Positions 1-38,769 of a DNA stretch of 38,769 bases are shown here, in pieces (position 1 is the first letter of the stretch; every line of letters begins with the position of its first letter). Position numbers and translations under genes: made by a program. Under the pieces are notes generated by a model. That model did not search any database and was not told the DNA's origin. It was given only the letters and a program-made list of their open reading frames with translations. Source of the DNA: Candidatus Scalindua arabica (GTDB taxonomy: Bacteria; Planctomycetota; Brocadiia; Brocadiales; Scalinduaceae); NCBI GenBank assembly GCA_018263435.1, contig JAANXD010000040.1:1-38769 (forward strand), in the 5' to 3' direction.

Positions 1-155
1 AACTGCCCCATATGTTTTGATCCCAAAAGGGCGCCATCATCGGTATTGGGAAAGTAGTTCCTTACAACTATTCCATGGGATAACGCTTGTTTGAACCAGT
101 CTGATTGTTCAACTTTTTGGACCAGTTTTTTGAATTTATCCAATTTCATTTCCAT
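1..155 (-). CDS. hypothetical protein, N-terminal part (runs off left edge)
   Basis: An open frame without stops starts at ATG 155 and leaves the window after 51 codons. The visible protein begins MEMKLDKFKKLVQKVEQSD and is rich in Lys and hydrophilic residues; no domain is recognisable. No convincing Shine-Dalgarno precedes the start, and a second ATG lies two codons in. It is included because the frame stays open to the edge and has coding-like composition, but it could be a chance frame. Confidence 0.4.
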   Translation of the reverse strand, partial: MEMKLDKFKKLVQKVEQSDWFKQALSHGIVVRNYFPNTDDGALLGSKHMGQ

Positions 156-356
156 ATATTTTGCACATATAATTTGTCGAATCATTTAAGCGCTTTGCTC
201 ATGAAACTATAAAATGGATGTTTGATGATAGGAAATTGCTTTTATAAGATTTCAACGGAATACACAAAGTTACCTTGCATAAAGGTTTTTTCCTGCTTTT
301 CTCAGCGGTTAAAAGTCTTAAAGAACAAAAGCAGCCTGTCTCTTTTACCCGCTCCA

Positions 357-755
357 TTACACTTCAACTGCATGGTTTTCTAAATATTCCTCCACCGCTT
401 TCAGTAACAGTGAGGATCTTTTCAAACCTTTTGCTTTCCGATATTCATCAACCTTCGTAAGAGTGTTTGCTGGAAATGAGACATTGAATCTTTTTGATGC
501 CTCATAGTTTTTCAGAATCTTTTCATCAACAGTAATAGGAATCAATTCACCCTTTCCTCCCTCTAGTTTCTTCTTTGAAGAAGGAGTTTTTATAAATTGT
601 GCTTCTGCGTTAGCTAACCATCCCGCAAGAACATCTACTGCATTTTCATAGGCTTCTTCCCAGGATTTTCCAAAAGTAACACAGCCTGCCAAGTCAGGAA
701 ATTTCACCTCAACTTGTCCTCTTTTTCGTGTAAATTTGGCAAAATAGTACTTCAT
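357..755 (-). CDS. hicB: HicB-type antitoxin with C-terminal DNA-binding domain
   Basis: Antitoxin of a HicAB module: it would bind and neutralise HicA and repress the operon. The 132-residue protein has the HicB partial RNase-H-like fold at the N-terminus (YYFAKF, then VKFPDLAGCVTFGKSWEEA, about residues 3-40). A ribbon-helix-helix-like segment follows at about 90-125 (VSFPANTLTKVDEYRK, then SSLLLKAVEEYL). It overlaps the upstream hicA by ATGA (4 bases), so translation is probably coupled. Gene order toxin-antitoxin is usual for hicAB. Family assignment is firm; repression of its own promoter is inferred from the family. Confidence 0.88.
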   Translation of the reverse strand: MKYYFAKFTRKRGQVEVKFPDLAGCVTFGKSWEEAYENAVDVLAGWLANAEAQFIKTPSSKKKLEGGKGELIPITVDEKILKNYEASKRFNVSFPANTLTKVDEYRKAKGLKRSSLLLKAVEEYLENHAVEV

Positions 756-937
756 GATTTATCCTCCAGTTTTGCATTTTTAATAATACTTCTCAATGTG
801 CCGATGGGAATATCACTACTATGTCGGGGGACTGGAATCGGAGGAAAACCGGGCTTAATCCATATATCATGTCGACCCCCTCCTCGTTTTGAAAATCCCG
901 CTTTTTTTAGTAATTTTTCCACTTCTCTCTTTGTCAT
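752..937 (-). CDS. hicA: HicA-type mRNA interferase toxin
   Basis: HicA toxins are small dsRBD-fold RNases that cleave mRNA independently of the ribosome. The 61-residue form begins MTKREVEKLLKKAGF and carries GGGRHDIW, whose His (residue 23) matches the family's catalytic His, followed by IPVPRH and GTLRSIIKNA. The frame extends upstream to 1003, but the start at 937 is preferred: it has GAGGGA about seven bases upstream and gives the normal HicA length, while the longer forms add residues foreign to the family. It overlaps hicB by four bases. Confidence 0.85.
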   Translation of the reverse strand: MTKREVEKLLKKAGFSKRGGGRHDIWIKPGFPPIPVPRHSSDIPIGTLRSIIKNAKLEDKS

Positions 938-1065
938 TATTTCCCTCGCCACATTCATCTTTAAATCATCATACACATTAGTGTGTTTTTGAGAGAATTG
1001 CAAGAGAAATTTAGTAATAGTTTATTTTTAATGACATTGTGAATGAGAAAATATAAGATACTAAT

Positions 1066-1095
1066 TTGATCGTATAGCCTTCCACAGATTATACA
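1066..1095 (+). promoter_or_regulatory. candidate sigma-70 promoter for the polyferredoxin gene
   Basis: TTGATC (1066-1071) and TATACA (1090-1095) are separated by 18 bases, with the start codon at 1123. This is a pattern match in AT-rich DNA only. Confidence 0.33.
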
Positions 1096-1122
1096 ATATT
1101 ATAAGATGATAAGAGTTTAAGA

Positions 1123-3588
1123 ATGACAGAATTTAATAATGTAAACACAAAAAAAGGTTCAATAAATTACAAGATCAGGCTGGCGGTACAAATACTTGTT
1201 TTTATTGCATTCATTTGTCTGTTAATATATGCAGACCCCATTGCCGAAAAGGACGGGACGGTAGATATCTTTCTCCGTATGAGTCCGCTTTCTGCAATTG
1301 GTGCAATGGTAGCGGCAAAGGAATTTATAGTAAGGTATTGGCCGGCTATTATTGTACTGGCAGCTTCTCTGTTTTTAGGCCGTTTCTTCTGCGGTTGGAT
1401 ATGTCCTCTCGGGACAACACTTGATGTTACAGATCGTTTACTGAAGAAACAGAGAAATAGGGTTTCATATAAGATTTATGATGCTAAAAGGCTGAAATAT
1501 TATATACTGGCCTTTCTCCTCTTAAGCCTGTTTATAGGCCACCAGATGGTTGGATGGTTTGATCCAATCAGTATTGTCACAAATGCATATACAATTGTTA
1601 TCCATCCTTATCTCGTTTCTCTAATCGACTCATTTTTCAACTTCCTTCATAAATTCTACCTTATAAGTTTTGTAACCGATAAAGTCCATGTTTTTATAAA
1701 CGAAGCGTTATTTGCCAGGCATGCGCCGTTTTTCAGAGGGCATTTCATTTTTCTGATAGTACTTTCTGCTATTATATCTTTAGGTTTGTTTTATAAGAGA
1801 TATTGGTGCAGGGATCTGTGCCCATTAGGAGCTTTATTCGCTCTGTTTTCAGATTGGTCTATCTTTAAGCGTGTTGTGGGTGAGCATGTTTGTGATAGCT
1901 GTGACAGATGTACGGTAGATTGCAAGATGGGGGCGATTGATGATACGGGAAAGAAAACACAGGCAGGTGAGTGCATTTTATGCATGAAGTGTCAGGATAT
2001 ATGTCCTACGGGAGCAGTCAGGTTTACATCTAAACAACCACCGGAACAGGTAGTTCCTGTAAATTTGACAAAGAGAGGTTTTATAACGGCGTGTGTTTCC
2101 AGTGCTGCGGCAGCTCCTCTTCTATCACTTAACTTTCAGAAGAAGAAGAGTAATGGTGATCTTGGAATTATTCGTCCCCCCGGATCAGTCCCTGAAGATG
2201 AATTCCGGGCGAAGTGTATAAGATGCGGAGAGTGTATGAGAGTGTGTAAAACAAATGGCCTGCATCCTACAATTTTAGAGGCAGATTTGAGCGGAATGTG
2301 GACCCCACAGCTAATCCCGCGGATTGGGTATTGTGCCCATGATTGCGTACTGTGTACAAGGGTTTGTCCTTCAGGGGCAATTACAAGGCTTCCTAAAGAG
2401 AAGAAGAAACAGCTGGCAATAGGAAAAGCGAGGATAGACAGGAACAGGTGTATCCCGTGGGTAGGCTATGCGCGATTACCGGATCTGGATAAGAATTGGG
2501 AGGATGTCAGTTGCGGTGTGTGCGAAGAGGTTTGTCCAGTCCCGACAAAAGCAATCCATTTCAATACATATGTTCATGGTAATGGTAAGGAGATAAGAAG
2601 GGTTTATGTAAGAGAAGAAGCGTGTATAGGATGTGGTTTCTGTGAAAAAGTTTGTCCTGTAAATGGACGTTCTGCAATAGTTGTTGAAGGGATACAGCCT
2701 CAGGTAATGACAAGCGAAATTGGTATGCTGGAAAATGACCTCTTTCCTGTATCTGTTGAAGACTGGAAGAGAAAAGGAAAGCCGACTGTGTATGCCGGTA
2801 AGGATAGGCTTTTTGAATACATCAATGGTGGTGCAGAGGTTTATTTGTCTTATTCATTTATTCAGGTGTCAAAAGCTGTGTATGTAATGAAGGATACTGA
2901 TAATTCTGTTAAGGTGGATATCTGGGAATTTGACAGATCTGATGATGCCTACGGTATATTTGCAAAGGATAGAGCTGGGCAAGGCGTAAACATTGGAAAC
3001 AAAGCCTCGTTATATGAAAATTATCTGTGGGTATGGAAAGGTAAGTATTTCGTAAGCTTTGAGCCCTACAGAGGAAATGTCAGCCCTGATGATATTACTT
3101 TTATTGGTACCGCTATTGTAGACAACATACCTGCTGGGAGGGTTGGTTTGCCGGCTATTCTAATGTATTTACCTGAGGACGGATATATCCAGGGAAGTTC
3201 AAGGTATTTTCACAAAAAGATAATCCTGGATAATATTTACATTTCAGACAAGTTTATTGATAGAAATGTATTAAATCTGAGCGAACAGACAGATGCAGTA
3301 GTTGCTGATTATAAATCTGACAAGAGCAGTCTGCCTTTCAAAATGTTGATAGTCAAATATCCTGAAAAGTCAGTTGCAGAGGAATCTTTTAAGAGTTTCA
3401 TTGAGTTAAGGAAATCATGGGGTGAAAACAGTGTTAAAACTGACACATTGTATACATTTGAAGATTTGAAAGGTAAGTATAGCAGTATAGAGTGTGTAAA
3501 TAGTTTTGTCATTGCTACGTTCTTTGTAGAAACGAGGGAGGAGTCGGAGCTATATATTAGTGAAGTTGTAACAAGGGTTAAGAGTTAA
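1123..3588 (+). CDS. NapH/NosR-like membrane polyferredoxin fused to NapG-like and DUF6599-like domains
   Basis: Probable membrane-bound electron-transfer protein. The N-terminus has several membrane segments (first at about residues 18-37) and the two CX3CP motifs of NapH/NosR proteins (CGWICPLG near residue 90, CRDLCPLG near 230). Two ferredoxin-type motifs follow (CDSCDRCTVDC, CILCMKCQDICP). After a hydrophobic stretch near residue 320 come four more Cys clusters (CIRCGECMRVC, CAHDCVLCTRVCP, a variant CGVCEEVCPV with a distant Cys, CIGCGFCEKVCPV). That makes six potential [4Fe-4S] sites. From about residue 540 the protein resembles DUF6599 (RLFEYINGGAEVYLSY, FDRSDDAYGIFAKD). In effect NapH and NapG are joined with a C-terminal DUF6599-like module. 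At 821 residues it is far longer than NapH. The redox partner is not encoded nearby. Confidence 0.85.
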   Translation: MTEFNNVNTKKGSINYKIRLAVQILVFIAFICLLIYADPIAEKDGTVDIFLRMSPLSAIGAMVAAKEFIVRYWPAIIVLAASLFLGRFFCGWICPLGTTLDVTDRLLKKQRNRVSYKIYDAKRLKYYILAFLLLSLFIGHQMVGWFDPISIVTNAYTIVIHPYLVSLIDSFFNFLHKFYLISFVTDKVHVFINEALFARHAPFFRGHFIFLIVLSAIISLGLFYKRYWCRDLCPLGALFALFSDWSIFKRVVGEHVCDSCDRCTVDCKMGAIDDTGKKTQAGECILCMKCQDICPTGAVRFTSKQPPEQVVPVNLTKRGFITACVSSAAAAPLLSLNFQKKKSNGDLGIIRPPGSVPEDEFRAKCIRCGECMRVCKTNGLHPTILEADLSGMWTPQLIPRIGYCAHDCVLCTRVCPSGAITRLPKEKKKQLAIGKARIDRNRCIPWVGYARLPDLDKNWEDVSCGVCEEVCPVPTKAIHFNTYVHGNGKEIRRVYVREEACIGCGFCEKVCPVNGRSAIVVEGIQPQVMTSEIGMLENDLFPVSVEDWKRKGKPTVYAGKDRLFEYINGGAEVYLSYSFIQVSKAVYVMKDTDNSVKVDIWEFDRSDDAYGIFAKDRAGQGVNIGNKASLYENYLWVWKGKYFVSFEPYRGNVSPDDITFIGTAIVDNIPAGRVGLPAILMYLPEDGYIQGSSRYFHKKIILDNIYISDKFIDRNVLNLSEQTDAVVADYKSDKSSLPFKMLIVKYPEKSVAEESFKSFIELRKSWGENSVKTDTLYTFEDLKGKYSSIECVNSFVIATFFVETREESELYISEVVTRVKS

Positions 3589-3680
3589 ACGTATAGAGTG
3601 ACAATTTAAGTTTCCCAGCCACTAAAATTCACAGAAGACTTAAAGCTGTCTATACTTAAATACGAAGACTGACGGGGGGC

Positions 3681-4022
3681 TTATGCAGCAATACTTTTCT
3701 TTGATTTCCTGATTCTGTAGTCCAATATATGAGGTTCTTTGAGAAGCAATTCAAGTAGGACTTTTGTTGGTCCGGTCGGTTTGCGCAAGCCCTGTTCCCA
3801 GTGGCGGACAGAAGAAAGGCTGACATTCAACAAATCCGCAAAAACTGCCTGGCTGAGATGACTGGATTTACGTATCTGTCTTATTTTTCCGGGTGATATT
3901 TTTGTCTCCGAGACAACTATTCCAAGCTCTTTCATTCTTTTTTTTGTGAAAGTTGTCTTGACCCCTGCATCAACAAGGTCTTTAAGCGTCACTTTTATGG
4001 CCTCATTCATTTTTGTTCTCAT
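3681..4022 (-). CDS. HigA-like antitoxin, XRE-type helix-turn-helix
   Basis: DNA-binding antitoxin of a HigBA/RelE-type module. The 113-residue protein has a basic N-terminal part and a Cro/CI helix-turn-helix at about 45-95 (GKIRQIRKSSHLSQAVFADLL, then SVRHWEQGLRKPTGPTKVLLELL). Its ATG directly follows the toxin's TAA (TAAATG) and is preceded by GGAGGA inside the toxin's 3' end, so translation is probably coupled. A second ATG lies four codons in. Toxin-first order is typical of higBA. Family assignment is strong. Confidence 0.85.
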   Translation of the reverse strand: MRTKMNEAIKVTLKDLVDAGVKTTFTKKRMKELGIVVSETKISPGKIRQIRKSSHLSQAVFADLLNVSLSSVRHWEQGLRKPTGPTKVLLELLLKEPHILDYRIRKSKKSIAA

Positions 4023-4391
4023 TTATTCCTCCAATCTAAAATATATTTTATTTGCTACTACCTTATCGATCTCCTTTATCGTTATCTTCGACAATGTTTT
4101 TGAAAGCTCTCTAAAATCTTTAAGTTCATCCTTTGATAAATTATCCTTTTCATTCTTACTAAATCCGTATATATAAATTGCTCTGTTACCTTGCATGTGT
4201 ACAACCAATGTTCTGTGTCCTCCGCTTTTTCCTCTGCTCGGTTTTGCAATTCTTACCTTATAAAGATTGCTGCCAAGATTTACAGTACTTTTATTCTGTT
4301 TAAGGTTCCCTATTGTAATAACAAGGTCGCTATCCTTGATATTATTCTTTTTTGCCCATTTTGCAAACCATCTCGACTTTAACTTTATCAT
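4023..4391 (-). CDS. RelE/HigB-2-like toxin
   Basis: Putative ribosome-dependent mRNA interferase. The 122-residue protein has the compact alpha-beta RelE pattern of the HigB-2 type: FAKWAKKNNI, LYKVRIAKPSRGKSGGHRTLVVHM, then AIYIYGFSKNEKDNLSKDE. The KxRIAxxxxGKSGGxR signature with following hydrophobic strands is the main evidence. It is the first gene of a two-gene operon with the XRE antitoxin, with no gap between stop and start. Not tested: whether the toxin is active. Confidence 0.82.
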   Translation of the reverse strand: MIKLKSRWFAKWAKKNNIKDSDLVITIGNLKQNKSTVNLGSNLYKVRIAKPSRGKSGGHRTLVVHMQGNRAIYIYGFSKNEKDNLSKDELKDFRELSKTLSKITIKEIDKVVANKIYFRLEE

Positions 4392-4517
4392 TTAATATTA
4401 TTATACTACAATGTAGCATAATAGTCAATTGCTAATTGGTTAAAAGAGAGGTGCCTCGGAATCACATGTTAATAGTGCTATTTCAAGGGTTAAGTCGAAT
4501 CAGGGCTAAGTTTTTTA

Positions 4518-4547
4518 TTGGCAATCTGAATACCTTTATGATATATT
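4518..4547 (+). promoter_or_regulatory. candidate sigma-70 promoter for rpsO-pnp
   Basis: TTGGCA (4518-4523) and TATATT (4542-4547) with an 18-base spacer. A transcript from about 4554 would leave a short leader carrying GGGAG before the ATG at 4574. Confidence 0.5.
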
Positions 4548-4573
4548 AGCTGTTTCTTAAATGGGAGATGGAG

Positions 4574-4843
4574 ATGGGTATAGAAAAAGGACTGAAAAAA
4601 GGGATAATTGAGGGTAACAAGGTACACGATACCGATACCGGCTCACCGGAAGTACAGATTGCTTTGTTGACAGAACGGATAAAGCATCTGAGTGATCATC
4701 TTAAAGAACACAAGAAAGATCACACTTCGAGGCGCGGCTTACTTATGATGGTTGGTAAAAGGGCTACGTTACTGAAATATCTTAACGGAAAGAATGAAGA
4801 AGGTTATAAGAGCCTGATAAAGAAGTTGGGCATACGTCGTTAA
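4574..4843 (+). CDS. rpsO: 30S ribosomal protein S15
   Basis: Primary 16S rRNA-binding protein of the small subunit. The conserved S15 core is plain: [46 protein letters not shown]. An ATG at 4568 is also in frame, but the start at 4574 is preferred because GGGAG (4563-4567) then lies six bases upstream, and the protein is 89 residues, the usual length. Immediately followed by pnp (24-base gap), the classic rpsO-pnp order. Confidence 0.96.
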
Positions 4844-4867
4844 ATCGGTTGTTGAAAGGATCTGAAA

Positions 4868-6976
4868 GTGAAATCTAAAGTTGAAGAAACTGTTGGTGGG
4901 GAAACCCTGAGTATTGAGTCCGGTGTAGTTGCAAAGCAGGCGGATGGCGCTGTTATAGTTCGTTATGGGGATACGGTTCTGTTGGTTGCGGCAGTATGTG
5001 GAGAATCGAAGGGTTTTGATTTCCTCCCAATGACTGTTGATTATAGAGAAAAGACTTATTCCGTTGGAAGATTTCCTGGAGGGTTTTTTAAGCGTGAAAG
5101 CAGGCCTACCAACAAGGAAATATTGACAATGAGGATGACGGACAGGCCGATGCGTCCTCTTTTTCCAAAAGGATATTCAAATGAAATCCAGATAATGTCG
5201 GCAGTATTATCTGCAGACAAAGACACCGATCCTGATGTTATTTCTATGGTAGGGGCTTCTGCGGCTGTAGCTGTGTCAAGTATACCGTTTAACGGCCCTA
5301 CGGGCTCGGTGCGGGTAGGTCTTATAAATGATGAATTTGTAATCAATCCGAAAAATTCAGAACTTGAATCCAGTATGATGAATCTGGTTGTTTCCGGGAC
5401 AGAAGATGCTGTAATGATGGTAGAAGCTTCCGGGAAGGAGATTTCTGAAGATAAATTTGTTGATGCGATAATGTTCGGTTTTGAAGAAATCAAAAAGATA
5501 GTACAACTACAAAAAGAGCTGGTTGCAAAGTGCGGGAAGGAAAAACAGGAGCATGAGGAGCCAACAGTAGATACTGTGCTTTTTGACGAAATAAAGACAA
5601 AGGTATATGAAGATATTAAAGTACAATCCGTAGTTAATGGAAAGTTTGCCCGCAAAAAAGCGTTAAAAGAGTTACGCAATAAATTTATTGAAGAATATTG
5701 TTCTGATGCAGATGATGAAGAGAGGGAGAGTAAGGTTAAGTCAATCTTTGGTACGCTTGTAGAAGAAGCGGTACAGGAACAGATTGTTAAAGAGAATAAA
5801 AGAATAGACGGTAGGGGTCTTGCAGACATCAGGCCGATTTCGTGTGAAGTCAGCTTCCTGCCACGGACACACGGTTCTGCTCTGTTTACGAGGGGAGAAA
5901 CACAGGCGCTTGTAGTATCTACGCTTGGGACGTCAATTGATGAACAGCGTGTAGATGGCCTGGTGGATGGATATACCAAGAAGTTTATGCTCGATTACAA
6001 TTTTCCATCTTTCTGCGTAGGTGAAGCAAAACCAATTCGAGGGCCGGGCAGAAGGGAAATAGGCCATGGGGCCCTGGCTGAAAAGGCTTTGGAGCCAATG
6101 GTACCTGCTTACGAAGACTTTCCTTATACTATACGGATAGTATCAGACATTCTCGAATCAAACGGGTCATCTTCAATGGCCTCCGTCTGCGGCGGTACGC
6201 TCTGTATGATGGATGCAGGGATCCCGATGAAGCGGCCGGTTGCCGGTATAGCAATGGGACTAGTAAAAGAGGGTGATGAAGTTCGAATTCTGTCTGATAT
6301 ATTGGGAGACGAGGATCATTTGGGGGCTATGGATTTTAAAGTAGCCGGGACCGAAGATGGTATCACCGCTCTTCAGATGGACCTCAAGATATCAGGTATA
6401 AGTGAGCAAATTATGAGGGATGCGCTTGTTCAGGCGAAAGAAGGAAGAATGCATATTCTGAAGGAAATGCTGACTGCTATTGAGAAACCTCGCAGTGAAA
6501 TTTCAATTCATGCTCCAAAACTCGTTAAGTTTAAAATAAATCCAGAAAAGATTGGTTTGGTTATTGGCCCCGGTGGCAAGAATATCAAGAAAATTCAAGA
6601 AGAATCAGGATCACGAGTGGAAATAGAAGAAGATGGAACCATTATAATTTCAGCTCCTACTCTGGAATCAGTAGAGCTTGCGAAGACTTATATCAAAGGG
6701 CTCACAGATGATGCGGAAATAGGAAAAATATATAATGGTAAAATAGTTTCTGTTAAGGAATATGGTGTTTTTGTTGAGATAATGCCTGGCAAAGAGGGCC
6801 TGGTACATATTTCTGAACTTTCTAATGATTATATCGAGAAGGTAGATGATGTGGTAAAAATGGGTGACGAAATTAAAGTGAAATTGATAGGAATAGATGA
6901 TCAAAAAAGACTAAAGCTGAGTAGAAAGGCTGCCTTAAAGGAAGAAAGTGCTGTTCAAACTACAACTAGTACATAA
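4868..6976 (+). CDS. pnp: polyribonucleotide nucleotidyltransferase (PNPase)
   Basis: 3'-5' phosphorolytic exoribonuclease of the RNA degradosome. The 702-residue protein has two RNase PH-like domains (GKSKGFDFLPMTVDY-like core near residue 40, FFKRESRPTNKE near 75; second core GETQALVVSTLG near 343, SDILESNGSSSMASVCGG near 425). A KH domain (LVIGPGGKNIKKI, about 563) and an S1 domain (GKIVSVKEYGVFVEIMPGKEG-type, about 620-690) follow. The start codon is GTG, with GAAAGGA seven bases upstream. The length is typical. It lies directly downstream of rpsO, so RNA-level control of pnp as in other bacteria is possible but not visible here. Confidence 0.97.
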   Translation: MKSKVEETVGGETLSIESGVVAKQADGAVIVRYGDTVLLVAAVCGESKGFDFLPMTVDYREKTYSVGRFPGGFFKRESRPTNKEILTMRMTDRPMRPLFPKGYSNEIQIMSAVLSADKDTDPDVISMVGASAAVAVSSIPFNGPTGSVRVGLINDEFVINPKNSELESSMMNLVVSGTEDAVMMVEASGKEISEDKFVDAIMFGFEEIKKIVQLQKELVAKCGKEKQEHEEPTVDTVLFDEIKTKVYEDIKVQSVVNGKFARKKALKELRNKFIEEYCSDADDEERESKVKSIFGTLVEEAVQEQIVKENKRIDGRGLADIRPISCEVSFLPRTHGSALFTRGETQALVVSTLGTSIDEQRVDGLVDGYTKKFMLDYNFPSFCVGEAKPIRGPGRREIGHGALAEKALEPMVPAYEDFPYTIRIVSDILESNGSSSMASVCGGTLCMMDAGIPMKRPVAGIAMGLVKEGDEVRILSDILGDEDHLGAMDFKVAGTEDGITALQMDLKISGISEQIMRDALVQAKEGRMHILKEMLTAIEKPRSEISIHAPKLVKFKINPEKIGLVIGPGGKNIKKIQEESGSRVEIEEDGTIIISAPTLESVELAKTYIKGLTDDAEIGKIYNGKIVSVKEYGVFVEIMPGKEGLVHISELSNDYIEKVDDVVKMGDEIKVKLIGIDDQKRLKLSRKAALKEESAVQTTTST

Positions 6977-7131
6977 TAGTTGAAAAATATTACGACTTGT
7001 TATTTTTTTAAATCATTAATAAATTCATTAATATAAAGGAGGTAAAGTAAGAAAAGAGTGTAAGGGAGGGTTTTTAGGCAAGTCATTATTTTATATATTT
7101 GTAAATGTACTATGAAAAAAGAGGAGCAGAA

Positions 7132-7350
7132 ATGGCAATTAAAGGTACTGTGAAGTGGTTTGATGTAAAAAAAGGCTTTGGTTTTATTCAACAGGAAGAT
7201 GGTAACGATGTATTTGTTCACTATTCAAATATCGCGGGAAATGGTTTTAAAGTTTTAGAGGATGGTGAGAGTGTAGAATTTGAAGTTGTAGAGGGTGACA
7301 AGGGGTTACAGGCTCAAAATGTTGTGAAAGCTGAAGAAGTACAGGCATAA
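7132..7350 (+). CDS. cold-shock protein, CspA family
   Basis: Small single-stranded nucleic-acid-binding OB-fold protein (72 residues). RNP1 and RNP2 are clear: KGFGFIQQ and DVFVHYS, after the typical opening [13 protein letters not shown]. The frame opens upstream at 7105, but the start at 7132 ([10 protein letters not shown]) is preferred because AGAGGAG lies just upstream and the protein then has family length. About 155 bases separate it from pnp. A strong terminator follows at 7375-7419, so it is probably a single-gene transcript at its 3' side. Confidence 0.93.
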
Positions 7351-7374
7351 ATCTTTGTTCGTTTATTTAAACCA

Positions 7375-7419
7375 AAGCCAGGAAAGGATTTTTAATTACT
7401 TTCCTGGCTTATTTTTTTT
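7375..7419 (+). terminator. rho-independent terminator after the cold-shock gene
   Basis: A perfect 12-bp stem (7375-7386 with 7399-7410, arm AAGCCAGGAAAG), a 12-base loop, and a run of eight T within 7412-7419. Confidence 0.93.
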
Positions 7420-7444
7420 AAGTATTTCTTAGAAGTTGAAGCTG

Positions 7445-8158
7445 ATGACAAATAATAATATAGATTCTGCTGAATTAGATTCTCTGAATACACTGGCTGC
7501 CGGACTAGTACATGAAATAAAGAATCCTTTGAATGCCATAAGCATAAATCTGCAATTACTAAATGAGGATTTGCAAAATAGTAAGATAGAGAAGGATTCG
7601 AAAATATCGAGAAGGGTCAGGTTGCTGCAAAATGAAGTTAACAGGCTGGATAGTATACTTAGTGATTTCCTGCGATTTGCAAAGAGACATGAACTTCATT
7701 TAGAGGCTTGTGACATTAATGAGGTTATAGATAGTGTGCTCGATTTTATAAGTCCTGAAGCCATGCAGAATTCTATTAGAATACTTAAAAGCTATGATAC
7801 AAAATTGCCAAAATGTAATCTGGATAGTAACGTAATAAAGCAGGCTTTATTAAATGTGATACTTAATGCTCAACAGGCAATGCCGGAAGGTGGAGAACTT
7901 ATAGTGAGAACCTATGGAAACAGTGAAGACATTTTTATAGATATTACCGATACCGGAGTCGGTATTCAAAGAGACAAAATAGATAGAATATTTCAGGTTT
8001 ACTATTCAACAAAGAAGAGCGGTACCGGTCTTGGGCTTCCTGCTGCCAAGAGAATCATTGAGGAGAATAAAGGTACTATCAGTATACGTAGTGAAGACGG
8101 CAAAGGGAGTAGTTTCTTAATAAAGCTGCCTGTAAATAGCAAATTTCAAGAAGAGTAA
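7445..8158 (+). CDS. cytosolic sensor histidine kinase, NtrB/ZraS-like transmitter
   Basis: Phosphodonor kinase for the regulator encoded seven bases downstream. It is almost only a transmitter: H-box LAAGLVHEIKNPLNAIS (residues about 18-35), N-box LLNVILNAQQAMPEGG, G1 DITDTGVGI, and G2 TKKSGTGLGLPAAKRI. There is no membrane segment and no PAS or HAMP domain, so its signal must come through another protein or through the short N-terminus. The frame could also start at a TTG at 7436, but ATG 7445 with AGAAG nine bases upstream is preferred. About 237 residues, short for the family. Confidence 0.9.
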   Translation: MTNNNIDSAELDSLNTLAAGLVHEIKNPLNAISINLQLLNEDLQNSKIEKDSKISRRVRLLQNEVNRLDSILSDFLRFAKRHELHLEACDINEVIDSVLDFISPEAMQNSIRILKSYDTKLPKCNLDSNVIKQALLNVILNAQQAMPEGGELIVRTYGNSEDIFIDITDTGVGIQRDKIDRIFQVYYSTKKSGTGLGLPAAKRIIEENKGTISIRSEDGKGSSFLIKLPVNSKFQEE

Positions 8159-8165
8159 TATAACT

Positions 8166-9518
8166 ATGGATGCGAACATATTAATAATCGATGATGAAAA
8201 AGATCAGGCCGAAGCGATAGCAGAAAGCTTGAGAAATGTTGGATATACATGTTCAACGGCCGAGAGTGGCAATAAAGTAGTCGATATAATTAGAAGAGAC
8301 AGGATAGACGTGGTGATTACGGATTTGGTAATGCATGATATAGATGGGTTGAAGATTTTAAAGGAAATAAAGGAGAAGGCACCGGACACAGAAGTTATCC
8401 TCATAACCGGTCACGGTACAGTTGAAACCGCAGTTACTTCAATGCAAAAAGGGGCGGCAACGTATCTTTTAAAACCGATAAACATAAACCTTTTAAGGGC
8501 TGCAGTTGATAAGGTTGTTGAGAAGCAGGATATATTGAGAAGTAACATAGAATTGCACAAACAACTCGAAGAAAAATTTGGCTTTGCCGGTATTATCGGT
8601 AATAGTCAGCAAATGCATAGAATATTTAATATACTTAAACAGATTGCTTCAACCACTGCAACCGTCCTGGTAGTGGGTGAAAGTGGTACAGGAAAAGAAT
8701 TAATAGCCAGGGCGATTCATTACAATGGGCCGCGTAAGAATAATCCTTTTGTCGAATTAAACTCTGCTGCAATTTCAGAAACCTTACTTGAAAGCGAGTT
8801 GTTTGGACACGAGAAAGGTGCCTTTACAGGAGCTTTAAGTCAAAGAAAAGGGAAATTTGAATATGCAAATAATGGCACTCTGTTTCTGGATGAAGTAGGA
8901 GATATGCCGCTTACAACTCAGGCAAAACTGTTAAGAGTAATAGAGGATGGGAGGATTGTCCGTATTGGCAGCAATGAAACGACAAAGGTAGATGTAAGAA
9001 TAATAGCTGCTACAAACAAAGATTTAGGAGCACTGGTCAAAGAGGGTAAATTTAGAGAAGATTTGTACTTCAGATTTAATGTTATATGCCTGAGACTGCC
9101 ACCCTTGCGGGAGCGGCAGGAGGATGTTTTCCTGTTAATGGATACGTTTGTTAAGGAGTTTTCTAAAAAGAATGGTAAGAAGATTAAAGATATAACTCCG
9201 GAAGCTAGGAAGATTCTGTTCCGGTATAATTGGCCTGGAAACGTCAGAGAACTTAAGAATTGTATTGAAAGTATGATCGTTTTCGATCAAAATGGAGTAC
9301 TTGATATAGATGATATACCTGAGCATATATATAAGAGTAATAGAACTGCTTTGACCGGGCCTGTTTTTCCTGTTGGGATAACATTAGAGGAAATGGAAAA
9401 GGAGTTAATGAAGAACACTTTGGCATATGTGGGTGGGAATAGGGGAGAGACTGCAAGGATACTGGGTATTGGAGAAAGGACTCTTTACAGAAAACTGGAA
9501 AAGTATAACTTGAAATAA
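8166..9518 (+). CDS. sigma-54-dependent response regulator, NtrC family
   Basis: Transcription activator for sigma-54 promoters. Domains in order: receiver (acidic pocket IIDDE, phospho-acceptor Asp53 in VITDLVM, K in LKPI near 103), AAA+ domain with Walker A GESGTGKE near 171 and the sigma-54 contact loop GAFTGA near 217, Walker B GTLFLDEVGDMP, and a Fis-type helix-turn-helix at the end (GGNRGETARILGIGERTLYRKL). All key residues are present. Forms an operon with the upstream kinase and probably the zinc-ribbon membrane protein downstream (11-base gap). Its target promoters were not identified in the window. Confidence 0.95.
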   Translation: MDANILIIDDEKDQAEAIAESLRNVGYTCSTAESGNKVVDIIRRDRIDVVITDLVMHDIDGLKILKEIKEKAPDTEVILITGHGTVETAVTSMQKGAATYLLKPININLLRAAVDKVVEKQDILRSNIELHKQLEEKFGFAGIIGNSQQMHRIFNILKQIASTTATVLVVGESGTGKELIARAIHYNGPRKNNPFVELNSAAISETLLESELFGHEKGAFTGALSQRKGKFEYANNGTLFLDEVGDMPLTTQAKLLRVIEDGRIVRIGSNETTKVDVRIIAATNKDLGALVKEGKFREDLYFRFNVICLRLPPLRERQEDVFLLMDTFVKEFSKKNGKKIKDITPEARKILFRYNWPGNVRELKNCIESMIVFDQNGVLDIDDIPEHIYKSNRTALTGPVFPVGITLEEMEKELMKNTLAYVGGNRGETARILGIGERTLYRKLEKYNLK

Positions 9519-9529
9519 GGAAGGTAATA

Positions 9530-9910
9530 ATGGCCGAAATCCGATTATGTGGTAAGTGTAAAAAAAGTATTCCTAGTAAGGATATAGAAGCGGGGGTAAC
9601 AACAGAACGTTATGGACAATTAATTTGTAAGGAATGCTCAGAGGCCTTTAGTAAGAAGAAAGATAAAGGTGGGGCGGATGAATTGCAATTCCTCTTTGAG
9701 TCGATTCTGAGAGAAGTTAAAAATATTGGTAGAGTGTTAACGTATGAGTCAGGTTCATGGCTGAATATCGTTGGTGCTGTGGCGCAATGCTTTGTTTTTG
9801 GTGCATTAGTATTTGCTTATACTAATAAGAGTGGAGATGTGCATTCTGCTTTACTCCTTGCTATTATTTTTCAGCTTATGGCACTCACTTTTTTTGTGAT
9901 TAAAAAATAG
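9530..9910 (+). CDS. small zinc-ribbon protein with two C-terminal membrane segments
   Basis: Unrecognised 126-residue protein. The N-terminus carries a likely zinc site (CGKCKKSIP and, after about 25 residues, CKECSEAF). A charged linker follows, then two hydrophobic segments (about 80-97 and 105-123) that should make it membrane-anchored with the zinc ribbon in the cytoplasm. GGAAGG lies just before the ATG. Its position 11 bases after the NtrC-type regulator suggests co-transcription with the two-component pair; a sensing or accessory role is possible but unproven. Confidence 0.75.
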   Translation: MAEIRLCGKCKKSIPSKDIEAGVTTERYGQLICKECSEAFSKKKDKGGADELQFLFESILREVKNIGRVLTYESGSWLNIVGAVAQCFVFGALVFAYTNKSGDVHSALLLAIIFQLMALTFFVIKK

Positions 9911-9963
9911 TCTTTGTTTCGTAGTTCATTGCAAGGTACTTGAAAATCCCGTGAACGGTTGCC

Positions 9964-9992
9964 TTGACAATCTAATTCCTTTATGCTAATTT
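9964..9992 (+). promoter_or_regulatory. sigma-70 promoter for the PSP1-metG operon
   Basis: Consensus TTGACA (9964-9969), a 17-base spacer, and TAATTT (9987-9992) with an extended TGC just before the -10. The predicted start lies about 35 bases before the ATG at 10035. Confidence 0.65.
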
Positions 9993-10034
9993 TATTAACG
10001 CTTTTGCTTCTTAATATAAAGTAGTAGGAAAACC

Positions 10035-10910
10035 ATGCGATATCAAGTGGCAATAAGATATGGTATTTTAAGGAACGTTGAAAATGCTTTTACTCAAGTT
10101 TCAGATTTGAGGAAAGGTGATAAGGTTATTATACGTTCTTCACGTGGTGTAGAATTTGGCGTAGCTCTTTCACAATCAGAGGAGTTGGATGATAAAGCAG
10201 TTGTTACGGATATGGGAGAGGTACTGCATAAGATTACAGAAGAAGAAGAGAAAAAACAGATAGAGATTGAAGAAGAAACAATCCCATCGGAATATAATTA
10301 TTGTCAGGAAAGAATAAAAGAACACAAGTTGCCAATGAAGCTTGCCAGTGTTGAACACCTTTTTGGGAGCAAGAAGATAATATTTTACTTCCTGGCTAAG
10401 GGGAGGGTTGATTTCAGAGAACTGGTTAAGGATTTAGCAAAGATGTACAAATCCAGGATTGAGATGAAGCAAATCGGTGTTCGAGACGAAGCTAAATTGT
10501 TAGCAGAATATCAGCATTGTGGCAGGGAGCTTTGTTGTAGAACGTTCTTGAAGCATTTAGAGCCGGTTACTATGAAGATGGCTAAGAATCAGAAAGCAAC
10601 GCTCGATCCGTCAAAAATATCAGGTAGATGTGGCAGGCTGATGTGCTGCTTGAGATATGAAGATGAAGCGTATGAAGAAATGAAGGATACGCTTCCGAAA
10701 AAAGGGACATTAATAGCTACCACAAAGGGAGTTGGAGAGGTGGTAGATTACGATATCTTACAACAGAAAGTAACTATGGAATCAAAAGACAAAAAATTGG
10801 TTGTTGTAACAAAAAAGGAGATTTTAGAGCAAGTAAGTGGCGCGCGAGCAGGTACGGCAAAGGGATGTGAATCTGCCTGTGATCATGGAAGCAGGAATGA
10901 CTGTAAATAA
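10035..10910 (+). CDS. PSP1-domain protein, RicT/YaaT-like
   Basis: Cytoplasmic protein of the PSP1 superfamily. In Firmicutes the homologue RicT (YaaT) is part of a complex with RicA and RicF that affects RNase Y and phosphorelay activity; whether that role holds here is unknown. The 291-residue protein has the PSP1 core with its conserved cysteines (HCGRELCCRTFLKHLEPV, ISGRCGRLMCCLRYE) and a C-terminal SH3-like strand region (PKKGTLIATTKGVGEVVDYD). The C-terminal 20 or so residues are rich in Cys, His, Gly and Arg and overlap the start of metG. GTAGGA precedes the ATG. Confidence 0.88.
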   Translation: MRYQVAIRYGILRNVENAFTQVSDLRKGDKVIIRSSRGVEFGVALSQSEELDDKAVVTDMGEVLHKITEEEEKKQIEIEEETIPSEYNYCQERIKEHKLPMKLASVEHLFGSKKIIFYFLAKGRVDFRELVKDLAKMYKSRIEMKQIGVRDEAKLLAEYQHCGRELCCRTFLKHLEPVTMKMAKNQKATLDPSKISGRCGRLMCCLRYEDEAYEEMKDTLPKKGTLIATTKGVGEVVDYDILQQKVTMESKDKKLVVVTKKEILEQVSGARAGTAKGCESACDHGSRNDCK

Positions 10911-12447
10911 GAAAAGTTTTTATGTTACTACGCCAATTTATTATGTAAATGATGTTCCGCATATAGGGCATTCATACACTACAATAGCGGCTGACACCTT
11001 AGCAAGATATAAGAGGATGAGAGGTTGTGATGTCTTCTTTTTGACCGGAACGGATGAACATGGCCAGAAAATAGAGAAATCCGCTCAGGCTAATAATGAA
11101 AGTCCTATTGAACTGGCGGATAGGATGGTCAAGAAATTTAAGGACTTATGGAAGATTCTTGATATATCCAATGACGACTTTATTAGAACAACAGAGGATC
11201 GTCATGTTAAACAGATAGAAAACGTATTTGAGAGAATGTTTGAGAAGGGGGATATCTATTTAGGAGAGTATGAAGGCTGGTATTGTATTCCCTGTGAAAG
11301 TTTCTGGACGTCGTCGCAGCTGTCTTCAGATAATTGCCCTGAATGTGGACGTTCTGTTGAGAAAATAAAAGAAGAAAATTATTTCTTTAAATTATCGAAA
11401 TATCAGGATCCACTTTTAGATTATTTTGAAAAATATCCGGATTTCATCAAGCCTGAATCAAGAAGAAACGAACTATACAGAAGGATAGTTGGAGGCATAG
11501 ATGATATTAGTGTAAGCAGGGCAGCAGTTGAATGGGGCATCCATGTGCCCATGAATAGGAAACATACTATTTATGTGTGGGTTGATGCCCTTTTTAATTA
11601 TATAACGGCTTTAGGATATGATGATGACTCTGAGAAGCTGAAGAGATATTGGCCTGCCAATGTACACATAATAGGGAAAGAGATTTTATGGTTTCATGGT
11701 GTTGTGTGGCCGGCAATGTTGATGTCGTTGGGGATAGAAGCTCCTTGTCAAGTTTATGCTCATGGCTGGTGGACATTAGAAGGAAAAAAGATATCAAAAT
11801 CTCTGGGTAATGCAATAGATCCTGTTAAGATTACGGATACTTATGGTATAGACACTTATAGGTATTTCTTGCTTAGAGAAGTGCCATTTGGACTGGATGG
11901 TAATTTCTCCTATGAAGCTATGGTGAACAGGATAAATTGTGACCTGGGAAACGATTTAGGAAATCTACTGCATAGAACATTGACTATGGTTGAAAAATAT
12001 TGTGACGGGGTAGTGCCGGAAGCCGAAAGTTTGTCGACGGAAGGTAAGGAATTAGTTGTTGGAGCGGAGAAACTTAATGAAGAGGTTGAACTTGCGATGA
12101 GTGATCTGCAATTCAGTAAGTCGTTGGAAGTGATTTGGAACTATATTGGACTGGTTAATAAATATGTAGAGATCTCGAAGCCCTGGGTATTGGCGAAGGA
12201 ATCGAGTATGAGAAATAAACTTAATGAAGTCTTGTATAATCTTGTTGAATCTATTAGAATAATTTCGTTATTTATATTACCAATTATGCCAAATATTGCA
12301 GCTGAGATACAAAAGCAGTTGGGATTGTCTTCAGATGACAAGTCTATTGATAACAAAATCACATGGGGTGGGACCAGGCCTGGAATCAAGGTGTGTAAAG
12401 GGGAGCCGGTCTTTCCACGGGTTGAATATTCTTCTGCAGCAAATTAG
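10897..12447 (+). CDS. metG: methionyl-tRNA synthetase
   Basis: Class I aminoacyl-tRNA synthetase charging tRNA-Met. HIGH appears as PHIGH about 20 residues in, and the KMSKS loop as KISKSLGN near residue 300. A zinc knuckle with two CxxC pairs lies near 130-150 (CIPC, CPEC). About 516 residues, without the C-terminal tRNA-binding dimerisation domain found in longer MetRS. The frame extends upstream into the PSP1 gene; the start at 10897 (MTVNKKSFYVTTPIYYVND) is preferred because GGAAGCAGG precedes it and family proteins begin at this point. It overlaps the PSP1 gene by 14 bases. Confidence 0.96.
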   Translation: MTVNKKSFYVTTPIYYVNDVPHIGHSYTTIAADTLARYKRMRGCDVFFLTGTDEHGQKIEKSAQANNESPIELADRMVKKFKDLWKILDISNDDFIRTTEDRHVKQIENVFERMFEKGDIYLGEYEGWYCIPCESFWTSSQLSSDNCPECGRSVEKIKEENYFFKLSKYQDPLLDYFEKYPDFIKPESRRNELYRRIVGGIDDISVSRAAVEWGIHVPMNRKHTIYVWVDALFNYITALGYDDDSEKLKRYWPANVHIIGKEILWFHGVVWPAMLMSLGIEAPCQVYAHGWWTLEGKKISKSLGNAIDPVKITDTYGIDTYRYFLLREVPFGLDGNFSYEAMVNRINCDLGNDLGNLLHRTLTMVEKYCDGVVPEAESLSTEGKELVVGAEKLNEEVELAMSDLQFSKSLEVIWNYIGLVNKYVEISKPWVLAKESSMRNKLNEVLYNLVESIRIISLFILPIMPNIAAEIQKQLGLSSDDKSIDNKITWGGTRPGIKVCKGEPVFPRVEYSSAAN

Positions 12448-12498
12448 GTTGCCAAAGGCAACGGCTTATGGCCTCAATGTCTTATGAACATGTACCTA

Positions 12499-12548
12499 TC
12501 CTCTCTTTCGAGAGGATTCCAGAACTGGAATCCTCTCGAAAGAGAGGA
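12499..12548. repeat. 50-bp near-perfect palindrome made of two hairpins (dispersed repeat A, copy 1)
   Basis: Two 24-base arms (12499-12522, 12525-12548) are exact reverse complements around a 2-base centre. Each arm is itself a hairpin: CCTCTC-TTTC-GAGAGG (12500-12515) and CCTCTC-GAAA-GAGAGG (12532-12547). It sits in the metG-Minf_1886 gap. Without a T-run it is not a classic terminator, though it could end transcription or block exonucleases. A related copy is at 23263-23310. Confidence 0.88.
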
Positions 12549-12588
12549 CAGATTTTGGACGACTTTGAAAGACTATACTGTTAAATAA

Positions 12589-13038
12589 ATGGGCAAGAAA
12601 ACTGCACAAGATACATGGAAAAAGCTTCAAAGGATAATTGATAAAGACAGCCGCTATTCGGTACAGTCATATCAATTTATTTTTGAAGCTCTTGATTTTA
12701 CCGCTTCCAGGCTTGGGAAAAAATACAATAGCTCAAGGGAGGAAGAGCGTCATGTTAGTGGACAGGAGCTCTCAGAGGGGATTAAACAATTTTCATTGAT
12801 AAAGTTTGGTTTTATGACAAAGAAAGTCTTTGATCTGTGGGGTATAACTAACAGTGGAGATTTTGGAGAAATAGTCTTTAATCTGGTAGAGAGCGGATTA
12901 ATGGGTAGAACAGAATCAGATTCAATAGAAGATTTTAGAGATCTTTATGACTTTCAAACAGAATTCGAGGATAAATTCGAATTCGATGGTGACTTTGATC
13001 TTTCCTTTTCCTGGAATATATATGGAAAAAAGGAATAA
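12589..13038 (+). CDS. Minf_1886 family protein (uncharacterised)
   Basis: A 149-residue protein of a family seen mostly in Planctomycetes, Verrucomicrobia and relatives; its function is unknown. Recognisable features are the opening WKKLQRIIDKDSRYSVQSYQFIFEALDFT, the HVSGQELSEGIKQFSLIKFG stretch in the middle, and an acidic C-terminal tail rich in Asp, Glu and Phe (about residues 118-142). No membrane segment or signal peptide. No Shine-Dalgarno is visible before the ATG; a TATACT box lies nine bases upstream. Converges with the SUMF1 gene, which ends nine bases further on. Confidence 0.78.
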   Translation: MGKKTAQDTWKKLQRIIDKDSRYSVQSYQFIFEALDFTASRLGKKYNSSREEERHVSGQELSEGIKQFSLIKFGFMTKKVFDLWGITNSGDFGEIVFNLVESGLMGRTESDSIEDFRDLYDFQTEFEDKFEFDGDFDLSFSWNIYGKKE

Positions 13039-13047
13039 AGTGTTAAA

Positions 13048-13698
13048 TCACGTTATACTCTTAACGCAGCGAAAACCAACATTGTTGTCCTTACCAATTG
13101 GCACACTACAGCTTCGATATGCGCAGTTTAAGATGGTCATATGATTTATCCATGATCCTCCACGAACCACACGATATTTTCCCTCAGTATACCATTCCTG
13201 GCACCATTCCCAAACATTTCCTGACATATCATAACAACCGTAAGGGCTAGCTCCGGATTGATGAGTTCCTACATTAGTGGGAGCACCTATAGAGATGTCT
13301 AAATCAAAAACAGCGAGACTTTGATCTGGCTTTCCATTTCCCCACGGATATTCTCTTCCGTCCGTACCTCGAGAGGCTTTTTCCCACTCTTTTTCTTCCG
13401 GCAGTCTTTTTCCTGCCCAATTTGCATAAGCAACTGCATCCTCCCAGTTCACACCGACTACAGGTTGATTTGTGTTGTTAAATCTTTTATCTTTCCAGAA
13501 AGCAGGTTCATCATAGTTTGTTTCTTCCATAAACTTTCTGTATTGATTATTTGTTATTGGATACTTATCAATGTAAAATGCGTCTACCCTTACAGAGTCC
13601 TTTTCAACTCCCATTAAGAAAGTCCCTTCAGGAACATATACCATCACCGAACTATCTTTTTTATTAGTGATTGCTTTTTCTTCAGTTTGATTACTCAT
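13048..13698 (-). CDS. SUMF1/FGE-sulfatase-domain protein, apparently not a formylglycine generator
   Basis: The 216-residue protein has the formylglycine-generating-enzyme fold: VYVPEGTFLMG, FYIDKYPITNNQYRKF, PVVGVNWEDAVAYANWAGKRLPEE, EWEKASRGTDGREYPWGN, YDMSGNVWEWCQEWY, RVVRGGSW and NVGFRCVK. True FGEs carry a catalytic Cys just after the RGGS motif (GGSYMCH type); here it reads GGSWINH, so that copper-ligand Cys is missing, although two Cys follow later. It more likely belongs to the large group of SUMF1-domain proteins with other or unknown roles. No signal peptide is visible. No sulfatase is encoded in the window. Confidence 0.85.
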   Translation of the reverse strand: MSNQTEEKAITNKKDSSVMVYVPEGTFLMGVEKDSVRVDAFYIDKYPITNNQYRKFMEETNYDEPAFWKDKRFNNTNQPVVGVNWEDAVAYANWAGKRLPEEKEWEKASRGTDGREYPWGNGKPDQSLAVFDLDISIGAPTNVGTHQSGASPYGCYDMSGNVWEWCQEWYTEGKYRVVRGGSWINHMTILNCAYRSCSVPIGKDNNVGFRCVKSIT

Positions 13699-14066
13699 TT
13701 TCTCAATATCTATTGATGTTCTTTCTAAAGTGATTTAGCAATTACTACTAAAACAATTTATATATAATACTGTAATACTGTAATACTACAATCAGATTCA
13801 TGGTACTATAAATGGGCTTTACCTTGAATATAACTAATTCATCTTAACAAAATAATAGCAAAACGGTGGGTTTGTCCAATTCTGATGTGAGGTTCAGTCT
13901 TATAAAGGCCCGATTAATTTACAATTATTAAAGTAGTTTGTCAAGAACAAAGAGATGAAGATAAGCATCGGCTATCGTTATATTTAGAGTAACATTGTTG
14001 GAATGGTGAAACCTCAGAAGTGCGGGAAACGGCTTTATGAGTTTACTGATTCCGGTACAAAAGAAA
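13699..14066. other. 368-base gap with an 8-bp tandem repeat
   Basis: No gene found. The only clear structure is an 8-bp unit TAATACTG repeated three times (13765-13788, the last copy ending in A). The gap separates the SUMF1 gene (reading left) from the end of the HtrA gene and may carry the SUMF1 promoter. Confidence 0.6.
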
Positions 14067-15197
14067 TCAATTGATTGATTGAATGGCTATCCGGACCGAT
14101 CTTTTTACACCACTTCTGATAATAACAATGTCTACTTCGTCGCCAACTTCATGTCTATCTAGAATTCTTATAAGGTCAGCACTCTTCTTTACCTGGGAAC
14201 CGTCACATTCAATTATTATGTCTCCCATTTCTATTCGTCCACTGGGCAAACGTTTTACTGCCCTCAATCCTGCCTCTTCTGCTGAACTGCCTTTATATAC
14301 TTCAAGGATTCCCACACCTTCTATACCTAACCTGGACATAATGTGTTCCGGGATAAGCGAAATGCCAAGTCCCGGTCGCCCTACCTTTCCATAATTGATC
14401 AATTTGGTGACAATCCGATTTACCGTATCTACAGGTACCGCAAAACCTACACCTGAATATACTCCGCTGGGACTTACAATGGCAGTATTTACACCAATCA
14501 GCCTGCCAAATGAATCCAGAAGCGGTCCCCCGGAATTTCCCGGATTAATGGCAGCATCTGTCTGGATTACATCATGAATGTATCTCTTGGTCATAGACTG
14601 GATTGTCCTGCCCAGAGCGCTGATAATGCCGGTGGTCAATGTAGAATCCAATCCGAAAGGATTTCCGATGGCCAGTACCTTTTGCCCTACCCGTAAATCG
14701 TTAGAGCTCCCTATCATCACGGGTGGAATATTAAGATTCATAGCATTAATTTGTAATACTGCCAGGTCGTGGTCGGGATCAGCTCCTACTATTGAGGCGT
14801 CGTAACTTTTTCCGTTTTGCAGTTTGACTTCTATTTCGTCAGCCTCGTAGATAACATGAAAATTTGTTACAATATGGCCCTTATTATCCCACAAGAAACC
14901 TGAGCCGGTTCCTTGAGGTATTTCCATAACGTTAAAAGAAAAGAGATCCCTTTGAAACCTCTTGTTTGTTATATATGTGACAGATGGAGCGCTCTGTTCA
15001 AAGATTTGCATATTGGCTCTCTCGTCTGCTCCTAAATCACCTATTGGTTGTACTACCGGACGCATTCCTACCCTAGGTCGTATAAATCTTGAAGGTTTTA
15101 TGCCAAGGAAGTCGGCAACTATCCATACGATTACCATTATAATAAGTATCCTGGCCAGCTTTACCAGTATCGGGTTTGTAAAAGAAGTATTTTGCAT
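14067..15197 (-). CDS. HtrA/DegS-like serine protease with PDZ domain
   Basis: Membrane-anchored periplasmic S1C protease that would act in envelope protein quality control. One N-terminal membrane segment (about 11-31) is followed by a trypsin-like domain with the complete triad: His114 (VTNFHV), Asp144 (DPDHDLAVL), Ser222 (NPGNSGGPL). A single PDZ domain follows (about 275-370: GLGISLIPEHIMSRLGIEGVG, then AGLRAVKRL). One PDZ and one anchor resemble DegS more than DegP. No Shine-Dalgarno is seen; a TATACT box lies about eight bases before the ATG. The racemase-like gene ends 58 bases upstream on the same strand, so co-transcription is possible. Confidence 0.93.
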   Translation of the reverse strand: MQNTSFTNPILVKLARILIIMVIVWIVADFLGIKPSRFIRPRVGMRPVVQPIGDLGADERANMQIFEQSAPSVTYITNKRFQRDLFSFNVMEIPQGTGSGFLWDNKGHIVTNFHVIYEADEIEVKLQNGKSYDASIVGADPDHDLAVLQINAMNLNIPPVMIGSSNDLRVGQKVLAIGNPFGLDSTLTTGIISALGRTIQSMTKRYIHDVIQTDAAINPGNSGGPLLDSFGRLIGVNTAIVSPSGVYSGVGFAVPVDTVNRIVTKLINYGKVGRPGLGISLIPEHIMSRLGIEGVGILEVYKGSSAEEAGLRAVKRLPSGRIEMGDIIIECDGSQVKKSADLIRILDRHEVGDEVDIVIIRSGVKRSVRIAIQSIN

Positions 15198-15255
15198 AAA
15201 TTTATAGTATAGAAATTTGCATCATATTTATTTTGCTTCCGTAGGATTACATATC

Positions 15256-16386
15256 TTATACAGAAAAGAGCTCTTTTCGTACAGTGATTTTCTCGATATA
15301 GCCCTCTTTAGGTTCGTATCCGGTGCCGGCTACTTGAGGAACGTTGATAAACCCATCGTTACTGACGGTTACGGGTGGATCGATGATGTCTTCTTTAAAG
15401 TATCGTCTGCTTGCCGAGACATCACCGGGCAGGGTGAAACCGGGGAGTGATGACATCGCTATATTATGTGACCGTCCAATACCCGCCTCCAACATGCCTC
15501 CACACCATACTGGCATCTGGTTGTCATAGCAGTAATTATGAATCTTGATGGCCTCGCTGAAGCCACCCACACGTCCCAGCTTTATATTGATGATTCTACC
15601 ACTCTCCATTTCAATAGCCCTTCGTGCCTGGTCAATGGAAGTAATAGGTTCGTCAAGACAGATGGCGGTGCTAAGCTGTTTTTGTAAATGGGAGTGATCA
15701 ACAATATCATCATGACCCAATGGCTGTTCGATCATCAGGAGATTAAATTCATCGAAGCGTTTTAGCAGATTTATGTCTGCGAGAGTATACGACGAGTTTG
15801 CATCCACAGAGAGAGGAATATCAGGATAAGTTTGACGAACCAGACTGAGAATATTATAATCCCAACCCGGCTTAATCTTAATCTTTATCCGCCGGTAACC
15901 GGCATCGACTTCAGTCTTAATCTTTTCCAATAGTTGTTCGGGGGTATCCTGTATTCCGATAGATACACCACAGGGAATCTTCTCGAGTGTTCCTCCCAAT
16001 AGTTTGCAGAGCGGCATATTCCTGGCTCTGGCAGTTAAGTCCCAGCAAGCATTTTCTACTGCCGCACGAGCCATCTGGTTGCCTCGGATCGGTTTAAACC
16101 ACTGACTGACTTCAGAGGGCTCATTCCAATCTTGTCCGATTATAATTGGGGCTAATACCTCTTTTATGATAACCCAGGCAGTATCAATAGTCTCGTGAGA
16201 GAAAAATGGCTTCTCTCCGGTTGTACACTCACCATAACCAACGGCTCCGTCACAAAAAACCTTTGTTAAAAGTATTCGGCGTTCTTCGGTTCTGCCAAAG
16301 CTGGTTTCAAAATAGTGTACAAGCGGCAGGTTGATTTCCCGTATTTCCAGCCGTTCAATCTTGATGTTGCTCTCCTGAAAAGACAA
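15256..16386 (-). CDS. enolase-superfamily N-acylamino acid racemase / o-succinylbenzoate synthase
   Basis: Member of the MenC2/NSAR branch, which makes o-succinylbenzoate or racemises N-succinylamino acids, and often does both. Catalytic set: KxKxK at Lys168-172 (RIKIKIKPG), metal ligands Asp195 (SVDANS), Glu220 (MIEQPL) and Asp245 (CLDEPI), and general base Lys269 (NIKLGRVGG). The GGMLEAGIGRSHN signature is typical of the group. No other menaquinone genes are nearby; a COG3375-like acyltransferase lies 1.5 kb away, which favours N-succinylamino acid racemase (inference). The start is uncertain: the open frame begins at a TTG (16386), but AGGAG lies inside the first codons and no ATG is close. 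Confidence 0.88.
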   Translation of the reverse strand: MSFQESNIKIERLEIREINLPLVHYFETSFGRTEERRILLTKVFCDGAVGYGECTTGEKPFFSHETIDTAWVIIKEVLAPIIIGQDWNEPSEVSQWFKPIRGNQMARAAVENACWDLTARARNMPLCKLLGGTLEKIPCGVSIGIQDTPEQLLEKIKTEVDAGYRRIKIKIKPGWDYNILSLVRQTYPDIPLSVDANSSYTLADINLLKRFDEFNLLMIEQPLGHDDIVDHSHLQKQLSTAICLDEPITSIDQARRAIEMESGRIINIKLGRVGGFSEAIKIHNYCYDNQMPVWCGGMLEAGIGRSHNIAMSSLPGFTLPGDVSASRRYFKEDIIDPPVTVSNDGFINVPQVAGTGYEPKEGYIEKITVRKELFSV

Positions 16387-16501
16387 AAACTATTTTTGAC
16401 AAGATTAACCAAAGTATATCAATCAGAGTTAAAATAAGAAAGGGTTTTTGTGGATATCCGGAAACTGCATGATAACTTGTTGTAACCCTGAAATAATATA
16501 T

Positions 16502-16530
16502 TTGACAGACGGTGTCATACAATGTATACA
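16502..16530 (+). promoter_or_regulatory. near-consensus sigma-70 promoter driving a leaderless toxin-antitoxin transcript
   Basis: TTGACA (16502-16507), a 17-base spacer and TATACA (16525-16530). The -10 lies inside the 10-bp palindrome ATGTATACAT (16522-16531), a possible operator. The ATG of the toxin is at 16537, exactly where transcription should begin, and no Shine-Dalgarno precedes it. Confidence 0.65.
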
Positions 16531-16536
16531 TGATAT

Positions 16537-16806
16537 ATGGTTTTTTACGAGAATGAGATTGAAAAGACTGTAAAAAAAGGAAAGATACCGGAAGGAATAT
16601 TTAAAAGATTTAATAATGCGTTTATTGCTTTAGATACTACAAAGGATTTGGGCTTATTTGATATCAAAAAATTAAAGTCGTCAGAGGATAGAACATATTA
16701 TAGATTAAGGAAGGGGAAGTATAGAGCAATCTTCTTTATCGAGAATGAGAATTTTTATGTTATTTCATTAGCAAAGCGAGAGGAGGTTTATAAAAAATGG
16801 GAATAG
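16537..16806 (+). CDS. RelE/ParE-family toxin
   Basis: Probable mRNA interferase or gyrase-targeting toxin of the RelE/ParE fold (89 residues). The fold's signature runs through LGLFDIKKLKSSEDRTYYRLRKGKYRAIF and ends FYVISLAKREEVYKKW, the usual C-terminal strand and helix. It is the first gene of the pair and overlaps the antitoxin gene by 10 bases. Its ATG has no ribosome-binding site and coincides with the predicted transcription start, so it is probably translated from a leaderless mRNA. Confidence 0.82.
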   Translation: MVFYENEIEKTVKKGKIPEGIFKRFNNAFIALDTTKDLGLFDIKKLKSSEDRTYYRLRKGKYRAIFFIENENFYVISLAKREEVYKKWE

Positions 16807-17012
16807 TTTCTGTCAGATTTAATAAAGAAGAAGAAAAAATATTAAAGAAATTATCCAATCATTTTCATGCGGACAAATCAACCTTAATTAAGAAATCATT
16901 ATTAGAACTTTATGAAAATATGGTTGATCTGAAAGTTGTTAAAAGTTTTGAAGCCAAAGAGAAGAAAGGCAAAGTTTCCTTTGTAACTGCAAACAATATC
17001 ATTGCTGATTAG
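16797..17012 (+). CDS. RelB-like/DUF6290-type ribbon-helix-helix antitoxin
   Basis: Partner antitoxin of the preceding toxin. The 71-residue protein opens with a ribbon-helix-helix (IVSVRFNKEEEKILKKLSNHF, then KSTLIKKSLLELYENM), suited to operator binding, and ends in a flexible tail that would wrap the toxin. A strong Shine-Dalgarno, AGGAGGT (16781-16787), precedes its ATG by nine bases, whereas the toxin has none; this would favour excess antitoxin. Confidence 0.82.
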   Translation: MGIVSVRFNKEEEKILKKLSNHFHADKSTLIKKSLLELYENMVDLKVVKSFEAKEKKGKVSFVTANNIIAD

Positions 17013-17187
17013 GTACTCAGTTATCATATTTTTAATGCTTTCATTCCAATCTTTATGGTATTATGTTTATTGGTATTGGTAGCGCTTTATTCCTGGCGTC
17101 AGACTTGTACATGCCCACGTAGAATTAGACGAACAGTTGTATGTTTTTCATTAGAAACCTGTTCAATTTATTAATAGGTGAAAGTGT

Positions 17188-17826
17188 ATGAAGAGGTTAA
17201 TTTCCTGTATTCTTTTCTTCTTGCTGGTTATTAGCTATACAAATGCTGATTCTGTCAAAAGCAATACCAGGCGCTATCCAAAATCAAAATCCGGAATTAT
17301 TAAATATAATATTTCCGGAACTACAACAGGAACTGAAGTCGTTTATTATGAAGATTGGGGAAGGCGCGAGGCAATATATACAAAATCAACCACAGACTTG
17401 AGGGGAGTGATAGTGGATAGAAATACATTAACTATTCTGGAAGACAATGGCCTATGGATAAATAACATCGATCTTAACGCAAGAACAGGAATAAGGATGA
17501 AGAATCCAAAGTATAAAGAGTATATTGGGCTATCAAGGATAGAATTAGAAAATACTAAAAAAAAGAGTTTAAAAGATGCAGGTGCAAGGCGAGCTGAGAT
17601 CGAAATGGTTATTGGTAAGCCCTGCTTTGTCTGGACAGTACAATATAACGGCCATGAAATCTATTTGTGGAATGGAATTATCCTGAAGAAAGTAACAGGG
17701 GGTGGGTATTTGGAGACGATCACAGTTGCAACGGAAATAACCGAAAGTGTTAATATCCCTGAGGAAAAATTTACAATCCCCCCGGACATTCAAATGAAGA
17801 CCCTGGATATGTCCATATTTCATTGA
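17188..17826 (+). CDS. secreted protein of unknown function
   Basis: The 212-residue protein has an N-terminal signal peptide (MKRL, then a hydrophobic core to about residue 17, with likely cleavage after Ala20). The mature part is strand-rich (GIIKYNISGTTTGTEVVYYE, IYLWNGIILKKV) and charged, with a single Cys. The beta-rich layout with a sensing-like VYYEDWG strand recalls lipoprotein-carrier-type folds (LolA, DUF4412), but I cannot assign it. AGGTGAAAG precedes the ATG. It lies between the toxin-antitoxin pair and the convergent acyltransferase gene. Confidence 0.75.
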   Translation: MKRLISCILFFLLVISYTNADSVKSNTRRYPKSKSGIIKYNISGTTTGTEVVYYEDWGRREAIYTKSTTDLRGVIVDRNTLTILEDNGLWINNIDLNARTGIRMKNPKYKEYIGLSRIELENTKKKSLKDAGARRAEIEMVIGKPCFVWTVQYNGHEIYLWNGIILKKVTGGGYLETITVATEITESVNIPEEKFTIPPDIQMKTLDMSIFH

Positions 17827-17847
17827 AACTAGCGACCTTTTCTATCT

Positions 17848-18720
17848 TTAGTAAAGAGGGAAACAGGGAGATTCGTATGGTTTGGTTAGGCGTTCCAGTA
17901 CATAATAGATTCTACGTGTAGTTCCCTCCCGCTCGACCTGCAAAGAATTAATGTAATACCCCCCGGTATCAAAATAATGGATAAGAGTTTTCTGGACAAG
18001 TTCACGCCACTCGCGTGCGATTTGTATATTGGAGACTTTCATTCCTTCAATATCATCCGGTATCTCCAGAAACAGCACATCATCTGTCAGCGTTAAATCT
18101 GAGCCAACCGGGATGAGCAGCCCCTCTTCGTCACGTTCCGTTCTATTTATGTTCAAACCTTCTTTTGGCTGTATCTTCGCAACCTCTTGATTCTCTCCAT
18201 TCATAATGGTTTTGACTCTGTCACTGAGAAGCCACCATTCAGCAAGAAGACGGTCTGTGCCCAGGCCGCTGTGCAGTTTACTGGAAGTCTCCTCCCCATA
18301 CAGGTTGATGTCGTAACTGCAGGCAATGATGCCTAACTTGTTTATGTTCAGATGTGCATTCCTGGATTGTAACGGGTCGAATGCCCATGTTATGAGATCT
18401 ATGTTGCGGCTCAGGGCTTCTTCCCGTTGGGCTTTCTTTAACCTGAAACCGATATTATGGTCACGATATTCCGGCAATACTGCCATCATGTGTGAATGTT
18501 GTGAGGGCCGTCCATAATGAATTGCAGCAACGCCAAATAGAAAGCCTATCATTAAGTCTCCATCAAAGGCTCCCATTGCAAATCCACCATGTTTACACAC
18601 TATTCGCATAAATCTTGAGGGTATTATGTCAGCCTTACTAAATTTCCATACTGCTTCCTGCAGTGTTTCGCAGGGTTCTAATTCTTTGACTGTCCTTAAT
18701 TGCTTGAACGTAATAGGCAT
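17848..18720 (-). CDS. GNAT-family N-acyltransferase, COG3375-like
   Basis: Acyl-CoA-dependent N-acyltransferase of the GNAT superfamily. The 290-residue length and the sequences GFLFGVAAIHYGRPSQHSHMMAVLPEYRDHNIGFRLKKAQRE and ITWAFDPLQSRNAHLNINKLG are characteristic of COG3375. In Geobacillus, such an enzyme with an N-succinylamino acid racemase and a deacylase turns D- into L-amino acids through N-succinyl intermediates. The acyl-CoA site is the RDHNIGFRLK loop (about 87-97). It is the second gene of an operon with the dehydrogenase (three-base gap, GAAG before the ATG). The substrate is inferred, not shown. Confidence 0.85.
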   Translation of the reverse strand: MPITFKQLRTVKELEPCETLQEAVWKFSKADIIPSRFMRIVCKHGGFAMGAFDGDLMIGFLFGVAAIHYGRPSQHSHMMAVLPEYRDHNIGFRLKKAQREEALSRNIDLITWAFDPLQSRNAHLNINKLGIIACSYDINLYGEETSSKLHSGLGTDRLLAEWWLLSDRVKTIMNGENQEVAKIQPKEGLNINRTERDEEGLLIPVGSDLTLTDDVLFLEIPDDIEGMKVSNIQIAREWRELVQKTLIHYFDTGGYYINSLQVEREGTTRRIYYVLERLTKPYESPCFPLY

Positions 18721-18723
18721 ACT

Positions 18724-19725
18724 TCAACAGGAATAGGATATTGTTTCAATGTTTGCCATAGTCTTGAGACCAGCGGGAGCTTTGATTACTGCGGGTATGG
18801 CGTTGGCTGTAATTGCGCAGGTTGCAATGTCGCCATTGATACCGTCTTTAATGGTCATATCAATATCTGGCGTTCCCTCTATAATAATACGGTCACGTGG
18901 ATTGGATTCTCCTACGGTTGCTTTGAAGATCAGGGTAATCACTTCCTTGTTTTCTATATAACCACGGCCAGTCTGGCTGACTCCTGTCGCTTTGCCGGGC
19001 TCAATTGTGAGTTCATCAGTAGTTACCTTTTCTGTGGCAATAACAGGATCTATAATATCTTCAGTCTTGTCCAGTTTCCAGCCAATCTTGTGGGCAATCA
19101 TATGTATAGATTCGGTTAACCCTACGTGCCGCAAAGTGCCTTCTTTTACCCTATCATTGAATTGTTCTACCGTGAGGCCTGCACCAATCTTCTTCTGAAA
19201 TGGAATCCTCCTGAATTGTGCGTTTTGAATGCGCTCCACAGTTACCTTTTTAACATTACGACAAATACCAGTCATTGCCAATGGGAGGAAGTCCATCAGA
19301 AATCCCGGGTTAATACCCGTAGCCAACACAGAAACATCATTCATTTTTGCCGCTACGTCAATCTCATCGGCTGTTTTCGGGTTGGTTAACCATGGATGCG
19401 AGAGTTCTTCACAGGTTGAAACTATATTAACTCCGAACGATACAATCTCGAGAATTTGTGGTTTGATATTTTCAAGACTCGACGTGGTTGTCAATACAAC
19501 AATATCAGCATCCACTTTACTGAGTAATGTTTTTGGGTCACCTGTGATACGCACACCGTAAGCTGAAGATGATCCTGCCAATTCACCAATATCAAGATTT
19601 AGTTTCGTTGGATCAGAATCTATAGCGCCAACAATCTGGACACTATCTCTTTCAAGCAGATATTGAGTGATTTTGTTCCCAATAGGCCCAAGCCCATATT
19701 GAACTATCCTGTTCTTGTTATCCAT
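18724..19725 (-). CDS. 2,4-diaminopentanoate-dehydrogenase-like / DapB-fold oxidoreductase
   Basis: NAD(P)-dependent dehydrogenase related to dihydrodipicolinate reductase and to 2,4-diaminopentanoate dehydrogenase (Ord) of ornithine fermentation. The 333-residue protein starts with a Rossmann fold (VQYGLGPIGNKITQYL, GAIDSDPTKL, VVLTTTSS) and has a C-terminal substrate domain with ATGINPGFLMDFLP, typical of the Ord/COG3804 group. Other ornithine-degradation genes are absent here, so it more likely reduces or oxidises another amino or imino acid (inference). No Shine-Dalgarno is visible; a TATAAT lies three bases before the ATG. Co-directional with the acyltransferase gene. Confidence 0.85.
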   Translation of the reverse strand: MDNKNRIVQYGLGPIGNKITQYLLERDSVQIVGAIDSDPTKLNLDIGELAGSSSAYGVRITGDPKTLLSKVDADIVVLTTTSSLENIKPQILEIVSFGVNIVSTCEELSHPWLTNPKTADEIDVAAKMNDVSVLATGINPGFLMDFLPLAMTGICRNVKKVTVERIQNAQFRRIPFQKKIGAGLTVEQFNDRVKEGTLRHVGLTESIHMIAHKIGWKLDKTEDIIDPVIATEKVTTDELTIEPGKATGVSQTGRGYIENKEVITLIFKATVGESNPRDRIIIEGTPDIDMTIKDGINGDIATCAITANAIPAVIKAPAGLKTMANIETISYSC

Positions 19726-19839
19726 TAAATTATAGTAATTATGAGACGTTTTTATTATATTGGAATACTTATTCTCACCCGAAAGAAAGTACGGAAAAGA
19801 AACAAAACTTAACTATCCACAGTCCAGCAAGAGGTAGAA

Positions 19840-21993
19840 ATGTCGTTAGACGTTACAAAACAAGCAGACGAAAGACTTCCTGAACTTACCGCTTTAGGAA
19901 AAATACAGAGTCGGATAGATAAAGTCAAGTTCATTATTCAGGATAAAGACAGGGCTTTCTACAATAAACATTGCAATTTATTTGAGCGTTTGGAAGATCC
20001 CAGACAAAGGTTTATAGATACGATAAACCTGAAAATGGACGATGGGTCTATAAAATTCGTTAAACTGTTTCTGGTTCAACATAACCTGGCATTTGGTCCC
20101 GGCAAAGGCGTCTTGAAGTTTATCAGACATGTTCGTCTTCCAGAAGGTGTAGGCAAGTTGTCACTACAAGGGGTAAGGGATAGAGTGGAAAAACTGATAC
20201 TTGAGGAGGTTGAGGCTTCAGCGACAAGTATGAGTTTGCACCATGCCCTTTACAATGTAAAGTTAGGTGGTGCAAGTAATGCCATAATGCTTATGGATAT
20301 TGCGGAAATTAGGGGGGAAATTAAAACGATCCCAATCCACTTAACCGGAAATGAAACGGCAAGGCTCTCAAGAGAAATAGGTAACAGACTTGTTAAATAC
20401 CGCATTATGGGTCCGGATGGTTTCTGGCCGGAACCTGATGGTGTCACTACTGATGAACAGATAATAAACTGGGTGGAGGATGAGGCGTTGAGAACACTGC
20501 TTTTAAAACATCTCCTTGCGCCTAAGGATAAAAAACTGATGGATGTTCTGAGTATGGTTCATGGCCAAATAGAAGGAAAAGGAGAGGCCGGAAGAGGGGA
20601 AATGGAGATACTGGAAACACCTTATCATGATGCCGCATTAATATGGCTGAAGGAATGGAGAGCAATAAGGCGGGGAGAGACGGCAATGGAGGAGTTAAAC
20701 TCCGAAGAGTCGAAGGTCAGTAAACACTACAGGCAAATGATATCAAGGACTGAACGGAAATATGATGTAATGCCGGCCATTGCCAGAGATATTATAGCTG
20801 TCAAACGGCTACTTACCGTAATGCACCTTCCGTTCAGGGACTATAGGCCTAACGGGCAGATAGTGATTATGGATACAGGGATTGCACCCGTAATCTTACA
20901 TGGATATTTGTCAGTGTTGGAGGGGCTTTCCGGTGAAGACGTAGTTGTCACCAGTGTATTTTCAAAACGTCTTGGGGGCAGCTCTCCTAAAAGAATTGAG
21001 CAGCTTTGCAGAATATATGTGGAAGCGGCATATAACCTGGGCGCTAAGGTTGTAATTCTCTGTAATACTATGGATGCCAATTCAAGGATTATACTGGAAA
21101 AAGAATTTACCATCCCTATTCTCGGCCCTATTGTACCTGCTGTAGAAACCGTGTTTAGCCTGGAGAGTGCCAGGGGGGCAGTGATAAAGAATATCGGAAT
21201 AATTGCGACAAAGTCTACGATAGAAAGTGGTGCTTACATAAATGAGATTAGAAAGCATAATAAAGAAATCGGAATATTCAGCGTAGCCGCACCGCTTTTT
21301 GCTACTATGGTGGACAAGGGTAAGTTTGATAAAACTGGATCTCAGGTGATTAGCAAAAGGGACATGTCTATTATCGAAGCTAATCTAAAGCCTCTTATAG
21401 AAGAAGAGATCGAAATTCTCATTTTGGGGTGTACCCATTACGGCATATTTAAGCAGGCGATACATGAGATCTGGAAGAGCCGTACAGGTAGAGAGATTCA
21501 AATTGTAGATTCTGCCAGAGAACTTTCCCGTTATACCCAGGCTTTTCTCAGACAGAATAAGATATTGTCTTTAAGAACGAAACAGAAAGGAAAAATAACC
21601 TACATGGCCAGCGAAGAAGATACTCCGGAGTTTGAACGAAAAGTGTCAGAGATTACAGGATATATGGCTAATGTTGTACCGACAGACATCGGTGAAGTGG
21701 TTGGCAGATTGAGCGAGGAAGATAGATCATTCCAGAAAACAGTAGTTAAGGAGAGCAGGGAGGACATCAATCTAAGAGCCGGTATCATCGATTCGAATCT
21801 ATCTGCTGAGGCCAAAGTTGCTATTGCGGACAAACTATATGGAGTTAAAGATAAAAGTGTAAGCCGGACCGGCTGTGAGGTATTATCGCCGGAATTGAAA
21901 GATGAGCATATAAAAGAGATAACCGGGTTAACCACGCAAAACGAAGAACTGTTAAATATCCTTTCTCGCATCAAAAATACCACTTCCCGATAA
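19840..21993 (+). CDS. fusion: decayed ELFV-dehydrogenase N-terminal domain plus glutamate/aspartate-racemase domain
   Basis: A 717-residue protein. Residues about 60-215 match the dimerisation/substrate domain of Glu/Leu/Phe/Val dehydrogenases: LKMDDGSIK, VQHNLAFGPGKGVLKF, ALYNVKLGGASNAI, MGPDGFWPEPDGVTTDE. The Rossmann domain is absent, and the second catalytic Lys (GGAKGG in active enzymes) is replaced (GGASNA). Residues about 340-580 match MurI-type cofactor-independent racemases, with both catalytic cysteines (Cys408 in VILCNTMDAN, Cys531 in LGCTHYGIF), Asp345 in MDTGIAP, and DSARELSRYTQAF. The middle and the C-terminal 130 residues are unassigned. AGAGGT precedes the ATG. It is transcribed divergently from the dehydrogenase gene. 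Confidence 0.82.
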   Translation: MSLDVTKQADERLPELTALGKIQSRIDKVKFIIQDKDRAFYNKHCNLFERLEDPRQRFIDTINLKMDDGSIKFVKLFLVQHNLAFGPGKGVLKFIRHVRLPEGVGKLSLQGVRDRVEKLILEEVEASATSMSLHHALYNVKLGGASNAIMLMDIAEIRGEIKTIPIHLTGNETARLSREIGNRLVKYRIMGPDGFWPEPDGVTTDEQIINWVEDEALRTLLLKHLLAPKDKKLMDVLSMVHGQIEGKGEAGRGEMEILETPYHDAALIWLKEWRAIRRGETAMEELNSEESKVSKHYRQMISRTERKYDVMPAIARDIIAVKRLLTVMHLPFRDYRPNGQIVIMDTGIAPVILHGYLSVLEGLSGEDVVVTSVFSKRLGGSSPKRIEQLCRIYVEAAYNLGAKVVILCNTMDANSRIILEKEFTIPILGPIVPAVETVFSLESARGAVIKNIGIIATKSTIESGAYINEIRKHNKEIGIFSVAAPLFATMVDKGKFDKTGSQVISKRDMSIIEANLKPLIEEEIEILILGCTHYGIFKQAIHEIWKSRTGREIQIVDSARELSRYTQAFLRQNKILSLRTKQKGKITYMASEEDTPEFERKVSEITGYMANVVPTDIGEVVGRLSEEDRSFQKTVVKESREDINLRAGIIDSNLSAEAKVAIADKLYGVKDKSVSRTGCEVLSPELKDEHIKEITGLTTQNEELLNILSRIKNTTSR

Positions 21994-22051
21994 AGCAAGC
22001 AAATCTTCCTGCCATTTTGTAAAAATCTTCGAGAGTGCCAGAATTTTAATA

Positions 22052-22080
22052 TTGACAGATATGTAGTCAAACAATATATT
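22052..22080 (+). promoter_or_regulatory. lexA promoter
   Basis: TTGACA (22052-22057), a 17-base spacer, and TATATT (22075-22080). The expected transcription start, about 22087, falls inside the operator just downstream. Confidence 0.75.
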
Positions 22081-22212
22081 AGGTGAACGTGTGTTCACCC
22101 CAGTTAGAAGAAAAGCTACGCCTTGCAGCGTAGTAAAAAATATATAACCCTGATTGTCGTCAGGTAGGTAGGGTTAAAGCCCAAATTTTCTAACGGGGTT
22201 CACCTAATATAT
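22074..22212 (+). other. lexA leader with a 15-bp inverted repeat and three stems (structured RNA or MITE-like element)
   Basis: ATATATTAGGTGAAC (22074-22088) is repeated in reverse as GTTCACCTAATATAT (22198-22212), ending on the lexA ATG. Inside, a 12-bp stem with one bulge pairs 22097-22109 with 22188-22199 and encloses two hairpins: 22116-22121/22128-22133 (CTACGC/GCGTAG) and 22145-22151/22170-22176 (TAACCCT/AGGGTTA). CCTGA/TCAGG (22149-22153/22160-22164) is a competing stem. Only one copy is in the window. Confidence 0.6.
22082..22099. promoter_or_regulatory. LexA operator (SOS box) of the Gram-positive type
   Basis: An 18-bp perfect palindrome, GGTGAAC-GTGT-GTTCACC, contains GAAC-N4-GTTC as in the Bacillus-type SOS box. 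It abuts the -10 box, where bound LexA would block transcription of its own gene. Confidence 0.75.
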
Positions 22213-22831
22213 GAAAACTGAACTTACAAAAAAACAGCAAAGGTTCCTGTCATTTTTGACGAAGTATATCCGGGAAAAGGGTTATCCTCCTACTATTCGG
22301 GAGATTGTGTATCACTTGAAACTGGCAAGTACCAACAGTGTAAAGAAGTATCTGGATATACTTGAACGTAAGGGCTACATAAAGAGAGTGCCAAACAGCC
22401 CAAGGGCAATCGAATTATGCGTGGAAACACCCGAGAGCCACGCAAGGGTGATACCCGTAGTCGGAAAGGTCAGGGCCGGAGCGCCTCATCTTGCAGTTGA
22501 AGATATTACGGGACATCTGGCCATGGATGCATCAGTGGCTCGTTGGGATAATACCTTCTTTCTCAAAGTAGAAGGGGACAGCATGATAGACGCCCATATT
22601 CGGGACGGTGATTTCGTATTAGTTAAATCTCAGCAGACTGCAGAAAATGGTGACATAGTAGTTGCCATTATCAATGATGAGGCGACGGTTAAAAGATTTT
22701 TCAGGAGACGCAATAATATTTATCTGGAACCGGCCAATCCAATCATGAAGCCCATAGTTATCAAAGAAAGCCAGGCTCATGAGATGATTATAGTCGGGAA
22801 GGTTGTAACAGTGTTGAGGCAGATTAAATAA
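22211..22831 (+). CDS. lexA: SOS-response repressor LexA
   Basis: Transcription repressor that cleaves itself when RecA filaments form. The 206-residue protein has the winged helix-turn-helix N-terminus (LTKKQQRFLSFLTKYIREKG, SVKKYLDILERKGYIKRVP), the Ala89-Gly90 cleavage site (GKVRAGAPH), and the Ser124/Lys161 dyad (EGDSMID, DEATVKRFF). The start is set by the family N-terminus; no good Shine-Dalgarno precedes it, the GGGG at 22195-22198 being distant and paired. The gene is probably autoregulated through the operator at 22082-22099 and is followed two bases on by a DUF6504-like gene. Confidence 0.96.
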   Translation: MKTELTKKQQRFLSFLTKYIREKGYPPTIREIVYHLKLASTNSVKKYLDILERKGYIKRVPNSPRAIELCVETPESHARVIPVVGKVRAGAPHLAVEDITGHLAMDASVARWDNTFFLKVEGDSMIDAHIRDGDFVLVKSQQTAENGDIVVAIINDEATVKRFFRRRNNIYLEPANPIMKPIVIKESQAHEMIIVGKVVTVLRQIK

Positions 22832-22833
22832 AT

Positions 22834-23097
22834 ATGATTACAGAGATAGGTGAACCCATAAAGGTAGGCGTAGTTTTTGGAGCCAATTGTATTGGTGGGA
22901 AAAAGATAAAACCAGTGTGGTTTATCTGGAAAGAGAGACAATACCGCATTAAGGAGGTAACGTATACGTGGACTAATAAAGAGGGAAGCGCCTCTGTTCA
23001 TTATTTCTCCGTTACAGACGGTCAGAACCTGTACGAAATTGCCTACAACACCGAGACCATGGTATGGATGCTTATGGCGGTGGAGATGGAAGGATAG
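22834..23097 (+). CDS. DUF6504-like small protein
   Basis: The 87-residue protein is strand-rich with many aromatic residues (IKPVWFIWKERQYRIKEVTYTW, HYFSVTDGQNLYEIAYNTETMVW). This pattern resembles DUF6504, whose members often lie beside Y-family polymerase genes of mutagenesis cassettes. It starts two bases after the lexA stop, so it is surely co-transcribed, and dinB follows. A role in damage response is inferred from position only. Confidence 0.65.
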   Translation: MITEIGEPIKVGVVFGANCIGGKKIKPVWFIWKERQYRIKEVTYTWTNKEGSASVHYFSVTDGQNLYEIAYNTETMVWMLMAVEMEG

Positions 23098-23522
23098 CCG
23101 TAGGAAAAATTCGAAATCCGAAATATCAAACAAATCCGAAGGACAAAAATAAGAAATCCTAAACAGTTTAACCTGGAAGACAGTGTCTTGGAATACGTGC
23201 TGGTTCATTTTGAGTTGTATGAAATGATTCTTTGAAAATTTGAAAAAAGTTAATTTATATTACCTCACTTTCGTGAGGATTCCAGTACTGGATTCTCCGC
23301 TTAGTCGGATCTGCCTTGGGCATGACTTGCGAAAGCAAGGTTTGCTATGTACGTATGAATATTTTTGGTTCTATATTGCGTAAGAGTGAATAAAGTTTCG
23401 AACATTTGATATTCGAGTTTTATATTTGTTTCGGATTTCGAGCTTCGGATTTCGAATTTATTTTCATTGTTAATAGATGTAGGGTGGATTAAGCGAAGCG
23501 AACCCACTAATTACCTAAGACC
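23098..23522. repeat. 425-base gap filled with dispersed repeats
   Basis: No gene found. CGAAAT-type repeats lie at 23104-23158 (forward) and about 23395-23462 (inverted), between which sits a copy of palindrome A (23263-23310: CCTCAC-TTTC-GTGAGG, then ATTCCAG-TA-CTGGAT). A REP-like unit (GGTGGATTAAGCGAAGCGAA) lies at about 23492-23511, just before dinB. No GAAC-N4-GTTC box was seen for dinB. Confidence 0.65.
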
Positions 23523-24749
23523 ATGTCTGACAAAAGAACCATAATGCATGTGGATATGAATGCTTTTTTTGCCTCTGTGGAGCAGCAGTCTAAACCTTCG
23601 CTCAGGGATAAACCTGTGGCTGTTATTGGTGCGCAACAAAGGACGGTTATTGTTACGGCCTCATATGAGGCCAGGGCTTATGGTGTTAAGGTTGGCATGA
23701 CAGTGCCGGAGGCAAAGAAACTCTGCCCCGATATAATATTTGTGGCAGGTAATAACAAGAAATATACAGATACCTGCACACGTCTTGTCAGACTTTACGC
23801 AGATTATACGCCGCTGGTGGAGGTGTATTCAGTTGACGAGGCATTTCTCGATATAACAGGATCCATTTGCCTTTTTGGCGAGCCTGAAGATATCGCCATG
23901 AGGATTAAGAAAAGAATCCGGAGGGGTTTTGGGCTTACCTGTTCCATCGGTGTGGGACCTAATAAGCTGTTGGCAAAACTGGCTGGCGGTATGCAGAAAC
24001 CGGACGGGTTTACGATAATACACCCCGGGGCTGTTTCTGAAATCCTTGAGGAATTACCGGTAAGTGAACTCTGTGGAATAGGTTCACGGCTTGAGAGGCA
24101 TCTTGAAACTATTGGTGTTAGGACGTGTGGTGAGTTGGGAAGATTTCCGGTAAGGGAGTTGGAGAATAAATTTGGTATTGTTGGTCGAAGACTTTATCAG
24201 ATGGGACGGGGAATAGACGAAAGTCCTGTTGTTCCGGTTGAGGAGACGCCGGATGCAAAATCCGTCGGTCACAGTATGACCCTTGAGAGGAATGTAAGTA
24301 ACGGTGAAGATATGGATAGATATATATTACAGCTCTCCGAAATGGTGGGGAGACGATTGCGCCGCGGCCACTATTCCGGCAGGACAATAGCCCTGACCTT
24401 GAGGTATTCGGACTTTCATACCTTTACAAGGAGATGCACTATCAAAGAATATATAAATGACGGATTTGACATATACCTTGCAGCGCTCGATATATTAAAA
24501 GTGATAAGGCTAAAACATGCAGTACGATTACTGGGTGTAAGTATCTCAAATCTGGTAACGAATTACTGCCAGATACCACTTTTCAAGAAGGACAGGGATA
24601 GGGTAGCTATCGTGCAGGCTATGGATGAAATAAATGACAGGTACGGCGAATTCAGTATAACACAGGCAAGGCTTCTCGACCGATATCAACATAAGGGCGT
24701 TATCGCCCCTGCATGGAGGCCTGCAGGTATCAGGAAAGTAAATTATTAA
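23523..24749 (+). CDS. dinB: DNA polymerase IV (Y-family)
   Basis: Error-prone translesion polymerase. The 408-residue protein has all Y-family landmarks: MHVDMNAFFASVE (catalytic Asp11), TASYEARAYGV, YSVDEAFLDI (catalytic Asp105-Glu106), GVGPNKLLAKLAGGMQKPDG, the helix-hairpin-helix region SELCGIGSRLERHLETIGV, and a little-finger domain with VGHSMTLERNV. Length is normal. No canonical clamp-binding motif is evident at the C-terminus. It lies 425 bases after the lexA-DUF6504 pair and probably has its own promoter in the repeat-rich gap. Confidence 0.95.
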   Translation: MSDKRTIMHVDMNAFFASVEQQSKPSLRDKPVAVIGAQQRTVIVTASYEARAYGVKVGMTVPEAKKLCPDIIFVAGNNKKYTDTCTRLVRLYADYTPLVEVYSVDEAFLDITGSICLFGEPEDIAMRIKKRIRRGFGLTCSIGVGPNKLLAKLAGGMQKPDGFTIIHPGAVSEILEELPVSELCGIGSRLERHLETIGVRTCGELGRFPVRELENKFGIVGRRLYQMGRGIDESPVVPVEETPDAKSVGHSMTLERNVSNGEDMDRYILQLSEMVGRRLRRGHYSGRTIALTLRYSDFHTFTRRCTIKEYINDGFDIYLAALDILKVIRLKHAVRLLGVSISNLVTNYCQIPLFKKDRDRVAIVQAMDEINDRYGEFSITQARLLDRYQHKGVIAPAWRPAGIRKVNY

Positions 24750-24989
24750 TGATTAATGGAACAACGGATTTTCTTTTGATGGTACAAATCAATAATATTA
24801 TTTAAGAATAGGAAGATTATATTTCTTGTTTAACCGCTTTCTTCTTGACTCAAAGAACGTTTCCATGTATCTTTAATTTTTAGATAGGCAAGTACTTAAT
24901 ATGTTCAAAGTCATGTTAATGTAAAGAGTTATTGATATTGAGACTCTGCTCATACATTTAATTAATAAGTCTATAACAAAGAATCAAAT

Positions 24990-25178
24990 ATGAAAAATAT
25001 AACACTTGAGGCTATTTATAAAAAAGTTATTCGTTTGCAACGTGATGTGGATGAAATAAAGAAAACCCTTATTGAAGAGCCTGAATTACGTGATGAGTTT
25101 ATACTGAAAATGAAAGATATTGACAACGAAAAGAATGTTATGGTTAAGGACTTTAGAGATAGATATGACATAAAATAA
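24990..25178 (+). CDS. putative RelB-like antitoxin
   Basis: Short charged helical protein (62 residues): KNITLEAIYKKVIRLQRDVDEIKKTLIEE with heptad-like hydrophobics, then a tail ending DFRDRYDIK. No DNA-binding motif is clear; antitoxins of archaeal-type RelE modules often look like this. The call rests mainly on its overlap (TAATG) with the RelE-like gene that follows. No Shine-Dalgarno is seen before the ATG. Confidence 0.65.
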   Translation: MKNITLEAIYKKVIRLQRDVDEIKKTLIEEPELRDEFILKMKDIDNEKNVMVKDFRDRYDIK

Positions 25179-25441
25179 TGTATAAACTTGCCATTAAAGA
25201 GAGCCTCGATAGAAAATTCAAAAAACTACAAAGAAAAGACAAAGAATTACTTCGTTTGATCGAGAAGAAAGTGCAGAATATACTTTCAGAACCCCACCGA
25301 TTCAAGCCTTTAAGAAAACCTTTACAAAACAAACGCAGGGTTCACATAGGAGGTTCCTATGTACTGGTTTATGAGGTTAATGAGAATGAAAAGCTGGTTA
25401 CATTGATAGATTTTAATCATCACGACAATATTTACAAATAG
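25178..25441 (+). CDS. RelE-family toxin
   Basis: Putative ribosome-dependent mRNA interferase (87 residues). RelE pattern: helix FKKLQRKDKELLRLIEKKVQNIL, then PHRFKPLRKPLQNKRRVHIGGSYVLVYEVNENEKLVTLIDFNHHDNIY, with conserved LxxP, RVHIGGSYVLVYE and the C-terminal FxxHDxIY. The DHDxIY ending is typical of archaeal-type RelE. The start codon shares one base with the antitoxin stop. Likely terminated at 25653-25699. Confidence 0.85.
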   Translation: MYKLAIKESLDRKFKKLQRKDKELLRLIEKKVQNILSEPHRFKPLRKPLQNKRRVHIGGSYVLVYEVNENEKLVTLIDFNHHDNIYK

Positions 25442-25523
25442 AGTTTTTTAAGCTGCCACCTGCCAGGCGGTATTTTGGCGGGTTCGCTCCTACAAACAGA
25501 TCAACAAAACAGGAAAGATTGTT

Positions 25524-25592
25524 ATGAGGAATAAGAGTTTGTCACTTGAAGAAAGGAGTATTATGGCACTTTCATTGCACTCACTCAAATAA
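25524..25592 (+). pseudogene. 22-codon open frame, possible remnant of an IS30-like transposase start
   Basis: ATG 25524 with AGGAAAG seven bases upstream encodes MRNKSLSLEERSIMALSLHS plus LK. The SLSLEERSI phrase resembles the N-terminal helix of IS30-type transposases (LTLEER). The frame then stops and nothing transposase-like follows. It may be a chance frame. Confidence 0.22.
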
Positions 25593-25652
25593 CACCCATA
25601 TTAAACAACATATCAGTTTTACCTATTGTTTATACTGTTCTATATAATTAAT

Positions 25653-25699
25653 GCCCAGAAGTGTACAAGTTTTTTCCTGCATACTTTGGGCTTTTTTTT
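25653..25699 (+). terminator. rho-independent terminator
   Basis: Stem GCCCA-(G)-AAGT (25653-25662) with ACTTTGGGC (25683-25691), nine pairs with one bulged G, followed by eight T (25692-25699). It probably ends the RelE module transcript. Confidence 0.75.
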
Positions 25700-25718
25700 A
25701 TTCCAAAGACTATTGCAG

Positions 25719-25833
25719 GTTCAGGCTTGCGGTCTGACTCTGAACGTTTCGGTTCAATCTACAAGATTGAACTGGCAATGGTATATTGTTTATAGGGATA
25801 CAGGTGGGGAGATCTCCCCCTGTATTTTCTTTT
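25719..25833 (+). ncRNA. candidate small RNA: three hairpins, the last terminator-like
   Basis: GTTCAG/CTGAAC (25719-25724/25740-25745), a perfect 8-bp hairpin GTTCAATC-TACAA-GATTGAAC (25752-25772), and GGGGAGATCTCCCC (25806-25819) extended by ATACAG/CTGTAT and followed by TTTTCTTTT. No coding frame fits. No promoter was identified for it, and no known RNA family was recognised, so the small-RNA call is tentative. Confidence 0.35.
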
Positions 25834-25867
25834 GATGATTGGAAGGGGCTAAGCATGAAAAAATAAT

Positions 25868-25958
25868 CAGGTTGTCCGAGATTTTAAATACTTTACAGAT
25901 ACATTTAAAAAGGGATTTACAAATATACACTACTAATACTCTTCGCTCGGACAACCTG
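25868..25958. repeat. 13-bp perfect inverted repeat with 65-base loop
   Basis: CAGGTTGTCCGAG (25868-25880) and CTCGGACAACCTG (25946-25958). It could be the ends of a small mobile remnant or one long RNA stem. Confidence 0.6.
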
Positions 25959-25983
25959 TGGTTATGGTTAATTTATAAATTGA

Positions 25984-26256
25984 TCAATTTAAGCCGTAAA
26001 ATCGCTTTTCTAAAGAGTTTGGTTCAGATGAAGACTTGTCGCTTACAGAGTATGTGCTCGATGCGACTCTTTCATTCATTAAACCGCACTTATCGCATAT
26101 TCGGTTATAGGGTCCCTTGCTGAGAAACTGTTTTCCACATTTTAAGCAGGCTCTCTTTTTCTTTAATCCGCTCTTTGTGGTACTAAAACCTTTAGGGACA
26201 CCTCTTGATTTCATCTTTTTCCTATTTAGTTTTAAATGGTTAGTATTGTCTTTCAT
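25984..26256 (-). CDS. small zinc-ribbon protein
   Basis: The 90-residue protein is very basic in its first 35 residues (HLKLNRKKMKSRGVPKG, LKKKRACL) and has one zinc ribbon, CLKCGKQFLSKGPYNRICDKC, at about 37-58. The last 30 residues are Ser-rich and low in structure. A strong Shine-Dalgarno, AAGGAGGT, lies ten bases before the ATG. A nucleic-acid-binding role is plausible from the basic arm and zinc ribbon, but no known function is recognised. Confidence 0.72.
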   Translation of the reverse strand: MKDNTNHLKLNRKKMKSRGVPKGFSTTKSGLKKKRACLKCGKQFLSKGPYNRICDKCGLMNERVASSTYSVSDKSSSEPNSLEKRFYGLN

Positions 26257-26385
26257 TACTGACTACCTCCTTAACTATACATACAACAATACGGCCAATA
26301 ATGTTCCCGTATTTTATATTTTTGATGTGAGTCCAAATATAAGTTAATTCTTTTGATTGCTATAGGTTACGTACGGAGATTTAGC

Positions 26386-26413
26386 TTGACTTTAATTTTA
26401 ATTCATGTAATTT
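26386..26413 (+). promoter_or_regulatory. candidate promoter for the ABC-pyrophosphatase operon
   Basis: TTGACT (26386-26391), a 16-base spacer and TAATTT (26408-26413) with TG just upstream of the -10. The terminator-like hairpin at 26438-26483 lies between it and the first gene. Confidence 0.4.
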
Positions 26414-26437
26414 TGCACTCTTACTGGGGAGGGGACT

Positions 26438-26483
26438 GGTTGCCCACATCACAATAGCAATTTTGGATGCGGGCAATCTTTTT
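26438..26483 (+). terminator. terminator-like hairpin in the leader of the ABC operon (possible attenuator)
   Basis: A 13-position stem (26438-26450 with 26466-26478) with 12 pairs including one G-T wobble and one A-C mismatch, a 15-base loop, and five T directly after. It ends 23 bases before the first start codon and downstream of the candidate promoter. Confidence 0.55.
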
Positions 26484-26505
26484 GTTACCCGTGAGGGCTT
26501 GAAAA

Positions 26506-27378
26506 TTGGACAATGATACTACCATAAAAACGGAGAATTTATCGAAGGCGTACAGAAGCTTTTGGGGACGCAAGAAGATATTAGCGCTGGATAAACTGAA
26601 TATAGATATTAAAAAAGGTGAAATCTTTGGATTGCTTGGCCCAAATGGTTCCGGGAAAACAACTACTTTAAAACTCCTTTTAGGGCTGATTTTTCCAACG
26701 GAGGGCAGGGCATTAGTATTAGGAAAAACAACAAATGATGTGGACGTCAAGAACAGAATCGGCTTCTTACCGGAAGAATCTTGCTTTTACAGGTTTTTAA
26801 ATGCAGACGAGATACTGGACTTTTACGGTCAGCTGTTCAAGATATCCAGAAAAGAGAGAAAGGCAAGAATAGACCGGCTCATTGAGCAAGTGGGGCTTGG
26901 ACTTGCAAGGAAAAGACCCCTGAGGCAATATTCCAAGGGAATGTTACGCAGGATCGGTATTGCACAGGCATTGATCAATGATCCTGACCTGATTATTCTT
27001 GATGAACCAACCAGCGGGCTTGACCCTATCGGTACCAGAGAGACAAAGGACATAATTCTTGCTTTAAAAGAGCGTAGAAAAACGGTTCTTCTGTGTTCAC
27101 ATCTTTTATCGGATGTACAGGATATTTGTGATAGAGTTGCAATCCTTGATAAGGGTAAGCTCCAAATCTCAGGTACAATTGATGAATTGCTTTCCAGTAA
27201 AGATGTTGTTGAGGTGCTAATCCGTAACCTGTCGGATGAGGCAATTAGTGAAGTTGAGACGTTTATAAAGGAAAGGCATGGCGAGGTTATCTCGGTTAAA
27301 AATTCTTCCGATACGCTTGAGGGTTTATTTTTAAAGATCTATGCAGCAAATATTAATAATAGCAAAACAGACGTTTAA
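26506..27378 (+). CDS. ABC transporter ATP-binding protein
   Basis: ATPase subunit of an ABC-2-type exporter. The 290-residue protein has Walker A ([16 protein letters not shown], about 46-61), a Q-loop region ([17 protein letters not shown]), the ABC signature in the variant [15 protein letters not shown], Walker [17 protein letters not shown], and the H-loop LCSHLL. The start is a TTG at 26506; GAGGG lies about nine bases upstream and no ATG is available near the family N-terminus. Overlaps the permease gene by 38 bases. The transported substrate is unknown. Confidence 0.93.
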
Positions 27379-28630
27379 GGAAGCGGTTAGAAATAAGATA
27401 CTGTTTGTCTTTATTATTCTTGGTTTAATTACCATTTGCTGTTCCGTTTTCATGCCGGTTGTTGGTGATGGAAGAGAGAAAATAAGAATCGTTGAATCTA
27501 TGTGCTTTCGTTCCATCACCTTTTTTGGTACACTGGCAGCGATTTTACTTTCCGCATCCTCTATCCCAACCGATATTGAGAACAGGGTGCTTTGTACTAT
27601 AACCACAAAGCCCGTTCAGCGAACCAATATAGTATTTGGGAAAATTATAGGTTTTATATACATAATCGGGGTATTACTGATAATAATGGGTGGCGCCGGT
27701 TATGCATTGATCAAATTCACAGCATCGAAACAAAGCGCTCAAGGAAATAGCAAACTCCTGGCCAGGGAGAAATTCGATCCTTATACTTCACAGGTGACAG
27801 GAGAGTCGGTCAGGAAGATTGGGAATGTCTCCTGGGTAGAAGGAGGAGGAAAAGGAACATCAGTATGGAAGTTTAAGGGATTACATTCTAAGGACAGAAA
27901 AGATGGCTTGGAGATCGAGATAGATTTCCTTGTAGAAAGCAAAAAGAGGTCTACCAGGAAGATTCCAATAAATATCAAAGCTGTTAATCCTTACACAGCG
28001 AAAGTGCTGACTGAATCTATAGAAGTATCGCGTAATAAGCCGGGTTTGTTAAAATTAGGCAGTGAATTTCTTGAAGGAGGCGAGGAATTAACGATTGTAG
28101 TTTCACCGGAGAATCCCGGAGATTTCATTGGTATAAGTTCAAACAGCATAAGGGTTTTCTTTGGAAACAAAAGCTTTGAATATAATTTCCTGAAGGGATT
28201 AACGATAATCTCATCTCAATTCCTGCTTATGGTAATAATAGCAGTATTAGGGTCTACATTTCTTTCCCTTCCTGTTAATATTCTCTTCTGTTTATTTATT
28301 TTCTTTTGTGGTAATATAACCGACTTCATGCGTGATTTATCAACAGTTATCAATGTTTTTGAAACGCACGAACATGGGCACGGAATATCTACTGTATTGA
28401 AGAAAACAAACGTTTTTGTGGTTTTCCTGGATTATGTTATAAGGAAGCCTCTGTTTCTATTAAGCTATATATTGCCTGATCTCAAAAATTTCAGTGTTGG
28501 AAAATATTTTGTAGATGGTATAAATATCCCGTACAAAACAGTATTTATGAGTTTTGGTTATGCAGTTTTGTATGCGGTCTTTTGTTTGCCAATATCGTTT
28601 GTAGTTTTTAGGAGAAGAGAAATAGCTTGA
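27341..28630 (+). CDS. ABC-2-type permease with large extracytoplasmic domain
   Basis: Membrane partner of the preceding ATPase. The 429-residue protein opens with the typical ABC-2 amphipathic start ([21 protein letters not shown]). It has membrane segments near 18-40, 60-80 and 105-125, a polar domain of about 170 residues (130-300) rich in strands, then further segments ([18 protein letters not shown], the last [17 protein letters not shown]). The [29 protein letters not shown] stretch is a hallmark of this group. Its ATG lies within the end of the ATPase gene, so translation is probably coupled. Confidence 0.88.
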
Positions 28631-28640
28631 GATATTTGGT

Positions 28641-29462
28641 ATGAAAAAGTACTCATTACCAAGATCAATAATAATAGTACCATTAGTAATAATATTTATA
28701 ATTTCTGCGCTGGTTTTTCTGCAATACAGGATTAACGATTTAAGAAGGGCGCCTGATTCAGGTTATATGCATCTTGATTCGTTAGAGGCTATACCGATAA
28801 TACTCCTTGGCAGCTTCAGGGGTATCCTGGTTGATCTTTTATGGATTCGGGGTATTGCAAGGCATGAGGAAAAGAAATACTACGAGCTTCTCACTATAAA
28901 TAATCTGATTGCAAAGTTACAGCCGCATTATCCTGCAGTATGGATATACCAGGCGTGGAATATGTGCTATAATATTGCCTTTGAATGGGAGTCGCCGGAA
29001 AATAAATGGAAGTGGATTGCAGCAGGACTGAACTTTGCAGAAAAGGGTGCTTCAAAGAATCCAACAAGCGGAGACCTACTCTTTGAGATTAGTCATATAT
29101 ACTTTCATAAATTTGACTCAAAAAGTTTTAAGTATGCCGGTTATTACAGAGAACGCCTAAAGGAAGAAACCGGCAAGGATAATTATGAACAAGCACTTTA
29201 CTGGGCGAGAAGGTCTTTAAATTGTAATTCAAAGCTTCGCAAAAGAATTGTAATTGAAAGGACAGTGTGTCATATTTTGTGGCATGCCTCTCAGCAGGCA
29301 GAAAAAGATGGTAAGCAGAAGGAAGCCTGGGAGTATGCAGTAAAGTCTGTTGATGAGTGGGAGGCTTATCTGGAAAAGCATCCTGAGGACCCAGGTGGAA
29401 TAGCCAGAAGTTTTTTAGAGAAGATTAATGAAAAGAGATTACAACTTGAACAAAAAATTTAG
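28641..29462 (+). CDS. membrane-anchored helical-repeat protein
   Basis: Unassigned 273-residue protein. One N-terminal membrane segment (about 9-27) is followed by an extracytoplasmic helical domain with TPR-like spacing (QPHYPAVWIYQAWNMCYNIAFEW, WKWIAAGLNFAEKGASKNPTSGDLLFEISHIYFHKF, EAWEYAVKSVDEWEAYLEKHPED). Many Trp and Tyr residues. It starts 10 bases after the permease gene and 12 bases before the pyrophosphatase gene, which points to an operon. A scaffold or assembly role for the transporter is plausible but not shown. Confidence 0.75.
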   Translation: MKKYSLPRSIIIVPLVIIFIISALVFLQYRINDLRRAPDSGYMHLDSLEAIPIILLGSFRGILVDLLWIRGIARHEEKKYYELLTINNLIAKLQPHYPAVWIYQAWNMCYNIAFEWESPENKWKWIAAGLNFAEKGASKNPTSGDLLFEISHIYFHKFDSKSFKYAGYYRERLKEETGKDNYEQALYWARRSLNCNSKLRKRIVIERTVCHILWHASQQAEKDGKQKEAWEYAVKSVDEWEAYLEKHPEDPGGIARSFLEKINEKRLQLEQKI

Positions 29463-29474
29463 AAAGGTGAAAGA

Positions 29475-31844
29475 ATGGTAAAAGGATTATTTCAGAGTAG
29501 TTTTTTATACAAAGTAATTTTGACTCTTTTTCTTGTGGCTTTCATATCGCAGGGGGCAGTATTAGCATCGTCTTCGAAGGGTCATTCGCAGAAGGCACAA
29601 CTTCAAAAATCAGAAGCAGATACAAAACATGTTGTAAAGGCTCAGAGAGCGGCATCTTATAATGATAAGTCAATACCCAGGCTCTGGTGGCTAGCTCCGC
29701 TCGGAGCAGTCTTCGCACTGTTCTTTGTTCGCAAATTCTATAAAGAAGTGATGGGTTACCCTGAGGGTGATAAAAAGATGGTTGATATTGCCGGGCATGT
29801 TCGAGAGGGGGCTTTTGCCTATTTGAAACAGCAATACAAGGTTGTCGCCATATTTTTCATATTTGTATTCATTGCACTCTTAATACTCTCTTTTGGATTA
29901 AAGATTCAATCCGGGTTTGTGCCGTTTGCCTTTCTGACAAGCGGATTCTTGTCAGGGTTGGCTGGATACATAGGAATGAAGATGGCAACAAATGCAAGCG
30001 CAAGGACAACAGAAGGGGCAAAGAAGTCATTGGATCAGGGTTTGAAGATAGCCTTTAGAAGTGGTGCGGTAATGGGCTTAATTGTTGTCGGGCTGGGTCT
30101 TTTAGATGTATCTGTCTGGTTTTTCATACTTCGGAAATTTACAGATATTTCCCTTACTGAGATGGCTGTGATACTTCCCTGTTTTGGTATGGGCGCAAGT
30201 TTTCAAGCCCTCTTTGCAAGGGTAGGAGGAGGTATTTTCACAAAGGCTGCAGATGTGGGCGCTGACCTGGTAGGAAAGGTTGAAGCCGGTATCCCAGAAG
30301 ATGATCCCAGGAACCCCGCAACCATTGCTGATAATGTTGGTGACAATGTTGGTGATGTAGCCGGGATGGGCGCTGATTTGTATGAATCATATTATGCCTC
30401 AATACTTGCCAGTGCTGCTCTGGGTGTTGCCTGTGGTTTGGGTATTGGGGGACTTGTGTTACCGATGTGCATCGCAGGTATTGGAACCATTCTGTCTATC
30501 TTGGGTATTCGACTTGTAAAAACCAAAGAAGGGGCATCGCAAAAGGAACTTTTGAAATCTTTAGCAAAGGGTGTAAACGTCAGCTCGATCTTAATAGTGA
30601 TACTGTCTGCAGTTGTTATAAAGTTCCTGCTTCCCGGACATTTTGGGATTTGGGGTTCGATAGTTACGGGTTTAATTGCCGGTATAATAATAGGGAAAGG
30701 AACTGAATTCTTTACATCCGCCGATCATGGACCGACACAAGGCATTGCTGATCAGGCGAAGACAGGCTCCGCTACATTGATTATAGATGGTGTTGCTACA
30801 GGTATGCTGTCAACCATAATTCCTGTAACTACCATTGCTGTTGCTATTTTGTTAAGTTTTCTGTTTGCCGGTGGCTTTTCAAGTACAGCTATGGGGCTCT
30901 ATGGTATCGCTATTGCCGCAGTAGGTATGTTGTCAACGCTTGGTATAACACTGGCAACCGATGCTTACGGTCCTATTGCAGATAATGCCGGTGGCAATGC
31001 AGAGATGAGTGAACAGGAGCCAATAGTCAGAGAAAGGACAGATGCCCTTGATTCTCTTGGAAATACGACAGCCGCTACGGGTAAGGGTTTTGCTATTGGA
31101 TCTGCGGCTTTAACGGCTATGGCATTATTAGCAGTATATGTAGAGGAAGTTAAGATAGGTTTGGAAAGGACAGGTATTCATGCTGTTGAAATAGCCGGTC
31201 GTACAGTGGAAACTACAGCACTTCAAATAGCCGACTTAATGGATTATTACAACATTTCCCTGATGAACCCTAAAGTTCTTGTAGGCATTTTTGTTGGTTC
31301 TATGGTGTCATTTGTATTCTGTGCTTTGACTATGAAGGCTGTCGGAAGGGCAGCGGGAAAGATGGTAGAAGAAGTAAGAAGGCAATTCAAGGAAATAACG
31401 GGTATAATGGATGGGTCAGGCAAGCCTGATTACGCATCGTGTGTATCTATAAGCACAAAGGGCGCTCAGAGGGAAATGATGCTTCCATCATTTCTGGCAA
31501 TATTTATTCCTATAGTTGTCGGACTGATTTTGGGTGTTCCCGGAAGTATGGGATTGCTGGTCGGCGGATTATCAACAGGGTTTCTCTTGGCCATCTTCAT
31601 GGCAAATGCAGGTGGCGCCTGGGATAATGCAAAGAAATATATAGAAACAGGACAGCATGGTGGTAAGGGTTCTGACGCTCATAAAGCGGCTGTTGTTGGT
31701 GACACTGTGGGAGATCCATTCAAGGATACATCCGGCCCGTCACTGAACATTCTTATTAAGTTAATGTCAATTGTTTCAGTTGTCTTTGCCGGGCTTATAG
31801 TGAAGTTTTCACCAATAATTGGAGCTTTATTACATCTTAATTAA
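29475..31844 (+). CDS. hppA: membrane-bound, K+-dependent-type ion-pumping pyrophosphatase
   Basis: Integral membrane pyrophosphatase that uses pyrophosphate to pump H+ or Na+. Motifs: GGGIFTKAADVGADLVGKVEAG and DDPRNPATIADNVGDNVGD (substrate Asp/Lys cluster, near 259-290), DAYGPIADNAGGNAEM, and GDTVGDPFKDTSGPSLNIL near the end. In LGNTTAATGKG (about 528) the position that is Lys in K+-independent enzymes is Ala, which predicts K+ dependence (established rule). The 789 residues include an unusual N-terminal signal-peptide-like extension (about 1-30) and a Lys/Gln-rich linker before the first usual membrane helix. AAGGTGA precedes the ATG. Last gene of the ABC operon. Confidence 0.95.
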   Translation: MVKGLFQSSFLYKVILTLFLVAFISQGAVLASSSKGHSQKAQLQKSEADTKHVVKAQRAASYNDKSIPRLWWLAPLGAVFALFFVRKFYKEVMGYPEGDKKMVDIAGHVREGAFAYLKQQYKVVAIFFIFVFIALLILSFGLKIQSGFVPFAFLTSGFLSGLAGYIGMKMATNASARTTEGAKKSLDQGLKIAFRSGAVMGLIVVGLGLLDVSVWFFILRKFTDISLTEMAVILPCFGMGASFQALFARVGGGIFTKAADVGADLVGKVEAGIPEDDPRNPATIADNVGDNVGDVAGMGADLYESYYASILASAALGVACGLGIGGLVLPMCIAGIGTILSILGIRLVKTKEGASQKELLKSLAKGVNVSSILIVILSAVVIKFLLPGHFGIWGSIVTGLIAGIIIGKGTEFFTSADHGPTQGIADQAKTGSATLIIDGVATGMLSTIIPVTTIAVAILLSFLFAGGFSSTAMGLYGIAIAAVGMLSTLGITLATDAYGPIADNAGGNAEMSEQEPIVRERTDALDSLGNTTAATGKGFAIGSAALTAMALLAVYVEEVKIGLERTGIHAVEIAGRTVETTALQIADLMDYYNISLMNPKVLVGIFVGSMVSFVFCALTMKAVGRAAGKMVEEVRRQFKEITGIMDGSGKPDYASCVSISTKGAQREMMLPSFLAIFIPIVVGLILGVPGSMGLLVGGLSTGFLLAIFMANAGGAWDNAKKYIETGQHGGKGSDAHKAAVVGDTVGDPFKDTSGPSLNILIKLMSIVSVVFAGLIVKFSPIIGALLHLN

Positions 31845-31864
31845 ATAAATGCTGTGAGAGGTAG

Positions 31865-31884
31865 GGGCGTATTGCCATACGCCC
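31865..31884. repeat. REP-like perfect hairpin after hppA
   Basis: GGGCGTAT-TGCC-ATACGCCC: an 8-bp stem with a 4-base loop, of the GTAGGGGCGTATTGC type that is widely dispersed in bacterial genomes. No T-run, so it is not a clear terminator. Confidence 0.6.
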
Positions 31885-31925
31885 ATACGTCCATGTATAC
31901 ATTGGTTCTTCGACTATAACATATT

Positions 31926-32177
31926 ATGTCAGAAATGAATGAAGAATTAAACAAAGGTAGTTTTTCGGTCTGTCCTAACTCAAGCTGTGAATATAATCAT
32001 CACGTGAAAGGGGCAAACTTTTGCACGCTTTGCGGTACCTTACTGTACCAGAGATGCGACGATTGTCTGTCTGCAAATCCAAAATATGCAAAGTTTTGTC
32101 ACTACTGTGGTACTAGCCTGCTGGAGCTTAGGTCGATAGAGGGACAGTACGAAGATGTGGATGATGCAGAGCGTTAA
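31926..32177 (+). CDS. double zinc-ribbon protein
   Basis: The 83-residue protein has about four metal-binding pairs: CPNSSC, CTLCG, CDDC and CHYCG at about residues 16-60, i.e. two zinc-ribbon modules. The tail is acidic (EDVDDAER). No function is recognised. No Shine-Dalgarno; a TATAAC box lies five bases before the ATG. Not obviously in an operon with hppA (81-base gap with a REP-like hairpin). Confidence 0.75.
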   Translation: MSEMNEELNKGSFSVCPNSSCEYNHHVKGANFCTLCGTLLYQRCDDCLSANPKYAKFCHYCGTSLLELRSIEGQYEDVDDAER

Positions 32178-32552
32178 ACATCGGTTGTCCAATATTGAGT
32201 GGAATTGGATGTCCTCTATTACAGGAGGATACTGGACTCCCGCCAGGGCGGACGAGGATGCCTCCCGAAAGGGATGCTTTTCTTTCGCCACCGCCAGCTG
32301 GTTAATAGTGATTTTTTTTAATTTCTTATGCATGTAAATTATATTCGTAGTGCAAGGCTTCAGCCTTGCTTTTTCTCGTGGCAAGTCAAATATATTAGAA
32401 TCAAATTTGAATGACGGTAATTCTAAATTGAGTTTTGGTCATTTGGGTTTCTTATTTTGAAATTTGTTTTGTATTTCGAGTTTCGTATTTCGCATTTTTA
32501 ATTCTGTTGAAATAGTCAGTAGGGTATTAAGCATTTCGGGGGTGTCAATACG
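32178..32552. repeat. 375-base gap holding dispersed repeats and a hairpin
   Basis: A diverged copy of repeat A at 32211-32290 (TCCTCTATTACAGGAGGAT, ACTGGACTCCCGCC), a terminator-like hairpin GCAAGGC-TTCA-GCCTTGC-TTTTT (32352-32374), and an inverted copy of the CGAAAT-type repeat at about 32440-32503. No gene seen. The rsfS frame opens at its end. Confidence 0.6.
32352..32374 (+). terminator. terminator-like hairpin
   Basis: A 7-bp GC-rich stem (GCAAGGC/GCCTTGC) with loop TTCA and five T after it. The same hairpin type is often a dispersed repeat, so its role as terminator is uncertain. Confidence 0.55.
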
Positions 32553-32891
32553 ATAGATTCAAAAGGAATTGCGGTTGAGTGTGCAAAAATCGCTGATAAG
32601 AAGAAGGCGCAGAATATAATTATACTTGATATCAGCAAGCTTACGTCTGTTACAAGATATTTCGTAATTTGTACAGGAATTAATGAACGGCAGCTTTATA
32701 CCATAGCCGATGAAGTAGAAAAAGAGTTGAAGAAGCTCTCCATCAGGAAATCTGGAATAGAAGGATACAGGGAAGCAAAATGGATACTCATTGACTATGG
32801 CGATGTCATAGTGCATCTCTTTGACAAAGAAATGCGAAGCTATTATGACCTGGAGTTACTCTGGGGAGATGCCCCCAGGGTGAAATGGTAG
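32553..32891 (+). CDS. rsfS: ribosomal silencing factor RsfS, apparent AUA start
   Basis: RsfS binds ribosomal protein uL14 and prevents subunit joining under starvation. The frame encodes KGIAVECAKIADKKKAQNI, ILDISKLTSVTRYFVICTG, YREAKWILIDYGDVIVHLF and YYDLELLWGDAP, the full conserved RsfS core. Between the upstream in-frame TAG (32520-32522) and this core there is no ATG, GTG or TTG. Aligned with the family start (MDSKELA...), codon 1 is ATA (32553); a purine-rich GGGGGTG (32538-32544) lies eight bases upstream. The next in-frame TTG is about 50 codons in, beyond conserved parts. The 112-residue length is normal. Confidence 0.88.
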   Translation: MDSKGIAVECAKIADKKKAQNIIILDISKLTSVTRYFVICTGINERQLYTIADEVEKELKKLSIRKSGIEGYREAKWILIDYGDVIVHLFDKEMRSYYDLELLWGDAPRVKW

Positions 32892-32982
32892 GATTACTTA
32901 TTTCAGATATATCACAATCTCCCTTACATTTTGCTTTCAACAGCGTCCATTCTACCCCTATGTATTGTCAATAGATTAGATT

Positions 32983-33011
32983 TTGACACCGATTTAATAC
33001 AATCGTAACTT
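32983..33011 (+). promoter_or_regulatory. candidate promoter for the ParDE-like module
   Basis: TTGACA (32983-32988), a 17-base spacer, and TAACTT (33006-33011). TGTCAA and TTGACA (32966-32971, 32983-32988) form an inverted repeat that could serve as an operator. Confidence 0.4.
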
Positions 33012-33030
33012 TTTAAATGAGGTAAATAAT

Positions 33031-33252
33031 ATGACGGAAAATACTGAGAAAATATTAAAGGAAGCATTGAAGCTTCCACCAATTGAAAGAGCAACTATTG
33101 TGGATAGACTAGTTTCCAGTCTGGATAAAACAGATAAAACTATTGATGACTTATGGCGAAAGGAAATAGAAAACCGAATAGGAGCTTATGAATCCGGTAA
33201 AATGGAAACTGTGTCAGTAGAAGAAGTACTAGCAAAGTATAAGAATAAATGA
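33031..33252 (+). CDS. addiction-module antitoxin, PF09720-type
   Basis: Unstable antitoxin of the 'addiction module component' family: the 73-residue protein has ILKEALKLPPIERATIVDRLVSSLD at about 9-33, then WRKEIENRIGAYESGKMETVSVEEVLAKY. The LPxxERxxIVDRLxxSLD motif is diagnostic. GAGGT lies eight bases before the ATG. Overlaps the toxin gene by four bases (ATGA). Confidence 0.86.
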   Translation: MTENTEKILKEALKLPPIERATIVDRLVSSLDKTDKTIDDLWRKEIENRIGAYESGKMETVSVEEVLAKYKNK

Positions 33253-33554
33253 AAGTTAGATTCTTTAAGATAGCGCAATATGAGTTAGATGATGCGGTGG
33301 AATACTACAATGTAGAACGACCTGGCTTGGGGTATGAATTCTTATGGGAGGTTTTTGAGGCTATTGATCGAATTAAGGCTTTTCCCGAAGCTTGGCAGCC
33401 TTTTCACAGAGGAACACGGAAGTGTCAAATTAGGCGGTTTCCATACGGTGTAATCTATAAACAAATTGATAAATTATTGTTAATAATTGCAGTTGCAAGT
33501 TTGCACAGAAGACCCGACTACTGGATTGTTCGCCTACCAGAGAAACAATCTTAA
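33249..33554 (+). CDS. ParE/RelE-family toxin
   Basis: Toxin partner of the preceding antitoxin (101 residues). ParE fold: AQYELDDAVEYYNVERPGLGYEFLWEVFEAIDRIKAFPEAWQPF, then CQIRRFPYGVIYK and the ending ASLHRRPDYWI (the HxxRxPxYW element is common in this group). ParE proteins inhibit gyrase, RelE proteins cut mRNA; which applies is not evident. Confidence 0.88.
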   Translation: MKVRFFKIAQYELDDAVEYYNVERPGLGYEFLWEVFEAIDRIKAFPEAWQPFHRGTRKCQIRRFPYGVIYKQIDKLLLIIAVASLHRRPDYWIVRLPEKQS

Positions 33555-33687
33555 CAAAAGTAGTTAAAGATGTAATATCCGTAGCACGTTATTTGGAAAT
33601 GGAGTGAAGTAGGAAATCAGGCACAAACTTTGAATCGAGACTGTCGACTTAATCACTAATCAAGGTCTGACCTGGAAGGATTAAATT

Positions 33688-33912
33688 ATGGAAACTAAAT
33701 GGCAAACATGTCCAATGTGTGATAGTTCTGAAATTAAACGAGTAAAAAGGACTCTTGCTTTTGATACTAAGAACGGCAAAGTAAAAGTGCCGAATCTTGT
33801 CTTTGATGAATGCAGTTCTTGCAAAGAACAGTTTTTTGATGAAGAAGCTAATAGCAAAATTGATACATACGTTAGCCGTTCTGTAAAGAAACCACACATT
33901 CCTTCCCGATAA
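33688..33912 (+). CDS. YgiT-type zinc-finger (MqsA-like) protein, apparently orphan
   Basis: The 74-residue protein has two CxxC pairs (CPMC near 8-11, CSSC near 42-45) in the YgiT arrangement: TCPMCDSSEIKRV ... VFDECSSCKEQFFDEEAN. YgiT/MqsA zinc fingers usually are the antitoxin half of a module with a DUF4258 or MqsR toxin upstream. Here the 133 bases upstream have no such gene; only a short fragment frame is seen, possibly a decayed toxin end. GGAAGGA lies eight bases before the ATG. The C-terminal helix-turn-helix of full MqsA is missing. Confidence 0.75.
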   Translation: METKWQTCPMCDSSEIKRVKRTLAFDTKNGKVKVPNLVFDECSSCKEQFFDEEANSKIDTYVSRSVKKPHIPSR

Positions 33913-34435
33913 TTAAGCATCTTTACATACAGATCATAATCACAAATCAAGGTGTACCCTCAATTCCATCATGTTAAGCAGAATTTGAACGTAATATGGT
34001 TGCGTAGCTGGAAACGTTGAAATTTGAGTGGTTGTACAACCGTAACCAATTAATGATTGTTATTGAAATTGCTTGAAAATCCACAAAAACTATACTTCTC
34101 AATCATCTTAGCCCATCAAAACACCTCGAATAGCGAAAGTCGGGCTAAGACAGGAGCTTTAAAAATACTGGAGCGATCTCCTTCAAATTATTGGTGGGAA
34201 GCCGAGCTGATACAAGTTGGATTTGGGAAATAGTAACAATAAAGACGGCCACATTGGTTCACAAGAGCAATTTATATAGGTTCGGTCGTATCGATACTGT
34301 TATTTTGCTGGAGTACGACTATTAAGTAGCAAAGTCTATCAAAGAAGGTAAACGTATAGAAATTACCTCTTCTAATAACAATAAAGAAAGTTGATGATTA
34401 TTTTTAACAAAGTAATGTCAAATACAAACAATGCA
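33913..34435. other. 523-base gap without a gene
   Basis: No coding frame or RNA gene recognised. The only marked structure is a 12-bp perfect palindrome, GGTTGTACAACC (about 34031-34042). The top6A stop lies at its right end. Confidence 0.55.
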
Positions 34436-35518
34436 TTATGGTAAAAAACTGTCTGCCTTCTTTAGCTTTTGGGGAAGATATTTTTCAATTACATAGTTTA
34501 ATCCATGTTTTGCCAGTGCCTGCTGTTCTGCTCTCACGCCCATCTTTAACATCTGATTAATTGCCTTCTGCCACTCCTTATACTGTTTTATAAATGGGTC
34601 GTTTTTCAATGCGTCTTTTGCCCTCTTTGTATCTATTTCCTTTAATGGATGAGTTGGGAGTTTGTAGTCAATGATATCCTGTGGCGTTATGCCAAGGTAT
34701 CGTGCGTTAGGTACGCAGAAATATTGGTTAATGTGTGCCGCATTTCCTGACCCCACCTTAAGGGTTCTGTATATGTTGCTGATACCATAAGGGTCTCCAT
34801 CAACAAAGACATATACGGGTATCTTTTCCCCCTCTGACAAACGCCTGATGAATCTTCTGCATGCCCTGGTTGGCACTCCTCCCATAGAAATTAATATGCA
34901 GTTTGCCTTCTTCCAGTAATTGTGTTTTACAAGTCTTTGGAACATTCCGGCAGTCTCTATTACCAGTACAAACTTTGCGTTGGTTTCGAATTTCAGGTGT
35001 TCGGTTGAGATCGGAATAGAGTATGCGCCTGAACCGAACTTGGTGCAATCAATCTTGAGTTGTTTGCCGGTTTCCTGGTCTTTATCTATTACTACTAACT
35101 TTCCGGCGACATCTCCTCCCTTCTCTTCCGGGATAAAGCCCAATTGCTCTCTGTTAACCTCAAACATTGCTTCAACGTCATCTATTACGGTATCTGATTC
35201 AGGTTGTTCATCAAAGCGTGCTTCGTCCCAGTTCTTGGATACATAGTAGGCCTCCCTTTTTGTGGCTATGTCATCTTTTTTAATGAGTTCTTTGGAAAGG
35301 GACATCACTCTCAGTGTCTGGGCAAATGTCTTTACGGTATTCACTGTTAAAGTGCGGGATTTTTTCTGCCCGACAAGTTCTAAAAAACCTCTCTTTGGAA
35401 TGTATTTGACATTGCTCAATGAACGAATTGGAAAAGACATACTGGGTTTTTGTTTCTTGGTGATCTTGTTGTGAATGGTGGAAGCAGATTCTTCTATTTT
35501 CTTTAATGTTTTTGTCAT
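34436..35518 (-). CDS. top6A: DNA topoisomerase VI subunit A (Spo11-like)
   Basis: Catalytic subunit of the type IIB topoisomerase that passes one duplex through another. The 360-residue protein has the winged-helix region with the catalytic Tyr pair ([11 protein letters not shown], Tyr91-Tyr92) and the Toprim domain: Glu188 in LVIETAGMF and DGD (Asp240, Asp242) in VFVDGDPYG, followed by [11 protein letters not shown]. Domain order and length agree with archaeal Top6A. It overlaps top6B by four bases (ATGA), so the subunits are made together. Topo VI is typical of archaea and plants and found in few bacteria. Confidence 0.95.
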
Positions 35519-37110
35519 GATCTACTCCTTTCAAGGATATCTGTCAGGTTATTGACTATTTTTTTCTCCTGCCTGTCGTTCAGGCTTAATATTTCCTTTA
35601 GCGCTACTCCAATGTGTGGAATGTATTTCTTTATATATGATTTTTTCTTGAATTCGTCAGCTGCCTTCTTTTTCCTCTTAATAAATGTAGATAGATGTCG
35701 TCCGCACTCTTGTAAGGCCAATTTGACTTCTTTTTCAATTTCAGGGTAATGTGCTATTGCCTCCTTGCTTTCTGATGTAAATGGAACCCAGACAGATGCG
35801 AGGTGCACCATAAGGAGCACTGGTCCTGACGGAAGCGCACCGGCAGATTGTTGTAGCCCATAATTTCTCCATGAAGTGTTTATTACTGACTCGGCAATAA
35901 CACATGCTGACTGCTGGTATAGCAAAGGGACTCTATTGGCGAATCTTAGTAATCGAATTAATCCCTCTTCCGGCAAATCACCTCCGTATGCCAGACCAAC
36001 TTCAATTTGAAAAGGGTTGCCTCTGTATACTGATGGAGGACGTGTATTTGATGTGAAGAAATCTGCATTGATCTGTTTTTTGAGGCCCTTTAAAATAGAT
36101 TCTTCGCCAATTGGAGAGATGCAATCTGTAGGGGGATTCATGATTTTTGTTAATTTGATTGCTTTGAAGAGTGCATCAGCTTCCTGGACTGCGATTCTTG
36201 AAGGTCGGGCCTTTCCATTTAAACCGGCTTTTTCACAAATTTCATTTGCGACTTTTGTGCTTACCCTGGAGAAATCATTAGTAAGGCAGGAGCGGAGATT
36301 CTTTGCTTTTGTGTCATGGAGCATCTTTATCAAGATTCCCAGCTCAATTCCATAGGGGTGGGGTTTTATTTCTTTCGGATCGGCCGGTAACTCTTTTGAA
36401 GCCCTGGGATACCTTGTTTCCTTATCTTCGGGGTTAATGTATGTTATATCAGTGTGTGGATTGGCGATGGATGTTTGTTCAATATATCCGTCCACAGACT
36501 GCCGGCCTTTCTGGTATCTGGCCTCCAGCTCAATAACGACTTTTGTTCCTCTTTTGGCGTCGTAATCCACTATTTCATCTTTGATAATACGTGGTTCATT
36601 CTTTTGTGTGTCTACGACGAGGCTGTAATGATGCGCTGGTTTTCTCGGTGATATCTTTGAGGTTATCAGTATCGGTTTGCCGGTTGTTAGCTGGCCATAC
36701 ATCCCTGCTGCTGATATGCCTATTCCCTGCTGCCCTCTTGACATCTTAAGTCTATGGAACTTTGAACCGTATAGTAACTTGCCAAAAATTTTTGGTATAT
36801 GTGATTTTAAAATACCCGGGCCATTGTCTTCAATGGTCACCCTGAATCTATCCTCCGTGTTTTTTAGCTGACTTATCCTGACTTTAATATCAGGGAGAAT
36901 TTTTGCCTCTTCACAGGCATCAAGCGAATTATCAATGCCTTCTTTAATAGTTGTGAGTAAGGCTTTTCTGGGGTTGTCGAATCCAAGTAAATGCCTGTTC
37001 TTTGTAAAGAATTCACTAACAGAAATCTCGCGTTGCTTTTTAGCAAGGTCATGAGCCGTAACCTTGTGTTCTGCCTCAGTTAGTTTTTTTCTTTTTTTTG
37101 AAGTTGCCAT
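35515..37110 (-). CDS. top6B: DNA topoisomerase VI subunit B
   Basis: ATPase subunit of topo VI. The 531-residue protein has the GHKL ATP site: Glu57/Asn61 in [18 protein letters not shown] (93-100) and [14 protein letters not shown] (126-139). A helix-two-turn-helix region and the transducer domain with its switch Lys (conserved FEVGLAYGG-type segment near 390) follow. The length matches the archaeal protein without extra C-terminal domains. No Shine-Dalgarno is visible before the ATG. Downstream of the archaemetzincin gene with a 15-base gap. Confidence 0.95.
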
Positions 37111-37125
37111 TTTTGATAATTTCTT

Positions 37126-37779
37126 TTAATTGGTAATTGCCTTTTTGTCTTCCATGATTGACTTGCAGTTACTACAAAAAGCAGCTCCTTTGTGATCTGT
37201 ATCTCTCAAGATTTTTGACAAGAACATAACGCATCTGTTATCTGTGCAGTGTCGAAGTCCATATGTATGTCCCAGTTCATGAACGGCTTCGATAATAATC
37301 CTTTTTTTAAACAGAGTAAGATCTTCCGGTAGGTCGTAAAATTTTTGTCTAAGTCTTGTTAAGGAAATCACTGCTATCTTTTTCTTTATTACTGCTTCTC
37401 CAAAAACGAATGTACGCTCAGGTACATATAAATCTACGTCTACTATTCCCAGTATCCTATCATATCCTGTTAGTCCTAATTTGTGTATTCGTTTCAGTAT
37501 TTTTGTTGAATGATACTGCATTTTATGTTTGTGATACGCATAAATTGGATCTTCTAGTTGTCTGCCAATGTCTATTTTTACGTTAAATCTATCTTCAAGT
37601 TCTTTTTGTGTGTAATGTAGGATTTCTTTGTCTATGGTTCCTATCGGGATGATACAAACTTTTTTTTTACTCATAGAAGTACTTGATGCGTAGTTTGTTT
37701 TTGTGGCTGCATTTCCCATTAATAGTAACAGTGGTATTAGAATTGAAAGTTTTTTACAGCATTTTGGAACTGATATCAT
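37126..37779 (-). CDS. archaemetzincin-family metalloprotease, secreted
   Basis: Zinc metalloprotease of the archaemetzincin (AMZ) family. The signature is complete: HELGHTYGLRHC, CVM four residues on, and a downstream CSNC pair for a second zinc. The 217-residue protein begins with a signal-peptide-like stretch (CCKKLSILIPLLLLMGNAA), unusual because archaeal AMZ is cytoplasmic and normally begins near VCIIPIGTID (residue 41). An internal ATG at 37674 would give the leaderless form, but no good Shine-Dalgarno supports either start. Precedes top6B on the same strand. Substrate unknown. Confidence 0.88.
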   Translation of the reverse strand: MISVPKCCKKLSILIPLLLLMGNAATKTNYASSTSMSKKKVCIIPIGTIDKEILHYTQKELEDRFNVKIDIGRQLEDPIYAYHKHKMQYHSTKILKRIHKLGLTGYDRILGIVDVDLYVPERTFVFGEAVIKKKIAVISLTRLRQKFYDLPEDLTLFKKRIIIEAVHELGHTYGLRHCTDNRCVMFLSKILRDTDHKGAAFCSNCKSIMEDKKAITN

Positions 37780-37988
37780 ATCTTGACAAAGACAACCGTT
37801 ATTTATTACTCCGGTTTGCCAGTAAAAAAATAGAGTTTTCTATCAATGGCTGATAGATTCACATGATATTGCGGTTTGCTTACTTTTTGAGTTTGGAGGG
37901 CGGAGGAAAAACTGAAAAGCGTATTGGTTGGAGAGAGATCATTATTAAAATATATAATCTGTATTCCTGTCGGCACTAGATTTTAAAC

Positions 37989-38228
37989 TTACGATTCTCC
38001 GTTTAAATTACTGTTTAAACCAGTGCCATGTGTTTTGATAATCTCAAGTGCCTGGTGGTTTGTAAAACCTTCTTTGCAGAGAGAGGCATAAAAATTATGC
38101 ATAAGCTGTGCCATTGTTTTCTGCAAGTCCATACATTGCGGTAGTATTTCATTCAGGAAACGCAAGCCTTGCTCTACCTCAATCTGTGCCATTAAATGTT
38201 TTAGATTGTCGTCTGCTTTGTCTTCCAC
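37989..38228 (-). CDS. small helical protein of unknown function
   Basis: Unrecognised 79-residue protein starting at GTG: KHLMAQIEVEQGLRFLNEILPQCMDLQKTMAQLMHNFYASLCKEGFTNHQALEIIKTHG. Almost fully helical by composition, with no membrane segment; two Cys. It begins four bases after the stop of the 33-residue membrane peptide, so it is probably translationally coupled, as it has no Shine-Dalgarno of its own. Confidence 0.65.
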   Translation of the reverse strand: MEDKADDNLKHLMAQIEVEQGLRFLNEILPQCMDLQKTMAQLMHNFYASLCKEGFTNHQALEIIKTHGTGLNSNLNGES

Positions 38229-38232
38229 TGTG

Positions 38233-38334
38233 TTATATAAACATTCTTACAAGTAAAAAATAGACCATCGTGATCAGTGTAATCATGCTAAACTGAATCC
38301 ATAAATGTCTAGATCCTTGTATAACTAATCGCAT
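38233..38334 (-). CDS. 33-residue single-pass membrane peptide
   Basis: A short frame with a strong Shine-Dalgarno (TAGGAGGA, then five bases, then ATG at 38334). It encodes MRLVIQGSRHLW followed by a hydrophobic stretch to the end (SMITLITMVYFLLVRMFI). One membrane segment with a basic N-terminus, so N-in is predicted. A promoter-like pair lies upstream (38373-38400, minus). The 79-residue gene follows four bases on. Function unknown. Small frame, but the ribosome-binding site and neat coupling make it credible. Confidence 0.68.
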   Translation of the reverse strand: MRLVIQGSRHLWIQFSMITLITMVYFLLVRMFI

Positions 38335-38653
38335 AGTTTTCCTCCTACCATATATTGTAGAGATTTGTAGGTACTGTACAACATTTGTGCAAAAAGTCAA
38401 GTATATTTTATAATATTTTTGGTTTGGGAAAAATTGACAAATATAAAAGTAGCAGATTTCAACTATCTTGCCTGATTACAAGGTTTTAGAGGGGTTTCGT
38501 TACATTTTAGCATTTCATTTTGTAATTTTTTAAACTAAAAAAAACAGAAAAAATTATATCAATGTTTGATATGTTGGTAAATCTGGCTATCGTCTGCTAT
38601 GGCAAATACTTAGAAGTGTTAATTGAGTAGGGTTTTTTATTTTTTATTTTTTA
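38335..38653. other. 319-base gap between the small membrane gene and the IS-like end
   Basis: No gene seen. It holds the minus-strand promoter candidate at 38373-38400 and an AT-rich stretch with T-runs around 38630-38652. Confidence 0.5.
38373..38400 (-). promoter_or_regulatory. candidate promoter for the 33- and 79-residue genes
   Basis: On the minus strand, TTGACT (38400-38395), a 16-base spacer, and TACAGT (38378-38373) with TG just upstream. The expected start leaves a leader of about 30 bases. Confidence 0.5.
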
Positions 38654-38707
38654 TGTCACAGCAAATTGATAATGTCAGTATATGGCAAATAGAAAATGTC
38701 AGGTAAA

Positions 38708-38730
38708 CTTACCTCCAGAAAGGAGGTAAG
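38708..38730 (+). promoter_or_regulatory. hairpin sequestering the ribosome-binding site of the putative transposase
   Basis: CTTACCTCC (38708-38716), loop AGAAA, GGAGGTAAG (38722-38730): a perfect 9-bp stem whose 3' arm is the Shine-Dalgarno GGAGGT. In a read-through transcript this would hide the site. Confidence 0.75.
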
Positions 38731-38732
38731 AG

Positions 38733-38769
38733 ATGTATTGCCTGAGAATGAAAGATATTAGCAAATACA
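38733..38769 (+). CDS. putative transposase (IstA-like), N-terminal part only
   Basis: ATG 38733 follows GGAGGT at five bases. Only 12 codons are visible (MYCLRMKDISKY), which fit the N-terminus of IstA-type transposases where a helix-turn-helix would follow. Too short for a firm identification; the IS21 call depends on the repeats upstream. Confidence 0.45.
   Translation, partial: MYCLRMKDISKY

Follow-up and report, generated by a model that had tools for sequence, protein, structure and literature searches.

How does the front part of a glutamate dehydrogenase come to be joined to a glutamate racemase, and what does it do there once its nucleotide-binding half is missing? This question is raised by a gene in the window, by which we mean the whole of the 38,769-nucleotide contig JAANXD010000040.1 of Candidatus Scalindua arabica. 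The window is one contig of a 2.69-Mb genome (102 contigs) from the phylum Planctomycetota. A hydrazine synthase alpha domain scoring over the cut-off is encoded in this genome; the domain is found in 40 of the 62 genomes sampled from the order and in 0 of 14 controls. Since a MAG of the same genus, B27T3L11 (L051), has in addition been published as "Candidatus Scalindua" (PMC8938466), we take the host to be a Scalindua-type anammox bacterium.

The gene is an open reading frame with an ATG start codon, whose features are collected in Table 1. A preliminary description, made from the sequence alone, had read its product as the N-terminal domain of a dehydrogenase, devoid of the NAD-binding domain and joined to a MurI-type racemase, and the domain and structure searches bear this out. 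ELFV_dehydrog_N (PF02812) matches residues 61-215 (E 1.4e-10, 41.4 bits against a curated cut-off of 25.3), Asp_Glu_race (PF01177) residues 404-558 (E 2.6e-7, barely over its cut-off) and the NCBIfam model glut_race (TIGR00067) residues 382-594 (E 8.8e-27, at 94.1 bits below the equivalog cut-off of 146.65). Across the NCBIfam models for glutamate racemase the best match is at 3e-27, and none reaches its equivalog cut-off. In a sequence search of the PDB the C-terminal part finds glutamate racemases (6e-19) and the N-terminal part glutamate dehydrogenases (1e-6). Both folds predicted in the preliminary description are present in the AlphaFold2 model of the protein (mean pLDDT 82.5, pTM 0.69, from a 58-row alignment): Foldseek returns glutamate racemases, the best at 2e-16 and with a TM by target of 0.88-0.89, as well as the ELFV-type enzyme phosphinothricin dehydrogenase at 3e-10. 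The stretch that separates the two folds (228-328) consists of helices only. The ELFV_dehydrog NAD-binding domain (PF00208) gives no Pfam match in the 717-aa protein and is also absent from the alignment and the model.

Table 1. Features of the fusion gene and its upstream region (positions in the window)
Feature	Position	Strand	Basis
GNAT-like acetyltransferase, the neighbour kept most persistently upstream; listed as context rather than as a proven part	17848..18720	-	domain scan, locus comparison
Divergent 2,4-diaminopentanoate-dehydrogenase-like gene, so placed in just 5 loci; listed as context rather than as a proven part	18724..19725	-	domain scans, locus comparison
Divergent intergenic region; conserved block 19730-19740, TTATAGTAATT here, TTATAGAAATT in most relatives	19726..19839		locus comparison
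ELFV-racemase fusion gene, 717 aa	19840..21993	+	ORF list; single frame in 13/17 family genomes
ELFV dehydrogenase domain I, residues 18-222 (Pfam 61-215)	19891..20505	+	Pfam, AlphaFold2 model, alignment
Ser146 at the third catalytic Lys site of GDH (GGxKGG); a 12-residue insertion begins there	20275..20277	+	alignment with 32 dehydrogenases of the order
Helical linker, residues 223-291, least conserved region; NAD domain of the long homologues missing here	20506..20712	+	model, alignment, dN/dS
Remnant of the final dehydrogenase helices, residues 292-330, IIAVKRLLTVM	20713..20829	+	alignment with long homologues and dehydrogenases
MurI-type racemase domain, residues 336-615	20845..21684	+	Pfam, NCBIfam, PDB sequence search, Foldseek
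Asp345, equivalent of the MurI DSG aspartate	20872..20874	+	invariant
Cys408, first catalytic Cys	21061..21063	+	invariant
Cys531, second catalytic Cys (GCTHY motif)	21430..21432	+	invariant
C-terminal helical tail, residues 616-717	21685..21990	+	model, dN/dS

With a family model at E ≤ 1e-40, 20 of the 62 genomes of the order give a match, 14 of them among the 17 genomes of the window's family (f1) and six in a second anammox family (f5). The fusion is one frame in 13 of the 17 f1 genomes, being cut by a contig end in two of these (G001, G004). In one more (G002) it is split into two frames by a stop and a frame change within the linker (G002:C39:23110-25261; L047, L051), which could be either natural or an assembly error, and it is absent from G006 (77% complete), G010 (96%) and G015 (92%). 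Recurring as a single frame in so many genomes, the fusion is no artefact, and chance similarity or a frameshift is ruled out by a full-length frame kept at 57-84% identity across four genera. Outside the order no fusion was found in a phylum sample of 392 genomes, and a scan of IMG/VR gave only a separate racemase-like match and no fusion (L199, IMGVR_UViG_3300015370_000073; 25% identity, E 1e-13). A literature search found no paper on such a dehydrogenase-racemase fusion, either in the short form of the window or in the long form described below, and the architecture has apparently not been described so far.

We think it reasonably likely that the protein is a cofactor-independent two-cysteine racemase of the MurI mechanism acting on an acidic amino acid, likeliest glutamate, and that its N-terminal third is a dehydrogenase-derived module without redox function. 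The catalytic cysteines had been placed at residues 408 and 531, correctly so, and they are invariant in 12 f1 proteins together with Asp345, Asn409, Thr410, Thr457, Thr460, Thr532 and His533, all of which match MurI. The catalytic and pocket roles of the racemase residues are presumed here from established knowledge of MurI structures. An active racemase would anchor the substrate by Asp345 and Thr346, take and give the alpha proton by Cys408 and Cys531 and be assisted in catalysis by Asp492 and His533. The protein is like the MurI glutamate racemases (TIGR00067; PDB 2gzm, 1zuw, 2jfq) in its Asp/Glu racemase fold and in the two catalytic cysteines with Asp, Thr and His, but it adds a 335-residue ELFV module and a tail of about 100 residues, scores under the equivalog cut-off and differs at three positions of the pocket. 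Thr346, Leu378 and Asp492 are each found in 12 of 12 f1 proteins, whereas 39 of 39 MurI have Ser (DSG), Tyr (PYG) and Glu, respectively. Because of these three fixed changes glutamate is not to be assumed as the substrate. They could indicate a racemase or epimerase of something else (aspartate, aminoadipate, cysteate or a modified amino acid) that does not supply D-glutamate for the wall, and such a role would fit the divergent GNAT gene and its companion nearby, which is either diaminopentanoate-dehydrogenase-like or 2,3-aminomutase-like. However, Thr457 and Thr460 of the GTxxTI stretch of MurI are retained and the best matches are glutamate racemases rather than aspartate or cysteate racemases, and we regard another substrate as possible but rather unlikely. 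A protein that is a pseudo-enzyme on both sides, lacking racemase activity and serving as a regulator or scaffold, would likewise account for the altered pocket and the score under the cut-off, but it is improbable given that both Cys, Asp, Thr and His are invariant and the surrounding motifs retained.

The dehydrogenase part is still recognizable as domain I of ELFV glutamate dehydrogenases (PF02812) with their last helices, but it is without the NAD domain, has four insertions and does not keep the catalytic lysines (GPxKGG, xxxK, GGxKGG). Only the second lysine had previously been noted as lost; this is right but undercounts the loss, as two of the three are gone in the window protein. At the second position (window residue 134) the f1 proteins have His, Tyr, Phe, Arg or Asn, and the first (Lys89 in the window) is Lys in 3, Gln in 8 and His in 1 of the 12 f1 proteins. 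The lysine of GGxKGG is replaced in all proteins of both the short and the long type, so that glutamate oxidation is not expected of either form. Asp200 of the dehydrogenase pocket is retained in 11 of the 12 f1 proteins.

Such decay of the lysines, together with the apparent loss of the NAD domain, is what one would expect if the stump were a neutral passenger of an ordinary racemase, functionless beyond not harming its folding. Yet Nei-Gojobori dN/dS ratios, computed region by region on six pairs, are 0.12-0.28 for the ELFV domain and 0.11-0.22 for the racemase, and the stump has been retained across four genera, which leaves little probability for a passenger. The remaining regions have values of 0.10-0.28 (remnant helices), 0.08-0.22 (tail) and 0.19-0.59 (linker). 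The stump is constrained about as strictly as the racemase, with purifying selection on both halves. The view of the preliminary description, in which the dehydrogenase half is kept as a non-catalytic module only, is well supported by this selection, by the lost lysines and the absent NAD domain, and by the existence of NAD-bearing homologues. In glutamate dehydrogenases the ELFV domain I forms dimers and hexamers. A role of the module in oligomerization is at least as likely as the allosteric binding of an amino acid or the presentation of substrate to the racemase, which the preliminary description had proposed; the domain would then assemble the racemase and/or bind glutamate or a related metabolite, thereby tuning racemase activity.

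A search for homologues of the same architecture had been proposed in the preliminary description; besides the single frames of the window's own family it yielded a second family in which a full dehydrogenase is joined to the racemase. Four f5 genomes (G026, G032, G036, G038; L031-L034) encode fusion homologues of 916-920 aa, each in one frame. The domain scan covered the G026 and G032 proteins and detected in both of them ELFV_N, the racemase and, at an E of about 1e-36, ELFV_dehydrogenase (PF00208); the proteins of G036 and G038 are 79-80% identical to that of G026, and the frames of 932-948 aa in G416 and G417 are assigned by a profile match to the same family model. The model of the G026 protein has a pLDDT of 72.6 with the NAD region only partly resolved, and in the PDB it is matched best by glutamate dehydrogenases. 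The long form has the domain order, the insertions and the loss of the third lysine (GGxKGG) in common with the window protein, but keeps the NAD domain and the first two catalytic lysines. It also differs in the racemase pocket, where Ser and Glu are retained and Phe stands in place of Tyr, and in that its genomes (G026, G032, G036, G038) encode a separate MurI as well. Of the four loci with the long form, three have glutamate-synthase-like and RidA-like genes upstream, identified by a domain scan in one locus and by similarity in the others. The homologues with a complete dehydrogenase and the lysine loss common to both forms are new facts.

The two forms have probably arisen from a single fusion event, and the dehydrogenase was probably catalytically dead before its NAD domain went, as suggested by the insertions in common, the joint clade and the third lysine lost in both. 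In a tree with 32 dehydrogenases of the order, the ELFV parts of the short and long forms fall into a single clade (100/99), and their racemase parts group together against 45 separate MurI (98/89); both trees were flagged with a long-branch warning. Independently of this warning, a common origin is supported by four insertions that the alignment reveals in the short and long ELFV parts and that are absent from the 32 dehydrogenases: about 8 residues past the first helix (KDxxFY), about 30 residues past GPxxG, 12 residues at the catalytic lysine of GGxKGG and 2 residues ahead of IMG. By hhalign the short profile aligns with the long one over 18-297 (E 1.3e-23), and in the alignment the short form, without the NAD domain, picks up again at the last helices (VAAIKRITSTM in the long form). 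ELFV dehydrogenases generally possess an NAD domain, which makes its loss in f1 a more economical assumption than its gain in f5, and it was most likely lost in the lineage of the window. This looks like a step-by-step record, with a full dehydrogenase plus racemase in one anammox family and a stump plus racemase in another and, if true, would be a clear case of one enzyme converted to serve as a module in another, unrelated one. A bifunctional dehydrogenase-racemase that borrows its nucleotide domain from another protein or works by a new mechanism is most improbable, for although the genome encodes other ELFV dehydrogenases and the long homologues have a recognizable NAD domain, the third lysine is lost in both types, the window type also lacks the second, and the first is mostly Gln.

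For the racemase with a non-redox module we count the domains and fold, conservation in 14 of the 17 f1 genomes, the long homologues, the insertions in common and the joint clades, the lost lysines, the invariant catalytic residues of the racemase, the equal purifying selection on the halves and the lack of any other glutamate racemase family match in 13 of 14 genomes while MurD is universal. Against it we count the three pocket replacements, the equivalog score, the long-branch warnings, two well-complete relatives without the gene and the fact that D-glutamate is evidently made without MurI in the order. A more far-reaching and tentative possibility is that the dead dehydrogenase came to sense glutamate, 2-oxoglutarate or NAD(P)H and to gate the fused racemase, which would couple nitrogen status to the supply of D-amino acids for the cell wall; Scalindua-type bacteria might later have simplified this sensor by cutting out its nucleotide half.

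The fusion bears on D-glutamate synthesis in anammox bacteria as the sole MurI-like protein in most of the Scalindua-type genomes searched. The exception among the 14 f1 genomes holding it is G011; its separate MurI, encoded on a 3-kb contig, clusters with sequences from other phyla and could be of foreign origin. MurD was found in 59 of 59 relatives. G010, G015 and the f2 genomes (G017, G020, G023, G025 and others) gave no glutamate racemase family match, though MurD is present. D-amino-acid-aminotransferase-like proteins occur in 56 of the 59 relatives, none of them over the cut-off of that family. It follows from the MurI-less relatives and these nearly universal proteins that D-glutamate can evidently be made without MurI, and the idea of the fusion as a proven sole source is therefore not supported.

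The conserved block in the intergenic region sits about 100-110 bases ahead of the start of the fusion. The GNAT-like gene is divergent and upstream of the fusion in most f1 loci, and LexA lies downstream in most loci. Beside the GNAT gene, two kinds of neighbour swap between Scalindua-type genomes (18724-19725 in the window and the corresponding places in L035, L036 and L041-L043): the diaminopentanoate-dehydrogenase-like gene is found in the window and in four other loci and a 2,3-aminomutase-like gene is near instead in six others, the window's genome encoding that aminomutase on another contig. A function could not be derived from the neighbours since these two types replace each other between loci and no pathway emerged; a literature search on a succinyl-amino-acid racemase pathway likewise found nothing.

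Elsewhere in the window's genome (contig C78, L167:5484-8789) a protein of 1101 aa joins phosphoglycerate kinase, helix-hairpin-helix and glutamate dehydrogenase (PGK E 4e-77, HhH 1e-11, both ELFV domains). Its kinase motifs look degenerate and its dehydrogenase lysines are retained. Most f1 genomes have long matches to it at 74-91% identity; in the rest of the order a fusion of this kind was not matched. It may be as unusual as the ELFV-racemase fusion. This protein has a similar insert and was considered as the source of the ELFV part, but the tree places it among ordinary dehydrogenases. Further along the window, positions 34436-37110 encode subunits A and B of topoisomerase VI, an archaeal-type enzyme, here in a bacterium, and these genes are followed by one for an archaemetzincin-like protease (37126-37779).
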